Below are positions 1-64,000 of a DNA stretch of 64,000 nucleotides, one piece after another. The stretch's first letter is position 1; every line of letters starts with the position of its first letter. The notes below the pieces were generated by a model, which worked only from the letters and a program-made list of their open reading frames with translations, ran no database searches and was not told the DNA's origin. The stretch comes from Afipia clevelandensis ATCC 49720 (GTDB lineage Bacteria; Pseudomonadota; Alphaproteobacteria; Rhizobiales; Xanthobacteraceae), in contig NZ_KB375281.1 in assembly GCF_000336555.1 (NCBI RefSeq), positions 4,146,155-4,210,154 on the forward strand, read 5' to 3'. The translations under genes were made by a program, and so were the position numbers.

Positions 1-1014
1 GCCATTGCCGCAAGCTTATCCGCAGGGGCAAGGCGGGGGCTCTTGATGAAGGGCGGCGCCGTACTCGAGCAGATCGGCAAGATCACCGTCGCGTGCTTTG
101 ACAAGACCGGGACATTGACCGCCGGTAAGCCCCAGGTCACGGACATCATCGGCTATGGACGCACCGAAACGGACGTATTGCGGTTTGCCGCCGCGCTCGA
201 GTTGGGTTCGAGCCACCCCCTCGCCACAGCCATTCTAGCGAAAGCAACCGAGCGGGAGCTATCGTTGCCGCCGACGTCCGACGCCAACGCGATGGGCGGA
301 GTAGGCGTTCGTGCTAAGGTGGAGGGGGTTGAGGTGTTCGTCGGATCTCCGAAGGCCGCTGGTGAACGGGCTCCGATGACACCAGAGCAAAGGACGCAGA
401 TTTCTGCGCTCAATCATGAGGGAAAGACGGTTTCCATCGTTCTGGTCGGGCATGAAGTGGCTGGCGCAATCGCGATGCGCGACGAGGTCCGACCGGACGC
501 AAGAGCAGGCCTGAAGGCACTGACCGAGATGGGCATCAAGACGGTCATGCTGACTGGAGATAATCGCAGAACGGCAAATGCAATCGGCGAGCGTCTTGGA
601 ATCGAGGTTCAGGCGGAATTGCTGCCTGAGGACAAGCAGAGGATCGTTGCTCAGTTTCAGAAAGCGGGCTGGTCAGTTGCGAAAATTGGAGACGGCATCA
701 ACGATGCCCCCGCGCTGGCCGCCGCAGATGTTGGCATCGCCATGGGCGGAGGCACCGACGTCGCGCTCGAGACCGCCGACGCCGCTGTGCTTCACGGTCG
801 CGTCGCAGACGTCGCGGCGATGGTCGATCTGTCAAAGCGCACTATGATCAACATCAAGCAGAACATTGCTGTCGCACTTGGTTTGAAGGTCGTATTCCTC
901 GTGACGACGGTCGTCGGTTTGACGGGTCTGTGGCCGGCCATTCTCGCGGATACTGGCGCTACGGTTCTGGTGACCATAAACGCCTTGCGCCTGTTGGCGC
1001 CGCCCAAACTTTAA
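1..1014 (+). CDS. Zn/Cd/Pb-transporting P1B-2-type ATPase, C-terminal part (gene starts before the window)
   Basis: Inner-membrane ATPase that exports divalent soft metals from the cytosol. The reading frame is open from base 1, so the N-terminus and the CPC-bearing membrane segment lie outside the window. Visible parts are the phosphorylation motif DKTGTLT, the HP nucleotide-binding motif (SSHPLATA), TGDN, and the hinge GDGINDAPALA. The last two membrane helices carry a Lys in NIKQNIAVALGLK and the DTG triplet in LADTGATVL. The Lys plus DxG pair is the family signature of the P1B-2 (ZntA/CadA) subgroup and argues against Cu transport. Specificity is inferred from these residues. It is followed 48 bases later by a ferritin-like gene, so the two may be cotranscribed. 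Confidence 0.93.
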   Translation, partial: AIAASLSAGARRGLLMKGGAVLEQIGKITVACFDKTGTLTAGKPQVTDIIGYGRTETDVLRFAAALELGSSHPLATAILAKATERELSLPPTSDANAMGGVGVRAKVEGVEVFVGSPKAAGERAPMTPEQRTQISALNHEGKTVSIVLVGHEVAGAIAMRDEVRPDARAGLKALTEMGIKTVMLTGDNRRTANAIGERLGIEVQAELLPEDKQRIVAQFQKAGWSVAKIGDGINDAPALAAADVGIAMGGGTDVALETADAAVLHGRVADVAAMVDLSKRTMINIKQNIAVALGLKVVFLVTTVVGLTGLWPAILADTGATVLVTINALRLLAPPKL

Positions 1015-1062
1015 TGATGTGGAAGAACTGCAAGCAGTTTTGTTTCAACGGAAGGAAAGCAG

Positions 1063-1377
1063 ATGGGTTTCGATCAGTATCACGAGCCGCCGGAAGAGCT
1101 TTCACAGGAAACTCGTACTTTCGCGCGGATGATCACATCTCTGATCGAGGAGGCGGAAGCCATCAGTTGGTACGAACAGAGAATCTCTGTCGAAAAGGAC
1201 AAGAACGCCAAGGCGATTATGGCAAACGCGCAGAAGGAGGAGTTCAAACATTTCGGAATGAACCTCGAATTTCTTCTCCGAAAAAAGCCGGACTGGCGTG
1301 CGGAGCTACAAGGGATTCTGTTCACGAAGGGCGACATCGTCAAACTAGGCGAGAAGGCGGAGAAGAAAGTCGATTAG
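1063..1377 (+). CDS. Encapsulated-ferritin-like (EncFtn family) ferroxidase
   Basis: A 104-residue helical protein matching the EncFtn family, which oxidises Fe(II) at a dimer interface and is normally packaged in an encapsulin shell. The metal-site pattern is present: Glu30 and Glu32 before Trp36-Tyr37 (EEAEAISWYEQR), then Glu60 and His63 in KEEFKHFGMNLE. These match in spacing the Glu/Trp/Tyr and Glu/His ligands described for the Rhodospirillum rubrum protein. The start is supported by AAGGAAAG just upstream. No encapsulin shell gene is visible nearby, and the C-terminus (LGEKAEKKVD) is not an obvious cargo-loading peptide, so the shell may be encoded elsewhere or absent. The neighbouring metal ATPase suggests a metal-stress role, which is inference. 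Confidence 0.85.
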   Translation: MGFDQYHEPPEELSQETRTFARMITSLIEEAEAISWYEQRISVEKDKNAKAIMANAQKEEFKHFGMNLEFLLRKKPDWRAELQGILFTKGDIVKLGEKAEKKVD

Positions 1378-1386
1378 ACAAACGCG

Positions 1387-1632
1387 GTGTCGGTCTTGGG
1401 ATATCATGAACGGAGGAAAGTTTTTAGAGCCGGCATAATCTCTTTCGGAGATGCGGCGATCTCCTGCACAGTCCGGAGTCTCAGTTCCACTGGAGCCTTG
1501 CTGGAAATTAGGGGCCCAGCAGGAGTTCCGAAGAAATTTACTCTTGTAATTGCCGCAGACGAGTTTCGGCGAGCTTGTCGAGTTATTTGGATGACGGAAA
1601 AGAGGCTCGGCGTGGTGTTCGAACTGATCTGA
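1387..1632 (+). CDS. Short PilZ-domain protein
   Basis: An 81-residue protein made of one PilZ domain. The N-terminal ERRKVFR segment matches the RxxxR half of the c-di-GMP-binding motif. The second half is degenerate: RSLSSTGALLEI takes the place of the usual D/N-x-S-x-x-G. The start is GTG at 1387, nine bases after the ferritin-like gene; TTG at 1396 is an alternative. Short stand-alone PilZ proteins of this kind are common in Bradyrhizobiaceae. Because the second motif deviates, nucleotide binding cannot be assumed. No link to the metal genes is evident beyond position. Confidence 0.75.
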   Translation: MSVLGYHERRKVFRAGIISFGDAAISCTVRSLSSTGALLEIRGPAGVPKKFTLVIAADEFRRACRVIWMTEKRLGVVFELI

Positions 1633-1670
1633 CTTAGGGGGCCGATTCTGCTAGACTGTAGGAGGATGCA

Positions 1671-2144
1671 ATGCTGCATTTATTCATCGTACTCATGGTG
1701 TGTCTGACCGTAACCGGAGCAAATGCGCGCGCGGCAGGAATGGCACAGGGCAAATTCTCCCCGCTCTCAGATGAACGCCTGCAACAGCTGCCGCCAGCGA
1801 TTCACAAGGCATTCAAAGCGGCGCAGCGTCGCTGCATGGACGACTCGATAAATGTTCGAACGGGATATCTGCGATACATTAAAGGCTCGAGGGGCGAAGA
1901 GTTCGTCGCAATCCACTTCGATCAGTTTGGTTGTTCCAATCGAGATGCTCTTTGTTCGCCGAAGGGTTGTCCTCATCGTGTCTTCCTTTCCAGAGGAGGC
2001 ACGTTTCGCGAAGTTTGGCGAGGAGATGTACTCGAAATCGATATGTCGATCGACTCAGGTGTGCCGTCGATCGATGTCGATTGCAGCCGAGACGGGTCGT
2101 TTTGTCGCTATCAGATGCGTTGGAATGGTAAGCGGTTTCGCTGA
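1671..2144 (+). CDS. Secreted protein of unknown function
   Basis: 157 residues with a clear signal peptide (MLHLFIVLMVCLTVTGANA, cleavage near ANARA-AG). The mature part has six or more cysteines (RRCMD, GCSN, ALCSPKGC, VDCS, SFCRY), consistent with a disulfide-bonded periplasmic or extracellular domain. The start is fixed by a strong AGGAGG at 1660-1665. I do not recognise the family. The gene lies between the metal ATPase group and copA, and nothing in the protein suggests metal binding other than the cysteines. Confidence 0.7.
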   Translation: MLHLFIVLMVCLTVTGANARAAGMAQGKFSPLSDERLQQLPPAIHKAFKAAQRRCMDDSINVRTGYLRYIKGSRGEEFVAIHFDQFGCSNRDALCSPKGCPHRVFLSRGGTFREVWRGDVLEIDMSIDSGVPSIDVDCSRDGSFCRYQMRWNGKRFR

Positions 2145-2611
2145 GGTTTCCAGATGCAAACAGGCGCCAGCAATGGCGGAACATCTACTGCGCATCGCGC
2201 CTCTCAAACCGCTTAGCCGGCAGAGTAGGCGGACTTGGCGCAATTTTTTCGGGGCAGGCGCGCATGTGAAGCGAGTAACGTCCCCATCGACCAATGCGGA
2301 TCGATGGTTTTCTTTTGCGCAATGATCCGGATCAGTTCGAAGAATTCCAGATGGTTATGACGGTAGTCACGTGACATGGGATGTTGAAACGAGAAGCGGG
2401 CCGGTAGCGAATATAAAGCCGCCAGCACTCCGAAGACCCGGGCAAGCCACGGCAGCAAGCCAGGTAAAGCGATTTGTATTTGTCCGACTGAAGGACTCGA
2501 ATATCTTAGGTCTTCAGGTAGAAGCGGTGGGCGCAGAAAAAGTGCGCCCCATGACCATCAAGCTCCCAGACCAAGCGATCCGGGAGCGAAAGCCTCCTTG
2601 ATCAAGTAAGA
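2145..2611. other. Gene-less stretch between a secreted protein gene and copA
   Basis: About 470 bases downstream of two convergent genes. Short frames exist on both strands, but none has a plausible ribosome site, family resemblance or coherent codon use. I see no repeat, hairpin or RNA gene that I can support. Confidence 0.5.
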
Positions 2612-5077
2612 TCAAAGATGCATGGCCCGCAACCGCAGCGCGTTGCCGACAACACTCACGGATGACAGAGCCATGGCCGCTGCGGCGATAATCGGTGAGA
2701 GCAACAATCCGAAGGTCGGATAAAGGATCCCCGCAGCGACCGGGATTCCTGCTGCGTTGTAAATGAAAGCGAAGAATAGATTTTGCCGGATATTGCGCAT
2801 TGTCGCTTGAGAGAGGCGGCGAGCGCGGACAATTCCGCCCAGATCGCCTTTCAAGAGCGTCACGCCTGCACTTTCCATAGCGACGTCCGTGCCCGTGCCC
2901 ATCGCAATTCCAACTTCTGCCGCAGCGAGGGCAGGGGCATCGTTTACTCCGTCGCCGGCCATTGCGACGATGCGTCCGGCCTTCTGCAGCTTGATTACAA
3001 CCGCGCTCTTTTGATCTGGAAGCACCTCTGCCTCCACGTCGGCAATGCCAAGCTGCTTTGCGACCGCGTTGGCCGTGGTCCGGTTGTCGCCAGTCAGCAT
3101 AATGACCTGGATGCCTTCCGCTGCAAGCGCCTTCAATGCATTCGGCGTCGATTCCTTTACCGGATCGGCAATGGCAAAAATTCCCGCCAGCTTACCCTCG
3201 ACAGCAATATTTATGACGGTTGCTCCCTCTCCGCGCAGCCGTTCGGCTTCTGAGTCCAATGCCTGTGTTTCGATACCGACTGAATTCAAATAGGCGGCGT
3301 TTCCAAGAAACACGACTTTGCCTTCCACTTTGCCGGTGACGCCTTTGCCCGTCGGCGAGTTGAAATCCTCCACGTTGCTTAAACTGAGATTCCGCTCCTT
3401 GGCAGCACGTACGATGGCGTCCGCGAGAGGATGCTCGCTCGACCGTTCGACGTTGGCCGCCAGTTGCAGAATGTCAGACTCCTCAAATCCGGCGGCAGGG
3501 GCGATAAAAATGACCTTCGGTTTACCTTCAGTCAGCGTTCCTGTTTTGTCGATTACCAGCGTGTCGACCTTCTCCATGCGCTCCAGCGCTTCGGCGTTCT
3601 TGATCAATACGCCCGCCTGGGCGCCGCGGCCAACGCCGACCATGATCGACATCGGCGTGGCAAGTCCCAGCGCACAAGGACACGCGATGATGAGGACGCT
3701 GACCGCCGCGACAAGGCCGAATGCAAGGCGCGGTTCGGGCCCAAAAAGCGCCCAGGCGCCGAAGGCGACAAGTGCCACGACAATGACCGCCGGCACGAAC
3801 CAGCTGGCCACTTGGTCGGCAAGGCGCTGGATCGGCGCACGCGAACGCTGTGCTTGCGCGACCATCTGCACGATTTGGGATAGCAGCGTGTCTCGCCCGA
3901 CCTTCTCAGCCTGCATCACGAAGCTGCCAGATTGATTGAGCGTGCCTGCGATCACCTTGGCCCCGGGCCCTTTGGTGACGGGCATAGACTCCCCGGTAAC
4001 AAGGGATTCGTCCAACGACGAACGTCCTTTTACAATGACACCATCCACCGGCACCTTCTCTCCCGGCCGAACGCGCAGTTTGTCACCCACGTTCAGGCTG
4101 TCGAGCGGAACCTCGTGGTCCGCACCGCTCTCGTCCACCTGGCGCGCAATCTTCGGCGCTAGATCGAGGAGCGCTTTGATGGCCCCGGACGTCGCCTCGC
4201 GGGCACGCAGCTCTAGGACCTGTCCGAGCAGAACGAGCACGGTAATGACGGCGGCGGCCTCGAAGTAAACGGCAACGGCTCCGTCTTGACCGCGGAAGGT
4301 CGGCGGGAAGATGCCGGGTGCGAGGGTTGCAACGACACTGTAGGTGTAGGCGACGCCAACGCCCATCGCAATCAGGGTGAACATGTTCAGATTTCGGGTG
4401 ACGAGCGATTGCCAGCCGCGCACGAAGAACGGCCAACCTGCCCAAAGGACCACTGGCGTCGCAAAGGCAAGCTGGATCCAGTTTGACAACGTCTGGTCGA
4501 TCCAGCGATGGCTTCCGATCAGATGGCCGCCCATTTCCAAGACGATGACCGGCAAAGCCAGCCCCAGCCCCACCCAAAAGCGTCGGCTCATGTCCGCGAG
4601 TTCGGGATTGGGTGCAGCATCCAAAGTGACCAGTTCAGGCTCGAGCGCCATGCCACAGATCGGGCAGCTCCCGGGTCCGACCTGGCGGATCTCTGGATGC
4701 ATAGGGCAGGTATAGATCGTACCTTCCGGAACGTGGGGTTGCTGAGGTTGCGTCTTGTGGAGGTACTGCTCCGGCGAGGCCGCGAACTTCGTCCGGCAGG
4801 TTGTCGAACAAAAATGGTAGGTCTGGCCGTGGTGCTCGAACCGATGCTTACTGGTCGCGGGATCGACGGTCATCGTGCAAACGGGGTCGATGACCGTCGT
4901 CGTATTCCTGCCAGGATCGTGATGGTGATGACCCCCATGATCATGTTTGGAATGACCATGGCTTCCGCCACAGCACCCGGTCTTCACAGCTTCTCGTGAA
5001 GCTTTAGTGGTCTTCGACGAGCAGCACCCAGAACCGCTTGAGCCGCCTTCTGAATTTTCATTTTTCGACGCGGTCAT
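2612..5077 (-). CDS. copA: Cu(I)-exporting P1B-1-type ATPase with N-terminal YHS and His-rich metal-binding region
   Basis: An 821-residue inner-membrane ATPase that pumps Cu(I) from the cytosol to the periplasm. In order it has a Cys/His-rich tail (about 1-60, with CC pairs and HHHH), a YHS domain (about 63-110, PVCTMTVDP), a heavy-metal-binding motif (YTCPMHPEI...CPICGMALE), then eight predicted helices with the CPC site (IIACPCALG), [20 protein letters not shown] and [11 protein letters not shown]. The final helices carry FIYNAAGIP and [11 protein letters not shown], the Tyr-Asn and MxxSS signatures of Cu(I) transporters. The usual N-terminal HMA domain (GMTCxxC) is absent and replaced by the YHS/HMBD module. 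It is transcribed divergently from csoR across 44 bases that hold a CsoR-type operator. Confidence 0.96.
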
Positions 5078-5104
5078 CTAAGTCTCCATCATCACTTGCA
5101 ACGC

Positions 5105-5121
5105 ATACCATGTAGGGGTAT
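5105..5121. promoter_or_regulatory. CsoR-type operator between copA and csoR
   Basis: Inverted repeat ATACC-N7-GGTAT (5105-5109 and 5117-5121) in the 44-base divergent intergenic region. Known CsoR operators are A/T-flanked pseudo-palindromes of the TACCC...GGGTA kind, and the spacing agrees. It abuts the first possible csoR ATG (5122), so a bound repressor would cover both promoters. Assignment is from pattern and context only. Confidence 0.65.
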
Positions 5122-5406
5122 ATGGGCCATATGCGAAAAGACATCAAGATATCTTGTCAAAAGCGTCTCAACCGGATTGAGGGGCAAGTACGTGGCTTGT
5201 CTAAAATGGTGGACGAAGATCGCTATTGCATCGACATTATAACGCAGATTTCCGCGGTTCGTGCCGCCCTTCGTCGAGTCGAAGAGGAAGTGCTGAAGGA
5301 CCATGTCGCCCATTGCGTGGAACACGCGATCACGAGTGGCGATAAGGGCGATCAACGCAAAAAGATTGCGGAACTGATGACAGTCATTGGACGGGTGGAC
5401 AGGTGA
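5122..5406 (+). CDS. csoR: Copper-sensing CsoR-family transcriptional repressor
   Basis: A 94-residue all-helical DUF156 repressor. Its Cu(I) ligands are at the canonical numbers: Cys36 (RYCID), His61 and Cys65 (DHVAHC). This Cys-His-Cys set distinguishes Cu sensors from the Ni/Co (RcnR) and formaldehyde (FrmR) members. It represses in the metal-free state and releases DNA on binding Cu(I). It sits head-to-head with copA with a matching operator between them, so autoregulation and control of copA are likely. The start may be ATG 5122 or ATG 5131 (MRKDIKIS); the second leaves more room for the GGGG upstream as a ribosome site. Confidence 0.93.
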   Translation: MGHMRKDIKISCQKRLNRIEGQVRGLSKMVDEDRYCIDIITQISAVRAALRRVEEEVLKDHVAHCVEHAITSGDKGDQRKKIAELMTVIGRVDR

Positions 5407-5527
5407 ACGGATGCGCAATGGAACCGTTTTGTATGTCAGGTAGGTTCAGGCTTGGCGAAGAGAGCATTTCCGCGTAAGGTTCAAGACATCACTAGTGTGA
5501 TTTCGACCTTAAAGTAGATAGGCCAAA

Positions 5528-6010
5528 ATGTTGACGCGCCTAACCAGACCGAAGCGATTGAGGGCAGGGTGGTTGATCGCCCTGGTCTATATGCTTTGTG
5601 TCCTGGCGCCGGGCGTTTCCTTTGCGTTCGCCGACGGCTCGCGTGCGGCGCCTTGCCTTACCGACGAGAATCACGGTCTGGGCATTGTTCACGTGCATGA
5701 ATATAGCACTTCGCAGCACGTTCATAAGGACGGTCACGTACACGAACATCCGGACGGCAACGCCGATTTCGACAAATTGAACAGCCCTGACAGTATGACA
5801 TCAGTCGCTGACGAAACGTCGGATCCTGCAACTGCTCATCACAAGGCCTCGGGTGGACAATGCTGCGGGATGGTCTGCCTGAGCGCGCTGCCGACCACAG
5901 TCATCGACATTGTCAAATCTTCAACGCCGACGTCTGTCTGCGAGTCCGAGAGCTACCGGAACGTCGTCGATAACGCTCCCCCTCGGCATTACCGCCCCCC
6001 CATTTCCTGA
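5528..6010 (+). CDS. His-rich secreted protein heading the copper block
   Basis: 160 residues: an N-terminal membrane or signal segment (about 13-36, WLIALVYMLCVLAPG), then a His-rich stretch (HVHEY...HVHKDGHVHEHPDG, about 55-78) and a GGQCCGMVCL motif (about 113-122), all suited to binding soft or borderline metals. I do not recognise a named family; similar small His-rich proteins precede cus-type operons in related genera. It is the first gene of the collinear copper block. A short symmetrical element, CACTAGTG, lies upstream at 5490-5497. Confidence 0.7.
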   Translation: MLTRLTRPKRLRAGWLIALVYMLCVLAPGVSFAFADGSRAAPCLTDENHGLGIVHVHEYSTSQHVHKDGHVHEHPDGNADFDKLNSPDSMTSVADETSDPATAHHKASGGQCCGMVCLSALPTTVIDIVKSSTPTSVCESESYRNVVDNAPPRHYRPPIS

Positions 6011-6086
6011 ACTGACGGAATGACGTGGTGCCGCGCCCGTTAAGGGCACGCGTACCTGTGGTTCATCGGCAGTTCAGGAAAAAATC

Positions 6087-6380
6087 ATGCTTGCGCAGTT
6101 TGGGGCGAACTTCGCCGCCGTTCATTCGGTGGCGGGAAAAATATTCAGATTCAGATTTCGGATCCTTGCGGGGCTGGCCGTTGCGATCGTCACGCTGGGA
6201 GGGTGCATGCCGATCACGGCGCCGCTCGTCGGCGCTGATCCCGCCGACCCGGGCGCGAAGGTCGCCGGTGTCGGTTACCGATCGACGGTGGCTCCTTACA
6301 CAAGTCTTCGTCCGACAGCTCCGTCTTCATGGCGCGAGCAGAACGACCGCGTCGCCCCTCAGCCGAAATCCGGTCAATAG
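6087..6380 (+). CDS. Small outer-membrane lipoprotein
   Basis: 97 residues with a lipobox LGGC at about 38-41 after a hydrophobic segment (ILAGLAVAIVTLGGC), so the mature lipoprotein is only about 57 residues and Pro/Ala-rich. AGGAAAAA lies upstream of the ATG. It precedes the TolC-like lipoprotein gene by nine bases and is probably cotranscribed. No function is known to me. Confidence 0.7.
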   Translation: MLAQFGANFAAVHSVAGKIFRFRFRILAGLAVAIVTLGGCMPITAPLVGADPADPGAKVAGVGYRSTVAPYTSLRPTAPSSWREQNDRVAPQPKSGQ

Positions 6381-6389
6381 GAGCGCGCT

Positions 6390-7862
6390 ATGAACCGAGC
6401 GATCCATATCAACGCGAACCACACTTTCGAAGTTACGTATCGGCCGAAACCAACGCACGTCGCGATCCTCCTGTCCGCCTTGCTGCTTTCCGGATGCGCA
6501 TCATTCTCCCCAGATGGCGGGATGACCGTCGTTGCCAATGTGGCCGGCGAGACAATCAAGAAGGACGTAATGTCCATTCGCAGCACAGATGACGCAGAAT
6601 GGGCGAACGGCGCCGTCCAAAGTCTTCTTCGTCGAGGCCTGACGGTGGATACTGCCGTTCAGATCGCGCTCCTCAACAATCGGGGCTTGCAGGCGGCGTA
6701 CAATGAACTGGCGTTGGCCGAGGCCGACCTCGTCCAAGAAAGCCTGCCACCCAATCCGACGTTCTCGATTAGTCGCATCGCAGGTGGCGGCGCGGTCGAG
6801 ATCGAGCGTCAGGTCGCCGCCGATATTCTGGCGCTGGCCACGTTGCCGTTTCGGTCGGAGATTGCGCGGCAACACTTCAAGCAGGCACAGCTGAGAGCTG
6901 CAGAAGGCACCCTACGCCTCGCAGCCGACGTCAGGCGCACATATTACCGCGCCGTCGCCGCCAACGAATTGGTTACACTTCTGACGGATGCCAAATCGAC
7001 TGCGGAATCCACGGCTCAGCTCGCTTTGAAGCTCGGGCAAACCGGCTCGCTGAACAAGCTCGATCAGGCCCGTGAACAGGTCTTTTATGCAGAAGTAACG
7101 GCCGATCTCGCCACCCTTCGTCAGGACGCCACCAGTTCGCGCGAGCGCTTGATCCGCCTCCTTGGATTGTGGGACGGCGATTTAGGGTTCCGGCTACCGC
7201 AGAGATTACCGATGCTGCCACGCCGGCCGCTATCGTTGCCGGGCATCGAGGTTGATGCGGTTGAACATCGTGTCGATCTTCAGATCGCTCGCATTGAACT
7301 GGTTGCTCTCGCGAAGTCCCTCAATCTCACCGAAGCCACCCGCTTCGTCACGCTTGTCGACGTTGCGGGGATCGACAAAAAAACTCGAGATTCCGGGAGC
7401 CCGCCGCTTCGAGAGCGTGGCTTCGACATCCAGTTCCAGATTCCGATTTTCGATGGCGGCGAGGTCCGCGTCCGGCAGGCGATCGAGACCTACAATCTGG
7501 CGTTTAATCGGTTAACCGAAAAGGCGATCAACGTCCGTTCTGAAGCGCGCGATGCGTTTCGGGTCTACCGTTCTACCTACGACATCGCAGGTCACTATCA
7601 GCGTGAGGTCTTGCCACTTCGCCAGATCATCACCCAAGAAATGCAGCTGCGGTTCAGCAGCATGCAAATCGACGTGTTCGCATTGTTGGTGGAAGCGCGG
7701 CAGCGGATCGCGGCATTGCGTGCTGCAATTGAAGCCAAGCGCGACTTCTGGCTCGCGCAGTCTGAACTGAAGACCGCAGTAAATGGCGGCGGTCGCGCCG
7801 ATAGCCAACCCGAAACCAGATCGTCGCCGACCGCGCAGGCGTCCGGCGGGGGAGGGCACTGA
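6390..7862 (+). CDS. TolC/CusC-like outer-membrane efflux lipoprotein
   Basis: 490 residues of the outer-membrane efflux protein family: a lipobox (LLLSGCAS) near residue 35, then two repeats of helical hairpin and strand (AALNNRGLQAAYNELALAEADLVQESLPPNPTF and the later IPIFDGGEVRVRQ) typical of the TolC fold. It forms the outer-membrane channel for a tripartite pump; the matching adaptor and RND genes lie about 8 kb downstream (16,165-20,777). The start is supported by AGGAG. The C-terminus is a low-complexity Ala/Gly tail. In classical cus operons this gene is adjacent to cusB; here oxidases and chaperones are inserted between them. Confidence 0.88.
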   Translation: MNRAIHINANHTFEVTYRPKPTHVAILLSALLLSGCASFSPDGGMTVVANVAGETIKKDVMSIRSTDDAEWANGAVQSLLRRGLTVDTAVQIALLNNRGLQAAYNELALAEADLVQESLPPNPTFSISRIAGGGAVEIERQVAADILALATLPFRSEIARQHFKQAQLRAAEGTLRLAADVRRTYYRAVAANELVTLLTDAKSTAESTAQLALKLGQTGSLNKLDQAREQVFYAEVTADLATLRQDATSSRERLIRLLGLWDGDLGFRLPQRLPMLPRRPLSLPGIEVDAVEHRVDLQIARIELVALAKSLNLTEATRFVTLVDVAGIDKKTRDSGSPPLRERGFDIQFQIPIFDGGEVRVRQAIETYNLAFNRLTEKAINVRSEARDAFRVYRSTYDIAGHYQREVLPLRQIITQEMQLRFSSMQIDVFALLVEARQRIAALRAAIEAKRDFWLAQSELKTAVNGGGRADSQPETRSSPTAQASGGGGH

Positions 7863-7863
7863 A

Positions 7864-9243
7864 ATGGAGAAACCAATGTTGTCCCGACGAAACTTTCTCG
7901 GCACCGCCACGGCGCTTGCAAGCGCGACAGCGATCAGCGGCCGCGTCCAGGCAGCCAGCATCCCGGAAGCACCGATCATGGAGAAGGCGACGATGCAGCC
8001 GCCGCTGCGCCCGTCGAGCGGACCCGACTACAATCCGGTCGTTACGCTGAACGGCTGGACGCTGCCCTGGCGGATGAACGGCGACTGGAAGGAGTTCCAT
8101 CTCGTTGCAGAGCCCATCGAGCGCGAATTTGCAGAAGGCATGAAGGCCTATCTCTGGGGCTACAACGGTCAGTCCCCTGGCCCAACGATTGAAGCGGTGG
8201 AAGGCGACAAGCTCCGCATCTTCGTCACCAACAAACTGCCTGAACATACGACAGTGCATTGGCATGGGGTGCTCTTGCCTAGCGGCATGGATGGCGTCGG
8301 TGGTCTCAGCCAGCCGCATATCCCACCTGGAAAAACCTTTGTTTATGAATTCGAGATGAAACACAGCGGTACGTTCATGTACCACCCGCACTCCGACGAA
8401 ATGGTGCAGATGGCGATGGGCATGATGGGCATGATCGTGGTGCATCCACGCGACGCAACCTTCCGTCCCGTCGACCGCGATTTCGTTTTCATCATGAGCA
8501 CTTATCTCATCGACCCGGGTACGTATCTGCCGAAGGTCACTGAGATGACCGATTTTAACATGTGGACATGGAACAGCCGCGTGTTTCCCGGAATCGACCC
8601 ATTGGCCGTTCGTTTGGGTGATCGCGTGCGCGTCCGCATCGGCAACCTCACCATGACAAATCACCCGATTCATCTTCATGGCCACAAATTTTCAGTGAGT
8701 TGCACCGACGGGGGATGGGTCCCTGAAAGTGCGCAGTGGCCGGAAACGACGACCGACGTCCCTGTCGGAGCGATTCGCGCGTTCGATTTTCTTGCCGACA
8801 ACCCGGGCGATTGGGCGTTTCACTGTCACAAGTCGCATCACACCATGAATGCGATGGGCCACGACGTGAAGAACCTGATCGGCGTCTCAAGGAAGGACCT
8901 CGCGAAGGCGGTCGGAAAACTCGCGCCAGACGCCATGGTGATGGGATCGACAGGAATGGCGATGGGCGACATGGAAATGCCGGCACCCGACAACACATTA
9001 CCAATGATGACCGGCACCGGGCAGTTTGGCCCGATCGAAATGGGCGGCATGTTTACGGTGATGAAGATCCGCGATGGCCTCGCGCGAGACGATTACAAGG
9101 ATCCCGGTCCCTACAAGCATCCTGACGGCACCGTCGCGCACCAAGTCGACGCTCCAAATACTCAGGCGCCTCGCTCAACGAGCCCAAAGGAATCAAGCAA
9201 ACCAAGCGACATGAAAGGCATGAAGGGAATGAAAGGAATGTAG
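7864..9243 (+). CDS. Tat-exported multicopper oxidase
   Basis: 459-residue periplasmic oxidase of the CopA/CueO superfamily, expected to oxidise Cu(I). A Tat signal SRRNFLG lies at about residues 7-13. The copper-ligand motifs are HWHG, HPHSDE (the usual HSH is HPH), HPIHLHGH, and HCHKSHHTMNAM with the axial Met of the T1 site. A Met/Gly-rich tail (MKGMKGMKGM) ends the protein. The frame is open further upstream, but the start at 7864, directly after the stop of the channel gene, puts the twin-arginine signal at the correct distance. It is followed by a cupredoxin gene, so it belongs to the same transcription unit. Confidence 0.92.
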   Translation: MEKPMLSRRNFLGTATALASATAISGRVQAASIPEAPIMEKATMQPPLRPSSGPDYNPVVTLNGWTLPWRMNGDWKEFHLVAEPIEREFAEGMKAYLWGYNGQSPGPTIEAVEGDKLRIFVTNKLPEHTTVHWHGVLLPSGMDGVGGLSQPHIPPGKTFVYEFEMKHSGTFMYHPHSDEMVQMAMGMMGMIVVHPRDATFRPVDRDFVFIMSTYLIDPGTYLPKVTEMTDFNMWTWNSRVFPGIDPLAVRLGDRVRVRIGNLTMTNHPIHLHGHKFSVSCTDGGWVPESAQWPETTTDVPVGAIRAFDFLADNPGDWAFHCHKSHHTMNAMGHDVKNLIGVSRKDLAKAVGKLAPDAMVMGSTGMAMGDMEMPAPDNTLPMMTGTGQFGPIEMGGMFTVMKIRDGLARDDYKDPGPYKHPDGTVAHQVDAPNTQAPRSTSPKESSKPSDMKGMKGMKGM

Positions 9244-9305
9244 ATGAGACTTGAAATTCAAATAGATGCGAAGAAAATCAGCAAGACAGTAGAAGGAGTT
9301 TGGAG

Positions 9306-9791
9306 ATGAAATATCTGCACAAAACCTGCATCGCTATTATCGGCGCGGTGCTCATCTCCCCGTCCGCTTGGGCCGGGGCGGGTTCTTCGGGCCATAGCCA
9401 CGACGAAACATTCTCGGCAGGTGAGCCGGGTGATCCTAAAAAGGCCGCGCGGATTATTCAGGTCACTATGGGTGAGATGGACGGCAAGATGATGTTCATG
9501 CCGAGCAAGGTTGAGGTCAAAAAGGGGGAACAGGTTAAGTTCATGCTGCGCAACAACGGCGAACTCGACCATGAATTCATCCTCGCGACGACGGCCGACA
9601 ATCTGAAGCATGGCGAGGCCATGAAGAAGAATCCCGACATGGAGCACGATGACCCGAACGGGAAGCGACTTGCTCCCAAGAAGACCAACGAGATCGTCTG
9701 GAAATTCACCAAGGCCGGCGAGTTCGAATACGGATGCCTGATCCCCGGTCATCGGGAAGCCGGAATGGTCGGCACGATATTAGTCAAGTAA
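9306..9791 (+). CDS. Periplasmic cupredoxin-like copper protein
   Basis: 161 residues with a signal peptide (MKYLHKTCIAIIGAVLISPSAWA). A single plastocyanin/azurin-type fold is visible, with an early His in ELDHEF and a C-terminal EYGCLIPGHREAGM providing the Cys-His-Met half of a type-1 site. Before it lies a Met-rich segment (MGEMDGKMMFM). It is likely a soluble copper carrier or electron donor/acceptor for the oxidase encoded just upstream. The ATG at 9306 is preceded by GAAGGAG. Confidence 0.87.
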   Translation: MKYLHKTCIAIIGAVLISPSAWAGAGSSGHSHDETFSAGEPGDPKKAARIIQVTMGEMDGKMMFMPSKVEVKKGEQVKFMLRNNGELDHEFILATTADNLKHGEAMKKNPDMEHDDPNGKRLAPKKTNEIVWKFTKAGEFEYGCLIPGHREAGMVGTILVK

Positions 9792-9826
9792 CCCGAGCCG
9801 GAATCAACTGACGAAAGGAATTGAAT

Positions 9827-10132
9827 ATGAAGACCAACAAAATCGCAGCCGCAACTCTCGCGCTTTCCCTTGCTCTGTCGTCCGCTGTCGCACTCGCCCA
9901 AGCGGCGATGGCGAGCGGCGAGGTCAAGAAGATCGATGAGGCGGCTGGAAAAATAACATTGAAGCATGGTCCCATCAAAAGTCTTGATATGGAAGAGGAG
10001 AGCATGACGATGGTTTTTCGCGTGAAGGAACCGGCGATGCTCAAATCCGTCAAGGTCGGTGACAAAGTGCAGTTCGAAGCCGAACGGGCGACCGCCGGAA
10101 TCACGATCACAAAGATGCAAAAAGGAAAGTGA
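9827..10132 (+). CDS. cusF: CusF-like periplasmic copper chaperone
   Basis: 101 residues: a signal peptide (about 1-27) and a small OB-fold. The ligands match CusF with one change: His in LKHGPIKSLDM and the MTM pair in SMTMVF are present, but the Trp that caps Cu(I) in the E. coli protein is replaced in this segment by Met. That variant is common in alphaproteobacterial homologues. It delivers Cu(I) to the CusCBA pump encoded downstream. The preferred start is ATG 9827 with AAAGGA upstream. Confidence 0.9.
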   Translation: MKTNKIAAATLALSLALSSAVALAQAAMASGEVKKIDEAAGKITLKHGPIKSLDMEEESMTMVFRVKEPAMLKSVKVGDKVQFEAERATAGITITKMQKGK

Positions 10133-10285
10133 CGGCTCTTCGGCGCGGCGGTTCCTAGGCGTCGCGCCGAATTGGGTGAAAGCTCCGCAAGGAAGCGACC
10201 CTTGAGCTGATCCGACATCGCGGCGGCAGTCCGACCATCGGATACGATCACTGGATCGACTGCTCTCAATAAGGTGGAGTTACCG

Positions 10286-11011
10286 ATGACAGGTGTGGGT
10301 GGGAGCGGCGGCACGAGAATAGCTACGGAAAAAGCCTTCGCGAAAAGACGGTTTCCGATCAGGCGCGCGAACATTGGTGACATTCGCCAGATCGCGAAGT
10401 TGGCCAACATGGCGGGTGGAGATACGCTTTCGTTTATCTTGCGAGGCATCGATCCTTCGGTGAGAGCAGTTCGAACCTACCGCGAGATGGTTGCTGCGCC
10501 GACCGGAGTGTATTCGTATCGAAATTGTCTGGTCGCTGTTTCGCGTGGGGTAATTGTTGGTCTGGCGAACGCATTTCCTGCCCAGCTCATCGAAAGTGAG
10601 ACCGCAGACGCAGCATTGACCGCGCGTGAAGAGTTGCTCCGGCCGCGCACGGAGCTCAACGATCCCACCAGCTTCCTGCTGAACAACATCGCGGTTGTGC
10701 GCAGCCACCACAGACTAGGCGTGGGGGCCGCGCTGCTGGCCGCGGTCGTCGATGAGGCCAAGCAGCGTTCGTTCCCGTCCGTGACCTTGCATGTTTGGGC
10801 CGATAACGCCGAAGCGATCTCGTTCTATCTCGCCGCTGGGTTCACAAAGGTCCGTCACGCGGAAATCCCCTCGCATCCCGACCTGCCGCACACAGGCGGA
10901 AGCCTTCTCATGATGCTGCCGGTCGTAAGTGAAAGGGACGAATCGGTTAGGCAGCGGCTTGCGACCGAATCTCAAGAATCGGCGGATGAACGAGCATCGA
11001 CTTCAGCTTGA
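10286..11011 (+). CDS. GNAT-family N-acetyltransferase in the copper block
   Basis: 241 residues with one GNAT domain: the acetyl-CoA loop is in RLGVGAALLAAVVDEA (about 150-165) and the following NAEAISFYLAAGF is the typical C-terminal signature. AAGGTGGAG at 10271-10279 favours ATG 10286 over an in-frame GTG twelve bases upstream. Its TGA sits ten bases before the next start. The substrate is unknown. Its place inside a copper operon is unusual, and it may modify a metal ligand or a neighbouring protein, which is speculation. Confidence 0.82.
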   Translation: MTGVGGSGGTRIATEKAFAKRRFPIRRANIGDIRQIAKLANMAGGDTLSFILRGIDPSVRAVRTYREMVAAPTGVYSYRNCLVAVSRGVIVGLANAFPAQLIESETADAALTAREELLRPRTELNDPTSFLLNNIAVVRSHHRLGVGAALLAAVVDEAKQRSFPSVTLHVWADNAEAISFYLAAGFTKVRHAEIPSHPDLPHTGGSLLMMLPVVSERDESVRQRLATESQESADERASTSA

Positions 11012-11021
11012 GGACATCGTG

Positions 11022-12950
11022 ATGATTGCTCTCCCTTACGACTATTTTCTGATCGCATGGTTCGTCATTGCGGCCGCTTCCACGGCCTACGTCGCTTTCG
11101 ACCAGTTCAATGGGAATCCCGAACCGACCGTGATGAAGTGGGGTTTCATCCTTGTGACCCTGTACATGGGTCCGTTCGGACTTCTCCTGTACGTACTCGC
11201 TGATAAGGAGCCGCGGCCCGGAGAACATGAGCAGTTCACGTCTCCGCTTTGGAAGCAGGGCATCGGAAGCACCATTCATTGCGTCGCTGGTGACGCCACC
11301 GGCATTATTCTCGCAGCGACCGTGACCGCACTGCTCGGTCTACCGATGTGGATCGACCTGATCGTCGAGTATGTCGCGGGCTTCTCGTTTGGTCTCTTCA
11401 TCTTTCAAGCATTGTTTATGAAGAAGATGATGGGCGGTACGTATTGGGAAAATGTTCGGAAGAGTTTCATGCCGGAGTTCATCAGCATGAACGCCATGAT
11501 GGCAGGCATGGCCCCGACCATGAGTCTGCTAATGATGGGCCGCGACATGCGCGCGATGGATCCGCTCGAGCTGATTTTCTGGGGCGTGATGTCGCTCGGC
11601 GTAATGGTCGGCTTCACGACAGCCTATCCGTTCAACGTCTGGATGGTGAAGAAGAAGATCAAGCACGGGTTGATGACCGAGCGCTCGGATAGGGAAGCTG
11701 GCGAGAAGAGCTCAATGTCCGGAATGAAGTCCGAGATGGCTAAAATGTCGGCTGCGGATATAAGCCACATGAAGGGACACGAAGACCATCCGCAGAAACA
11801 AACGGCCGCGAACGGCCGCAAATCTTACGGCGGTCATCAAATGACGAGCGACGCGACAACGCCACAGTTAGCTGCGCTCGCCGGCGTGACGACATTCCTC
11901 CTGATTTCCGGAATGGTGCTCCCAGGTTTCAAGGTCAATCTAGGTCTGAGCGTACGCGACGTCGGCGGCGCCATTATGCCGCCGGGCATGATCATGACGT
12001 TCGACACGCCCGGCGAAGCCATGAAAGACATGGCGGCGGTCAATCCCCGGCAAGTGGTCTATAAGGCGCCTGCCGAAGCCCGAGGGGACAACGTTCTTGA
12101 GCCGCGCATCGAAAACGGGGTGAAGGTCTTCGATATCGAAGCTTCGATCATACGCTGGAATATTCTTCCGGATGTCTCCGTAGAGGCCTATGCCTACAAT
12201 CGCCAGGTGCCGGGCCCGCGGATTCAATTGACCGAAGGCGATCACGTCCGGATCAAATTCCGCAACAACCTTCCGGAATCCACGACTGTGCACTGGCACG
12301 GTCTGATCGTACCAAACGAGATGGACGGCCCGGCCAAGATAGCCCAGCCGCCCGTGGCGCCGGGCGGGCAATACACCTACGAGTTCACCGTGAGCCAAAG
12401 CGGAACCTACTTTTATCACAGCCACGACCACCCCGATCGTCAACAAGGCCTAGGCCTTTACGGCGCGTTGCTGATTGCGCCGAAGGACAGTGCCGCCGAT
12501 GTAAAAGCCGATCTCGAATACACTATCCAGCTCCAGGAATGGCTCAAGCGCGAATGGCTCACCTATCCCGCGATGCTGATGGAGGGTGGCCTTCCGAACT
12601 ATTTCACCATCAATGGGAAGTCGTATCCGGAGACAGACACCGTCTTCATGAAGGTTGGGCAAACCATCAAGATTCGCTTCATCGGCACCAACAACAACTT
12701 CGTTCACCCTATGCATGTTCATGGCGGGCCTTTCCAGGTAGTGGCCCGCGACGGAGAGACGTTGGCAGAAAACCAGCGGTTTTTTGCCGATACGGTGAAC
12801 GTCGGACCAGGACAGCGATACGACGTGGTTTGGACAGCGCGCAAACCCGGGAAATGGCTGGTGCACTGTCATATCCCGCATCACACCACCAACAACAATG
12901 TCGAGCAGAAAGGAGCGGGCGGCCTGACACTAGTTCTCAACGTGCAATAA
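11022..12950 (+). CDS. DUF4396 membrane domain fused to a two-domain multicopper oxidase
   Basis: 642 residues. Residues 1-230 form a multi-pass membrane region with Met-rich helices of the DUF4396 type (SMNAMMAGMAPTMSLLMMGRDM). A Met/His-rich linker follows (MSGMKSEMAKMSAADISHMKGHEDH). From about 330 there is a compact multicopper oxidase with HWHG, HSHDH, HPMHVHGG and HCHIPHHTTN; the axial Met expected after the last motif is not obvious. The protein would anchor an oxidase to the inner membrane, facing the periplasm. GAGGA at 11010-11014 supports ATG 11022 rather than ATG 10986. No Tat or Sec signal precedes the oxidase; the membrane domain must supply export. Confidence 0.88.
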   Translation: MIALPYDYFLIAWFVIAAASTAYVAFDQFNGNPEPTVMKWGFILVTLYMGPFGLLLYVLADKEPRPGEHEQFTSPLWKQGIGSTIHCVAGDATGIILAATVTALLGLPMWIDLIVEYVAGFSFGLFIFQALFMKKMMGGTYWENVRKSFMPEFISMNAMMAGMAPTMSLLMMGRDMRAMDPLELIFWGVMSLGVMVGFTTAYPFNVWMVKKKIKHGLMTERSDREAGEKSSMSGMKSEMAKMSAADISHMKGHEDHPQKQTAANGRKSYGGHQMTSDATTPQLAALAGVTTFLLISGMVLPGFKVNLGLSVRDVGGAIMPPGMIMTFDTPGEAMKDMAAVNPRQVVYKAPAEARGDNVLEPRIENGVKVFDIEASIIRWNILPDVSVEAYAYNRQVPGPRIQLTEGDHVRIKFRNNLPESTTVHWHGLIVPNEMDGPAKIAQPPVAPGGQYTYEFTVSQSGTYFYHSHDHPDRQQGLGLYGALLIAPKDSAADVKADLEYTIQLQEWLKREWLTYPAMLMEGGLPNYFTINGKSYPETDTVFMKVGQTIKIRFIGTNNNFVHPMHVHGGPFQVVARDGETLAENQRFFADTVNVGPGQRYDVVWTARKPGKWLVHCHIPHHTTNNNVEQKGAGGLTLVLNVQ

Positions 12951-12979
12951 GGGGCAGCCATCAAACCCAGGAGAGCTCA

Positions 12980-13312
12980 ATGAATCAAATGAGCAAAGAA
13001 ATGCAAAGCTGCATCGATGAATGTCTGCGCTGCTACCAAGTATGTCTAGGAACAGCCATGACCCATTGCCTGGAGACTGGGGGCAAACACGTCGAACCCC
13101 AGCACTTCAGGCTTATGATGGCCTGCGCCGAAATCTGCCGCACGGCCGCGCATTTCATGTTGCTGAATACGCCTCACCACAAGCACGTCTGCGGCGAGTG
13201 CGCGGAAATTTGCACCGAGTGTGCGAAGGACTGCGAACGCATCGGCAGCATGGACGATTGCGTCAAGGCCTGCAAGCAGTGCGCGGAAAGCTGCCGCGCC
13301 ATGGCAGGCTAG
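12980..13312 (+). CDS. Cys-rich four-helix-bundle copper storage protein (Csp family)
   Basis: 110 residues with 16 cysteines, almost all in CxxxC or CxxC spacing along helices (SCIDECLRCYQVC, ACAEIC, CGECAEICTECAKDC, CVKACKQCAESC). This is the pattern of the Csp family, in which a four-helix bundle core binds many Cu(I) ions through Cys thiolates. There is no signal peptide, so it should be cytosolic, like Csp3. It lies 29 bases after the membrane oxidase gene, with GGAGAG before the ATG. A hairpin at 13329-13358 may end this transcript. Confidence 0.93.
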   Translation: MNQMSKEMQSCIDECLRCYQVCLGTAMTHCLETGGKHVEPQHFRLMMACAEICRTAAHFMLLNTPHHKHVCGECAEICTECAKDCERIGSMDDCVKACKQCAESCRAMAG

Positions 13313-13328
13313 ATGAGCTGACAATCGG

Positions 13329-13358
13329 TCAGGCGCAAGATCGATGTCTAGCGCCTGA
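13329..13358 (+). terminator. Hairpin after the copper storage gene
   Basis: TCAGGCGC (13329-13336) pairs with GCGCCTGA (13351-13358) across a 14-base loop. There is no T-run, so it may be a weak or Rho-assisted terminator or an mRNA-end stabiliser. It lies 16 bases past the csp stop codon. Confidence 0.4.
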
Positions 13359-13452
13359 TCGGGCTATCGTTCGAGGCGAAGTGCCTTTCCCCGGTCGAAT
13401 CGTCACCAACGTAAACGTCCCCGCCTTTCTGAAACCGTCGCCAAGAGTTTTC

Positions 13453-14619
13453 ATGACAATTCGTGCTTTCCTTCCTGCCAATGGCCGTGATCTCCGCCTC
13501 GATCTTTTCCGCGGCCTTGCGAACTGGGCAATCTTTCTCGATCACATCCCGAATAACGCGGTCGCGTGGCTCACGACCAGAAATTATGGCTTCAGCGATG
13601 CAGCGGATATCTTCGTCTTCATTTCCGGCTATACGGCCGCGTTTGTCTACGCCAAGAGCATGCTCGTCCAAGGCTTCGTTGCAGGAACCGCTCGACTATT
13701 AAAACGCGTTTGGCAATTATATATCGCGCACGTGCTGCTGTTCGTTTTCTATATCGCGGCAATCGGCTGGGTCGTGGAAGCCTACAATCATTCTCACCTT
13801 GTGGATGAATTCAACGTTGCAGGGTTGATCGATCGTCCAATGCAGACCTTAATGCAAGGCCTGCTGCTCAAATTCAAGCCTCTGAATCTCGACGTTCTCC
13901 CGCTCTATATCGTTCTGATGGCTGCATTTCCGCTGGTATTGTGGCTGATGCTTCAACGGCCAGACCTTGCAATCGCGAGCTTGCTCGTCATCTATTTCGC
14001 TGCACGCCAATTCGGATGGAATCTTCCCGCCTACCCATCGGGTGTTTGGTATTTCAACCCGTTCACATGGCAACTCCTCTTCGTGCTTGGGGCCTGGAGC
14101 GCGCTCGGTGGAGCGTCGCGGCTGCAGAGATTCATTCGGTCGCCCGCGATCATATCGATCTGTTTCGTTTATCTGGGGTTTGCGCTGCTTATGACGGTTG
14201 CAGGTCATGTAGGGCCGCTTGGAAAGCTAATCCCTGAAGGGCTGTTGGGCGCATTCAATCCTAACGACAAGACAAACCTCGCGCCATATCGGGTTCTGCA
14301 CTTCGTTGCCCTGGCCGTTCTAGTCGTTCGGTTTCTCCCCTTCGGTTGGCCCGGGTTGACCTCGCGCTGGCTTCGCCCACTGATCATCTGCGGTCAGCGC
14401 TCATTGGAAGTATTCTGCGTCGGAGTGTTTCTCTCCTTCGTCGGTCATTTCCTTCTCGAACTGATCTCCGACTCGCTTCTCGCGCAGATCATCGTGAGTG
14501 TGTCTGGAATCGCGCTCATGACGGCCGTCGCCTACTACCGATCGTGGTCCAAGGATCTGGACAGGCAACCCGCGGCGTCCAAATCCAGTGCGGAATCGGT
14601 TTCGACATCGATCACTTAG
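13453..14619 (+). CDS. opgC: OpgC-family membrane acyltransferase
   Basis: 388 residues with about ten predicted membrane helices, beginning RDLRLDLFRGLANWAIFLDHIPNN, the N-terminal hallmark of OpgC (succinyl modification of periplasmic glucans) in Rhizobiales. The reading frame is open upstream through the Csp gene, but homology begins at the ATG 13453. OpgC-like genes recur in alphaproteobacterial copper clusters. Adding negative charges to periplasmic glucans could affect metal binding in the envelope, which is inference. Alternatively it acylates another surface glycan. Confidence 0.85.
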   Translation: MTIRAFLPANGRDLRLDLFRGLANWAIFLDHIPNNAVAWLTTRNYGFSDAADIFVFISGYTAAFVYAKSMLVQGFVAGTARLLKRVWQLYIAHVLLFVFYIAAIGWVVEAYNHSHLVDEFNVAGLIDRPMQTLMQGLLLKFKPLNLDVLPLYIVLMAAFPLVLWLMLQRPDLAIASLLVIYFAARQFGWNLPAYPSGVWYFNPFTWQLLFVLGAWSALGGASRLQRFIRSPAIISICFVYLGFALLMTVAGHVGPLGKLIPEGLLGAFNPNDKTNLAPYRVLHFVALAVLVVRFLPFGWPGLTSRWLRPLIICGQRSLEVFCVGVFLSFVGHFLLELISDSLLAQIIVSVSGIALMTAVAYYRSWSKDLDRQPAASKSSAESVSTSIT

Positions 14620-14685
14620 AAGTTTGTTCGGAGGGAGAGATGTTTGGAGTAGTCTCGAAGACCAACGAAGTACGGACCCCGCGAC

Positions 14686-15174
14686 ATGGATAGCTCAGGA
14701 AAATATCCAGGCGTTTTGACTCGCAGGAGCGTTTTGGGGCTAACAGCCGCGCTACTGGTTTTCCCGGACGGCGCTACCTCCGCTGCGGAATCCGTTGTCT
14801 TGGTTCATAAGGATCCAGATTGCGGTTGTTGCTCGGGTTGGGTGCGCCATCTCAAGGAAGCTGGTTTCACCGTGACGATCGAGGAAACGGCGGATCTTCA
14901 TGCGGTCCGGAAACGCCTTCGCGTACCTGCCGACCTCGCGGCGTGTCATACGGCCGAGGCGGATGGATACGTCATTGAAGGTCATGTCCCCGCAGCCGCG
15001 CTGCGACGACTATTGAAGGAACGTCCGAACGCGGTCGGGTTGGCGGTTCCCGGCATGCCTTTGGGATCGCCGGGGATGGAGGGCAGCCGGGTCGATCCCT
15101 ATAACGTCGTTCTCTTTGACGCCTCCAGCCGGCGAACATACATGCGGTTCATCGGCGGCGATATCGCTGGTTGA
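14686..15174 (+). CDS. DUF411 periplasmic metal-binding protein
   Basis: 162 residues with an export signal (TRRSVLGLTAALLVFP, Tat-like twin Arg) and a DUF411 domain. The signature CGCCSGW (in KDPDCGCCSGWVRHL, about 44-58) and a later AACHTAEADGYVIEGHVP are visible. DUF411 proteins are typical members of copper-resistance operons and are thought to bind Cu in the periplasm. The family role is not firmly established. Confidence 0.87.
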   Translation: MDSSGKYPGVLTRRSVLGLTAALLVFPDGATSAAESVVLVHKDPDCGCCSGWVRHLKEAGFTVTIEETADLHAVRKRLRVPADLAACHTAEADGYVIEGHVPAAALRRLLKERPNAVGLAVPGMPLGSPGMEGSRVDPYNVVLFDASSRRTYMRFIGGDIAG

Positions 15175-15287
15175 GACTGATCTTTTAACCATGTCGCAAG
15201 TAACTGTTATCTGATCGTTTTCCGCCTATGGCGGATTTGTGATGTGATCTGCCTTCCCAAATCCATGATCCTATGGGATGTTGGGTT

Positions 15288-15662
15288 ATGAATTTATGCC
15301 GATTCATCAGCCGTTTGTTTGCGGTCTTTGCGATCATCGGGCTCGTTGCTTCGCCGCTGGCCACGCCAGCGGCGGCTAAACTGATGCCGGCAGCAAAGAT
15401 GGGCGACATGTCGGCGATGAGCGATATGTCAGCAATGTCCGCCGACATGCCTTGCTGTCCGGAGACACAAAAGAGCAACGACTGCCAGGATTGTCCGCTT
15501 CGTGCGATGTGCGCGTTGGGCGTTGCACAGGCGCAGCCTCCTGTGGCAACCGGAATCCTGGCGCCTCTGCCAATACACCGTCCGCTCACGGCTTTCGACG
15601 ATCGGATCGCCGATGGCCTCGACGGTTCTCCGCCGGATCACCCCCCTCGAAACCTGGTCTGA
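15288..15662 (+). CDS. Small secreted Met/Cys-rich protein
   Basis: About 124 residues from ATG 15288 (an in-frame ATG at 15273 is possible). A signal peptide (FAVFAIIGLVASPLATPAAA) is followed by a Met-repeat region (KMGDMSAMSDMSAMSADMP) and a Cys cluster (PCCPETQKSNDCQDCPLRAMC). The composition points to periplasmic Cu/Ag binding. I do not recognise a named family. It precedes the FixH-like and cusBA genes. Confidence 0.7.
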   Translation: MNLCRFISRLFAVFAIIGLVASPLATPAAAKLMPAAKMGDMSAMSDMSAMSADMPCCPETQKSNDCQDCPLRAMCALGVAQAQPPVATGILAPLPIHRPLTAFDDRIADGLDGSPPDHPPRNLV

Positions 15663-15760
15663 CCGGCGCTTAAGCGCCGATTGCTGCCGCGCGGACGCAA
15701 GTTCGCGCGGATGACGCATGCCGCCTTGCGGCAGACCCAGGACAATCGAGGACTACGAAC

Positions 15761-16168
15761 ATGAAGACGTTTAACTTCGCGCAGGCCTTCCAGGCTGCGC
15801 TGATCGCTGCCGCAATCGGTGGTACAAGCACGGCCGCTCTGGCGGACATCAAGGACTACAAATTCGAGCTGGTCGATCAGACCATCCAGGCCGGGCCCGA
15901 CAAGGTCATCACCGTCCGACTGATGAACACGAAGACCGGCAAGCCGGTGCCTGACGCCGTCATCTTCGCGACCCGTCTCGACATGGCTCCGGACGGCATG
16001 CAGGAGATGGCAACCAAGATCGCGCCGATGCCGGGCGCGGAGCCGGGCAGTTACAAGTTCAAGGCGACGTTCGGGATGGCGGGCCGCTGGCAGCTTTCGC
16101 TCGGCGCCAAGGTTCAGGGCGAGACCGGCACCGTCGAGAACAAGCTCGTCATCACGGCGCAGAAATGA
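15761..16168 (+). CDS. FixH/YtkA-like secreted protein
   Basis: 135 residues: a signal peptide (cleavage near ALA-DIK) and one immunoglobulin-like domain of the YtkA/FixH type (PDKVITVRLMNTKTGKPVPDAVIFATRLDMAPDGM). Met residues in RLDMAPDGMQEMATKIAPM could serve as metal ligands. Its stop overlaps the cusB start as ATGA, implying translational coupling, so it works with the CusBA pump. Similar genes precede RND adaptors in other alphaproteobacterial copper loci. Confidence 0.82.
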   Translation: MKTFNFAQAFQAALIAAAIGGTSTAALADIKDYKFELVDQTIQAGPDKVITVRLMNTKTGKPVPDAVIFATRLDMAPDGMQEMATKIAPMPGAEPGSYKFKATFGMAGRWQLSLGAKVQGETGTVENKLVITAQK

Positions 16169-17583
16169 CCCGCGCCGTTCTCACAAGCGCTGCCGCCGCG
16201 TTGATCGCGGCGGCAGGCATTGGATACGTCGCCGGCACGCAGCGGCCGCCGGCGCGCGCCTTCGCCATGGTTACTCCCGCAAGGGCGGAAGGAAATTCCG
16301 CCCCGATCTATTTTCAGGATCCGGACGGCAAGCCTGCATATTCGCTGACGCCGAGGAAGACCGGGGATGGCCGCGACTATCGTGCTGTTCCGGCGGGCGC
16401 CGACGTCAGTTTTGGCGAGGCAGCTCCGGACGCAATGCCACCAGCGGCGGCATCCGCCAGCGGCACTACGGAGCGAAAAATCAAGTACTACCGCAATCCC
16501 ATGGGACTGCCGGACACGTCGCCGACACCGAAGAAGGACTCGATGGGGATGGACTACATCGCTGTCTTTGAAGGTGACGATTCCGACGACGGGTCCGTCA
16601 AGCTTTCCCCCGGCAAGATCCAGCGCACCGGCGTCAAATCCGAACCCGCGTCACGGCGAGTGATCCGGACGTTGGTGCGGGCGCCCGGGACGATCCAACT
16701 TGACGAGCGCCGCATCTCGGTCATCTCGATGCGAGCCGAGAGCTGGGTGCAGAAGGTCGCGGATGTGACCACGGGCACCCAGGTCAAAAGGGGCCAGCCG
16801 CTGATGGAGATTTACAGCCCATCCGTGGCATCGGCGGCCGCCGAATACATAGCCACCATCACGTCGAAAGGGACGAGCGGCGTCGCCGTGTATGGTCGCG
16901 GCTCGCGTCAGCGGCTGATGAACCTCGACGTCCCTGACACAGCAATTGCGGCCATGGAGAAGAGCGGCACTGTTCCGATCACCATCGACTGGTCGGCGCC
17001 GCGCGACGGCATTGTGCTCGAACGTAACGCCATCGAAGGTATGCGCGCGCAGCCCGGGGATGTGTTGTTCCGGGTTGCGGATACGTCCGTGGTGTGGGCG
17101 ATGGTCGATGTCGCAGAGCGTGACCTCGGCGCCATTGCCGTCGGGCAATCCGTCACCGTGAAGGCTCGCAGCTTTCCCGGTCGCGAGTTCGCCGGGAAGA
17201 TATCCGTGATCTACCCGCAGGTGAACCGGGAAACCCGCACCGCCCGCGTCCGGATCGAACTTGGGAATGCTGATCTCGCGCTGCTTCCTGACATGTACGT
17301 GGACGCGGAAATCAACACCGGCAATCCGGAGCCGGTCCTCGTTGTCCCTGCCAGCGCCGTTCTTGATACGGGGAAACGACAATCAGTACTTGTTGACAAA
17401 GGACAAGGGCGGTTCGAGCCACGTGAGGTCAAGCTCGGTCATCGTGGCGACGGCTACGTGGAAGTCCGGGACGGTGTCGCGGAAGGCGAGCCGGTTGTCG
17501 TCTCTGCGAACTTCCTGATCGACGCCGAGAGCAACCTGAAGGCTGCGCTCAAGGGATTTTCTGAAGCGGGAGGCCAGCAATGA
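16165..17583 (+). CDS. cusB: CusB-like periplasmic adaptor of a heavy-metal RND pump
   Basis: 472-residue membrane-fusion protein linking the RND pump to the outer-membrane channel. It has an N-terminal signal anchor, then two YHS-like metal motifs (IYFQDPDGKPAYSLTPRKTGDGRDY and YYRNPMGLPDTSPTPKKDSMGMDY, the latter the usual heavy-metal-binding domain), then barrel-sandwich and beta-barrel domains (LDERRISVISMRAESWVQKV; PRDGIVLERNAIEGM). The duplicated N-terminal metal motif is somewhat unusual. It is coupled by ATGA overlaps to both the preceding gene and cusA. Confidence 0.94.
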   Translation: MTRAVLTSAAAALIAAAGIGYVAGTQRPPARAFAMVTPARAEGNSAPIYFQDPDGKPAYSLTPRKTGDGRDYRAVPAGADVSFGEAAPDAMPPAAASASGTTERKIKYYRNPMGLPDTSPTPKKDSMGMDYIAVFEGDDSDDGSVKLSPGKIQRTGVKSEPASRRVIRTLVRAPGTIQLDERRISVISMRAESWVQKVADVTTGTQVKRGQPLMEIYSPSVASAAAEYIATITSKGTSGVAVYGRGSRQRLMNLDVPDTAIAAMEKSGTVPITIDWSAPRDGIVLERNAIEGMRAQPGDVLFRVADTSVVWAMVDVAERDLGAIAVGQSVTVKARSFPGREFAGKISVIYPQVNRETRTARVRIELGNADLALLPDMYVDAEINTGNPEPVLVVPASAVLDTGKRQSVLVDKGQGRFEPREVKLGHRGDGYVEVRDGVAEGEPVVVSANFLIDAESNLKAALKGFSEAGGQQ

Positions 17584-20500
17584 TCGCGCGCCTCATCGCA
17601 TGGTCGGCTCGTAACCTGCTGCTCGTCTTCTTTGGCGCGGGTTTTGCCGCGGCAGCGGGAATCTACGCCCTCGTTCATCTGCCGCTCGATGCGATTCCGG
17701 ATCTCTCCGATACCCAGGTGATCGTCTACACCGAATATCCCGGCCAGGCGCCGCAAGTGATCGAAGACCAGGTCACGTATCCGCTGACGACCGCGATGCT
17801 GACCGTGCCCCGATCCAAAGTCGTGCGCGGCTTCTCGTTCTTCGGGGTTTCGTTCGTCTACGTCATCTTCGAGGATGGCACTGACATCTACTGGGCTCGC
17901 TCGCGGGTGCTCGAATTCCTCAACGGCGCGGCCTCGCGGTTGCCCGCCGGCGTAAGCCCGACGATCGGTCCCGACGCTACAGGCGTGGGCTGGGTCTACC
18001 AGTACGCAGTGGTATCGAAAGCGCTGAACCTCGCCGACACGCGGACCATCCAGGACTGGAATCTGAAATTCGCGCTGGCCAAGGCCGAAGGCGTCGCCGA
18101 AGTGGCGAGCGTCGGCGGCTTCGTCAAGCAGTACAACGTCATCCTTGATCCGCAGCGCATGCGCGATCTCGGCATCTCCATGCAGAAGATGCGCGATGCG
18201 ATTCGCGCCAGCAACGCCGATGTCGGCGGCCGCACCGTCGAGCTCTCCGAGTTCGAATACGTCATCCGCGGCAAAGGTTATCTTAAAGGCATCAACGACC
18301 TCGGCAACATCGTGCTGAAGACCAGCAACGGCACGCCGGTTCTGCTGCGCGATGTTGCCCGCGTCGAGCTTGGTCCGGACGAGCGCCGAGGCATCACAGA
18401 GCTCAACGGCGAGGGAGAGGTTGCCAGCGGCATCGTGCTGCAGCGGTTCGGCGTTAATGCGCTTGATGTGATCGAGAATGTGAAGAAGCGCTTCAAGGAG
18501 ATCGCCAGCAGCCTGCCGAAATCCGTCGAGATCGTCCCGGTTTATGACCGCTCCAACCTGATCAACGCGGCCATCGCTACGCTCAAGCACACGTTGCTCG
18601 AGGAAAGTGTGGTCGTCGCCTTGGTCTGCATCGTCTTCTTGCTGCATGTCCGCAGCGCGCTCGTCGCCATCCTGATGCTGCCGGTCGGCGTGCTGATGGC
18701 GTTCGGTGCGATGAAGCTGCTCGGGCTGGGGTCCAATATCATGAGTCTGGGCGGCATCGCGATTGCGATCGGCGCCATGGTCGATGCAGCGATCGTTATG
18801 ATCGAGAATGCACACAAGCATCTGGAGCGGGCTGAACCCGAACGGTCAAGGGTCGACATACTGATAAAGGCAGCGTCCGAGGTCGGGCCGGCGCTGTTCT
18901 TTAGCCTGCTGATCATCACCGTGTCGTTCATGCCGATCTTCACGCTGGAATCGCAGGAAGGCCGGCTGTTCAGCCCCTTGGCGTTCACGAAGACCTTTTC
19001 AATGGCGGCGGCAGCGTTGCTGTCGGTAACGCTGGTGCCGGCGCTGATGATCATCTTCGTGCGCGGCAGAATCGTGCCCGAGCACAAGAACCCGATCAAT
19101 CGCTTCCTGATCTGGATTTATCGGCCGGTGATCAAGGCCGTGATGCGTGCCAAGGCACTGGTGATCCTTATCGCGCTGGCAATTGTTGTGGTGACAGTGT
19201 GGCCGGCGCGTCAGCTCGGCACCGAGTTCATGCCCAACCTCAACGAAGGCACGCTGCTCTACATGCCCACCACGCTACCGGGAATTTCGGTGACCAAAGC
19301 GGGTGAACTGCTGCAGATGCAGGATAGGATCATCCGGTCGTTCCCGGAAGTGGCGTCAGTCTACGGCAAGGCCGGCAGGGCTTTGACGGCGACCGATCCG
19401 GCACCGTCCGAAATGTTCGAGACCATCGTCAACCTGAAGCCGAAGGAAGAGTGGCGGCCCGGCATCACGGTCGACAGTCTGATCGCAGAGATGGACAAGG
19501 CGTTGCAATTCCCCGGCGTCTCGAATGCCTGGACCATGCCGATCAAGGCGCGCATCGACATGCTATCGACCGGAATTCGCACGCCGGTTGGGGTCAAAGT
19601 GATCGGCACAGATCTGGTCGAGATCGACAAACTGGCCAAGCAGATCGAGCAGGTTCTAAAGGCTGTGCCGGGAACATCGTCGGCGTATGCCGAGCGGGGT
19701 ATCGGCGGCTACTATCTCGACGTGACACCGGACCGGGCGGCCTTGGCGCGCTACGGCATCATGGTCCAGGACGTTCAGGATGTGATTGCGACCGCACTCG
19801 GCGGCCAGACGGTGACCACGACAGTGGAGGGCCGACAACGCTTCAGCGTCAACATGCGTTACCCCCGGGACCTGCGCGAGAATCCGCAGGCCATCGCCAA
19901 CGACGTCCTGGTTCCGATGCCGGCGGGAGGTGCAGTGCCGCTTGGGGAGGTCGCCACGATCGAACCGGCGCGAGGGCCGACATCGATCCGCACCGAGAAT
20001 GGACAGTTGGCGACTTACATCTACGTCGACATCCGTGACCGCGATCTCGGCAGTTATGTTGCCGACGCGCGGCAGGCGGTGCAGGCCAGCGTCCAGTTTC
20101 CGCCAGGCTACTACGTGATGTGGAGCGGTCAGTACGAATATCTCGAACGCGCAACGGCGCGCCTGAAGATCGTCGTCCCGGTGACGCTGCTGATCATCTT
20201 TCTGCTGCTGTACCTCAACTTCCGTTCCATCGCCGAGACCGTGATCGTGATGCTGTCGCTGCCGTTCGCCTTGGTCGGCGGCATCTGGCTGATGTGGGCG
20301 CTAGGCTTCAACCTGTCCGTTGCAGTCGCGGTCGGTTTCATCGCGTTGGCGGGTGTTGCGGCTGAGACTGGCGTCGTTATGCTGATCTACCTCAACCAAG
20401 CCCTTGCCGAGATCAAGGCGCAGCGTGACGCCGAAAAGCGAACACTGACCCGTCACGACCTCTACGACGCCATCATGGAAGGCGCGGTGGAGCGGGTGCG

Positions 20501-20777
20501 GCCGAAGATGATGACGGTCGTGGCCATCATGGCGGGACTGCTGCCGATCATGTGGAGCACTGGTACCGGGTCCGAGATCATGCAGCGCATCGCGGTGCCG
20601 ATGATCGGCGGCATGATCTCGTCGACACTGCTGACGCTGATCGTGATTCCCGCGATCTATGGATTGATCAAAGGCTTCCGTTTGCCGCCCAATGATCACG
20701 AAAACGATCATTCGCCATCGCGGGCCATCAAGCCGGCCAAGGAAGACTCGCGACTTGTTTCGGAACCCGCCGAGTGA
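17580..20777 (+). CDS. cusA: CusA/CzcA-family heavy-metal RND transporter
   Basis: 1065-residue inner-membrane proton/metal antiporter of the HME-RND family. Recognisable segments are DLSDTQVIVYTEYPGQAPQVIEDQVTYPL near the N-terminus, the TM4 sequence IAIGAMVDAAIVMIENAHK with the charged residue used for proton relay, and VAAETGVVMLIYLN in the C-terminal half. Full length and order agree with a functional pump. With CusB, CusF and the upstream TolC-like protein it forms a CusCFBA-type exporter for Cu(I)/Ag(I). The metal assignment comes from the copper neighbours; Zn/Co/Cd cannot be excluded by sequence. Confidence 0.95.
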   Translation: MIARLIAWSARNLLLVFFGAGFAAAAGIYALVHLPLDAIPDLSDTQVIVYTEYPGQAPQVIEDQVTYPLTTAMLTVPRSKVVRGFSFFGVSFVYVIFEDGTDIYWARSRVLEFLNGAASRLPAGVSPTIGPDATGVGWVYQYAVVSKALNLADTRTIQDWNLKFALAKAEGVAEVASVGGFVKQYNVILDPQRMRDLGISMQKMRDAIRASNADVGGRTVELSEFEYVIRGKGYLKGINDLGNIVLKTSNGTPVLLRDVARVELGPDERRGITELNGEGEVASGIVLQRFGVNALDVIENVKKRFKEIASSLPKSVEIVPVYDRSNLINAAIATLKHTLLEESVVVALVCIVFLLHVRSALVAILMLPVGVLMAFGAMKLLGLGSNIMSLGGIAIAIGAMVDAAIVMIENAHKHLERAEPERSRVDILIKAASEVGPALFFSLLIITVSFMPIFTLESQEGRLFSPLAFTKTFSMAAAALLSVTLVPALMIIFVRGRIVPEHKNPINRFLIWIYRPVIKAVMRAKALVILIALAIVVVTVWPARQLGTEFMPNLNEGTLLYMPTTLPGISVTKAGELLQMQDRIIRSFPEVASVYGKAGRALTATDPAPSEMFETIVNLKPKEEWRPGITVDSLIAEMDKALQFPGVSNAWTMPIKARIDMLSTGIRTPVGVKVIGTDLVEIDKLAKQIEQVLKAVPGTSSAYAERGIGGYYLDVTPDRAALARYGIMVQDVQDVIATALGGQTVTTTVEGRQRFSVNMRYPRDLRENPQAIANDVLVPMPAGGAVPLGEVATIEPARGPTSIRTENGQLATYIYVDIRDRDLGSYVADARQAVQASVQFPPGYYVMWSGQYEYLERATARLKIVVPVTLLIIFLLLYLNFRSIAETVIVMLSLPFALVGGIWLMWALGFNLSVAVAVGFIALAGVAAETGVVMLIYLNQALAEIKAQRDAEKRTLTRHDLYDAIMEGAVERVRPKMMTVVAIMAGLLPIMWSTGTGSEIMQRIAVPMIGGMISSTLLTLIVIPAIYGLIKGFRLPPNDHENDHSPSRAIKPAKEDSRLVSEPAE

Positions 20778-20785
20778 GGTGAACC

Positions 20786-20920
20786 ATGATGAATGGTATG
20801 GCGCCTGGAATGATATGGGGCATGGGGCTTTTGTGGCTGCTGATCATCGTTGTTTTGATCCTATCGGCAGCAGCACTCGTCAAATATCTGTTTTATGGAG
20901 ACAAGGGAGGTCGGCGATGA
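20786..20920 (+). CDS. 44-residue Met-rich single-span membrane protein
   Basis: A short reading frame from ATG 20786 (or 20789) to TGA 20918-20920: MMNGMAPGMIWGMG followed by one hydrophobic helix (LLWLLIIVVLILSAAALV) and a basic end (KGGRR). GAGGTGAA upstream gives a ribosome site, and its stop overlaps the cytochrome c start (ATGA), so it is coupled on both sides. Small Met-rich membrane peptides of this kind accompany copper pumps and may be subunits or sensors. No named family is recognised. Confidence 0.72.
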   Translation: MMNGMAPGMIWGMGLLWLLIIVVLILSAAALVKYLFYGDKGGRR

Positions 20921-21627
20921 ACAGATTGATCATGATCGCATTGGTGACAGGCGCGTTCCTGCCCTCTGCACAGGCACAGCTAGGCGACGCATCCCGTGGC
21001 CAACGGAGTTTCCAGGCTTGCGCGCCGTGCCATTCGCTCGCGCCGAACCGAAACATGACGGGACCAAGTCTCGCTGGGCTGTGGAATCGAAAAGCTGGCT
21101 CTTTGCCGAGCTTCAGCCGCTACTCACAAGCCCTCAAGTCATCGAGAATCATCTGGGACGGCACCACGCTCAACGAGTGGCTTCGGGATCCGCAGCACCT
21201 CATTCCAGGCAACACGATGACGTTTCCTGGCATGAAGGACGCAGGACGGCGCGGCGATCTTCTGGCGTTTCTCAAGGAAGCGACCCAGCCAGGTCATGCT
21301 CCGCCATCGACTGCGCAACGCGGCAGTCAAATGGGCGGGATGATGGGCATGATGGGTGGTGGCCCTGTCCAAAATCTCAAAAAACTCGAGTCTGACCAAC
21401 GGGTGACGGCGATCACGCACTGCCGAGACACCTACCGGGTGATCACCGCGGATGGAAAAACGCGCGATTTCTGGGAGCGAAATCTGAGATTCAAGACCGA
21501 CGTGAGTGACGATGGGCCACAGAAGGGCGCTCCGGCGATCGTGGCGGCCGGAATGATGGGAGACAGGGCTGACGTGATCTTTGCCGCACCAGAAGAGATT
21601 AGCGGGGCCATCTCACCGCAATGTTGA
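20917..21627 (+). CDS. Secreted class-I c-type cytochrome
   Basis: 236 residues: a signal peptide (MNRLIMIALVTGAFLPSAQA), a cytochrome c domain with CAPCH haem attachment (about 35-39) and a probable axial Met in NTMTFPGMKD, then a Met/Gly-rich linker (MGGMMGMMGGG) and a C-terminal module (VTAITHCRDTYRVITADGKTRDFWERNLRFKTD) that I do not recognise. The ATG overlaps the stop of the preceding small gene. It may carry electrons from the periplasmic oxidases, which is inferred from context. Confidence 0.85.
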   Translation: MNRLIMIALVTGAFLPSAQAQLGDASRGQRSFQACAPCHSLAPNRNMTGPSLAGLWNRKAGSLPSFSRYSQALKSSRIIWDGTTLNEWLRDPQHLIPGNTMTFPGMKDAGRRGDLLAFLKEATQPGHAPPSTAQRGSQMGGMMGMMGGGPVQNLKKLESDQRVTAITHCRDTYRVITADGKTRDFWERNLRFKTDVSDDGPQKGAPAIVAAGMMGDRADVIFAAPEEISGAISPQC

Positions 21628-21746
21628 TGAGCTCCAAGCCCATCAATCGACAACGGCGCGGCAGCGGGCCAACTATTTTCCATTGATAGCGCCGTCAACT
21701 GTAACCAAACCGGCTGGATCAGCGAACTCATAGAGATAATGCAAGT

Positions 21747-22304
21747 ATGACGACCAACGAAATCGAACTCAAGGCACTGATGCTTGCAAGTTTGGATGGC
21801 GACGCGGCCTCGCACCGCGCGCTGCTCAATCGGTTGAGCCGCCGTCTGCGCGCGTATTACAAGGGCAAGCTCGTGAGAATTGGGAGGGGCGCAGCAGAGG
21901 CCGAAGATCTGGTTCAAGAAGCGGTATTGGCGATCCACTTCAAGCGCCATACCTATGACCCCGCCGAGCCTTTGACGCCGTGGGTGCATGCCATCGCGCG
22001 CTACAAATTGATCGATTTCTTACGTCGGACTCGCGCATCACTTGCCGATGTACCTATCGACGAGGCTGACACCATCGTGGCGCACGATGATAATCTCAGC
22101 GCCGAGAGTACATACGACATCAGACGACTTATGCAGCGGCTGCCGGAAAAAATGCGATGTTCCATCGAGGCGGTGAAACTGGACGGACGGAGCATCGCTG
22201 AAGCTGCAGACCGGTGCGGTATTTCGGAATCGGCCGTAAAAGTGAACATTCACCGTGGGCTCAAGGCGCTGGCTGCCTTGATTGCCCGGGAAGCCAGAAC
22301 ATGA
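21747..22304 (+). CDS. ECF RNA polymerase sigma factor
   Basis: 185 residues with sigma region 2 (AEAEDLVQEAVLAIHFKRHTYDP...PWVHAIARYKLIDFLRR) and region 4 (LPEKMRCSIEAVKLDGRSIAEAADRCGISESAVKVNIHRGLKAL). Its TGA overlaps the ATG of the next gene, an NrsF-type anti-sigma factor, the standard arrangement for this ECF group. By position it is likely to control envelope or metal stress genes here. Confidence 0.93.
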   Translation: MTTNEIELKALMLASLDGDAASHRALLNRLSRRLRAYYKGKLVRIGRGAAEAEDLVQEAVLAIHFKRHTYDPAEPLTPWVHAIARYKLIDFLRRTRASLADVPIDEADTIVAHDDNLSAESTYDIRRLMQRLPEKMRCSIEAVKLDGRSIAEAADRCGISESAVKVNIHRGLKALAALIAREART

Positions 22305-22942
22305 AGACAGATGATTTGGTTGCGATGCTGAGTACGAACGTTGAGCCGGTCGACCGTCGGCTGGTCGTTCGTACGGTTGGGATCGCCGTTGCGGCTGCGT
22401 CAGTGTTGGCGCTTGGCATCATGCTCGTCGGACTGGGTGTTCGGCCGGACTTGATGACGTCCCGTGCCTTGATTTTTATCCTCCTAAAGCTCGCGTTTGC
22501 GGTTGGGACTGTCGGCGTGGCATCGGTTTATCTGACGCGGTTGGCCCGCCCGGGAGGAGAGCGCAGAACCTCGGCAGTTTTGGTTGCATTGCCTTTCGTA
22601 GCGGTTGTACTCCTTGCTGCAATCAGCCTTGGGCTTGCGCCCAGCTCGCATTGGGACAAGATGATCGTCGGCGATCAGTGGCTTGAATGTCTTCTCTCGA
22701 TTCCGATCATCGCAATCGTGCCTTTCGCAATCACCATCTGGGCGGTGCGAAAAGCTGCCCCAACAAATCTTGTCCGAGCGGGTGCTTTCGCCGGCCTCAT
22801 TTCCGGCGGTGTAAGCGCAATGGCTTATGCGCTTCATTGCACGGACGATTCATTGCCGTTTGTTGCGGTCTGGTACGGTGGCACGATTGTGCTTTGCACG
22901 TTCGCGGGCGCAATATTGGGACCGCGGCTGTTGCGGTGGTAA
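22301..22942 (+). CDS. nrsF: NrsF-family (DUF1109) membrane anti-sigma factor
   Basis: 213 residues with six predicted membrane helices after a short cytosolic N-terminus (MKTDDLVAMLSTNVEPVDRR), the typical start of DUF1109/NrsF proteins. Two conserved-looking cysteines occur in the loops (QWLECLLS and ALHCTDDS), as expected for the family, where periplasmic Cys residues sense metal or oxidative stress. It is translationally coupled to the sigma gene (ATGA). It should hold the sigma factor at the membrane until stress releases it. Confidence 0.9.
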   Translation: MKTDDLVAMLSTNVEPVDRRLVVRTVGIAVAAASVLALGIMLVGLGVRPDLMTSRALIFILLKLAFAVGTVGVASVYLTRLARPGGERRTSAVLVALPFVAVVLLAAISLGLAPSSHWDKMIVGDQWLECLLSIPIIAIVPFAITIWAVRKAAPTNLVRAGAFAGLISGGVSAMAYALHCTDDSLPFVAVWYGGTIVLCTFAGAILGPRLLRW

Positions 22943-23057
22943 CGGGCTTTGTTGGTCGTTTCACGTCAGCGTGAGGTTGTAACCGGCCGACGATTTGCTC
23001 CGAACTCATTTGTAGAAGCGCACATGACGTGCCTTTCCAAGGGAATGGAGCCGGACC

Positions 23058-23285
23058 ATGTTAAAGAAAAGCTTTCTCACGATTTCGCTCTTGCTGCCGC
23101 TTGTAGCGATATCAGCAACCGCCCAGGCGGGCCCGACAATTTCGGACAAGAGGTATTGGCCAAATGAGGCCCGCACCCCCGCTGTGGTAATCCCCACGGA
23201 GAGCACGGTGCTGCCGTTTGCCCCCGTGCTCCAAGACGAGCGGGCGCGGCCTTCTCGCAGCACCGCTCCAAAGGTCCGAAGATGA
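23058..23285 (+). CDS. Small secreted protein of unknown function
   Basis: 75 residues: a good signal peptide (MLKKSFLTISLLLPLVAISATAQA) and a short mature part rich in Pro/Arg (SDKRYWPNEARTP...RPSRSTAPKVRR). No domain recognised. The coherent signal peptide and its position after nrsF make it plausible as a sigma-dependent secreted peptide, but the evidence is modest. Confidence 0.55.
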   Translation: MLKKSFLTISLLLPLVAISATAQAGPTISDKRYWPNEARTPAVVIPTESTVLPFAPVLQDERARPSRSTAPKVRR

Positions 23286-23389
23286 AGCGGAATCCGTAAT
23301 AGTCTGCGCCAGAAAATCCCGCCGAGGGTGGCAACGTGTGGCGCTATCAGGGCGGTCCAAAATCTCTCCGATGACGCGCACCTGAGATT

Positions 23390-23539
23390 ATGATGCGCAC
23401 TAACCAAAAGACGTATGCATCAGACGAGCGTGCAAAGAGCTGGTTCGAAGCGGAAACGGTTTCGGATCCAGAATGGTCACAGCAATCCTTTCACAGCGAC
23501 GATTCTGCATTTTCACCAAAGGGAAGAACAATTGTATGA
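23390..23539 (+). CDS. 49-residue small protein coupled to the next gene
   Basis: ATG 23390 (or 23393) to TGA 23537-23539. It is a soluble, acidic, Ser-rich peptide (SDERAKSWFEAETVSDPEW) without a membrane segment. Its stop overlaps the following ATG (23536) as ATGA, the same coupling seen throughout this copper block, which is the main argument that it is real. The family is unknown to me. Confidence 0.5.
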   Translation: MMRTNQKTYASDERAKSWFEAETVSDPEWSQQSFHSDDSAFSPKGRTIV

Positions 23540-23850
23540 TCCTGATTGATCACAACGCAACCACCCGCCGGGCAGGCATTCGACCTCGCGATACTGTGAC
23601 GAGCTATTTCACTCGGTATCGGTTGGCGCTGTATCTCTTCTCGGGCGCGGGAGTTTCTGCCGGCGTTGCGTTGAATTGGAACTGGCTGGCAGCAGCGGGG
23701 TTCCTTCCTATCCTGGCGTTTCTTCCCTGCATGTTGATGATGTTCATGTGCATGAAACAACACGGGACGCAATTGCCAAAAGATCCAGGTAAGGAGCCAA
23801 CCAAGACCCAACCATCTCGATTTGGTAAGCCGCTTGATCCGCAACAATAG
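23536..23850 (+). CDS. Small two-helix membrane protein with Cys/Met-rich helix
   Basis: 104 residues from ATG 23536. Two predicted membrane helices are present: LALYLFSGAGVSAGVALNW and AAAGFLPILAFLPCMLMMF followed by MCMKQHG. The second contains Cys, Met and His in a CMLMMFMCMKQH run, a likely Cu(I)/Ag(I) site. The C-terminal tail is cytosolic and Pro/Lys-rich. The longer in-frame version from 23473 would overlap the coupled small gene and is less likely. No named family. Confidence 0.62.
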   Translation: MILIDHNATTRRAGIRPRDTVTSYFTRYRLALYLFSGAGVSAGVALNWNWLAAAGFLPILAFLPCMLMMFMCMKQHGTQLPKDPGKEPTKTQPSRFGKPLDPQQ

Positions 23851-23932
23851 ATGCGCGATCGAACCTGTTGACTGGCGTGCGCAAATACACTGCGGATTCG
23901 TTCGTAAATCGAAACAGAGAGGAGAATCTTCG

Positions 23933-24196
23933 ATGAAAACAGTTGCAACATTAGCTGTCATTTTGTTCGCCGTTGGAACAGGCTTGGCTCTTGGTCCCGT
24001 TGCTCGCGCCCAAGATACGCCGACGCCATCGACCCCGCAGACCGGCGATCACGGCATGATGAGCGGTGATATGAAAGCAATGATGGGTATGATGGGCCAG
24101 ATGAACCAGATGATGGAGAACTGCAATCGAATGATGCAGAGCAAGAACGATCGGCGTGACGAGAAGAATCCGACGCAGAAAGATCGACCTGGTTAG
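23933..24196 (+). CDS. Secreted Met-rich small protein
   Basis: 87 residues: a signal peptide (VATLAVILFAVGTGLALGPVARA) and a mature Met cluster (GMMSGDMKAMMGMMGQMNQMM, then RMMQ) typical of periplasmic Cu(I)/Ag(I) buffers. GAGAGGAG precedes the ATG at 23933. It is the last member of the copper-associated series before the mercury operon. Confidence 0.75.
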   Translation: MKTVATLAVILFAVGTGLALGPVARAQDTPTPSTPQTGDHGMMSGDMKAMMGMMGQMNQMMENCNRMMQSKNDRRDEKNPTQKDRPG

Positions 24197-24337
24197 ATAA
24201 AAGCCACAGCGTCTCGGGGAGTTTGGCCATTCGAAATTTGCTCGGTCGGAATGTAGGTCATAGCCCAGAGGTGACTTCCCAACATTGGCGGTTATTCATC
24301 GTCCCATTGCCGACCAGGAGCATCGAAGCCGGAATAT

Positions 24338-24808
24338 TCATCGTGGTGAAGTGCCTTTTACAGTGCGAGCGCTGGGTCGACGCATGTGGCGGGCGACGGG
24401 CTTCATCTCGAACAGCGCATCGATGACCGGACACTCCGGAACCTGATCCCGCGTGCACTGGGCAGCCATGTTCGACATCACTCGTTCGAGGCGTCGCAAA
24501 TCAGCGATCTTCTGACGAATATCCGTGAGGTGCTCGACCGTGAGCGTATGCACCTCCTCGCAAGTGTAGGTGTGCCCATCGACAAGACGCAGCAATCCCC
24601 GCAGCTCGTCGAGACCAAATCCAAGCTCCCGACCGCGACGAACGAAATGTAACCGCCTCACATGCTCGGGTCCGTAGATGCGGTAGCCGCTCGCGCTGCG
24701 GGCGGGCGACGGCATGACGCCTATTTTTTCATAATAGCGAATCGTCTCGATATTCACTCCGCTGCGCGCTGACAGCGCCCCGATCGTAAGATCTTCGGTA
24801 GTTTTCAT
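24338..24808 (-). CDS. merR: Mercury-responsive MerR regulator
   Basis: 156-residue MerR-family regulator with an N-terminal winged helix (DLTIGALSARSGVNIETIRYYE) and a dimerisation helix. The three Hg(II) ligands of MerR are present at fitting spacing: Cys83 (YTCEEV), Cys118 (AAQCTR) and Cys126 (PECPVI). It represses and, with Hg(II), activates the divergent mer operon by untwisting a long-spacer promoter. The start at ATG 24808 is preceded on this strand by GAGG and is preferred over the GTG at 24820. Its 5' end faces merT across a typical mer operator. Confidence 0.94.
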   Translation of the reverse strand: MKTTEDLTIGALSARSGVNIETIRYYEKIGVMPSPARSASGYRIYGPEHVRRLHFVRRGRELGFGLDELRGLLRLVDGHTYTCEEVHTLTVEHLTDIRQKIADLRRLERVMSNMAAQCTRDQVPECPVIDALFEMKPVARHMRRPSARTVKGTSPR

Positions 24809-24841
24809 TATTGGCCTCACACGGCCGTGAGAAGTTCCCGC

Positions 24842-24872
24842 TTGACCCTGTAGTCGCTACAGGCACTAGGGT
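24842..24872 (+). promoter_or_regulatory. MerR-type merTPA promoter/operator with 19-base spacer
   Basis: A -35 box TTGACC (24842-24847) and -10 box TAGGGT (24867-24872) are separated by 19 bases, the long spacer characteristic of MerR-regulated promoters. Between them lies the dyad CCTGTAG-TCG-CTACAGG. The match to the known mer operator architecture is close. Confidence 0.9.
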
Positions 24873-24902
24873 CACCATAAACCAATCGCGGGAGCGGGCT
24901 CA

Positions 24903-25316
24903 ATGACGATGCGAGACGAGGCGACTGTGCTGCAAAGCAAGGCCACGCCGACGCAGAAGCGCTTTGACAGCGTAGCGCTGCTGTCGGTTGGCGGCATCCT
25001 GGCGGCACTTGGCGCCGCGACCTGTTGCGTGGTCCCGTTCGCTTTGTTCCTCGCCGGCGTCAGCGGTACATGGATCGGCAATTTGACCGCGCTCAAGGCC
25101 TATCAGCCATTGTTTATCGGGCTCGCGGTGGCATGCCTCGGCGGCGGTTACTATGCCGTCTACCGCAAACCGAAGGCGGCCGATTGCGTCGAAGGCTCCT
25201 ACTGCGCCAGCCTGTCATCTCGTCGGACCGCCAAGGTCGGGCTGTGGATCGCGACGCTCCTGATCATCATCGCCGTGGGCTTCCCCCACATTGCTCGCCT
25301 TTTCCTCGACACCTAA
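24903..25316 (+). CDS. merT: Mercuric ion transporter MerT
   Basis: 137 residues, three predicted membrane helices. The first helix carries the Cys41-Cys42 pair (GAATCCVVPFAL) that accepts Hg(II) from MerP, and the cytosolic loop carries the second pair, Cys95 and Cys101 (ADCVEGSYC), that hands it on to MerA. ATG 24903 is used here; ATG 24909 is possible. First gene of the mer operon. Confidence 0.93.
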   Translation: MTMRDEATVLQSKATPTQKRFDSVALLSVGGILAALGAATCCVVPFALFLAGVSGTWIGNLTALKAYQPLFIGLAVACLGGGYYAVYRKPKAADCVEGSYCASLSSRRTAKVGLWIATLLIIIAVGFPHIARLFLDT

Positions 25317-25333
25317 CAACAAGGAGACTTGCC

Positions 25334-25621
25334 ATGAAAATTCTGCCTCTTGTCGCCCTGACCGTTGCCCTGTTCTCCTACGGTGCAGCTTCAGCCACCG
25401 AGCGAACCGTGACGATCAATGTCGCCAACGCTACCTGTGAACTCTGCGGCCCGATCGTGAAACGCTCTCTCACCCGCATATCCGGCGTGCTCGATGTTCA
25501 GATATCGGAGGCAGATGGGGCTGCGATTGCAAAGGTTCGGTTTGAGGATAGCCGGACGGACGTCTCGACGCTCATTTCGGCGACCACCAACGCTGGCTAT
25601 CCCTCGCGCATCGTGCAGTAA
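25334..25621 (+). CDS. merP: Periplasmic mercury-binding protein MerP
   Basis: 95 residues: a signal peptide (about 1-21) and an HMA fold. The usual GMTCxxC is ATCELC (Cys35 and Cys38), so the two Hg ligands are kept while the Gly-Met are not. AAGGAG stands upstream. It captures Hg(II) in the periplasm and passes it to MerT, encoded 17 bases upstream. Confidence 0.92.
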   Translation: MKILPLVALTVALFSYGAASATERTVTINVANATCELCGPIVKRSLTRISGVLDVQISEADGAAIAKVRFEDSRTDVSTLISATTNAGYPSRIVQ

Positions 25622-25633
25622 GGCCGCGTCGGT

Positions 25634-25735
25634 ATGACCGTCGCAAAACTCATCATCATCGGGGCAGGGTGTACTCCGGTTGTCTGCTGTGCGGCCCTGA
25701 CTCCTGCAACGTGGATGCGAACACACGAAAGTTGA
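25634..25735 (+). CDS. Possible 33-residue Cys-rich peptide between merP and merA
   Basis: ATG 25634 to TGA 25733-25735, ending four bases before the merA ATG. It is short and hydrophobic with three cysteines (IIIGAGCTPVVCCAALTP). merF or merC often occupies this place in mer operons, and this could be a truncated relic of one, or chance. No ribosome site stands out. Confidence 0.25.
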   Translation: MTVAKLIIIGAGCTPVVCCAALTPATWMRTHES

Positions 25736-25739
25736 AACC

Positions 25740-27179
25740 ATGAACGACTGCTGTACCCCGAGCACGAGTGGCGGCAGCAGCCGCTACGACCTTGTTGTCG
25801 TCGGCGCCGGCTCCGCCGGCTTCTCGGCCGCGATCACTGCCGCCGAGCAGGGCGCGCGCGTTGCGCTCGTCGGGCACGGCACGATTGGCGGCACCTGCGT
25901 CAACATTGGCTGCGTGCCGTCGAAAACGCTGATCCGAGCTACAGAGACGGTGCACCACGCTAACGCCGCCCCGGCTCGGTTCGACGGCATCGAAAGCAGC
26001 GCGCGCGTGGTCGATTGGGCCGCACAGATCGCCCAGAAGGACACGCTAGTCGCCAGCCTTCGTCAGGCGAAGTACGCCGATCTTTTGCCCGAATACAACA
26101 ACATAGCCTACCGTGAAGGTCGGGCGCGCCTCGTCGAGGGAGGCGTCGACGTGGACGGTCAGCGCCTCGTCTCGGACCGCATCATCATTGCGACGGGCGC
26201 GCGGCCTGCGCTACCCACCATCCCAGGCATCGCAGAGGTTGCGCCTCTCGACAGCACGACGGCGTTGTCGCTGAAGGAGCTACCGCGCTCGATGATCGTG
26301 CTCGGCGGCGGCTACATTGGAGCTGAACTCGCCCAAACCTTCGCACGCGCGGGCGTCGCGGTGACGCTCGTCTTTCGCAGCCGGCTTTTGCCGGAAAGCG
26401 AACCTGAGATCGGGCAGGCGCTCGCGGGCTATCTGGCCGACGAGGGGATCACAATTGTGGGTGGCTTGGCCTACGATTTCGTCCGCAAAACTGAGAATGG
26501 CGGCGTCGCACTCACGATCACTCGCAACGGCGATCCAGAGATATTGACCGGCGAACGGATTCTCGTGGCGACAGGGCGCACCCCGAATACTGAAACTCTC
26601 GGGCTTCCGGAGGTGGGCGTCGCGCAGACATCGTCTGGCGCGATCGTCATCGACGACCGCATGCGCACTTCGAAGGCCGGCATCTATGCCGCCGGCGACG
26701 TGACGGGCAGGGACCAGTTCGTCTACATGGCGGCTTATGGCGCAAAGCTTGCGACCAAGAACGCGCTGAATAGCAACGGCCTGCGCTATGACAACACCAC
26801 CATGCCCGCCATTGTCTTCACGGACCCTCAGGTGGCGAGTGTCGGTCTGACGGAATCGCAAGCTCGTGCCGCCGGGTACGCCGTGCGGACTTCGGTGCTC
26901 TCGCTCGACAACGTGCCGCGTGCGCTCGCAGCGCGCGACACACGGGGGCTTATCAAGCTCATCGCCGATGGGGTAACGCGCAAGCTGCTCGGAGCGCATA
27001 TTCTTGCGCCAGAGGGTGCCGATAGCATCCAGACTGCGGCCTTGGCCATCCGCTGCGGTCTCACGATTGATGATCTGTCGGAGACGATCTTCCCCTATCT
27101 CACGACCGTCGAGGGCCTGAAGCTCGCGGCACAGACGTTCGACAGAGACGTGAAGAAACTGTCCTGCTGCGCCGGGTAA
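25740..27179 (+). CDS. merA: Mercuric reductase MerA (short form lacking the N-terminal HMA domain)
   Basis: 479-residue FAD/NAD(P)H disulfide oxidoreductase reducing Hg(II) to Hg(0) in the cytosol. It shows the FAD fold (DLVVVGAGSAGFSAA), the redox pair Cys53 and Cys58 (GGTCVNIGCVPSK), the NADPH fold (VLGGGYIGAE), the second FAD motif (GIYAAGDVTG) and the C-terminal Cys pair Cys476-Cys477 (LSCCAG) that delivers Hg(II) to the other subunit. The N-terminal NmerA metal-binding domain is missing, as in many alphaproteobacterial enzymes; a CC pair at residues 4-5 remains. No merB is present, so organomercurial resistance is not predicted. Confidence 0.96.
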   Translation: MNDCCTPSTSGGSSRYDLVVVGAGSAGFSAAITAAEQGARVALVGHGTIGGTCVNIGCVPSKTLIRATETVHHANAAPARFDGIESSARVVDWAAQIAQKDTLVASLRQAKYADLLPEYNNIAYREGRARLVEGGVDVDGQRLVSDRIIIATGARPALPTIPGIAEVAPLDSTTALSLKELPRSMIVLGGGYIGAELAQTFARAGVAVTLVFRSRLLPESEPEIGQALAGYLADEGITIVGGLAYDFVRKTENGGVALTITRNGDPEILTGERILVATGRTPNTETLGLPEVGVAQTSSGAIVIDDRMRTSKAGIYAAGDVTGRDQFVYMAAYGAKLATKNALNSNGLRYDNTTMPAIVFTDPQVASVGLTESQARAAGYAVRTSVLSLDNVPRALAARDTRGLIKLIADGVTRKLLGAHILAPEGADSIQTAALAIRCGLTIDDLSETIFPYLTTVEGLKLAAQTFDRDVKKLSCCAG

Positions 27180-27242
27180 CGGGGCGGGCTAAGGAACTGG
27201 CTATGGAATCAGAAGCGTCACTAGCGTCCGAACCCGCAGTGG

Positions 27243-27277
27243 AGATCAGACCGGGCGTCTTCCGTTCGGACTGATCT
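27243..27277 (+). terminator. Hairpin downstream of merA
   Basis: AGATCAG (27243-27249) pairs with CTGATCT (27271-27277), extended by an inner CCG/CGG pair. It is placed 63 bases after merA and is plausible as the operon terminator, but there is no T-run. Confidence 0.4.
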
Positions 27278-27375
27278 GCGGTGGCGGGCGCAGCGGCACG
27301 CCAGGCGTCCTTGGGCGCATACCGAAAACCTCATCCGGCGATGCTTGCGTAAGCGTCCATTCCTGACACGTGGGA

Positions 27376-27902
27376 TCAGGTTGCGGGATTTGACGGGGTC
27401 CAATTCCAGGGCAGCAGGTCGTCAAGTCGGTTCATAGGATGACCGTTGGACATGTGAATAAGCACGTCTTTGAGGTGGGCGAAGGGCTCGACGTCGTTAA
27501 GCTTTGCCGTGGTGATAAGGGAGCGGACGGTCGCCCAGCGCGCAGCCCCGCGATCGAATCCGGCGAACAGGTGTTTTTTTGCGGCCGAGTGTGATGGGGC
27601 GGATGGCGCGTTCCACGGTGTTGGTGTCGAGTTCGATGCGCCCGTCATCGAGGAACCGGCTGAGGTCGCTCCAGCGGGTCAGTGCGTAGCGGATCGCATC
27701 GGCAAGCCCGCCGCGCGGCGGGATGTGGGTCAGCTGCGTCTCGAGCCAGGCCCTCATCGCAGCAACCAGCGGCAACGAGCGAACTTGTCGTACGTCCCGC
27801 CGTGCGTCGGCGGTCTTGCCTCGGATCGTTGCCTCGATCGCATAGAGCTCGGCGATGCAGCGTCTCTACATCGGCCGGCAGGGCGGTGAGATCGATGTTC
27901 AT
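27376..27902 (-). pseudogene. tnpC: IS66 transposase (tnpC) remnant, internally deleted and frameshifted
   Basis: Three pieces of one IS66 transposase in two or three frames. The N-terminus MNIDLTALPADVETLHR begins at 27902. It jumps directly to the late catalytic region (IAELYAIEATIRGK, then RFLDDGRIELDTNTVERAIRPITLGRK), and a frameshift near 27,590 leads into the C-terminal segment (SLITTAKLNDVEPFAHL...LLPWNW) ending at 27376. Most of the coding region between is missing. A GTAAGCGTCC sequence at about 27348-27357 resembles an IS66 terminal repeat. Non-functional. Confidence 0.88.
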
Positions 27903-27970
27903 GACGATAGAGTGTAGCCGACTCGTGTCCGCTTCCGCCGCTCCGAATGCACCATTCAATCCGTCTCAGA

Positions 27971-28288
27971 TCATCCGGCCAGGGCCGGTCGCCAGCGCTG
28001 CACGATCGGCGCTCCCGACCACGAGGAGGGATAAGCCCCCGGACTAACGAGAGGACTAAGCGGCGGACTAAAGGGAGGACTTAAGTTGCGCCGCCGGTAA
28101 AGCAGCTTGCGTTCCGGAGGCTGCGGCTCAGCCTCAAAAATCGCGCGTCAGTTCTCGAAGGCCTTGCGCGGAATACCCTCCGCCTCGCAATACTGCCGTT
28201 GGTTCAAGTCACTACGCTTCCACGCCTCATGGTGTGCCCGCCAGAAAGTCTCGCCCTGACGTCTCCACACTCCGTTCTTGCTCGCCAT
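27971..28288 (-). pseudogene. IS66 accessory gene (tnpA) remnant with in-frame stop
   Basis: From ATG 28288 the product begins with the family's typical FWRAHHEAWKRSDLNQRQYC. A TGA at 28148-28150 replaces the Trp codon expected in the ...ENWRA segment. Past it the same frame continues with the expected EAEPQPPERKLLYRR and a Pro/Ser region to 27971. tnpB is absent, so a deletion joined tnpA to the tnpC stub. The element is dead. Confidence 0.8.
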
Positions 28289-28384
28289 CTCGCTCTCCTC
28301 ATCTACAAATCGAGAGCGAGAACAGATCGCGTCCGCTAGAGCCTATTCAAGCGTGTAAGAATTCAGCGCTCACCTAGATCCCTG

Positions 28385-28830
28385 TTGTCCGCGCGAGGTT
28401 TCCCTGTTCTTCGAAATGTGTTCCCTGTTAATTTTGTAGGGAATTATCGCCAAAAGCGCTGCGCCGCAGTGGTTTCTCGCCTCCAAGCTCCTCTGGGGAG
28501 GCCAAAATCGCGAATTTCCCTGTAAAATTCCCTGTTACCAGGGAATTCGCTTAGAGACGGGCGCGATCAGCACTGCGTCGCCAGCCATCCAGTGCGGATT
28601 TCAGAGAATTTCTTTCTTTTGTGCGAGAATGCCCCGCCATTGGCGGGCTTTTTCAAAATGCTGAGTCTCTACAAAGACCGGAATCGAACCGTCACCTTCC
28701 CAAATTGGCCGACATTCTCTGACCAATCATTGAAGAATTCCCGTTTTCAAGAGTCGCGCGGAAGAGACCGGAGAATAAAACCACTGCGCGATGGAGCATG
28801 CAGTTGAATCGAACTTTCTCCGCTTACGTT
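28385..28830. repeat. Noncoding repeat, copy 1 (left border of the 28.4-36.9 kb cassette)
   Basis: The stretch between the IS66 remnant and the acyltransferase gene has no convincing gene. It contains several TTCCCTGTTA / CAGGGAATT units near 28400-28550, then a segment that aligns with 36,540-36,875: GCGAA-TTTCC, CCAG-x-GCGGATTT, a GC-rich terminator hairpin, AATTCCCGTTTTC and GAGACC-x-GAGAATAA...CCACTGCGCG occur in the same order in both. The copies are diverged but collinear and in the same orientation. Elements of this look occur widely in Bradyrhizobium-type genomes as far as I recall. Confidence 0.65.
28633..28653 (+). terminator. Intrinsic terminator inside repeat copy 1
   Basis: CCCGCCA (28633-28639) pairs with TGGCGGG (28641-28647), followed by CTTTTT. 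A comparable hairpin sits at the same place in repeat copy 2. Confidence 0.65.
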
Positions 28831-28966
28831 TGGTCAGCCATTAACATCAACTGATCCACTTCATCGTACAGGTGGGGCGCAACGTCGGCAGTTTGTGACG
28901 CGATTTGAGAGCAATGTCTGTCTTCTATTTGTCTGGCGACGGTATCTTGGCTGACTCGTCTCACCT

Positions 28967-30106
28967 TCACGTCGATAAACCAATTTCATAGATGCGATGT
29001 GTGGTCGATATCGTCCCGCCAATGCGTTCGATGGTGCGCCGCAGACCCATGTTGTCCTCGAGAACCCAGCCTAGTTCGACCTGACGAATCTTGTGATTGA
29101 TCGATCGGTGCACGAGTTCACCGATCATCATGGCGGGCAGGCCGAGGTTTGAGGGATTTCCTCGCTCCGATTGAGCAACTCCCAGCAGGATGACACGGCA
29201 ACTGGAATAAGCGCGGCGCCTAGCGCGCCAGAGAAACCTGATCCAGTTGAATGGCAGCAGACGGCCGTCCATATCGGCTACCATCTCCTGGATGTTGGGA
29301 ATCCACAATGCGACGGCGATAGGCATGCCGTCGCGTTCGACAATGACCGCCATGTCTTGCTGGATGATCGCTTTGAGCGAGTCCGCCATCGCCAGGGATT
29401 CGGCATCGGATATCGGTGTGAAGCCCCAGTTGCTAGACCATGCATCGTTATAGATGGTTGTGATGATCCCGATGTCGCGGCGCAGGTGCCGCAGATCGAG
29501 GCTGCGGACCTTGAGATGGCCGGTCGTTTTTGCTGTCAAGGCCCGATGGCGTTTCAAGTCGGATGGTCCGAGCCGCGCCAGGTCGAGGCTATAAGACACG
29601 ACATCCTTGACCGGTTCGAGGCTCGAGGCCTCGACATGCGCTGCGAGATAGGGCGGATGCCATGGTGTCATCACCATCGGATTGTGTGATTGTCCGCCTA
29701 TCTGAAGACCGGTCTCGCCGTTCGACGACAGGTTGAACGGCCCGCGCATCCGATCCATTCCGCGCGCCTGGAGCCATCGTCCCGCTTCGTCAAGCAAGGT
29801 GCTCGTCACGCGCGGATCGTCGATCACGTCCAGGCATCCGAACAAGCCGGTTTTGAGCGGCCACTGCGCCGGTGCATCACCTAATATCTGCGCTGATATC
29901 CGCCCTACGGCTTTTCCCTTGAGCCGTGCGAGAAAAAACACGGCCTCATTGTTTTGAAAAAAAGGTGACTTTTTCGGCGATAATGTCTGTTTGCGCTCCA
30001 TGTCGAGTGGAGCGGAGTAGCCCTGCATGCCGCGATAAAGCAGTCGTGGAAGGCGCAGAAAGTCCTGCAGATCTTTTCGGGATGCAACGGGTGTGACGGC
30101 GATCAT
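28967..30106 (-). CDS. GNAT-superfamily N-acyltransferase-like protein of about 380 residues
   Basis: 379 residues of a widespread long GNAT-fold family that begins with RxxLxxFLRLPRLLYRG and contains NPFF-like (KSPFFQNNEAVFFLA) and RGPFNLSSNGETGL motifs, followed by a second half with an NNxGLRR-like end (LEDNMGLRRTIERIGG). Bacterial ceramide synthases reported in Caulobacter are GNAT-type acyltransferases, and to my knowledge proteins of this size class include them; this is not proof for this one. It lies 121 bases downstream of the Omp25 gene on the same strand, with a hairpin between them. The neighbouring SDR and alpha-oxoamine synthase make a lipid N-acylation role attractive, as inference. 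Confidence 0.75.
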   Translation of the reverse strand: MIAVTPVASRKDLQDFLRLPRLLYRGMQGYSAPLDMERKQTLSPKKSPFFQNNEAVFFLARLKGKAVGRISAQILGDAPAQWPLKTGLFGCLDVIDDPRVTSTLLDEAGRWLQARGMDRMRGPFNLSSNGETGLQIGGQSHNPMVMTPWHPPYLAAHVEASSLEPVKDVVSYSLDLARLGPSDLKRHRALTAKTTGHLKVRSLDLRHLRRDIGIITTIYNDAWSSNWGFTPISDAESLAMADSLKAIIQQDMAVIVERDGMPIAVALWIPNIQEMVADMDGRLLPFNWIRFLWRARRRAYSSCRVILLGVAQSERGNPSNLGLPAMMIGELVHRSINHKIRQVELGWVLEDNMGLRRTIERIGGTISTTHRIYEIGLST

Positions 30107-30178
30107 TGCCGTGTCTCGGCTGGAGCGACACGCCGCCGATTCAGTTTCAAGGCGGCCATGATTTCGCTGTTGCTTTCA

Positions 30179-30210
30179 GGCGGCTGAACCGATCTCCCGA
30201 TTCAGCCGCC
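30179..30210 (-). terminator. Perfect 10-bp hairpin between omp25 and the acyltransferase gene
   Basis: GGCGGCTGAA (30179-30188) pairs perfectly with TTCAGCCGCC (30201-30210) across a 12-base loop, 18 bases after the omp25 stop. It lacks a T-run on either strand. It could limit read-through into the acyltransferase gene rather than fully stop it. Confidence 0.5.
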
Positions 30211-30227
30211 CGCAAGAGTGTTCTCCG

Positions 30228-30917
30228 TCAGAACTTGAACTCCAGCGTTCCAACCACGGCGCTGGATTCGAGCCCGTAAGTGACCGGAAGCGGCACGCTG
30301 CAGCAAGCAAACGGATAGGTGGCTTTTTCCGCGACCTGATAGGTATATCGCACGCCCGCGACAAGGTTGTCGGTGATGCCGTAGTTCACACCCGCAACAA
30401 ACTGCCCCAGGGTGTGCTGTTGGGTCTGATACTCGGCGACGCCGGGACCAAAGATCGCGCCGCCCTTGACCTCAGCCGTCCCGATGCCGCCGCCGATATA
30501 AGGTAGCCAGCGGTCGAAAGCGTAGCCCAGGGTGCCGATCGCAGAGACGGCATATTTGACGTCCGCAGTGTAGGAGACGCCGGGAATCAGCGCTGACTGA
30601 ACGGTCTGCTTCTGGAAGGCGACGGGCGCGTTGACCTCAAATCCGAGCACAAGCCGGTTGGCGAACTGATAGCGATAGCCGCCCTGAACGCCGGCGAGAT
30701 ATCCCTTCGGATCAATGACGTCATTGCCATTTCGCGCGAAGGAGGTGCCGGTGACATCGCCCCAGAGATAGCCGACATGGCCGCCGACATAGAAGCCGGT
30801 CCAGTTATAGGCCGAAACCACGGGCATCGGCTTCGCTTTGACATAAAGATCCGCGGCGGCGGCTCCGGACGCGGCAACGGCTGCAATCACGCCAGCCAGA
30901 ACAACTTTTTTGAACAT
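30228..30917 (-). CDS. Omp25/RopB-type outer-membrane beta-barrel protein
   Basis: 229 residues with a signal peptide (MFKKVVLAGVIAAVAASGAAAA) and an eight-stranded barrel of the alphaproteobacterial surface-antigen family (NWTGFYVGGHVGYLWG near the start, YTYQVAEKA and a terminal GTLEFKF ending in Phe, the usual outer-membrane sorting residue). The start at 30917 gives a proper signal peptide; the longer GTG form does not add homology. It is transcribed from a divergent promoter shared with the SDR gene and carries the cassette palindrome 43 bases upstream. Confidence 0.88.
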   Translation of the reverse strand: MFKKVVLAGVIAAVAASGAAAADLYVKAKPMPVVSAYNWTGFYVGGHVGYLWGDVTGTSFARNGNDVIDPKGYLAGVQGGYRYQFANRLVLGFEVNAPVAFQKQTVQSALIPGVSYTADVKYAVSAIGTLGYAFDRWLPYIGGGIGTAEVKGGAIFGPGVAEYQTQQHTLGQFVAGVNYGITDNLVAGVRYTYQVAEKATYPFACCSVPLPVTYGLESSAVVGTLEFKF

Positions 30918-30956
30918 TGAAATTTCCCCAACCACTGAAAACCGGTATCCTTCCTA

Positions 30957-30978
30957 TATAATAGCTCAGTGAGCTATT
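30957..30978. promoter_or_regulatory. Divergent promoter with 19-bp perfect palindrome
   Basis: AATAGCTCAGTGAGCTATT at 30960-30978 is a perfect palindrome about a central G. It overlaps a consensus -10 box TATAAT (30957-30962) for the rightward SDR unit and lies within the leftward omp25 promoter region (TATTAT on the minus strand, 30958-30963). The TAGC...GCTA arms resemble MarR/SlyA-type operators, and a MarR gene ends the cassette. A protein bound here would block both promoters. A second, slightly imperfect copy is at 33153-33169. Confidence 0.7.
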
Positions 30979-31062
30979 ATGTAACTCTTCTGCAACGGTC
31001 ACAGATTTAAATACGTGGCCGGGGCCGTGGTCCGTAACCGCTGGTGGTATTTCGGTAGCTTC

Positions 31063-31911
31063 ATGACCTCTCCTCGCTCCATTCTCATCACCGGCGCCTC
31101 GAGCGGGATTGGCGCAGCGCTTGCTACGGCCTATGCGCGCGAGCAGGTGACGCTCGTGCTGATGGGGCGAAACGAAGAGCGGCTTTCGCGTGTTTCCTCT
31201 GTGTGCCGCGACAAGGGAGCGTGCGTTGTCAAAGCAGTCCATGACATCGCCGACACGGAAGGATTTCTCGATGCACTGTCAGAGCTGGACCGGCACTGGT
31301 GCTTCGATCTCGTGATCTTTAACGCCGCCGTCGGCGATACGAGCGCGCCGCTTCAGCAGACCGAGACGCCGCAACAGATCGTCCGCCTTCTTGATATCAA
31401 TCTTCGCGGTCCGGCGGCTGGCGCCAGCCTGATTGTCGAGCGGATGATCGCGCGCGGTGAAGGGGGCGCAATCGCGATGATCAGTTCGGTCGCGGCCTTT
31501 GTGCCGCTGCCCATGGCGGCAGGTTACGCCGCCTCCAAGGCGGGGTTGAACGCCTTTGCCCTGTCGCTAAACGCGGCGCTTCGCGGACATGGCATCGCCG
31601 TTTCGGTGATATGCCCGGGATATGTCGATACACCCATGAGCGCGCGGCTGAATACGTTCAAGCCGTTCCAGATGAAGCCGGAGGCGGCTGCGGGCGCGAT
31701 TATCGCCTGTATCGCCAGGAAGCAGGTCTTCGCCATTATTCCATTCCAATATGCCGTTGCGTGCTTCGTTCTCAAATTCGTGCCGACGAGACTGGCTGTC
31801 TGGCTGTCGTCGAAGTTCAGTCTGGATGCGAGCCCGTATTTTGCGGCAGGCCAGCCAAAATGCGCAACTGCGGGCACGGATGACTTCTCCGAAAAACTGG
31901 ATATTCGATAA
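31063..31911 (+). CDS. Short-chain dehydrogenase/reductase paired with an alpha-oxoamine synthase
   Basis: 282-residue classical SDR: the cofactor motif TGASSGIG (about 10-17), NAAVG, the catalytic Ser in MISSVAA and the YxxxK motif in GYAASKAGL. The hydrophobic C-terminal third (FQYAVACFVLKFVPTRLAVWLSSKF) suggests membrane association, as in 3-ketosphinganine reductase-like SDRs. ATG 31063 is preferred over an upstream in-frame GTG. Its TAA overlaps the next ATG by one base. It probably reduces the ketone made by the synthase encoded next; the substrate is inferred. Confidence 0.87.
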   Translation: MTSPRSILITGASSGIGAALATAYAREQVTLVLMGRNEERLSRVSSVCRDKGACVVKAVHDIADTEGFLDALSELDRHWCFDLVIFNAAVGDTSAPLQQTETPQQIVRLLDINLRGPAAGASLIVERMIARGEGGAIAMISSVAAFVPLPMAAGYAASKAGLNAFALSLNAALRGHGIAVSVICPGYVDTPMSARLNTFKPFQMKPEAAAGAIIACIARKQVFAIIPFQYAVACFVLKFVPTRLAVWLSSKFSLDASPYFAAGQPKCATAGTDDFSEKLDIR

Positions 31912-33128
31912 TGTCGCGCTCGCTCGTTGATCATGCATTGAGCAGATATCGGCTCGCGGGAGCGAACCTTATTTCGGACCGCGATCCATTCTTTCTGCCG
32001 GTCGATGGCTTTCGTCTGTCCCGCGAGCGGGAAGGCCAATCGGTGGTCAGCTTCGCGCACTACGATTATCTGGGGCTTTCCGCGCACCCCGATGTGGTCA
32101 TGAGCGCACACAAGATGCTGGACAGCCTCGGCCCGTCGGTGTCGGCATCACGCATGGTCGGTGGCGAACGCATGCTGCACGGAGATCTTGAGGAGGAACT
32201 TGCCGCGTTTGTCGGGGCGGAGGCCGCGCTGACGCTGGTCAGCGGCTATTTGACCAACGTCACCTTGCTGGCTCACCTGATGTCGTCGCAGGACCTGATC
32301 CTGTACGATGAACTTTGCCATAACAGCATTGTCGTGGGAACGCGAGCCGCGCGATGCGACTCGCACCCGTTCGCGCATAACGACCTGTCCGATCTTCGCC
32401 GGAAACTCGCCGCTATGCGAGGTCGCTACAAGCGATGCCTGATCGTAGTCGAGGGTCTTTACAGCATGGATGGCGACGTCGCAGATTTGCCTGAGCTTGT
32501 GAATATCAAGAACGAGCACGATTGCTGGCTGATGGTCGATGAGGCTCATTCGATCGGAACGCTTGGAAGCAGTGGCCGGGGGCTTTGCGAACATTTCAAT
32601 GTTGATGTCGGCGATGTCGATCTGATCGTTGGCACGCTGTCCAAGGCGTTTGTCTCATCAGGCGGATTTATTGCTGGACATGGCGCGGTCATCCGGTGGC
32701 TTCGGTACACGTTGCCAGGATTCGTCTTCAGCGTGGGTCTCGCGCCTAGCGTTGCTGCTTCAGCCCTGTCGGCATTGCGTGTGCTGAAGCGCGAGCCCGC
32801 GTTAACAGATATCCTGAGGAAAAAATCCCGACACTTCCTGCGCGAGGCCGAACGGCTTGGTCTCGATACAGGACCAGCCATCGGCATCGGCGTCGTGCCG
32901 ATTTTGATGAAGAGCGAGCAGGCTGTACTGGAGGTGTCTGAATTGCTCAAGCAGGCCGGTTACTATGTTCCGCCCATCGTTAGGATTGGTGTCCCGAAGG
33001 AAAAGCCCCGGCTAAGATTTTTCATTTCGGCGTTGCATGAGGATCGCGATATTTCGCGCTCGCTAGAGACGCTGATAAACAATGCCGCGATGGGTTATGA
33101 TACGGCGGCGCGGAGCGAAGCTGTTTGA
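31911..33128 (+). CDS. Alpha-oxoamine synthase (serine palmitoyltransferase / KBL / CqsA-LqsA superfamily)
   Basis: 405-residue PLP enzyme that condenses an amino acid with an acyl thioester with loss of CO2. Key residues are visible: His137 stacking on PLP (DELCHNS), Asp210 and His213 (VDEAHSIG), and the Schiff-base Lys245 (GTLSKAF). The order and length agree with a complete enzyme. The family cannot be split by eye into BioF, KBL, ALAS, SPT or CqsA/LqsA. The partner SDR argues for a long-chain ketone product, the first step of a sphingoid base or of an alpha-hydroxyketone signal. It is translationally coupled to the SDR and followed by a sensor kinase. Confidence 0.88.
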   Translation: MSRSLVDHALSRYRLAGANLISDRDPFFLPVDGFRLSREREGQSVVSFAHYDYLGLSAHPDVVMSAHKMLDSLGPSVSASRMVGGERMLHGDLEEELAAFVGAEAALTLVSGYLTNVTLLAHLMSSQDLILYDELCHNSIVVGTRAARCDSHPFAHNDLSDLRRKLAAMRGRYKRCLIVVEGLYSMDGDVADLPELVNIKNEHDCWLMVDEAHSIGTLGSSGRGLCEHFNVDVGDVDLIVGTLSKAFVSSGGFIAGHGAVIRWLRYTLPGFVFSVGLAPSVAASALSALRVLKREPALTDILRKKSRHFLREAERLGLDTGPAIGIGVVPILMKSEQAVLEVSELLKQAGYYVPPIVRIGVPKEKPRLRFFISALHEDRDISRSLETLINNAAMGYDTAARSEAV

Positions 33129-33152
33129 GGACAAACTCACTCGATCCATTCA

Positions 33153-33169
33153 TTAGCTCAGTGAGCAAA
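33153..33169. promoter_or_regulatory. Second copy of the cassette palindrome, before the sensor kinase
   Basis: TTAGCTCAGTGAGCAAA repeats the core GCTCA-G-TGAGC of the 30960-30978 palindrome with one mismatched pair in the arms. It lies 13 bases before the likely kinase ATG (33183). The same regulator should therefore act on the kinase/receiver pair and on the divergent enzyme/porin promoter. Confidence 0.62.
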
Positions 33170-33182
33170 AATTGATTTGCCA

Positions 33183-35525
33183 ATGATTTCCCGTTTTCCG
33201 TGGCCCATGCAATCAAGACGGAAGAAGCCGGGCTGGATTGCCCGGGAGTATCCGGCTTGGCGGAGGCTGGCCTCGACGTTTCTTCTTGCCGCGTTCGCCG
33301 CTGTACTTTTTCAAGCCGTCATCATCCGAAATGCCGCGGCGGTCACCTATGAACTCGGTCCTGTCGCGGATCACTTGCTCGACCTGACCGGACAACTCTC
33401 AGTGGCCGACGTGATAACTCCAGCCATTGCGGCGAGGTTCAAAGCCGCCAATGGCACTCCTGCCAACTATGGGCCGCAGCCAAACAGCGCTGCGGCTCTC
33501 TGGCTAAGGATACCTATTCCGACCCTGACTGGCTCTGACGCGCAGGATTGGGTCATGTCCGTTGTAGAGACGCGGATTCGGCGGGTGGATCTGTTCGTGC
33601 CGTCCGAAGGCAAGAGCTTCATCTGGAGCGGGGAGCAGCATGCCAACCCGTCGGTATCCACGACGCGGTACCCGGCTATCGTGGTGCCGGCAAATATCAT
33701 TTCCGGACGCACGCTTTTCCTGCGTATCGACACAGCATCCTCCATGCGGGCGATGGTCAGGCTGCAAAACGATATGGATTTTTCAGTCTCCTATGGAACG
33801 CAGAGTTTCCTGTTCGGCGTGGCGTCGGGGCTTCTCGGCATTCTTGCGCTCTATCTCTTCGCCAACGGGATCGCGACGTCAGACCGCACGACGTTGATTT
33901 TGTCGGCCTTCACGCTGACCTATCTCGTTTATATCCTGACCCATCAGGCATTTCTGGAATCGCATCTGATGCCTGGCGCCTTAGGCGTATCGCGCGTTCT
34001 TTCGATATTCTCCAGCACGCTGCTGTTTGCGTGGTGGCTATTCTTCACAGACAGCTATCTGAGGGTCGAGAGCCATCGCCCGGTGCTGTCGCGGATCGCC
34101 AGAGGTGTCGCGTTTTTTTGTCTCCTGTTTGCGATCTCAACTGCGATTGCGGTGCTATTCGAGTGGCGGTTCCTCAGACGGTTTACGTCCATCGTCGGTA
34201 TCGGTTCATTGCTATTTGGAATCGGGATCGCCGCTGCGATGTTCAAACTCGAGCGCAAGCGTACGACCATCTTCCTGCTGTGCTGGGCAGTCGGTCTTGT
34301 CGCCGGGATCATCCGTATGCTGCACGATGTGGTGCCCCCGATTGGCAGCAATGCCTATGCGCTTAACGCCACCTATGTGGCGACATGTTTTTGTTTCGCA
34401 GTTTTCGGAATCATTACGTCAGTTGAAGCGCATCGGCGAGAGCGCGCTTTGAGGGCTTCCGTCGAAGCAACAACCGACCGTCTCAGGGATTTCGCTCACA
34501 GCGCCTCGGACAGCTTCTGGGAAACAGATGATAGCGGATGCGTTACTTTCGCAACCGGACCGGCGGCTGACCGTGCCGGCATCCGTCCGGGGCGTTCTTT
34601 TCTTGAGATCGTGCAAGCGGGACAGCCGGATGCACATCTTAAGCCGGATGGTTCCTCCAGTGTCGCGAGCGGAGCGCCGCTGCGCCACATTCTCCACCTG
34701 ACTGGACAGCACGGCGGTCCTGGCAGTTACATCGACCTGCGCGGTTCAGCGCGCTTTACGTCCGATGGAGCCCTGTTGGGATACAGGGGCATCGCGACGG
34801 ACGTCACGCGGGACATTCTCGACCAGCGGCGGCAGACCCAGCAGCAAAAACTCGCGGCCATGGGCCAGCTCGCCGGAGGCGTTGCGCACGAAATCAACAA
34901 TCTGCTCCATCCCATCATCAATCTGTCCCGCCGCGTGGCCGAACAGACAGAGCAGGACGATGAAAAGCGCCGCTGGCTTGATGTGGTTGTGGACTCGGGA
35001 AAGCGCGCGGCCGAAATCGTGAGAGCGTTGCTGAACAATGTGCGGCCGGCGTCCGAGACAGCGGCAACGGCGCCGCTGTTCGAGAGCGTCACACGCGCGC
35101 TTGATTCCGTTCGGAATGTTTTGCCGCGCGGGATTCGGCTGGATCTGACGGGCGATGGAACGCCTGGCCCTGTATTGCCCGTGCATGAGGTTTTTCAGGT
35201 TGTCGTCAATCTGGTTGCGAACGCGGTTCACGCCTCGCAAGGGGGCGGGAGGGTCAGTCTGGATGTGCGGGCCAGCCGATACGAAGGATTGAACGCCACG
35301 GTACTCACCGTCACCGACGAGGGAGAGGGCATGGACGCGGAAACGCTGCAACAGGCGCTCGATCCGTTCTTTACCACCAGGAAAGCCAACGAAGGCACCG
35401 GCCTTGGCCTCTATGTGGTTTACGGGCTGGTTCAGAGCTGGAATGCGGTGCTTGATATCCAATCGGAACCCCGGCAGGGAACGAGGGTGACGATTACCTT
35501 TCGCTCGGGGGAGGGGCAGACGTGA
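33183..35525 (+). CDS. Sensor histidine kinase with 7TMR-DISM receptor, PAS-like and kinase domains
   Basis: About 780 residues. After a signal anchor (about 25-50), a periplasmic 7TMR-DISMED2-like domain (about 55-215) is followed by seven predicted membrane helices (about 235-425), a PAS-like region (about 455-560), a dimerisation domain with the phospho-His in GGVAHEINNLL, and an ATPase domain with NLVANAVHAS, TDEGEGMD and GTGLGLYVVYG. HEINN-type kinases often act through separate receivers, and the next gene is one, overlapping by four bases. DISM receptors sense small extracellular ligands. ATG 33183 or 33207 may be the start. Confidence 0.88.
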   Translation: MISRFPWPMQSRRKKPGWIAREYPAWRRLASTFLLAAFAAVLFQAVIIRNAAAVTYELGPVADHLLDLTGQLSVADVITPAIAARFKAANGTPANYGPQPNSAAALWLRIPIPTLTGSDAQDWVMSVVETRIRRVDLFVPSEGKSFIWSGEQHANPSVSTTRYPAIVVPANIISGRTLFLRIDTASSMRAMVRLQNDMDFSVSYGTQSFLFGVASGLLGILALYLFANGIATSDRTTLILSAFTLTYLVYILTHQAFLESHLMPGALGVSRVLSIFSSTLLFAWWLFFTDSYLRVESHRPVLSRIARGVAFFCLLFAISTAIAVLFEWRFLRRFTSIVGIGSLLFGIGIAAAMFKLERKRTTIFLLCWAVGLVAGIIRMLHDVVPPIGSNAYALNATYVATCFCFAVFGIITSVEAHRRERALRASVEATTDRLRDFAHSASDSFWETDDSGCVTFATGPAADRAGIRPGRSFLEIVQAGQPDAHLKPDGSSSVASGAPLRHILHLTGQHGGPGSYIDLRGSARFTSDGALLGYRGIATDVTRDILDQRRQTQQQKLAAMGQLAGGVAHEINNLLHPIINLSRRVAEQTEQDDEKRRWLDVVVDSGKRAAEIVRALLNNVRPASETAATAPLFESVTRALDSVRNVLPRGIRLDLTGDGTPGPVLPVHEVFQVVVNLVANAVHASQGGGRVSLDVRASRYEGLNATVLTVTDEGEGMDAETLQQALDPFFTTRKANEGTGLGLYVVYGLVQSWNAVLDIQSEPRQGTRVTITFRSGEGQT

Positions 35526-35899
35526 AAAGTGGACCACTGAGTATTCTTGTTGTCGACGATGTTCCTGCCATGCGGGAGTCCATCGGTGCCGCGTTGAGTG
35601 CGGCCGGGCATCGGCCCTCCTATGCCGAGAATGGCAAGGAGGCGCTTGAGCGCATCATTGCCGGCTCATTCGATGCGGTCGTCACCGATCTTTGGATGCC
35701 TGAAATGGACGGACTCGGTCTTATCAAGCGGATAAGGCAGGAGCAGATGTCGCTCCGGGTCTTTGCAATTACCGGCGGCGGGCCTCGCCTGACATTGGAG
35801 GCTGCGACGTCGATTGCCGAAATCTGGGGAGCCGAAAAGGTTTTTCTAAAGCCCTTCGATGAGTCGCTTCTAGTCGAGGCTTTGATGGAGGTGAGCTGA
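35522..35899 (+). CDS. Single-domain response regulator (receiver only)
   Basis: 125 residues forming one receiver domain: acidic pair Asp12-Asp13 (VVDD), phospho-acceptor Asp56 (VVTDLWMP), the switch Thr in FAITGGG and Lys in VFLKPFD. No output domain is present, so it signals by protein contact or as a phosphate shuttle. GTG start at 35522 overlaps the kinase stop, which fixes it as the partner. Confidence 0.9.
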   Translation: MKSGPLSILVVDDVPAMRESIGAALSAAGHRPSYAENGKEALERIIAGSFDAVVTDLWMPEMDGLGLIKRIRQEQMSLRVFAITGGGPRLTLEAATSIAEIWGAEKVFLKPFDESLLVEALMEVS

Positions 35900-35905
35900 G
35901 GTCCG

Positions 35906-36370
35906 TTATTCGGCCGCCTGTGTCGGCTCATGCTTTTGCGCCTGAACAGCAGCGATGATGGCTTCACATGCCATCGCCAGACTTTCAGCCTGTTCCGGTG
36001 GCATTGCTTCGATTGCCCGCACAACCACAAGCAATGGGTCTGCCTTGAGCAGAGCGCGGCCCATGCTTGTCAGTTCCACGATCTCCGAGCGCCCGCGTCC
36101 GGCGGACCCGGCTTTACGCAGCAAACCCTTTTCGATCAGGGTTCGCACCGAACGAGAAACCGGCCCGAACGCCAGCCCCTGAAAGCGAGCCAGTCCCATC
36201 GCGGTGTTATACGGCGCGGCGGCGTCACGAAAGTAGCGAAGCGCCGTCCATTGTGCCGGAAAAAGACCACCATCGTGACCGATCGAGTGCATTGCACGGG
36301 CGACTTGATCGAGCAAACGCGCAACAGGGGCTGATGCTGGCCGCTTCAGCTTCGCAGGTGCCATTGCCAT
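35906..36370 (-). CDS. MarR-family transcriptional regulator of the cassette
   Basis: 154 residues with a winged helix (FPAQWTALRYFRDAAAPYNTAMGLARFQGLAFGPVSRSVRTLIEKGLL), a wing (KAGSAGRGRSEIVELTSMG) and flanking dimerisation helices. It converges on the receiver gene, six bases away. MarR proteins bind palindromes of the size found at 30960-30978 and 33153-33169, so it is the obvious candidate to bind them; this is inference from location. Its own upstream region (36371-36480) has a TCAAGCAAT/ATTGTTGA near-palindrome rather than the cassette palindrome. Confidence 0.85.
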   Translation of the reverse strand: MAMAPAKLKRPASAPVARLLDQVARAMHSIGHDGGLFPAQWTALRYFRDAAAPYNTAMGLARFQGLAFGPVSRSVRTLIEKGLLRKAGSAGRGRSEIVELTSMGRALLKADPLLVVVRAIEAMPPEQAESLAMACEAIIAAVQAQKHEPTQAAE

Positions 36371-36539
36371 ACCTTGCTACCGAGAAGAGAATCTATTGTG
36401 AGGGAGCAGATGATGCAGGGCCTTGGCAACTCTCGATGGGTCATATCAAGCAATATTGTTGACGTTGCGGATGGTCCTGCCAACACACAATAGCGTGGAC
36501 TTGGCGGGCGGGTGCACTTGTTTCCCCGGCATTCGCTGA

Positions 36540-36875
36540 CATTTTCTCTGCCCTCGAAGTCTCTTAAAAAATGCGAAATTTCCTTTTGAAATCAAAGGGA
36601 GGATTTAATTTGGGAATGTGCTGGCTCGATCTCTTCCAAGGCAGCCAACCAGTGTGGATTTTGGAGAGTATCCTTCCTGCGGTGGAGAAAAGCCCGCAAA
36701 ATGCGGGCTTCTTTAATGTCGAAAAGTCTCTCGGGTGCCCATTTTCGAATTTTCGCGGCGAGAATTCCCAAAAGTCTCTTGGTATCTACTGGAAAATTCC
36801 CGTTTTCCAGACTCTCGCTCCGGAGACCAGAGAATAACTCCACTGCGCGGTAGGGTGTCAGTGTGAATCGCGTCA
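36540..36875. repeat. Noncoding repeat, copy 2 (right border of the cassette)
   Basis: Collinear, same-orientation diverged copy of the 28,385-28,830 element: GCGAAATTTCC, CCAGTGTGGATTTTGGAGAG, an AGCCCGCA/TGCGGGCT hairpin, AATTCCCGTTTTC, GGAGACCAGAGAATAA and CCACTGCGCG appear in the same order. There is no credible gene between 36,371 and 36,967. Confidence 0.62.
36691..36712 (+). terminator. Intrinsic terminator inside repeat copy 2
   Basis: AGCCCGCA (36691-36698) pairs with TGCGGGCT (36702-36709) around an AAA loop, followed by TCTTT. Equivalent in place to the terminator in copy 1. Confidence 0.62.
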
Positions 36876-36967
36876 GAGGCGCAATTTTTTAAGCCCACGC
36901 CTTCAACTGCGGTCTGCTGGTCTACGTTAGCCGAGATTGATCAGCGAGAAGCTCGCGGCTCGCCTCT

Positions 36968-37150
36968 CTAGCTGATGAATCTCTGACAGCTTCGAGCGCT
37001 TCGCCCGCTTCTCCACCGAAGGCCAGCCATCACTCGTATGGTCGCCCCCAGAACCAGCGCGCAAAGAGTCGCCTTCGATATCGTCTCCATCGTTCCATTG
37101 ATCATGGCGTGGACAACACCACCTGCGACGATGACCACCGCGAGGGACAT
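36968..37150 (-). pseudogene. Possible fragment of a membrane protein gene
   Basis: A 60-residue frame with two hydrophobic segments (SLAVVIVAGGVVHAMI and ATLCALVLGATIRVMAGL). It looks like the C-terminal end of a membrane protein, but I cannot name the family and there is no N-terminal part. It lies head-to-head with an ABC permease remnant, so a decayed region is the likeliest reading. Confidence 0.25.
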
Positions 37151-37157
37151 ATGAACG

Positions 37158-37550
37158 ATGCGCTACGTTCGCGGTCCTAGGCCTAATTTCCGGCGGAGTG
37201 CATCAAAAAGCGCGACGGCGAAAATCGCCGACATGGCGATCACCCCCCACGGAGAGAACGGTGTCGGCGATGCGAAGAGTATAGCGTCAATTGTTCCCCG
37301 TCAGCTCGCCTGGGTATTCGCTGCGCTGATGCCGGCGGTGTCCTTCGCGTTGATCGGGGACATCGTCGGCGAGTTCATCGGTGCTGAGCGCGGGCTCGGC
37401 AAGCTCATCGTGGAAGCGGAGACCCGCGCCAATGTAAGCGAGATGATGGTCGCCATCTTCGTGACGATGGTGGTCGGCATGCTGCTTGCCTACATCGTGC
37501 GTTCGCTTCAGTCCTATATCCTGCGATGGCAACAACAGTTTGAAGCCTAG
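37158..37550 (+). pseudogene. C-terminal remnant of an ABC transporter permease (SsuC/TauC-like)
   Basis: Residues about 46-130 match the end of BPD-type permeases for sulfonates, nitrate or thiamin precursors: ...LMPAVSFALIGDIVGEFIGAERGLGKLI, then a last membrane helix and LQSYILRWQ. The first 45 residues show no family resemblance, and the four N-terminal helices and most of the EAA region are gone. No ATPase or binding protein gene accompanies it. Non-functional fragment. Confidence 0.72.
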
Positions 37551-37635
37551 ATGTGAAGTGCGAGAGCGAGCGGACCTACGATCCACAGACTTAATGCAAA
37601 GGAGCAATGTGGGCTTCCGCCGAGGTCTTGTGTAG

Positions 37636-38541
37636 CTAACTTCCGGTGGTTGATCTGTGGCGCAAAGCATCCGCCAAAACGGCGAAGGCTGGTGAGAGCT
37701 GCCTGCGGCTTGGATAATAGAGATGATAACCGGAAAACGGCGGACACCAATCGGAAAGGACGCGTATCAGCCTCCCGTCGGCGACGTCCTCCCGGACATG
37801 GTCTTCAAAGAGGTAGGCCAATCCTGCGCCGCTGCGCGCAGCAGCCAACGCCAATCGGGATCCGTTGAACGCTAGAGGTCCGTCCACACGCACCCGCAGT
37901 TCGCGCCCGTCTTTCTCGAATTCCCAGGCATGAAAGCCGCCGAAGGTTGGCAGGCGAATGTTTATGCAGCGGTGAGCGGTCAGATCCTGCGGGGTCAGTG
38001 GTTTTGGATGTCGGATAAAATAGGATGGTGTGCCGATCACAGCCATCCGCATCTCAGGACCAATGGGCACCGCGATCATGTCCTTGTCGACCTCCTCGCC
38101 GAGCCTCACGCCGGCGTCGAAGCGTTCAGCTACGATGTCCGTGAAGCCGTGATCGATGACGATCTCCACCTTGATGTCTGGATAATCCGGCAGGAGCGTT
38201 TCGACGGCAGGCCAGATGACCGCGACGGCAGCGTGTTCACCAGCCGTGATGCGGACGCTGCCAGCAGGCTTATCCCTGAGTTCGGTCAGCGCCGACAGTG
38301 CGGCATCGATTTCTTCGAAATGGGGCCCCACTGTCTGGAGCAGGCGCTCGCCGGCGTCTGTCAGTGAGACGCTCCTTGTCGTTCGCGTCAAAAGCCGAAC
38401 ACCGAGCCGTTCTTCCATGCCGCGGATCGTATGGCTAAGGGACGACGGTGACAGGCGGAGTTGGGCAGCCGCTTTCGTGAAACTGCGCTCCCGGGCGACA
38501 GCGAGAAATGTGGTCAAGTCGCTAATATTGTCTCGCGCCAT
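37636..38541 (-). CDS. LysR-family transcriptional regulator
   Basis: 301 residues: the N-terminal HTH (LTTFLAVARERSFTKAAAQLRLSPSSLSHTIRGMEERLGVRLLTRTTRSVSLT) and an effector-binding domain ending in a basic tail. It belongs to the CrgA-like group common beside oxidoreductase genes. It is transcribed away from the hydrolase/aldo-keto reductase pair and is their probable regulator. A decayed second copy of its 5' end stands just upstream (38645-38780). Confidence 0.92.
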   Translation of the reverse strand: MARDNISDLTTFLAVARERSFTKAAAQLRLSPSSLSHTIRGMEERLGVRLLTRTTRSVSLTDAGERLLQTVGPHFEEIDAALSALTELRDKPAGSVRITAGEHAAVAVIWPAVETLLPDYPDIKVEIVIDHGFTDIVAERFDAGVRLGEEVDKDMIAVPIGPEMRMAVIGTPSYFIRHPKPLTPQDLTAHRCINIRLPTFGGFHAWEFEKDGRELRVRVDGPLAFNGSRLALAAARSGAGLAYLFEDHVREDVADGRLIRVLSDWCPPFSGYHLYYPSRRQLSPAFAVLADALRHRSTTGS

Positions 38542-38644
38542 TCCTGAATCCCGTTCAGTACCGCATGATAATTATGCACCCTAGTGCTACCAATCCGATT
38601 GCGCCAGATGGTGCTCTAGGAAGAAAACTGGCGTCGCAAAGATT

Positions 38645-38780
38645 GATTCCCGCGAGGTTGGCCTGAGGGATGACGTGAAAGGCGGCTCGGGCAGCCTCTT
38701 TTGCAAAGCTGCGCGCCCGGCGCCCGCGAGAAACCCGGTCATGCCGCGCGGGCCCCATTTATGAATCCTGTTCAAGACTG
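38645..38780 (-). pseudogene. Decayed duplicate of the LysR gene 5' end
   Basis: The DNA here aligns with 38,430-38,575 over about 140 bases: GGCAGCC, CTGCGC, CCCGG, GCGAGAAA, GGTCA, GAATCC, GTTCA and GCATG recur in the same order. Translated on the minus strand it gives pieces such as RSFAKEAARAAFHVIPQA that parallel RSFTKAAAQLRLSPSS of the intact gene, broken by small indels. It is a remnant of a related lysR, not a gene. Confidence 0.62.
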
Positions 38781-38955
38781 CATGCCAATGTTGCAGGCTA
38801 ATCGCGGTGTCCAAGTTGCACTAGATTTGGGCTGAGACGTCGCTACATCGTGGCAAGCCCTTGAGCATCTGCGGATGCATGGAAGTGCATTTCGTTGATG
38901 CGTCTTGGCTGGCGACACGCCGCCGTTCGAACTTCTTCAAACAAGGGAATATGCG

Positions 38956-40059
38956 ATGGCTGATAGAACCTTCGATGCGAAGAGACGCCAGTTCCTTGAA
39001 ACCACTGCGTTTGCGCTGTCTGGTGCTGTCGTGGCCAGCTCGGCGCTGGTGGGCGTCACTTCGGCATCGGCTCAATCCACCGCTGCGAAGGGGCCGGCAG
39101 TGGTCAACTATCCCAATGAGAAAGGCGTGACGATCGAACGCGTCACTTACCCCGCGAGGAACATGGGGACGAACATCGTCGCCAACCTGTTCAAACCCGC
39201 GAACTTCGACAGCAGCAGGAAGTATGCTGCGATCGTGGTGACCCATCCGTTCGGCGCCGTCAAAGAACAGTCGTCCGGCCTTTATGCCCAGCGTCTCGCC
39301 GAGGCGGGCTTTATTGGTCTGGCCTATGATGCGTCCTATCAGGGTGAAAGCGGCGGCGAACCGCGCCTCATGGAGGTGCCAGGGCAACGCGTGGACGACA
39401 TCAGTTGCGCCATCGACTTCCTTGTTCAGCATCCTCAGGTCGATGCGTCGCGGATCGGCTCACTCGGCATTTGCATCGGAGGCAGCTACGCGCTGAACCA
39501 CGCCCAGCACGAACATCGCGTGAGGGCGGTTGCGGCCGTCAGCACGTTCGATATCGGCGAAGGTCGCCGGGAAGGTCTTTCGGGTTCGATTTCTTATGAG
39601 GAGCGGATCAAGCGGCTCAAGGATGCTGGCGAACAGCGCAGCCGGGAGGCACGCGGCGAGCCCGTACGCCTCGTGCCTGTCGTAGCCAATTCGCCGGCCG
39701 ACTTCACGGCGGCGACCCCTGTGATGTACAGGGAAGGCTATGAGTATTACCGCACGGCACGAGGGCAGCATCCAAACTCGGTGAACCGCTATGCGTTCTC
39801 GAGTCTGCCCCAGCAGATGGCGTTCTACCCGTTTGAGATGATCGAGACGATTTCACCTCGGCCCTTGCTGGTTATCGCAGGTTCCAAGGCCGAGACGAAG
39901 TTCTGGAGCGATCGGGTCTACGAGAAGGCCAAGGAGCCGAAGCAACTGTTCGTGGTCGACGGTGCGACACATGTCGATCTCTACGACAAACCACAGTTCG
40001 TTGGACCGGCCGTCTCGAAGCTGGCCGAATTCTTTGGCCAGCATCTGGCGTCGGCCTGA
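38956..40059 (+). CDS. Exported alpha/beta hydrolase with Cys nucleophile (dienelactone-hydrolase-like)
   Basis: 367 residues. An N-terminal export signal (RRQFLETTAFALSGAVVASS, with a twin Arg) is followed by an alpha/beta hydrolase fold. The nucleophile elbow is GICIGG, with Cys where most hydrolases have Ser, as in dienelactone hydrolases; the acid/His pair is probably near VVDGATHVDLYD. ATG 38956 with AAGGGAA upstream is the best start. Similar YcjY/DLH-like hydrolases are often next to LysR and aldo/keto reductase genes, as here. Substrate unknown. Confidence 0.86.
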   Translation: MADRTFDAKRRQFLETTAFALSGAVVASSALVGVTSASAQSTAAKGPAVVNYPNEKGVTIERVTYPARNMGTNIVANLFKPANFDSSRKYAAIVVTHPFGAVKEQSSGLYAQRLAEAGFIGLAYDASYQGESGGEPRLMEVPGQRVDDISCAIDFLVQHPQVDASRIGSLGICIGGSYALNHAQHEHRVRAVAAVSTFDIGEGRREGLSGSISYEERIKRLKDAGEQRSREARGEPVRLVPVVANSPADFTAATPVMYREGYEYYRTARGQHPNSVNRYAFSSLPQQMAFYPFEMIETISPRPLLVIAGSKAETKFWSDRVYEKAKEPKQLFVVDGATHVDLYDKPQFVGPAVSKLAEFFGQHLASA

Positions 40060-40246
40060 CGAGCGTCCTTCGTTGCGATATCCAGGCAGGGAAGGGGCGT
40101 CATGAAAACCCTTTCCGCGCCGGGTGTCCTTTCAGCGGCGGGCTTTCCCACTCCATACCCTTGGCCGTCAGTTAGCTCGTCCCAGCCACAACTTCGGCAA
40201 GTCGAATCTACTTGTGAATGTCAAGCATCACGGCATGCAGAATTGA

Positions 40247-41329
<1,083 letters not shown>

Positions 41330-41633
41330 ACGCTTCAATCGTGTTGACCCGAGGCGCTGTCCTCGAAGGCATGGCCGCCGTGTTCAGTGCTTCGGCTTTG
41401 TGCTCGAATTGCCTTCCGCGGTCAAATAGAGTCCATGAGAGCGCCGCTCCGATGCGTGCGCGGTTCGCGTTCTAAGACCGCTCGACGAGCATCTGTTGCG
41501 AACGACTAACGCCAGCATCGTTTGATCTTGACTGGTTTGACGCTATCGCACCGACAAACCACAGATCGATCACTCCGTCGGTAAAGGGAGGGGTAACACT
41601 TTGCGTCCAATCAGCAAAATGTCCCCTAAAAAA
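41330..41633. other. Gene-less stretch before the tetR operator
   Basis: About 300 bases between the aldo/keto reductase stop and the tetR promoter. No gene, RNA or strong hairpin is apparent. Confidence 0.5.
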
Positions 41634-41654
41634 TTTGTTTGTATAGCAAACAAA
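41634..41654. promoter_or_regulatory. Perfect inverted repeat, probable TetR operator
   Basis: TTTGTTTG (41634-41641) and CAAACAAA (41647-41654) form a perfect 8-bp inverted repeat with a 5-base spacer, ending 19 bases before the tetR ATG. Its position over the promoter indicates autoregulation. Confidence 0.72.
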
Positions 41655-41673
41655 AATATGTTCTAGTCTCGTC

Positions 41674-42291
41674 ATGAAAGTTATGGAACGAGCCGTCAGG
41701 ACGGGATCCCAGAATACAAGAAGGGCAATTCTCCTTACTGCCTCACGTCTGTTCGCGGACCGCGGCTTTGCCGAAGTTTCAGTAAACGAGGTCGCTGCGT
41801 CCGCTGGCGTCTTCCCCAACCAGGTCACTTACTATTTCGGGAGTAAGGATGGCCTCTTCGTCGAGGTCGCCGGACGAATGATCCTGGAGGCGGGCCTCAA
41901 CGCGGAAACGGAAGCGTGCGAAACGGCATCGGTGCGAGAGTACAATCGGGCGCTGGCTACTTCGGTCCTCGGCGCGGGCCTGCCGGCCGTCCTCGCGTTC
42001 ATCGAGGCCATGTTGATCGCAAGAAGGCGTCCCGATCTAGGAGCGCAGATCAAAGGCACGCTCGATCGCCTGCATCAAGAAGGCGCAAGAGCGTCCTCAG
42101 AAATCATTTCCCGGAAGGGCTGGTCGATGAAGACCAGCCCCGAAGTTGCCGCCCGAAACTTCTGGGCGACGATTACGGGCATCGCACTGCAGATGGTAGC
42201 GAATGGCGACACGAACATCGCTGGAGAACTCGACGCGCTGGCGCTCGTCGAGTTGAATCTTAACGACCACGACATCAACAAAAATAGTTAG
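41674..42291 (+). CDS. TetR-family transcriptional regulator
   Basis: 205 residues. The N-terminal HTH is typical (TRRAILLTASRLFADRGFAEVSVNEVAASAGVFPNQVTYYFGSKDGLF). The C-terminal ligand domain follows the TetR_C type (WATITGIALQMVANG). It is 19 bases from the acyl-CoA dehydrogenase gene on the same strand and carries its own operator upstream, so it is likely to control both. Confidence 0.92.
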   Translation: MKVMERAVRTGSQNTRRAILLTASRLFADRGFAEVSVNEVAASAGVFPNQVTYYFGSKDGLFVEVAGRMILEAGLNAETEACETASVREYNRALATSVLGAGLPAVLAFIEAMLIARRRPDLGAQIKGTLDRLHQEGARASSEIISRKGWSMKTSPEVAARNFWATITGIALQMVANGDTNIAGELDALALVELNLNDHDINKNS

Positions 42292-42310
42292 CGAACAAGG
42301 AGACGTCACG

Positions 42311-43960
42311 ATGGCTGAAATGGCTCTTAAGGCGAGACCCACTCACGAAGTCACGAACCAGGCTGTTCCGCTCCCGTCGGTTAATTTTTTCGACGGTGAT
42401 GCTGCGTTAAGGGATGTGGTCCAGTGGTCCGGAGCCGCCGCATTCGAAAAGTCATTTAGGAGTTCCGGCAAACAAGCGGGTGATGTGCACGTTCAGGATC
42501 TTTCCCGCTTGGCCAACCGATATTCTCCGGAGTTGCGTGCGTTCGATCGCTTCGGTCACCGGACCGACCTGGTGGAATTCCATCCCGCCTATCACGAGCT
42601 GATGGGCCTGGCTTTCGGAAGTGGCGTTCACTCGCTTGCCTGGACGGCTAAGGAGGGTGGGCACGCGGCACGCGCGGCGCTGAGCTACATCTGGAATCAG
42701 GCGGATGCAGGTGTGAATTGTCCGACATCCATGACGTATGCCTCCGTCAAGGCCATCCGCAATGCTCCCGCCTTGGCGGCGGCGCTCGAACCCAAGATAT
42801 TCTCCACCAGCTATGACCCGCGACCGATCCACTTCAGCCAAAAGAAGGGCATCACGGTCGGCATGGCGATGACCGAAAAACACGCCGGCTCAGACCTGCG
42901 AGCAATGGCTACGGTCGCCACACCGGTCGGCGATGGTGAGTTCGGTCCGGAATTCGAACTAACCGGTCACAAGTGGTTCTGCTCCGCTCCGATGTGCGAT
43001 GGATTTCTTACTCTGGCGAGGACCGACAAGGGAGTGACGTGTTTCTTTGTTCTGCGCTCGCTGGCCAATGGCGAGAGAAACACTTTTCTGATCCAGCGCT
43101 TGAAAGAAAAGCTTGGAAACCGCTCTAGTGCCAGCAGCGAAATCGAGTATTCGGGTACGCGCGCCATCCTCGTCGGGGAGGAAGGCCGCGGCATTCCCAC
43201 GCTGATCGAAATGGCCCATTTGACGCGGCTTGAAACCGCAATAAGCTCCGCAGCTATCATCCGCCGCGGATTGACCGAGGCAATCCAGCACACGCGGACG
43301 CGTTATGCCTTTCAGCGGGCTTTGATCGATCAGCCGATCATGGAGGCCGTCATTGCTGATGTCGCCGTGGAGAGCGAGGCGCACCTCTCGTTGGCCTTGC
43401 GTGCCGCGCAGGCGGTCGACCTGAGCGAGACGAATCGAACCGAAAGGCTTCTGTCCCGCTTCCTCGTGCCGCTGGCCAAATTCTGGATTTGCAAGCGGGC
43501 GCCGGTCGCGATCGTCGAACTCCTCGAGTGCATGGGAGGCAACGGATACGTCGAGGAGGGCGTGCTGGCACGACTGTATCGCGAGGCACCTTTGAACGGA
43601 ATCTGGGAGGGGTCAGGTAACGTCATCTGTCTGGATCTGCTGCGTGTGCTTCGTCGCGAGCCCGAGATCCGCGAAGCACTTCGGGGAGAAATCAGAGTGG
43701 AGGGTTCTGCGGTTCTCGACCGGCTCTGGGCCGAGATCGACGATCTTATCGACGAAGCCGCATCGCACGAAAGGGCGGCACGGCGTCTCGCGGAGCAGAT
43801 CGCGATAGCGGTGCAGTATTCGCTGTTGCTGAGGAACGCACCGGAGATCGTATCAGACACGTTTCGGGTAAGCAGGATCGAAGCTCCGCATCTGACATTC
43901 GGCGCGTTTAAATCCGCGTCATCGCTGCGTGCCATTATCGAGCGGGCGACCGTCACCTGA
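42311..43960 (+). CDS. aidB: AidB-like acyl-CoA dehydrogenase-family flavoprotein
   Basis: 549 residues, longer than metabolic acyl-CoA dehydrogenases and like AidB of the alkylation response: an N-terminal extra segment (NFFDGDAALRDVV...), FAD-binding parts (MAMTEKHAGSDLRAMAT, ELTGHKWFCSAP), the central helical domain (YAFQRALIDQPIMEAVIAD) and ECMGGNGYVEE...REAPLNGIWEGSGNV. AAGGAGA precedes ATG. Pairing with a TetR regulator rather than Ada suggests lipid or xenobiotic acyl-CoA sensing instead of, or besides, DNA protection. Confidence 0.9.
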   Translation: MAEMALKARPTHEVTNQAVPLPSVNFFDGDAALRDVVQWSGAAAFEKSFRSSGKQAGDVHVQDLSRLANRYSPELRAFDRFGHRTDLVEFHPAYHELMGLAFGSGVHSLAWTAKEGGHAARAALSYIWNQADAGVNCPTSMTYASVKAIRNAPALAAALEPKIFSTSYDPRPIHFSQKKGITVGMAMTEKHAGSDLRAMATVATPVGDGEFGPEFELTGHKWFCSAPMCDGFLTLARTDKGVTCFFVLRSLANGERNTFLIQRLKEKLGNRSSASSEIEYSGTRAILVGEEGRGIPTLIEMAHLTRLETAISSAAIIRRGLTEAIQHTRTRYAFQRALIDQPIMEAVIADVAVESEAHLSLALRAAQAVDLSETNRTERLLSRFLVPLAKFWICKRAPVAIVELLECMGGNGYVEEGVLARLYREAPLNGIWEGSGNVICLDLLRVLRREPEIREALRGEIRVEGSAVLDRLWAEIDDLIDEAASHERAARRLAEQIAIAVQYSLLLRNAPEIVSDTFRVSRIEAPHLTFGAFKSASSLRAIIERATVT

Positions 43961-44140
43961 TGCGGCGCGGCCCAGAAGCTGGCTCGGTGGTCGGTAAAGA
44001 CGCTGCGGGCTAGAGATGTGCGGACAGTGCTTGGGCGAGCGTCGCGAGGGCTGGTCTCCGCTTGCTCACTAGAGATTGTCTGATCGATCGCGAAGATCGA
44101 GCGATGCAATTGATCGACCTTCGTACGGGGCCGTCTGGAG

Positions 44141-44170
44141 ATATCGGGGGTGCCGCGACACCCCTGATAT
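44141..44170. terminator. 12-bp hairpin downstream of aidB
   Basis: ATATCGGGGGTG (44141-44152) pairs with CACCCCTGATAT (44159-44170) with one G-T pair and a 6-base loop. It stands between aidB and the IclR remnant and could end either transcript. No T-run. Confidence 0.45.
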
Positions 44171-44171
44171 T

Positions 44172-44430
44172 CTAACGCATCGTCGTATCGACTAGGCAGA
44201 AACCCTTCAACGCGAATTCGTTCGTTGCCTGGTTGAACTCGCCTCTCAGTCTTTCCCATTTGTCTGGATACCGGGACGCCAATGTTTTCAACAAGTCTTC
44301 GCGTTCCCCAGTGCACGCGTAGCGAATTAGGCCTGGTTGCCGTACGTGCCATGTCGATCGCGAACCCGACATTGAAGAAATAAGGCATGGCGGTACTGCT
44401 GCAGCGCTCGAAATAGATCAGGTGAGGCAC
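44172..44430 (-). pseudogene. IclR-family regulator remnant
   Basis: On the minus strand, one frame reads LIYFERCSSTAMPYFFNVGFAIDMARTATRP, the start of an IclR effector domain. A frameshift near 44,330 continues it as LIRYACTGEREDLLKTLASRYPDKWERLRGEF...EFALKGFCLVD. The HTH and the C-terminal third are missing. Confidence 0.62.
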
Positions 44431-44556
44431 ATCTGGGCAGGCATCTTAACGCGAGATCGGACGCCATTTGAGGAAATAGTCGAAGGGTGAAATCCGACTC
44501 CGTTGGCTAAAGCTAAACTTTGCCCAGATTCCATAACATCGGATGGGCGACTCCGA

Positions 44557-46095
44557 TCAGCGCCCCAAGGCGCGGCGTTGTGCGAACCAGGTCAGAGGCA
44601 GAGTCTTTGGAATCCGCGCCAGCGTGAGTGTAGGCGGTTGCTCGCCGGTCAGAATGGCCTCGGTGATTGAGGGCGCCAGAAACGCATAGCGCAATTCCTG
44701 CCGGACGACTTTCGGATGGAGTTTGACCGATTGTGCCAGCGCCTCGACGCTGTCGAACTTGCCGAACTGCAGGTCGCGCAACCAAGCATGCGCCCGGACG
44801 ATCGCCTGCAACAACTTTGGATCCGGCTGATCGGTATCTGTTGAGGATGGCGCAAGCGCGGGAGCGTTCTTCAGCGGCGCTTTCCACGGGATATCGAGCG
44901 CGTCTGCGTTGTCTGGCTGTAGGCGGATCGTGATGTTCTTCGGGTAAACGGCGACGTCAGCAACGGAATCCACGACATGGCGTCGGAGCTGATCGTCGGG
45001 AGTCTGCGGATCGAGTGCGAGGTGCTCCCGGATAGCGTTGATGACAAGGCCTTCGATGAGTTGCGCCGGAATGCGGGCGACCGAGCCAGCCTGAGCTTTC
45101 CTGCCGCGCATAAGAGCGCGTGAAATATAGAACCGGTAACGGATGCCGTTCTTCACCGTAAAACTCGGGCTCATATAATTGCCGCGATCATCGCGAAGTT
45201 TGCCGGCGAGAAGGGCTACGCTGGCTGATTGCCGGGTTCGGGTGGTCACGCGGTTCTCGTCGAGCAGGGTCTGCACCTGATCAAAGATTTTCTGATCGAG
45301 AATTGGCTTGTGCTCGGCGGGATACCACTTGCCGCCATGATGCACCTCGCCCAGGTACACGCGGTTCTTCAGGACATGGGCGAGAGGACCATAGGTGAAG
45401 GGTATGCCGCCGCGATATTTTGGCACTTTGGTGTCGCGTCGTTTGGTGACGATGCCGCGGCGGTCGAGGTCCTGCACCAACAGGCTGAAGGATTTGAGCG
45501 CCAGATACTGCTTGAAGATGATGCGGACGGTTTCAGCCTCCTTCGGATTGATGACCAGCTTCTTGTCCTTGGCCATATAGCCGAGCGGGACGGTCCCACC
45601 GGTCCATTTTCCCTTGCGACGAGAGGCGGCGACCTTGTCCCGCACGCGCTCGGAGGCGAGCTCCCGCTCGAACTGAGCGAACGACAGCAGAACGTTCAGG
45701 GTCAGCCGCCCCATGGAGGAGGTGGTGTTGAACTGCTGGGTTACCGCGACGAAGGAAATCGATTTCCGGTCGAAAGTCTCGACCAGTTTAGCGAAGTCGG
45801 CGAGCGACCGGGTGAGACGGTCGATTTTGTAGACCACGATCACATCGATCAGGCCGGCTTCGATATCGGCCAGAAGTTGCTTAAGGGCAGGCCGGTCGAG
45901 GTTGCCGCCGGAGAAAGCCGGATCGTCGTAGGGCTGCGGCAGAACGCGCCAGCCCTGCGAAGCCTGGCTTTTGATATAAGATTCACAAGCCTCTCGCTGG
46001 GCATCGAGGGAGTTGAACTCCAACTCAAGACCATGTTCGGTGGATTTGCGGGTGTAAATGGCGCAGCGGACTGGTTTGACGTTATTTGCGGCCAC
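44557..46095 (-). CDS. Large serine recombinase (resolvase/invertase family)
   Basis: 512 residues from the GTG at 46095. The catalytic domain holds CAIYTRKSTEHGLELEFNSLDAQREACESYI, with the nucleophilic Ser in the YTRKST/NSLDAQ region, and IDRLTRSLADF with the conserved Arg. A recombinase domain (GYMAKDKKLVINPKEAETVRIIFKQYL) and a zinc-ribbon/coiled-coil-like part follow. These enzymes integrate or excise phage-like islands at att sites. The family occurs in Rhizobiales next to DUF2924 and DUF3489 genes, exactly as here. The start overlaps the upstream gene by 14 bases; a longer frame to 46251 lacks homology. Confidence 0.92.
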   Translation of the reverse strand: MAANNVKPVRCAIYTRKSTEHGLELEFNSLDAQREACESYIKSQASQGWRVLPQPYDDPAFSGGNLDRPALKQLLADIEAGLIDVIVVYKIDRLTRSLADFAKLVETFDRKSISFVAVTQQFNTTSSMGRLTLNVLLSFAQFERELASERVRDKVAASRRKGKWTGGTVPLGYMAKDKKLVINPKEAETVRIIFKQYLALKSFSLLVQDLDRRGIVTKRRDTKVPKYRGGIPFTYGPLAHVLKNRVYLGEVHHGGKWYPAEHKPILDQKIFDQVQTLLDENRVTTRTRQSASVALLAGKLRDDRGNYMSPSFTVKNGIRYRFYISRALMRGRKAQAGSVARIPAQLIEGLVINAIREHLALDPQTPDDQLRRHVVDSVADVAVYPKNITIRLQPDNADALDIPWKAPLKNAPALAPSSTDTDQPDPKLLQAIVRAHAWLRDLQFGKFDSVEALAQSVKLHPKVVRQELRYAFLAPSITEAILTGEQPPTLTLARIPKTLPLTWFAQRRALGR

Positions 46096-46612
46096 GGCGA
46101 ACCCCCTTTGATGCCGGTCGGGCCTGGCCCGTCCCGTCGGTCTCCTTGTTCTTCGTTCGCAGGCCAAAAAACTTCGGGCCGTTCCACCGGGTGCCGGTGA
46201 TCTTGTTGGCGATCTCCGAGAGGCTGGTGAAGACCTCGCCTTGGTAGGCAAAGCCCTTGGTTAGCACCGTGACCCTATGGGTTTGGTCGTTCCAAACCCT
46301 CACCAACTCGGAGCCGGGTTTGATCCGCTGCGGCACCTCAAGGCGTCCGGTCTTGCGGGAGGCCATCGACCGCACCAATTGTCCGAGCAGCTTCTTGGCC
46401 TCCCGGGAGAGACCACCGTAAGCCCTTTCTTGAACCCGCTGGGCGATGCTCCGCCGCAACAAGTCCGGACCGAACGCTGGAGGCGGTTCAGACCGGAACA
46501 ACTCGCGGTACCGGACCCGCAAGATTGCGATCGGCATCGCGCCGAGCTTATTCAGCTCGGCCTCCACATCCGGATCAATCAGTCGTCCGTTCACGGGTGG
46601 GCGGGCGTCCAT
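46082..46612 (-). CDS. DUF2924 protein of the recombinase module
   Basis: 176 residues, recognised by LRVRYRELFRSEPPPAFGPDLLRRSIAQRVQERAYGGLS and by GSELVRVWNDQTHRVTVLTKGFAYQGEVFTSLSEIANKITGTRWNGPKFFGL. The second half resembles a small DNA- or recombinase-interacting domain found with serine recombinases. It overlaps the recombinase gene at one end and touches the DUF3489 gene (TAATG) at the other. Probably an accessory factor; function undetermined. Confidence 0.87.
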   Translation of the reverse strand: MDARPPVNGRLIDPDVEAELNKLGAMPIAILRVRYRELFRSEPPPAFGPDLLRRSIAQRVQERAYGGLSREAKKLLGQLVRSMASRKTGRLEVPQRIKPGSELVRVWNDQTHRVTVLTKGFAYQGEVFTSLSEIANKITGTRWNGPKFFGLRTKNKETDGTGQARPASKGVRRGRK

Positions 46613-46971
46613 TACCTGGATGCCGCAGCTTTACCAATCCGATAGCGGCGCTCGCCATCAATCTTCTCGGAGGCAAGATTGAGCTTCAGTTTCTTGCGGA
46701 CGACACCAGCAAAGAAGCCCCGGACTGAATGCTGCTGCCAACTGGTCGTCTTCATGATGGCTGCGATGGTGGTACCGCTTGGCTGACGGAGCATCGCCAG
46801 GACAGTGTCCTGTTTGGATAAATCCGGCGCTGGATTTGAGGCCTTTGCGCTACGAGATGGCGATGGGACAATCGTTGTGGGCTTCTTAAAACGCTCAGCG
46901 GCGGTGGGCTTGCGTTTCTTGGCGGAAACCTTCGTTCCCGATTTCAGTTTGGTCGACGTTGGCTTGGCCAT
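46612..46971 (-). CDS. DUF3489 protein of the recombinase module
   Basis: 119 residues from ATG 46971. A basic Lys/Ser/Thr-rich N-terminus (about 1-60) is followed by a winged-helix-like domain ([48 protein letters not shown]) that defines DUF3489. Likely DNA-binding. It is coupled to the DUF2924 gene. Confidence 0.87.
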
Positions 46972-47065
46972 CTGGCTCTCCGTAGGTAAGCGACAGCATC
47001 CTGTGCTGCCACAACCACAAGCCCGCCATTTGCAGACGGGCAGGGAACCTTGGGCTGAAGAAATC

Positions 47066-47290
47066 CTATTCGCTCGACAATCGGTTGAGCAGCGAAGCTG
47101 CATCCTGCAAACGGTGAGTCTCGTAAAATATCTGCTCGAGATCCATCGAGACTCTCACCCCTTCACTGACACTGCCGGCTAGAGCGCAGGCTTCTGCAGC
47201 TTTGGCGATTCGCGCGGCTTCCCCAAGGCGCGCACCAATCTCGATGAGGATCAAGCCAATTGCTTGTTCGGTGATTTTGCGGTCCATCAT
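47066..47290 (-). CDS. Small hypothetical protein in the phage-derived island
   Basis: 74 residues, helical and soluble ([33 protein letters not shown]). No family recognised. ATG 47290. It shares strand and orientation with the flanking XRE regulator and recombinase module, which supports it modestly. Confidence 0.5.
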
Positions 47291-47417
47291 TCCGTCTCCG
47301 ATTTACGGCGACAGTGACGCTCCGAATGGCAGTGAAGTCGAGCGGAAAGGCGAGCAATCTTGTGACGATGTTCGCCCGGTTTGGATCACAAGATGCTCGG
47401 GCCGAATGTCTAGCCGT

Positions 47418-47684
47418 TCAGCCGCGTTTTCGCGGCGGAGTGGGGGACTTTCCGGCGAGAAAATCCCGCAACAGCTTTATCGGATCTGCACCGAGGGCCC
47501 TTGCGATGGCTATAAACTCGATCACGTCGAGCCGCCGGTCGCCGCCCTCATATTTGGCAACGAAGGACTGCGGCACATCAAGGGTTTCGGCAAGGGTGTG
47601 CTGGCGGATTCCGGCCCGTTCCCGCGCAGCGACAAGAAGGCCAATCAGACGCTCATAGTCTTTGGATTTAAGGGTCTTTTGCAT
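47418..47684 (-). CDS. XRE-family helix-turn-helix regulator
   Basis: 88 residues consisting mainly of one HTH_XRE domain (LIGLLVAARERAGIRQHTLAETLDVPQSFVAKYEGGDRRLDVIEFIAIARAL). Start at ATG 47684. It is placed as a repressor-like gene between the packaging genes and the recombinase. Confidence 0.88.
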   Translation of the reverse strand: MQKTLKSKDYERLIGLLVAARERAGIRQHTLAETLDVPQSFVAKYEGGDRRLDVIEFIAIARALGADPIKLLRDFLAGKSPTPPRKRG

Positions 47685-47900
47685 GTGCCGCCATGGCCGT
47701 GAATCGGCGGCAAGCAATTTGATCCCGAAAATGGATTATCCCAAAATAGGATTATATTAACCGACCGCTCCGATAGTGGGGCAGGCGGCCGGAGGTGTTG
47801 TGGACTTCGGTCTTGAGGGAAGCGATGTGCTGACCCGCCCACGTCGCGTTACTCACGATGCGGCGGGAGGGCCAGCGAGCACTGAACGGGAGTCCTCCCC

Positions 47901-48470
47901 ATGAATATTGCGGTCAAGGCGGCCTTGGGCTGCGCGTTTGGATTTGTCGTCGTCGGAGCTTTGGTCGGGGGCGGGAAAAGCGCTCCTCCGCCGGCTCCGA
48001 GCATGCCTCTTCCACCGGACCAGGCCCGCTTTATTGAGGCCGTTACAAAAGCCCGCTCTCAGTTTATCGCTGCCCCAAATGAGTTGGCTGCAGGAGGTGT
48101 TCGAAGCAACAGACAGCAGGCGGTTTGCAACGCTCTTCAGGGCAATTACGTCTCCGGCTGGATCGCAAAGGTCGCCGATCAGTCAACAAATGGGGATGGC
48201 AAAGGGGTGGTTACGCTCGAGCTTGCCCCGAACCTGCAGGTCTCGACCTGGAATAATGCCGTATCGGATTTTTCTGACAAGACCCTGATCGATCCCGACA
48301 CGAGCCTGTTCAAATCTTTGGCCGCAATGAAGAAGGGGGATACTGTCCGATTTTCGGGAGAGTTTTTTCGATCAACGGTCGATTGCGTAAGGGAAATGAG
48401 CGTGACCCTGGCAGGATCAATGAGAAGTCCGGTCTTCACCATGCGCTTTTCTTCAATCCGCAAGCTCTGA
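47901..48470 (+). CDS. Hypothetical membrane-anchored or secreted protein
   Basis: 189 residues with an N-terminal hydrophobic anchor (VKAALGCAFGFVVVGALVGGG), a Pro-rich linker and a C-terminal domain resembling proteins tested for nucleic-acid or sugar binding only in fold (GWIAKVADQSTNGDGKGVVTLELAP...KKGDTVRFSGEFF), possibly an OB-like fold. It is the only plus-strand gene in the island. Unrecognised family. Confidence 0.62.
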   Translation: MNIAVKAALGCAFGFVVVGALVGGGKSAPPPAPSMPLPPDQARFIEAVTKARSQFIAAPNELAAGGVRSNRQQAVCNALQGNYVSGWIAKVADQSTNGDGKGVVTLELAPNLQVSTWNNAVSDFSDKTLIDPDTSLFKSLAAMKKGDTVRFSGEFFRSTVDCVREMSVTLAGSMRSPVFTMRFSSIRKL

Positions 48471-48512
48471 CCGGGCAACGACACGCCTCACTTCAGGGGA
48501 AGGGCTTCATCC

Positions 48513-49907
48513 TCACCCCACCCATGACATGGTCGTATCGTATCCTCCCTTGTATGAGAGAGCCTGGCTGAGGCTGTCGACCTGATCGTCATGCTTGCCT
48601 TGCGGAAAGGTCAAAAGCTCGGCTTCAAGTTCCGCCAGAAAAGGCGCCTTCCGTGGAAACAGCACCAGGCCGCCTTCAAACTTGGCCTGATGGACAAACA
48701 GGCGACCGACCTTATCCCGCTCAATGGGGACAGGTTTGACGGTAAAGATGCCGCTTTGTTTGAGCTCCTGGCCCAGAGCAATGCCTGTTGATGCATCTTC
48801 TACAAGAATCTTGAGCGGATTGAACTTCTGCGCAAGAGTAATCGCCATAGCGCGAAGCTGCGGGTATTCATAACGGCCCCGCGTCACGTCGATCAGATAA
48901 AAATGCTTGTCGACCAGAAGCCAGGTGGTGCAGACCGACCAATCGTTCTGACTGCCGACCTTGGCAGCGGTATCCCACGATTGAATGACCTTGGTGCGGT
49001 AGGTCTGTTCTGGCAGTTGATCATAATACCGAATCCATTCGCGATGGATCATCGCGCCGCCGTCAGGGACGGGCGACTGTTGGTATTGGGCGCTAAAGAT
49101 GGCGGATCCCATCTGGGTGCGAAGCTTCTCCAGCGTTGAAATCGTCTCATATCGGGGATGAAGGGCTTCGCCCGCAGGTCGCATGTGGTATTCCCTGTCG
49201 CCGATTTCGATTTTCTCGTCGGTTTCGGCGATGGCCGGCAAGCTCAGGACCTTCCAGTCAGGGGAGTTCTCAACCAGAAAGCCTGTGAGGTCGTGAAGAT
49301 GGACGCGCTGCATGACCAGAATGATGACGCCGGCCGCCTTATCGTCGAGCCGCGAAAGGAGCGTATTTGTGAACCACTGGTTGAGCGAGTTGCGTAAGAC
49401 ATCGGATTGCGCATCGACGGGCTTCTGGGGGTCATCGAGAATGATCATGTCGCCGCCAAGACCTGTCAGTGTTGCCGACACAGAGGTTGATCGGCGGAAG
49501 CCCCGCTTTGTGGTGAAGACATCGGAATCCACAATGCGGGCCAACCGCATGCCTGGAAAAGTCTTTTGGTACCAATCCGAGGTCACGATAGCCCGGAAAT
49601 CTGCCGCGTGCTTGGCGGATAGATCGTTGCTGTAACTCACGCCGAAGATTTTCATACGCGGGTTATGTCCAAGCAGGAACGCCGGCAGGATCACTGACAC
49701 CGTCAGGGATTTCAGGTACCGGGGCGGCATGTTGATGATGAGACGGTTGATCTCTCCGCTCTGGATGCGTTGCAACTGATGGGAAATCGCCTTGATATGC
49801 CAGTTTTCGAGGTAGATGGCGCCCGGGTTGAGCATCAAGAAGCAACGATGCAGAAAGCTTTCGAAATCGTTGCGCATGACCGAGTAAAACAGCTCTCTCT
49901 CGTTCAT
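48513..49907 (-). CDS. terL: Phage terminase large subunit
   Basis: 464 residues. An ATPase with a degenerate Walker A (MPPRYLKSLTVSV), Walker B MIILDDPQKP and an RNase H-like nuclease domain (QSWDTAAKVGSQNDWS, KILVEDASTGIALGQEL, HDDQVDSLSQAL). It packages phage DNA or, in islands, related substrates. Four bases separate it from the upstream DUF5681 gene. No portal, capsid or tail genes follow in the window. Confidence 0.92.
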   Translation of the reverse strand: MNERELFYSVMRNDFESFLHRCFLMLNPGAIYLENWHIKAISHQLQRIQSGEINRLIINMPPRYLKSLTVSVILPAFLLGHNPRMKIFGVSYSNDLSAKHAADFRAIVTSDWYQKTFPGMRLARIVDSDVFTTKRGFRRSTSVSATLTGLGGDMIILDDPQKPVDAQSDVLRNSLNQWFTNTLLSRLDDKAAGVIILVMQRVHLHDLTGFLVENSPDWKVLSLPAIAETDEKIEIGDREYHMRPAGEALHPRYETISTLEKLRTQMGSAIFSAQYQQSPVPDGGAMIHREWIRYYDQLPEQTYRTKVIQSWDTAAKVGSQNDWSVCTTWLLVDKHFYLIDVTRGRYEYPQLRAMAITLAQKFNPLKILVEDASTGIALGQELKQSGIFTVKPVPIERDKVGRLFVHQAKFEGGLVLFPRKAPFLAELEAELLTFPQGKHDDQVDSLSQALSYKGGYDTTMSWVG

Positions 49908-49911
49908 TCGC

Positions 49912-50352
49912 TCACTCCTTTTCGTCGAGCGAGGATCGGAATTTACGCAGATAGGCGTCCAGGACCGCCTTGTCGTCGGGATTGATCTCGGACTCGGTGC
50001 TGGCTGTGGATGCTATTGCTGCAAGTCGGTTCAGAACGAATGCCGCGCTCTTGGTATTGCCCCTGAGCGAATCCTCGGTGAGCTTACTGAGAATGCCCTC
50101 AAGGATGGTGATCTTTCGGATCTTACCATTCTGACGCATCTCGACCTTGCGATTGAGGAGTTCGAGCAAGATCGTTGCCTCGCTTTTAGCTCCCTCGGGG
50201 CGACCTTTTGGATTGCCGCTTTTGCCCGGCTTGAATTGATGCGCCTTGGGAGGCTTGCCATAGCCGACATCCTGGTCTCGAACTCGGTCACGTTTTCTGA
50301 TGTAGCGGGGTGGTTTGTCGTCTGATCCGTGCAGCGTTGTATCTGAGCTCAT
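49912..50352 (-). CDS. DUF5681 protein, terminase-associated
   Basis: 146 residues with the family hallmark KPPKAHQFKPGKSGNPKGRPEGAKSE followed by a helical domain. DUF5681 proteins regularly precede terminase genes and may be small-terminase-like. It overlaps the methyltransferase stop (ATGA). Confidence 0.85.
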   Translation of the reverse strand: MSSDTTLHGSDDKPPRYIRKRDRVRDQDVGYGKPPKAHQFKPGKSGNPKGRPEGAKSEATILLELLNRKVEMRQNGKIRKITILEGILSKLTEDSLRGNTKSAAFVLNRLAAIASTASTESEINPDDKAVLDAYLRKFRSSLDEKE

Positions 50353-51674
50353 GACGTCCTCACACGACGGATGCGGCGAGAACGCTCAGCGGCGACCTCA
50401 TCGAAAGTTTGGCCGGTGGATCCGAGGATGGCGTCGCGCTTGGTGAAATCCTGCCAACGTCGTATCGCCACATCCACGTATAATGGATCAATCTCAGCCC
50501 CATAAGCTTTGCGACCCACTTTCTCGGCAGCGAGAATTGTCGTGCCAGAACCCATGAACGGGTCTAAAACAACGTCGCCGCGAGACGAACAGTCGCGCAT
50601 GGCATCAGCAACCAGAGCAACTGGCTTCACGGTGGGATGAACCGTCAGCTCCGCTAGCCGGTCCTTGCGGAACGAATTGACTCCGGCGTACTGCCATACA
50701 TTGGAGCGCGACCGGCCGTGCTTCCCGAGCTCGATGTTGTTCTGATGACGTCCGGTGCCATTCTTGAATACAAGGATCAGTTCGTGCTGGGAGCGGTAGA
50801 AGCTGCCTTGGCCGGCGTTGGACTTGACCCAAGCAATGATGTTCTTCAGCTCGGTGAAGGCCTGTTCGCCGGCTACAAGACACTCTCCAACGTGCTTCCA
50901 GTCCATACAGCAGAAGATGATTGCGCCGTCCTCAGTATAGCGAGCGGCAAGACGCATCCATTGAGTAAGGAAATCTGTGAACTCAGCGCGTGACATCTCC
51001 CCAGAGGCGGCCGCGAATTCACGGTGTTTGATCTTGCCGCGGCCTTGTACGGAGCCAATCCGTACGTTGTACGGCGGATCCGTGAAAATCATAAAGGCGA
51101 GGTCGGAACCCATAAGGCGTTCGACATGGCCCGGATATCTGGAGTCCCCGCACAAAAGTCGGTGACCCCTGAGTGTCCATAGATCGCCGGTGCGACTAAC
51201 AGCCTGCGCCGCAATTTCAGGTATGATGTCAGCGGGTTCATTTTCGAGGTCGACGAAGTCGCCCATAAGGCTGTCGATCTCTGCAGCCTCAAAGCCCGTG
51301 ATCGACAAGTCCAGGTTGCATTCCGGTAACAGCGTTGCGAGTTCGCCCAACTCTGCCGCGAGCACTTGACGATCCCAACCGGCGTTTGCTGCAATTTTGT
51401 TATCGGCAACTGCAAGGGCGCGTTTCTGAATCTCGGTTAGCCCACTGCAATAGATAACGGGCGCGGTTCTGAGCTTGAGCTCCAGGGCGGCGGCCAGTCG
51501 TCCATGGCCGGCGATAACATTTCCTTGGTCATCTGCCAGAATTGGCTGGGTCCAGCCAAACGTACGAATGCTGTTCGCGATCTGCGAGATTTGCTTCTTT
51601 GAGTGGGTTCGCGCGTTGTGCGTGTTCTGCTTAAGTGAGGAGAGTAGTGCCGTTTCGACAATGGGCGTATGCAT
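50349..51674 (-). CDS. ParB-like domain fused to an adenine/cytosine-N DNA methyltransferase
   Basis: 441 residues. The N-terminus is a ParB/Srx-like domain (NARTHSKKQISQIANSIRTFGWTQPILADDQGNVIAGHGRLAAA). The C-terminal part is a beta-class methyltransferase with the catalytic DPPYNV and the SAM loop DPFMGSGTT in that order. This combination is common in phages and islands. It may protect island DNA or regulate packaging. No restriction enzyme gene accompanies it. Confidence 0.9.
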   Translation of the reverse strand: MHTPIVETALLSSLKQNTHNARTHSKKQISQIANSIRTFGWTQPILADDQGNVIAGHGRLAAALELKLRTAPVIYCSGLTEIQKRALAVADNKIAANAGWDRQVLAAELGELATLLPECNLDLSITGFEAAEIDSLMGDFVDLENEPADIIPEIAAQAVSRTGDLWTLRGHRLLCGDSRYPGHVERLMGSDLAFMIFTDPPYNVRIGSVQGRGKIKHREFAAASGEMSRAEFTDFLTQWMRLAARYTEDGAIIFCCMDWKHVGECLVAGEQAFTELKNIIAWVKSNAGQGSFYRSQHELILVFKNGTGRHQNNIELGKHGRSRSNVWQYAGVNSFRKDRLAELTVHPTVKPVALVADAMRDCSSRGDVVLDPFMGSGTTILAAEKVGRKAYGAEIDPLYVDVAIRRWQDFTKRDAILGSTGQTFDEVAAERSRRIRRVRTS

Positions 51675-51781
51675 CGAAGCTCCATTCCAAAATGAATGAA
51701 GCTGCTAATATTCACATCTTTTGAACGCCGTCACTAGGCTGCATCCAAGTCAGAAGATGGCGAAAAAGTGACCTCGGTGAT

Positions 51782-52492
51782 TCATGATTTGGTTCTGCGT
51801 TTTGGTTTCCAAAAGCCGGCCAAGGCTAGGGTATCGGAAATCTTTTGTTCAGATGGAGATCTCTCAGTCGGAAAGAGTTTCTCAAATTCGCCTTTGATAT
51901 TCAGGAGTAAGAGGGGCGGTATTTTGACCTGAGCTAGTTTACCGAAATCGATAAACTTAAACTGGTCAATGAATTCACCGAACTCAATGAGCTTATCATC
52001 GACAACGACAGTTCGCTTGGCATCTTCCTCAGATATTCCATGACGGAAAGATCGATAAACAGCGTTTTCAATTTTCGCAATTGAGATGGCGGCGTGGATG
52101 ATTTTCTGATCCAGCGGGCCTAATTTGTATGGAAGTCGCTCAGGTACGATTTCCACGGCGTGTAACTCTGCGCCATTTTCTAGTGTCACGGTCGCATCAA
52201 GCGACACTATACCGCCGTCTAGCAACTCAATGGAATACTCGCGGCGTTCGATGCTTGAACGTTCGATTGCACGAAACACATTGCCCGATTGCAGAGTGAT
52301 GAAAGTGCTTTCGGCTGAGAGAGGATGCCTATGCTCCATTACAACGAGATGAGTATGCTTCCCGGAATTCGGATTCAGCCGCGCTATATGGAAAATCGTC
52401 CGTCCACCTGCATCGAAGCTCTCTCTCTGCTCAAGCGCATCGATAGCTTCGGCAAGGGTTGTGGGCTTTCGGTCGATTTTGCCCTGGGCCAT
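51782..52492 (-). CDS. Unrecognised protein at the island edge
   Basis: 236 residues with no signal peptide, membrane helix or motif that I recognise. The central part is mixed alpha/beta with a segment FGKLAQVKIPPLLLLNIKGEFEKLF. It begins with a helical region (TLAEAIDALEQRESF). ATG 52492 with no upstream partner on this strand within 390 bases, so it is the first gene of the island's leftward unit. Confidence 0.68.
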   Translation of the reverse strand: MAQGKIDRKPTTLAEAIDALEQRESFDAGGRTIFHIARLNPNSGKHTHLVVMEHRHPLSAESTFITLQSGNVFRAIERSSIERREYSIELLDGGIVSLDATVTLENGAELHAVEIVPERLPYKLGPLDQKIIHAAISIAKIENAVYRSFRHGISEEDAKRTVVVDDKLIEFGEFIDQFKFIDFGKLAQVKIPPLLLLNIKGEFEKLFPTERSPSEQKISDTLALAGFWKPKRRTKS

Positions 52493-52890
52493 GCAAATTA
52501 GGACTTCTCAGGTGTGGGAGTCGAACTATACCATATTTGTCAATAATGAATGGTCTTGAAGCTCCTCGCAGTAATGAGCGTTTATGGAATTTGTCAGCGC
52601 ACGTTCCATCTCTGAGCATCGCCAAACGACAGCGCGCTGTACAACTGCCGCGGATTCAAGGGAATGCAGACAAACGATCAGCCCGGACTGTTGCTGAATA
52701 AGGAGCGCAAATCCGAGCTTGGTTCCAAGTTGCAGTTCAGCGCGGTCTGTTCGCGGCGATAGGGGCGTTTGTTTTGGTTCTTAAAACATCAGGCGATGGT
52801 CTATCTGTGTAGTCATCGCTAACTCGACACGCGCGGTTCATCGATCGCATGTTGTGCGACAACAGTTGACGTCGACGCATGGTGATGGAT
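52493..52890. other. Gene-less stretch between the phage-derived island and the two-component pair
   Basis: About 400 bases without a convincing gene on either strand. No clear att-like direct repeat was recognised by eye. Lower GC than the flanks. Confidence 0.45.
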
Positions 52891-53592
52891 CTAGAGGGCA
52901 AAAGAAGGAGCTGTGGGCCACGCAACGCCGCTCACGGATCCAACAGCCGGCTCATCGTCGCCAAGTTTTTGGGCGGCGATCACGACTTCAAGACGGTTTC
53001 TCGCATGCAGCTTCTGCATCAGGATCGTCATATAGTGTTTGACAGTTTTCTCGCTGATCTTGAGCGCAATCGCAATTTCCTTGTTCGTTTGACCGCGCAA
53101 AAGCAGCCGAACGATCTGCGTCTCACGGATCGTTAAATTGACCGCTTCCGCGGCGATTCGCCGAAGCGAGGTATCGCGCAGGGCTGCGATAACCTGGCTG
53201 GCAAAATTCTGAGTAATATAGGTTTCACCGCGTCGAACGCAGTCAATTGCCTGTAGTAACTCGGACGACTTGCTTCCCTTCAAAACGTAACCGTTTGCTC
53301 CTGCGTCGAGTGCGCGGATAGCAGTGTCCACGCCGGTAGCAGCCGTGAAGGCCACGATCTTTGTTGCGGGGCAATTTTTTGCGACGGCAGCTAGCGCCGC
53401 ATAGACATTTCCCGACATGCTGAGATCCGAGATGAGCACATCCGGCTTATGCCGGGAGCAGATTTCGATGATGTCGTTTGCGGTTGTTCCGGTAGCCAGA
53501 AGCCGCAACCCTGGAGCGCGCGAAAAAAGCGCTACAATAGCTTCGACCATGAGGGGGTGATCATCGACAAGTGCGACTGTAACAATACTCAT
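52891..53592 (-). CDS. NarL/FixJ-type response regulator
   Basis: 233 residues: a receiver domain with Asp10-Asp11 and phospho-acceptor Asp56 (VLISDLSM), and a LuxR-type HTH (LTIRETQIVRLLLRGQTNKEIAIALKISEKTVKHYM). It lies 175 bases downstream of the sensor kinase on the same strand and should be its partner. Candidate targets include the peroxidase gene divergent from the kinase. Confidence 0.93.
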   Translation of the reverse strand: MSIVTVALVDDHPLMVEAIVALFSRAPGLRLLATGTTANDIIEICSRHKPDVLISDLSMSGNVYAALAAVAKNCPATKIVAFTAATGVDTAIRALDAGANGYVLKGSKSSELLQAIDCVRRGETYITQNFASQVIAALRDTSLRRIAAEAVNLTIRETQIVRLLLRGQTNKEIAIALKISEKTVKHYMTILMQKLHARNRLEVVIAAQKLGDDEPAVGSVSGVAWPTAPSFAL

Positions 53593-53767
53593 TACTCGAC
53601 CTACTCAAAAACAGAACCGGCGGGTCTTCTAAAGGGACTGTGCAAAGCTAGAAACATTCTTAATAAACAATTTATAGGTAAAAGCCGATCCAATGTAAAT
53701 AATCCCCGTAACTATTGGCCCGTTAGGCTTACCGGCGCGCCGCGCGGCGTTCTCTAGACCTTGCCTC

Positions 53768-55198
53768 TTACGGGTCATACGCGTTCTGGTTGATCTGAGA
53801 GGAGGCCGTGTGCGGCAGCTTTGCTTCAATTCGGGTTCCTCCCTCCGGCAGGACTTTGATAGTGAAAGTTCCATGAAATGCTTCGACGCGGCGCTTTAGC
53901 CCGGGCAGGCCGAGCCCTGTCCGGCTCCGCGGATCAGGAGGTGGTGTAGCGGAATCTGGACCGCCATCGCTCACGACGACATGAATAAAGTCAGCGTCAG
54001 ACCAGGCGCCAACATGCTGATCACGCCCCCCGGCATGAGAAAATGCATTGTTCAGCCCTTCCTGAACGATACGGTAGATACATACTTTGGTTGGGGGGGA
54101 GATCTCCTCCGGAAGTGCTCCGATCGTACAAGTGACTTTGGTGCCTGTGACATGTTCGTGCGCACGGACGGGAAGCCAGATCGTTTCGGCCGCCGACAGG
54201 CCTTCCAACTGGGGAAGAACCAGCCCTTTTGAAATTTCGCGCAACTCACTGAGAATTCGAGTGGTCAACTGACGTGCATCCGCTTTGACATTCGTCCTTT
54301 CAGGAATGGCGTTGGTCATCACCGTTTCGGCTTCGCTCAACTTGAGGATAAGCAGGCTAAGGAGCTGCACGGGTCCATCGTGCAGATCCTGCCCTATTTG
54401 CTCCAGGAGAAGTTCATTCGATCGGGTAGAGTCGATCCGGGATTCTTCCGCAGCCTGTCGCAACTGATCGTTTTGAATTGCAAGCGCTTCTGTTTCAGAA
54501 ATTTTTTGAGTTAGCTTTTCGCGATGTTTCTCAACCATCTGACTGGCCTGACGCACCATCAGGAAAAGCAGCAGCATCATCGGGACGCTTATCATTCCCA
54601 CGATCCCCGCCGATGCGAATCGTACAGATCGAAGCTCTGCCGCGAACTGCTCTCCACTATTGTAGAGTTCTCCGACCGCGATAATATCTTGCGACCCGGT
54701 TCGGCGAAGAGGTGCGTAGATTTCAATGAGGGGTATGTTAAGCAAGCGTTCGTTGTGGTTTTCTTCGTCGTCGAGTTCATCGAACGAGCCCGAAATCTTA
54801 CCGAAAAATGCCAAGTCGAGATGCTTGGACGGGTATCTTTTCCCGACAAGCGCCTTGTCTGTCGAGTAGACGAGCGTCCCGTCGCGCAGCCAAATTTTGA
54901 TATTTTTTACTCGGGCCTTGAGTTGCCCTTCCAGAATCTCGTCCAGCTTTTTTGCGTTCTCCGGCGACAGTTTATCGGAGGTAGCAAGCTCCTGCACTGA
55001 TGGCCCAAGGAAGGCGTCAATCAGCAGAGCGGCCTCTCCGGCGGCGCTCTGCAAGAGGCTTCCCTCAATTCGCTCCGACATTGAATACGCAAGAGCGGCC
55101 ATGGAGAGGGCAATGGTCAGCCCTGCGGCGATCACGAATTGCTGAAGAAGGCCTAAGCGGAATTTTCCGAGGCCGGCTCTAAATGACGGCCAAAACAT
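53768..55198 (-). CDS. NarX/DegS-type sensor histidine kinase
   Basis: 476 residues: an N-terminal membrane helix (about 18-38), a periplasmic sensing domain (about 40-195), a second helix (about 196-216), a coiled coil (about 220-270), a HisKA_3 dimerisation domain with the phospho-His in IGQDLHDGPVQLLS, and an ATPase domain with IVQEGLNNAFSHA and TGLGLPGLKRRVEAF. HisKA_3 kinases pair with NarL-type regulators, and such a gene follows. The kinase is transcribed divergently from the giant peroxidase gene. Confidence 0.92.
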   Translation of the reverse strand: MFWPSFRAGLGKFRLGLLQQFVIAAGLTIALSMAALAYSMSERIEGSLLQSAAGEAALLIDAFLGPSVQELATSDKLSPENAKKLDEILEGQLKARVKNIKIWLRDGTLVYSTDKALVGKRYPSKHLDLAFFGKISGSFDELDDEENHNERLLNIPLIEIYAPLRRTGSQDIIAVGELYNSGEQFAAELRSVRFASAGIVGMISVPMMLLLFLMVRQASQMVEKHREKLTQKISETEALAIQNDQLRQAAEESRIDSTRSNELLLEQIGQDLHDGPVQLLSLLILKLSEAETVMTNAIPERTNVKADARQLTTRILSELREISKGLVLPQLEGLSAAETIWLPVRAHEHVTGTKVTCTIGALPEEISPPTKVCIYRIVQEGLNNAFSHAGGRDQHVGAWSDADFIHVVVSDGGPDSATPPPDPRSRTGLGLPGLKRRVEAFHGTFTIKVLPEGGTRIEAKLPHTASSQINQNAYDP

Positions 55199-55591
55199 GG
55201 GGACAGCTTCTCTTGGTTTAAAAAGTTCGTAACCGGATCAACGGCAAATCTGCTTGGATCGCAGGGAGCCAGAGTTCTGCTTGGAATGATACACATACTG
55301 CAATCATTGTCTTCGGTTCCATCATTAATGCTAAATTTCCTGAGGGGGTATTTCTCGCCTATGGGTTCGTGGCGCCGCTGTGCGAAAAATACCTGATTGA
55401 AACTGGTTTAGCGCCCGGCTTTCGATCCCCGTCAGACCAAGGTCTGGCGGATTTTGGACTAACGTCGAAAGACCTTAGCCCGATGGAGATAACTCTTTGG
55501 TCCTGAGAGTCCTCGGACCTTTCGCGGTTAGCAGCAGACCCAAACGGATCAACAATAGGCAGTCATTTTCAGCCTATTGGGAGTTGGGTCC
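55199..55591. promoter_or_regulatory. Divergent control region between the sensor kinase and giant peroxidase genes
   Basis: About 390 bases with no gene. It contains a 14-bp palindrome CAGACCAAGGTCTG (55433-55446), a GGTCC...GGACC pair near 55500-55520, and a hairpin just before the peroxidase start (separate entry). These are candidate regulator sites; none is matched to a known consensus. Confidence 0.5.
55553..55579 (+). promoter_or_regulatory. Stem-loop immediately upstream of the peroxidase start
   Basis: CAATAGGC (55553-55560) pairs perfectly with GCCTATTG (55572-55579) over an 11-base loop. The stem ends at the start of GGGAG (55579-55583), the likely ribosome site for ATG 55592, so folding could mask translation initiation or stabilise the transcript. 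Confidence 0.5.
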
Positions 55592-58500
55592 ATGACCGCA
55601 TTCGCGCTGAACCAAGCCGACCTTGAGTTCGTCCTCCGTCAGATCAAGATTGCAGAGGCACACGCGGCCGGGACCCCGTTAACTGAAATCTATGTGGACG
55701 CCGACGGCAACGTCGTTTCCGCCAGCACGCCGGGTGCAACACTCGCGATCCCTGATCCTCATGTCCCGAGTGGACTGCGCACAGTTGACGGATCGTATAA
55801 CAACCTCATTCCAGGCCGTGAATTTTGGGGTGCCGCAGATCAGGCGATGCCGCGTGCGCTTGATGGCAGTTTCCGTGACGATGCCGATGGCGATCAAATG
55901 CCGCTCGGACCTCCGGGATCGCCTGTCGTCACGAATACCGATTACGATATCATCGGTGCGCCGACCGGCAATCCATTCAACAATGGCGGTAATTCAGGCA
56001 ACGTCGCCGACGCGGACCCCCGTATCATTTCCAATCTCGTCGTGGATATGAGCGTCAACAACCCGGCGGCAATTCAAGCCTGGTTGAACAACGCCATTGC
56101 CCAGGCAGCCTGGGAGGAAGCCAATCCCGGCAAAATTCCTGTCGCCCCCGGTCAGCCGCTAGGCGACAACGGCGTCTACATCACCAATGAAGATATCTCG
56201 GCCATCCCGAACATTGCCGCGGACGAGGGCCTTACGGCGTCGTTCAATGCCTGGATGACCTTCTTCGGCCAGTTCTTCGATCATGGCCTGGACCTGATCA
56301 GCAAGGGTGGCAACGGCACCGTATACATTCCGCTTCAGCCGGATGATCCATTGTATGTGCCGGGTGGCAACGCCAATTTCATGGTCTTGACGCGCTCGAC
56401 GGTTGTCGAGGGACCGGATGGAAATCACGAAACGCGCAATACGACCACGCCGTTTGTCGATCAGAATCAGACCTATACGTCACATGCGTCCCATCAGGTA
56501 TTCCTGCGCGAGTATACGACTGTCGAAGGAAAATCGGTCGCGACCGGCCATCTGCTCGATGGCGCGAATGGCGGCCTGCCGACCTGGGCCGACATCAAGG
56601 CAAACGCCCTGACGCATCTTGGCATTCAGCTCGAGGATCGCGACGTCCTTAATATTCCGCTGATCCGGACCGACGCCTACGGAAAGTTCATCCCAGATCC
56701 GTCGACCGGATACGCTCAGCTGGTCGTTGGCCTCGGCACCGACGGAATACCGAATACTGCTGACGATATTGTCGTTTCCGGCACCAGTTCTGCTCCAGTG
56801 AACACATTTGCAGCTGGAGCTGTGCGCATCGGTCATGCCTTCCTGGACGACATCGCGCACAACGCAATTCCGGGGACGTTCTACGATACCGATGGGAATC
56901 CCGCGACGCAGGGAACCACCATGGTGGCTCCAGACTCGGATTCCGACCTGGGCAACGCAATCTCAGCCGATTTCCAGGGGCGTAACACGTCCTACGATAA
57001 CGAGTTGCTCGATCGGCATTTCATCACTGGCGACGGGCGAGGCAACGAAAACATCGGTCTCACCACCGTCCATCACGTCTTTCATTCGGAGCATAACCGT
57101 CAGGTCGAAGCACAAAAGCTAACGGTTCTCCGCAGCGGCAACCTTGCCTTCATCAATGAGTGGCTCACGGATGATCTGACTTCGCTGTCTGGCGCTCCGG
57201 GACCTGATGCCACACCGCTCGAATTGACCGCCTTTGCCGCCACGCTGGAGTGGGATGGCGAACGGCTGTTTCAGGCCGGCCGCTTTGCCACCGAAATGCA
57301 GTACCAGCACCTTGTGTTTGAAGAATTCGCTCGCAAGGTTCAGCCAAACATCGATGCCTTTGTCTTCAATTCCACGACCGACATCGACCCGTCGATCTTC
57401 GCCGAGTTCGCTCATACAGTTTACCGTTTCGGTCATTCTATGCTGACCGACAACATGCCTCGCATCGATGGCGAGGGAAATATCTTTGATGCGGATATCA
57501 GTCTGATCGAGGCGTTCACGAATCCCATCAGCTTCGACCACGTCGATGACGGTATAGCCGGCAACGATCTGACCGCCGATGAGGCGGCAGCCTCGATCGT
57601 TCGAGGTATGACAATCGAAACCGGGAATGAAATCGATGAATTCATCGTCGGCTCGCTGCGGAACAGTTTGCTTGGTCTGCCGCTCGATCTCGCTGCGCTG
57701 AATATCGCGCGAGGCCGCGAAGCGGGCGTTCCGACCTTGAACGATGCCCGTGGCCAGCTCTACGGAGCAACCGGATCATCGTTCCTGAAACCTTATGACA
57801 ATTGGGTCGACCTTGCCGCGAACCTGAAGAACTCGATGTCGGTGATCAATTTCATCGCCGCATACGGCACGCATCCCACGATTCCCGAGGATGGAACGCT
57901 ACAGCAGAAGCGCGATGCAGCGATGGTGCTTGTTCTCGGCACAACCGATCTGAACGGGAATGGCACAATCGAGGCAAATGAGATCGCGCCTTCGGACCGA
58001 GTTGACTATCTCACAAGCACCGGCACCTGGGCGGGCAGGGAGACCGGTCTCAATCTGATCGATCTCTGGATCGGCGGATTGGCCGAAAAGGTCATGCCGT
58101 TCGGCGGCATGCTGGGTTCGACATTCAATGCGATATTCGAGGCTCAGCTCGAGAACCTGCAGGATGGCGACCGTTTCTATTATCTGACACGTACGCAGGG
58201 TCAGAACTTGCTGGTCTCGCTTGAGCAGAATTCATTCGCCAAGCTGATCATGGCCAACACCGATCTTGCACAGCCGGGTCCGGACGGGATTCGCGGCACG
58301 TCGGACGACGTGGTTGAGCGGCATATCGGCGTCGATTCCTTTGCCAAGTACGATTTCGTACTAGAGGTCAATTCCGCCAATCAGCAGGACTACAACGGCT
58401 CCGCGCCAGGCGTTGATCCGGAAGGCAACGATCCAGTTCTCGAAGCTCTGGGGCTGGGCAAGGTTATCCGAGATGATTCTGGTACCTCCGGTCCGGATGC

Positions 58501-61500
58501 AAACTACCTGCGGTTCACCGGCGGTGAGCATGTGGTTGCAGGCGGAACCAGCGGTAATGATACCATCATCACTGATGACGGTGATGACGGTATCTGGGGA
58601 GACGCCGGAGACGATCGGATTGAATCGGGTGCCGGTGTCGATCTCGTCAACGGCGGGGCGGGCAACGACATCATCACCGATTCCGGCGATACCGGCGACT
58701 TCCTGAAGGGCGATGAAGGCGACGACGTGATCGCCAATTCGAACGGTATTGATATTCTTATGGGCGGCAGCGGCAAAGACATCATCTTTGTCGGCGTCGA
58801 TAGCACCGAAGTCTTTGCCGGGCAGGGCGACGATTTCGTTCTGGGTGGCGATGGCGCCGATCTGCTTATGGGCAACGAAGGCGACGATTGGCTCGAGGCG
58901 GGTGCTGGTTTTGACACCACCGCGGGCGACAACTCCGAACTGTTCTTCAACAGTACGATTGTCGGACACGACGTCATGTTCGCCGGTACGGACGAGCACG
59001 ATTTCGACGGTGAATCCGGCGACGACATCATGGTTCAGGGCGAAAGCGTGAACCGAAGCGAAGGCATGTTCGGCTTCGACTGGGGCATCTTCAAGGGAAT
59101 GGAGCTTGACGCTCTTGCCGATCTGGGCGTTCCGATTTTCACTACAGAGCAGGCCGATATTCTGCGTAACCGATTCGACAAGGTCGAAGCTTTGTCGGGA
59201 TGGAAACACGACGACACGCTGATTGGCGATGATCGTGTGTACACGCCCCCGGCAGTGGGAGATATCACTGCGACGACCGAAGGGGCCTTTTTCAAAGATG
59301 GCCTTGATCAAGCGGGCATTGATCGGATCGCTGGGCTTGACCAGATCGTTAGCGTCGGATCGACAGGATTCTTCGAAAGCGGCAACATCCTTCTCGGCGG
59401 TGCGGGCAGCGACATTCTCCGCGGCAGAGCTGGCGACGATATTCTGGACGGTGATCGCTGGCTCAATGTGCGCATCAGCATCAAGGACCAGAACAATCCG
59501 ACTCTGGAAATCGCGACAGTCGATAGCATGAAACATGTTTTCACGGTGTCGGAAAATCCGGCATGGGCCGGCAAATCGCTGTTCGAGCTGCTGATTGCTC
59601 GAACTGTCGTGCCGAGCCAGATGCATATCGTTCGTGAAATTTTGACCACCGGCGCAAGTGCTGCCGATGAAGACGTCGCAGTCTTTAGCGATCGCTATTT
59701 CGACGACAATGGAAGCCCGAACTACACGATCACAGCGAATCCCGACGGAAGCATTACGGTGACGCACGTTAACGTCACCACGGCGATCGATCCCACGACC
59801 GGACGACAGCTTCTTTCCGACGGCGTGGATACGCTGCGCAATATTGAAGTGCTGCGGTTCACGGATCGTGACATCAGATTTACTCCGCCGAGCCTGAAAC
59901 TTGACGCATTTGATCCAGGCGGAACTTATGCCGATAGTTTCGGCACTCAAAATTACGGCAATACCAATGGCAGTCTGAACTGGGGCCCGGATTGGACGGA
60001 AATCAGCGATGACAACAGCGCATCCGCGACAGGCGGGCAAATCCGGATTACAGGTGGAGCTCTGCAATTCGACGCAGGAAACGGGGCATCAATCGAACGC
60101 AACGTTAACTTGTCCGCAGCGTCGTCTGCCCGGCTGACCTACGCGGTCAATGAAGATGGCTTCGATGCCGGCGAGACTGTGACGGTTTCGTTTGCACCTG
60201 ACGGTGTCAATTTTACCGTCATTGAAACTATTGACAATTCAACCGGTAACGCGAACAGAAGCTTCGACTTTGCTGGTCCGTTCACCGCCAATGCGACGAT
60301 CCGTTTTGCGGTATCGAATGTGGTCGGCAACAATGACTTCGTGAACATCGATAATCTTACGTTCACATTGACGGTGCCGAAAGCTGTTCCGACGGTGGAT
60401 TTCGAAACGTCGTTTACCGAGGGGGCAGCGGCAGTCGCAATCGCCAGCGGTCCGTCGATCGTCGATGACGCCGTGCAGATGGTGTCTGCTCGGGTGGTGC
60501 TTACCAATGCATCGGCGGGCGATCAGCTGGTTGTGGGCGGCTTGCCTGATGGTATCACCGGTGCTGTCGATACGACGGTGACCGGACGTATAACCGTCAC
60601 ATTGGCCGGCTCAGCTTCGCTCGCTGCTTATCAGGCGGCTATTCAGGCAATTTCATTCCGCAATACGTCGGAGGCGCCTGCCACCGACGACCGGATCATA
60701 CACGTCACTGTGAATGACGGGTTTATCGACAGCAACGTCGCGGTGACCATGATTAACGTGACGGCCACGAACGATGCGCCAGTTGCGGGCGACGACAGAA
60801 TTGTAACCAACAACGTCAATGTGCCGTTCGCGATTCCGACCTGGGCGTTGATGGCCGATGACACCGATGCCGATGGTCCGATTCTGGCTGTCAGCGGCGT
60901 GTCGTCGATCAACGGTCTGACAGTTGCGCCATCGACCGGAATCTTGACGATCAATGACACCGGTACTGCCGGAGGAAGCTTCAATTACGCACTGACCGAT
61001 TCGATTGCGACCGACACCGGTGCGGTCCAGGTGGTCCGTGACATAACTGGTTTGCTGAACGGTAATGGTGGAGATGACATCATCGTCGGAAACGCTGTCA
61101 GCAATACCATCGAAGGCGACGGCGGCAACGACATTATCTTCGCCGGAGCAGGCGACGACACGGTCTCATGGACTGCAACGTCCTTCAACTTGCTCGGAAA
61201 TCCAATCGAACTTACGCAAGATGACCGCGACTTTGTTGATGGCGGCGATGGTAACGACGAGTTCGTGATCAATGGCAGCGGGATCGTTGAAAATTTCATT
61301 GTGTATTCGGCCGCCAACGCCGCTGCGGCGGGTATCACTGGGCTGAAGCCGGGCACTGAAATCGTAATAACGCGAAACGGTGCGGTTATTGCCGAACTCG
61401 ACAACATTGAAGAGATCATCATCAATACGGGTGCGGGTAATGACACTGTTACAACGTCCGGTAACTTCAACCCAACAAGTCTGAATTTCAGCACCATCAC

Positions 61501-64000
61501 GGTCAATGGCGGTTCTGGCGACGACACCGTCGATGTTTCAGACCTCCAGTCGGCTCACCGCATTCTGTTCCGATCAAATGGCGGTAACGACACCATCATC
61601 GGCAACCTGCGTCCACAAGATGTCGTTGAGCTGGCGCCGGGATCCGATCTGGGTACATATACGCTTGCCAACAACGGAAACGGCACCCAGACTCTCTCAA
61701 ACGGGACGAATTCGATAACTTTCACAGGTTCGGTCCCTCCACAATTCCAGAACACGCCGCCAGCTCCTGGCAACGATGAAGGGATTTCGGGCGTATTCGA
61801 ATATACGCCGGGTGATGTTGCCGGGTTGAAGGCTCTCGTGAATGGGCAAACCCCTGCAAGCGCTGGAGACGATGACGTTCCGGTCGGGCCGCGCGATCTG
61901 TCGGGCCATGGCAACAACACGGCCAATCCCGATTGGGGTGCGGCGGATGAACCTTTCATCCGCATCACGAATCCTCATTACGGTGAGGCCGATGCGTTCG
62001 AAAATCGTGCAATCAATCCGGTGTTCGATGGACTCGATGCACGCAACATCAGCAATATCCTCGGCACACAGGAAGCAGGCCTGCCCAAATCGGGGAATGA
62101 CGCCAATATCTTCTTTATGGCGATGGGCCAGTACATCGATCACGGCCTCGACTTCCTCGGGAAGGGGGGCAACGGGACTGTCCAGATCGGCGCACCCGGC
62201 GGGGGCGGACCGGTGTCAGGCGATCCGGCCGATCTCACGCGCGGTACGGTCGATGGCTACGATGCGAATGGTGTGCCGCAACACATCAATCACACGTCGC
62301 CCTATGTCGACCAAAATCAGGCCTACGGCTCCAATGCTCTGGTCGGGCAATTCTTGCGGGAGGGTGACGGAACTGGCGGCCTCGGCGCGCATTTGTTCGC
62401 GGGCTCACCAGATCCATCCAATCCGAACTTGAAATTGCTGCCGACGCTGCGTGAGCTGATCGAGCATCACTGGGCGAACAATACCGTATTCCAGTCGGAG
62501 CAACTTTCCGGCGGAGAGGTTGCATTCCGCGATTACTTCCCGGGTCTCGTGGTCGGAGGAGTTATTACGTCTTCCATGCTGCCGGGCATGATCTCGAGCT
62601 TCATGGGCAGTGGCCATGCGCTCCTGCTCGACACCAATCCGTTCATCAACGTATTGGATCACTACGTGGCCGGTGACGGGCGCGCGAATGAAAACTTTGC
62701 ACTGACGTCGATTCACACGATCTGGGCCCGAAACCACAATTTCCACGTGGAAGGGCTGGAGGCCGCGGGCTTCCAGGGTACGGCGGAAGAATTGTTCCAG
62801 GCCGCCAAAATGGTCAACGAGGCGGAATATCAGCGGGTCGTGTTCGATGAGTATCTTGAGACATTGCTGGGAGGTCTGCGCAGCGAAGGAACGCACGGCT
62901 TCGAGGAGTACGATCCTAGCGTAAACTCCGGCATTTCTCACGAGTTCGCTGCAGCGGTGTTTCGGTTCGGCCATTCGCTGATTGGCCAGACCATGACGAT
63001 CCTCGACGCAGACGGGAATCCGACTCAGGTCTCGCTGTTCGACGCTTTCCTGAACCCAAGCAACGATCCGTCGGTGTTTCCGGTGGACGTTTCCGGGTAC
63101 TACACGCCGCAACCTGGCTACGCGCAGCATGGCGTCAATGCCATTGTGGGCGGTATCGTAACGCAGCCGGCCGAGGATGTTGATTTCAATATCGTGGATG
63201 CCGTCCGTAACGATCTCGTTCGTATCAGTGCGGATCTTTTCGCCTTCAACGTGGCTCGCGGCTGGGATGTCGGCCTCGGTACACTTAACCAGGTCCGCAA
63301 GGATCTTGCGGCTTCCAGCAACGCCTATGTCAGCGATGCTGTAGGCTTTGCCGGCGGCAATCTCTCTGCCTACACGTCTTGGGAGGATTTCCAGCAGCGC
63401 AATAGTCTCAGCGATGCTGTGATCAATCAATTCAAGCAGGCCTACCCGGATCTTGTTCTGGCTGCAGCCGATATTGCGGCTTTCAACAGTGTAAACCCCG
63501 ACATTGACGTGATCGTTCAGTCGGATGGAACTGGCATCGTCAAGGGAATCGACCGTGTCGATCTCTGGGTCGGCGGTTTGGCCGAGAAGCACATTAATGG
63601 AGGCGTTGTCGGCGAAACGTTCTGGGTCGTGCTTCACGAACAGTTCGACCGCCTGCAGGACGGCGATCGCTTCTACTATATCTCGCGCTTCGATAACTTC
63701 GACTTCTACGAAAACTTTATCGACGGTCAGGAGTTCGCAGACATCGTTGCTCGGAACACCGGTTTGACAAACCTGCCTGAGCACATGTTCGAAACCAACG
63801 AGCTCGACGATGAAGATGAAAACGCCGACGACGATGATGACACGACCGGCAATAACGACGACGACGAAGTCGACGAAGACGATAACGCTGGAAATGAGGA
63901 CGACGAAGACGAAGATGAAGACGACACGGCCGGAAACGACGACGATGACGATGAGGTGACGCCCGTTCCAACAACCGGAGGAGCGACTCGCACGGGAACC
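55592..64000 (+). CDS. Giant RTX protein with two animal-type heme peroxidase domains (MopA-like), 3' end beyond window
   Basis: Open without a stop for 2,803 codons to the window edge. Peroxidase domain 1 (about 90-700) has distal Asp230-His231 (GQFFDHGLD), Arg483 and Glu486 (GDGRGNEN) and proximal His615 (YRFGHS). Domain 2 (about 2080-2740) repeats these as Asp2183-His2184, Arg2364/Glu2367 and His2461. Between them are RTX-like GGxGxD repeats (about 970-1300 and 1820-2010) and a cadherin-like segment (about 1600-1810). After domain 2 comes an Asp/Glu-rich linker (about 2735-2790). Mn(II)-oxidising MopA proteins of marine alphaproteobacteria share this design, so extracellular, type-I-secreted oxidation of Mn(II) or another substrate is likely. 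There is no N-terminal signal peptide, as expected for RTX export. Confidence 0.9.
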   Translation, partial: MTAFALNQADLEFVLRQIKIAEAHAAGTPLTEIYVDADGNVVSASTPGATLAIPDPHVPSGLRTVDGSYNNLIPGREFWGAADQAMPRALDGSFRDDADGDQMPLGPPGSPVVTNTDYDIIGAPTGNPFNNGGNSGNVADADPRIISNLVVDMSVNNPAAIQAWLNNAIAQAAWEEANPGKIPVAPGQPLGDNGVYITNEDISAIPNIAADEGLTASFNAWMTFFGQFFDHGLDLISKGGNGTVYIPLQPDDPLYVPGGNANFMVLTRSTVVEGPDGNHETRNTTTPFVDQNQTYTSHASHQVFLREYTTVEGKSVATGHLLDGANGGLPTWADIKANALTHLGIQLEDRDVLNIPLIRTDAYGKFIPDPSTGYAQLVVGLGTDGIPNTADDIVVSGTSSAPVNTFAAGAVRIGHAFLDDIAHNAIPGTFYDTDGNPATQGTTMVAPDSDSDLGNAISADFQGRNTSYDNELLDRHFITGDGRGNENIGLTTVHHVFHSEHNRQVEAQKLTVLRSGNLAFINEWLTDDLTSLSGAPGPDATPLELTAFAATLEWDGERLFQAGRFATEMQYQHLVFEEFARKVQPNIDAFVFNSTTDIDPSIFAEFAHTVYRFGHSMLTDNMPRIDGEGNIFDADISLIEAFTNPISFDHVDDGIAGNDLTADEAAASIVRGMTIETGNEIDEFIVGSLRNSLLGLPLDLAALNIARGREAGVPTLNDARGQLYGATGSSFLKPYDNWVDLAANLKNSMSVINFIAAYGTHPTIPEDGTLQQKRDAAMVLVLGTTDLNGNGTIEANEIAPSDRVDYLTSTGTWAGRETGLNLIDLWIGGLAEKVMPFGGMLGSTFNAIFEAQLENLQDGDRFYYLTRTQGQNLLVSLEQNSFAKLIMANTDLAQPGPDGIRGTSDDVVERHIGVDSFAKYDFVLEVNSANQQDYNGSAPGVDPEGNDPVLEALGLGKVIRDDSGTSGPDANYLRFTGGEHVVAGGTSGNDTIITDDGDDGIWGDAGDDRIESGAGVDLVNGGAGNDIITDSGDTGDFLKGDEGDDVIANSNGIDILMGGSGKDIIFVGVDSTEVFAGQGDDFVLGGDGADLLMGNEGDDWLEAGAGFDTTAGDNSELFFNSTIVGHDVMFAGTDEHDFDGESGDDIMVQGESVNRSEGMFGFDWGIFKGMELDALADLGVPIFTTEQADILRNRFDKVEALSGWKHDDTLIGDDRVYTPPAVGDITATTEGAFFKDGLDQAGIDRIAGLDQIVSVGSTGFFESGNILLGGAGSDILRGRAGDDILDGDRWLNVRISIKDQNNPTLEIATVDSMKHVFTVSENPAWAGKSLFELLIARTVVPSQMHIVREILTTGASAADEDVAVFSDRYFDDNGSPNYTITANPDGSITVTHVNVTTAIDPTTGRQLLSDGVDTLRNIEVLRFTDRDIRFTPPSLKLDAFDPGGTYADSFGTQNYGNTNGSLNWGPDWTEISDDNSASATGGQIRITGGALQFDAGNGASIERNVNLSAASSARLTYAVNEDGFDAGETVTVSFAPDGVNFTVIETIDNSTGNANRSFDFAGPFTANATIRFAVSNVVGNNDFVNIDNLTFTLTVPKAVPTVDFETSFTEGAAAVAIASGPSIVDDAVQMVSARVVLTNASAGDQLVVGGLPDGITGAVDTTVTGRITVTLAGSASLAAYQAAIQAISFRNTSEAPATDDRIIHVTVNDGFIDSNVAVTMINVTATNDAPVAGDDRIVTNNVNVPFAIPTWALMADDTDADGPILAVSGVSSINGLTVAPSTGILTINDTGTAGGSFNYALTDSIATDTGAVQVVRDITGLLNGNGGDDIIVGNAVSNTIEGDGGNDIIFAGAGDDTVSWTATSFNLLGNPIELTQDDRDFVDGGDGNDEFVINGSGIVENFIVYSAANAAAAGITGLKPGTEIVITRNGAVIAELDNIEEIIINTGAGNDTVTTSGNFNPTSLNFSTITVNGGSGDDTVDVSDLQSAHRILFRSNGGNDTIIGNLRPQDVVELAPGSDLGTYTLANNGNGTQTLSNGTNSITFTGSVPPQFQNTPPAPGNDEGISGVFEYTPGDVAGLKALVNGQTPASAGDDDVPVGPRDLSGHGNNTANPDWGAADEPFIRITNPHYGEADAFENRAINPVFDGLDARNISNILGTQEAGLPKSGNDANIFFMAMGQYIDHGLDFLGKGGNGTVQIGAPGGGGPVSGDPADLTRGTVDGYDANGVPQHINHTSPYVDQNQAYGSNALVGQFLREGDGTGGLGAHLFAGSPDPSNPNLKLLPTLRELIEHHWANNTVFQSEQLSGGEVAFRDYFPGLVVGGVITSSMLPGMISSFMGSGHALLLDTNPFINVLDHYVAGDGRANENFALTSIHTIWARNHNFHVEGLEAAGFQGTAEELFQAAKMVNEAEYQRVVFDEYLETLLGGLRSEGTHGFEEYDPSVNSGISHEFAAAVFRFGHSLIGQTMTILDADGNPTQVSLFDAFLNPSNDPSVFPVDVSGYYTPQPGYAQHGVNAIVGGIVTQPAEDVDFNIVDAVRNDLVRISADLFAFNVARGWDVGLGTLNQVRKDLAASSNAYVSDAVGFAGGNLSAYTSWEDFQQRNSLSDAVINQFKQAYPDLVLAAADIAAFNSVNPDIDVIVQSDGTGIVKGIDRVDLWVGGLAEKHINGGVVGETFWVVLHEQFDRLQDGDRFYYISRFDNFDFYENFIDGQEFADIVARNTGLTNLPEHMFETNELDDEDENADDDDDTTGNNDDDEVDEDDNAGNEDDEDEDEDDTAGNDDDDDEVTPVPTTGGATRTGT

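What the first reader, a model, noticed from the sequence alone, without database searches (positions are those of the whole stretch)
28967..36370. Candidate undescribed lipid or signalling cassette: acyltransferase, porin, SDR, alpha-oxoamine synthase, 7TM kinase, lone receiver, MarR
Seen: six of the seven genes lie in two divergent units sharing one promoter region, with SDR-synthase and kinase-receiver pairs coupled by overlapping start/stop codons. The enzyme set (oxoamine synthase, SDR, GNAT-fold acyltransferase) is the one used for bacterial ceramide-type lipids. Known: CqsA/LqsA-type synthases also make alpha-hydroxyketone signals and sit beside sensor kinases and receiver proteins. Inference: the cassette makes a long-chain amino-ketone or sphingoid-like product and couples it to its own sensor. 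I do not know of this exact combination.
Basis: partly seen in the sequence, partly recalled or inferred. Interest (0 to 1): 0.78.

Follow-up and report, generated by a model that had tools for sequence, protein, structure and literature searches.

The report
Ceramide-type lipid genes with borrowed switch
Three linked genes that look able to build a ceramide-like membrane lipid in an Afipia bacterium share a rare 15-base DNA mark with a neighbouring sensor and regulator set that occurs by itself, with the same mark, in other genera, so the lipid genes seem to have been plugged into a ready-made switch.

Summary
All seven genes are present as described. They are two modules joined in one block, found whole in two other Afipia genomes, each with different flanks.

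Module A is a ceramide-type core: an alpha-oxoamine synthase, an SDR and an acyltransferase of the bacterial ceramide synthase (CC_1154/YghO) family. The synthase is not CqsA/LqsA, BioF, KBL, ALAS or a canonical SPT. It belongs to a separate, strongly supported clade with S. meliloti RkpG; many clade members sit in sphingolipid-type clusters. Module B (7TM kinase, lone receiver, MarR) occurs without the lipid core at ten other loci.

A palindrome, TAGCTCANTGAGCTA, ties them together. It lies in the divergent promoter of the lipid genes and just before the kinase, its only two sites (up to one mismatch) in this genome. Its core recurs at nine of ten module B loci and beside a second Afipia MarR that has no kinase.

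Best reading: MarR represses the lipid genes, and the kinase-receiver pair modulates it. This supports a lipid cassette coupled to signalling, but in the direction signalling-to-lipid; nothing shows the kinase sensing its product. Binding, repression, the product and receiver-MarR contact are inferred, not shown.

The parts
28967..30106 (-). acyltransferase of the bacterial ceramide synthase (bCerS/CC_1154/YghO) family, tandem GNAT fold
   Evidence: HMM of its relatives finds one gene within about 10.5 kb of the SPT in 8 of 9 genomes fetched; 32.8% to E. coli YghO beside an SPT-type operon; fold
30228..30917 (-). small outer-membrane beta-barrel protein (OMP_b-brl); ORF listed from GTG 30935
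   Evidence: PF13505 42.8 bits; dN/dS 0.03-0.04; one of 9 matches in the genome, itself included
30958..30980 (.). operator 1: perfect palindrome ATAATAGCTCA-G-TGAGCTATTAT (15-bp core 30962-30976) between the divergent OMP/acyltransferase and SDR/synthase units; it touches a + strand -10-like box (ends 30962) and lies in the spacer of a - strand promoter-like hit (30985-30958)
31063..31911 (+). classical SDR, presumed 3-keto-sphingoid reductase; ORF listed from GTG 31015
   Evidence: PF00106 137.8 bits; co-located with synthase and acyltransferase in other clusters
31911..33128 (+). PLP-dependent alpha-oxoamine synthase of the RkpG-containing clade
   Evidence: PF00155; no NCBIfam cut-off met; trees; conserved PLP-site residues kept
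33154..33168 (.). operator 2: TAGCTCAGTGAGCAA (1 mismatch), 14 bp before the likely kinase start codon
33183..35525 (+). sensor histidine kinase: 7TMR-DISMED2, 7TMR-DISM_7TM, HisKA, HATPase_c; ORF listed from TTG 33177
35522..35899 (+). lone receiver domain
   Evidence: PF00072 75.5 bits
35906..36370 (-). MarR-like winged-helix regulator, presumed binder of the palindrome
   Evidence: PF12802 25.9 bits, below its cut-off; 11-sequence alignment with invariant core; found in 3 of 101 genomes searched at E <= 1e-20, the three with the block
28731..28811 (+). left copy of an 81-nt imperfect direct repeat outside the block
   Evidence: 73% to 36790-36870
36790..36870 (+). right copy of the flanking repeat

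Best explanation
The block is a pair of ceramide-type lipid units recruited into the regulon of an independent signalling module. Proposed pathway: the synthase condenses a fatty acyl thioester with an amino acid (probably serine) to a 3-keto sphingoid base, the SDR reduces the keto group, and the ceramide-synthase-family acyltransferase N-acylates it, giving a ceramide or dihydroceramide for the envelope. The MarR protein binds TAGCTCANTGAGCTA in the shared divergent promoter and before the kinase gene and represses both. The 7TM kinase and lone receiver sense an envelope condition and change MarR's occupancy, directly or indirectly. Shown: gene families, the two modules, the operator and its placement beside MarR modules. 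Inferred: product, MarR binding and repression, sensing, receiver-MarR contact.
For: Acyltransferase: family HMM hits one gene near the SPT in 8 of 9 genomes fetched, E <= 1.3e-122; same family beside acyl-AMP ligase, epimerase, ACP and SPT-type synthase on an E. coli plasmid. Synthase: clade supported 100/100 and 99.8/100, apart from SPT, CqsA/LqsA, ALAS, KBL, BioF; acyltransferase within 10 kb in 13 of 34 loci not chosen through it, and clade synthase near 4 of 6 acyltransferase-chosen loci; neighbours at other loci include sphingolipid delta-4 desaturase, inositol-1-phosphate synthase, CDP-alcohol transferase, LptF/G. Same divergent acyltransferase / SDR-synthase order on an Acidisoma plasmid without kinase. 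Module B alone at 10 loci. Operator: 2 sites in G000, both in the block; exact core 14 times in 169,327 bp of the 10 module B loci (0.16 expected at equal base use) vs 1 in 1,712,479 bp of 194 other loci, that one being the window's own site; a second MarR in G027 with no kinase nearby also has it.
Against: The reversed-pattern control gave 15 sites over the 20 genomes against 16 for the pattern (4 vs 2 in G001, 3 vs 3 in G027, 0 vs 2 in G000), so genome-wide counts alone are not exceptional; the case rests on placement (13 of 16 sites in the modules or beside MarR or its neighbour genes). Three of nine module genomes have no site at one mismatch. The synthase meets no curated SPT cut-off, and all 37 clade members aligned have Tyr where 36 of 39 other synthases have Asn, so serine use is not assured. 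No dedicated ACP or acyl-ACP synthetase is in the block. The SDR is not a CerR homologue. No operator precedes MarR itself in the window. The operator core is absent from the other 35 lipid-core loci examined. No binding, expression or lipid data exist.
Confidence: 0.62

Rival explanations
1. The cassette makes a secreted alpha-aminoketone or hydroxyketone signal (CqsA/LqsA-like) that its own kinase senses.
For: Synthase next to a kinase and a receiver; general alpha-oxoamine synthase family.
Against: 180.6 bits vs the CqsA/LqsA cut-off of 428; separate from nine CqsA/LqsA proteins in the tree; a ceramide-synthase-family acyltransferase is present; the kinase module exists at 10 loci without the synthase.
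Confidence: 0.06
2. The synthase and SDR are RkpG/RkpH-like and make a lipid anchor or carrier for a surface polysaccharide rather than a free ceramide.
For: S. meliloti RkpG lies in the same clade; FAS/PKS, synthase, SDR and capsule genes; rkp-1 is described as making a lipophilic carrier or anchor (PMC3557214, passage); KpsC-like gene near the Acidisoma core; one mixed locus, L217, has RkpA-like, synthase, SDR and acyltransferase together.
Against: No FAS/PKS or capsule match within 10 kb in the three Afipia genomes; the window synthase is in the half of the clade without RkpG (support of that half only 85.5/72); no acyltransferase match in the S. meliloti locus.
Confidence: 0.17
3. The two modules are neighbours by accident of insertion; MarR controls only the kinase and the OMP, and the lipid genes are merely adjacent.
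For: Module B exists elsewhere without lipid genes; module A elsewhere without module B; the divergent promoter also serves the OMP.
Against: Operator 1 is perfect, lies between the divergent units, overlaps promoter-like hits on both strands (itself only 6 hits vs 3.1 in shuffles) and is kept in all three Afipia genomes although synonymous sites have diverged strongly (pS up to 0.65); the whole block is kept together with unlike flanks.
Confidence: 0.15

Closest known systems
Caulobacter aasR-cerR-acpR-spt operon with separate cerS (PMC11324152, PMC11087976; passages seen)
   Same: Synthase, reductase and N-acyltransferase set; acyltransferase family shared; acyltransferase in a transcription unit apart from the other genes.
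   Different: Window block lacks AasR and AcpR; reductase is a classical SDR, not the NDUFA9-like CerR; synthase is in another clade.
S. meliloti rkp-1 locus, RkpG/RkpH
   Same: Synthase clade; SDR next to synthase.
   Different: RkpA-like FAS/PKS and capsule genes absent from the Afipia block; no ceramide-synthase-family match in the S. meliloti locus; window SDR only 28% to the RkpH-position SDR. The locus names rkpG/rkpH on this record are mine, from gene order.
PfSgaAB sphinganine PKS cluster of Pseudomonas fluorescens MYb115 (PMC12134224; passages and sections 8-9 read)
   Same: An alpha-oxoamine synthase with assayed, almost exclusively serine-specific SPT activity, and a KDSR-like SDR; a PKS-linked synthase from another Pseudomonas lies in the window's clade.
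   Different: Depends on a PKS; PfSgaB itself was not in my trees.
RtrC, a MarR-like factor acting below a two-component ensemble in Caulobacter (PMC9648850; passages seen)
   Same: MarR-like protein, pseudo-palindromic site, functionally downstream of two-component proteins.
   Different: RtrC has over a hundred ChIP peaks; relationship by sequence to this MarR not tested.
LqsA-LqsS-LqsR / CqsA-CqsS (recalled; synthase labels)
   Same: Synthase next to kinase and receiver.
   Different: Synthase not in that clade; acyltransferase, OMP and MarR present.

Membership tests
bacterial ceramide synthase (bCerS/CC_1154/YghO) | sequence homology to the acyltransferase encoded near SPT genes | tested here: met
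   hit in 8 of 9 SPT neighbourhoods (none in G264), E <= 1.3e-122; window protein alone 191-325 bits. CC_1154 itself was not fetched; YghO 32.8%
bacterial ceramide synthase (bCerS/CC_1154/YghO) | N-acylates a sphingoid base | not testable with these tools
   needs enzyme assay
canonical serine palmitoyltransferase | NCBIfam SPT cut-offs (NF047603 670, NF047599 500, NF047600 640 bits) | tested here: not met
   189.5, 270.6, 281.2 bits
canonical serine palmitoyltransferase | groups with SPTs in a tree | tested here: not met
   separate clade
canonical serine palmitoyltransferase | co-occurs with AcpR and AasR genes (PMC9386255, passage) | tested here: not met
   no such gene among the seven ORFs of the block; the rest of the genome was not searched for them
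canonical serine palmitoyltransferase | condenses L-serine with acyl thioester | not testable with these tools
   H137, D210, H213, K245, R369 kept; position 51 Tyr instead of Asn
CqsA/LqsA autoinducer synthase | NF005526 cut-off 428 bits and tree placement | tested here: not met
   180.6 bits
BioF / KBL / ALAS | curated cut-offs and tree placement | tested here: not met
   331.8 vs 426.45, 239.5 vs 493, 229.1 vs 338.55 bits
RkpG-containing synthase clade | tree placement | tested here: met
   99.8/100 support with the S. meliloti synthase of the rkp-type locus
RkpG-containing synthase clade | FAS/PKS partner gene (rkp/sga type) | tested here: not met
   RkpA-like match in 5 of 38 loci, not in the Afipia block
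CerR ceramide reductase | NDUFA9-like / NAD-epimerase homologue | tested here: not met
   window SDR is PF00106 and has no match at E <= 1e-4 in the E. coli locus that carries the epimerase-type gene
kinase-receiver-MarR module (defined here) | gene set and shared operator | tested here: met
   kinase + receiver at 10 of 10 other loci, MarR at 9 of 10; operator core exact at 9 of 10, one mismatch at the tenth
kinase-receiver-MarR module (defined here) | receiver phosphorylation changes MarR binding | not testable with these tools
   none

The most novel reading that the evidence does not exclude
The 7TM kinase, lone receiver and MarR form an undescribed portable three-gene switch whose output is a MarR dimer that the receiver controls by direct contact. 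It is plugged into different, probably envelope-related, neighbour genes in different genera through one 15-bp operator, and in Afipia it has captured ceramide synthesis, so bacterial sphingolipid production is there a regulated envelope response with a dedicated two-site regulon.
Probability: 0.35. Interest if true: 0.78.

Novelty: new variant of a known kind. Interest (0 to 1): 0.62.

Why it matters
Bacterial ceramide enzymes are known, but in an open-licence library I found no paper joining their regulation to a two-component system or a MarR protein (listings only). This locus gives a defined operator, a candidate repressor and a candidate sensor, so the question of when bacteria make sphingolipids becomes directly testable. 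It also points to a second synthase clade that spans rhizobial K-antigen loci and ceramide-type clusters, and to a kinase-receiver-MarR module that recurs in other genera of the order.

Tried and rejected
Signal-synthase reading (CqsA/LqsA): rejected by score and trees. The best HMM score, BioF 331.8 bits, as evidence of biotin synthesis: rejected, since ALAS, KBL and SPT proteins score 315-380 on that model without being BioF. Link of module B to lipid A genes: at two loci (L190, L192) the kinase lies next to a gene with a lipid A acyltransferase homologue (the gene itself was scanned in L190), in L190 followed by ACP- and KAS-like ORFs resembling an acpXL cluster (name recalled), and at L197 the kinase is near a 2713-aa PKS-like ORF; the operators there precede the kinase or MarR, so this stays a hint. 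Structure of the ~430-aa protein beside MarR in other genomes: beta-rich but mean pLDDT 44, not used. Papers: one paper holds 7TMR-DISM, MarR and histidine kinase, by its title on beta-galactosidases (listing); seven hold single-domain response regulator, MarR and sensor kinase (two looked into); two and four hold sphingolipid regulation terms, off topic by title. One search found none. One search gave nothing used.

Mended on re-check: the reversed-pattern control and the mixed locus L217 are now reported; 'independent' and 'unrelated' were removed for the ten module loci, which come from six genomes of two genera plus one plasmid.
Full report
WHAT IS THERE. The window is part of a single-contig 4.4-Mb genome; two records with the same block are titled Afipia sp.. 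Junctions overlap as described. Likely starts lie slightly inside three of the listed ORFs (ATG 30917, 31063, 33183), an inference from the three Afipia sequences.

ONE BLOCK. The block aligns end to end with two other Afipia genomes: window 28948-36661 with L039 (G001, 92% DNA identity) and 28977-36375 with L040 (G027, 79%). Beyond it only short stretches align: about 250 bp to the left with L039, and two of 73 and 59 bp. dN/dS is 0.23 or below for all seven genes in both comparisons. An 81-nt, 73% direct repeat lies outside each end. Of the 28 other genomes of the genus searched with the synthase, these two have it at 95 and 88%; one more (G018) has a 49% relative with an SDR and acyltransferase match but no kinase, receiver, MarR or OMP match nearby. 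In G018 the acyltransferase match runs over two frames, so it may be interrupted there or mis-assembled.

ACYLTRANSFERASE. It has no Pfam or NCBIfam hit and no PDB sequence match at E <= 1. I fetched the surroundings of 9 of the 24 strongest hits for the alphaproteobacterial SPT model; only one of the nine is over that model's cut-off, but all nine group in one 100/100 SPT clade. An HMM of the acyltransferase's relatives finds one gene, within about 10.5 kb of the SPT, in 8 of the 9 (none in G264), E <= 1.3e-122. On an E. coli plasmid the homologue is annotated yghO and stands next to fatty acyl-AMP ligase, NAD-epimerase, ACP, alpha-oxoamine synthase, lptG and lptF (window protein 32.8%), the layout described for Caulobacter (PMC11324152, passages). 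The predicted fold matches tandem GNAT proteins, TM about 0.6-0.7 at 10-15% identity. It is rare in the family: 7 of 198 genomes including this one.

SYNTHASE. No NCBIfam cut-off is met. In an 85-sequence tree it falls in a 100/100 clade apart from canonical SPT, CqsA/LqsA, ALAS, KBL and BioF. A second tree of 51 sequences, with the S. meliloti synthase of the rkp-type locus, a Pseudomonas PKS-linked synthase, an Acidisoma synthase and a Bacteroidota SPT, gives 99.8/100 for the same clade. It is split into a FAS/PKS-linked half with the S. meliloti protein (100/100) and a half with the window (only 85.5/72); the order among the large families is unresolved. Conserved PLP-site residues are kept (their roles are recalled). 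Position 51 is Tyr in 37 of 37 clade members and Asn in 36 of 39 reference synthases of other groups (two SPTs also have Tyr, one His).

NEIGHBOURHOODS. I counted 38 loci with a clade synthase, the three Afipia blocks included; L041, L211 and L213 were dropped as duplicates. The acyltransferase is within 10 kb in 17; four of these loci had been selected through it, so the fair count is 13 of 34. An SDR like the window's is in 14 of 38, inositol-1-phosphate synthase in 11, LptG in 10, a sphingolipid delta-4 desaturase in 5, an RkpA-like FAS/PKS in 5, and kinase, receiver and MarR in 3, all Afipia (domain names). Several loci are cut by contig ends. Conversely, of six acyltransferase loci in other genera of the family, four have a clade synthase nearby (L217, L219, L220, L221); L218 has a 33% synthase, L216 none in 12 kb. 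L217 carries an RkpA-like gene as well, so the two cluster types are not cleanly apart. An Acidisoma plasmid has the same divergent order, acyltransferase against SDR-synthase, with no kinase match. A related cluster type, PfSgaAB, has a synthase with assayed serine-specific SPT activity and a KDSR-like SDR (PMC12134224, sections 8-9 read); whether PfSgaB itself is in this clade I could not test.

SIGNALLING MODULE. A search of 397 genomes of the order with the kinase's sensor half found six besides this genome at E <= 1e-20. Those give nine loci (L190-L198; five genomes of one genus, one of another); with a Microvirga plasmid (L175) that makes ten. All ten have kinase and receiver. Nine have MarR beside the receiver; in L193 the contig goes on for only about 730 bases and no MarR matched. 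None has a synthase or acyltransferase match; L190 has one SDR match at 29%. So kinase, receiver and MarR are a module of their own.

THE OPERATOR. The divergent promoter holds the palindrome ATAATAGCTCAGTGAGCTATTAT. A second copy, TAGCTCAGTGAGCAA, lies 14 bp before the likely kinase start. Both cores are at the same places in the two Afipia relatives. In the window, four sites at up to 3 mismatches compare with 1.2 expected (3 of 100 shuffles reach four), so the loose count alone is weak. Genome-wide at up to one mismatch, G000 and G001 have two sites each, all in the block. G027 has a third, beside a second MarR gene (77-78% identical) with no complete kinase or receiver match in the 15 kb read around it. 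Of nine genomes known to hold the module, six have sites at this threshold; G860, G686 and G886 have none, their module sites having two or three mismatches. Of eleven others, nine have none and two (G028, G959) one each, both inside ORFs. The tool's control, the pattern read backwards, gave 15 sites over the 20 genomes against 16 for the pattern (0 in G000, but 4 in G001 and 3 in G027), so the number of sites is not the argument; their placement is: 13 of the 16 lie in the modules or beside MarR or its usual neighbour gene. By composition about 0.5 per genome is expected.

THE OPERATOR CORE. GCTCANTGAGC occurs exactly 14 times in 169,327 bp of the ten module loci (0.16 expected at equal base use), at 9 of 10 loci. 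Eleven of the 14 lie within about 120 bp before the kinase or between MarR and the gene divergent from it; L197 has one with a mismatch. In 194 other loci (1,712,479 bp, partly overlapping each other; I left out L008-L011, L039, L040, L179-L189 and L222-L244) it occurs once, and that is the window's own site in L061. MarR was found in 3 of 101 genomes, the three Afipia genomes with the block; of five other genomes of the genus, one (G028) has a lone one-mismatch site. MarR is therefore the likely binder: the site lies by MarR even where the kinase is missing, and the receiver has no DNA-binding domain in Pfam. Promoter-like hits on both strands overlap the site, but such hits are only 6 against 3.1 in shuffles; the layout fits repression.

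MECHANISM AND LIMITS. Shown: families, modules, block, operator distribution. Inferred: ceramide-type product, serine as substrate, MarR binding and repression, envelope sensing by the kinase, any effect of the receiver on MarR. The direction supported is signalling to lipid genes. The absence of a dedicated ACP in the block, Tyr at position 51 and the lack of head-group genes in the block leave the exact lipid open.

VERDICT. The enzymes are new members of known kinds. The arrangement, a ceramide-type core captured by a kinase-receiver-MarR module through a shared operator, is a new variant that I did not find in print (open-licence library only, judged mainly from listings).

Noticed in passing
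window 24903-27179: ORFs that look like a mercury operon (merT-, merP- and merA-like) left of the block; names recalled from the sequences, not tested.
   Followed up: no
window 27376-28047: Short overlapping ORFs resembling IS66-type transposase remnants (recalled, not tested) near the left end of the block.
   Followed up: no
window 28731-28811 and 36790-36870: Imperfect 81-nt direct repeat (73%) outside both ends of the block; could mark past insertion or recombination.
   Followed up: partly
L042, L043, L045, L047, L051, L206, L210, L212, L215: Clade synthase clustered with inositol-1-phosphate synthase and, in various combinations, CDP-alcohol transferase, PgpA, CTP transferase, NTP transferase and LptF/G (Stappia, Pseudooceanicola and others): looks like an uncharacterised inositol-sphingolipid cluster.
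   Followed up: partly
L191 13172-14530, L196 4767-6059, L190 4665-5993, L194 12130-13461, L238 897-2189, L249 10287-11507: A ~430-aa protein family (two members scanned, no Pfam or NCBIfam hit) that sits near MarR or the operator in several module genomes and beside the second Afipia MarR; a recurrent candidate target of the module.
   Followed up: partly
L190 and L192: Kinase module directly next to a lipid A acyltransferase gene and, in L190, ACP- and KAS-like ORFs (acpXL-lpxXL-like, name recalled).
   Followed up: partly
L117 1-2556: A sister of the synthase clade (39% to the window protein) at the end of a long ORF (852 aa in the locus, open frame 1938 aa); it resembles the SwfB-type fusion of sponge symbionts (PMC3908369, passage), not tested.
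   Followed up: no
L052 8520-9212 and L012 282-1374 (G018): The acyltransferase match of this Afipia relative runs over two frames; interrupted gene or assembly error, left as it is.
   Followed up: no
L243 1501-1515 (G846): An extra one-mismatch operator site in a module genome, just before an ORF of 383 aa with no match to the genes compared.
   Followed up: no
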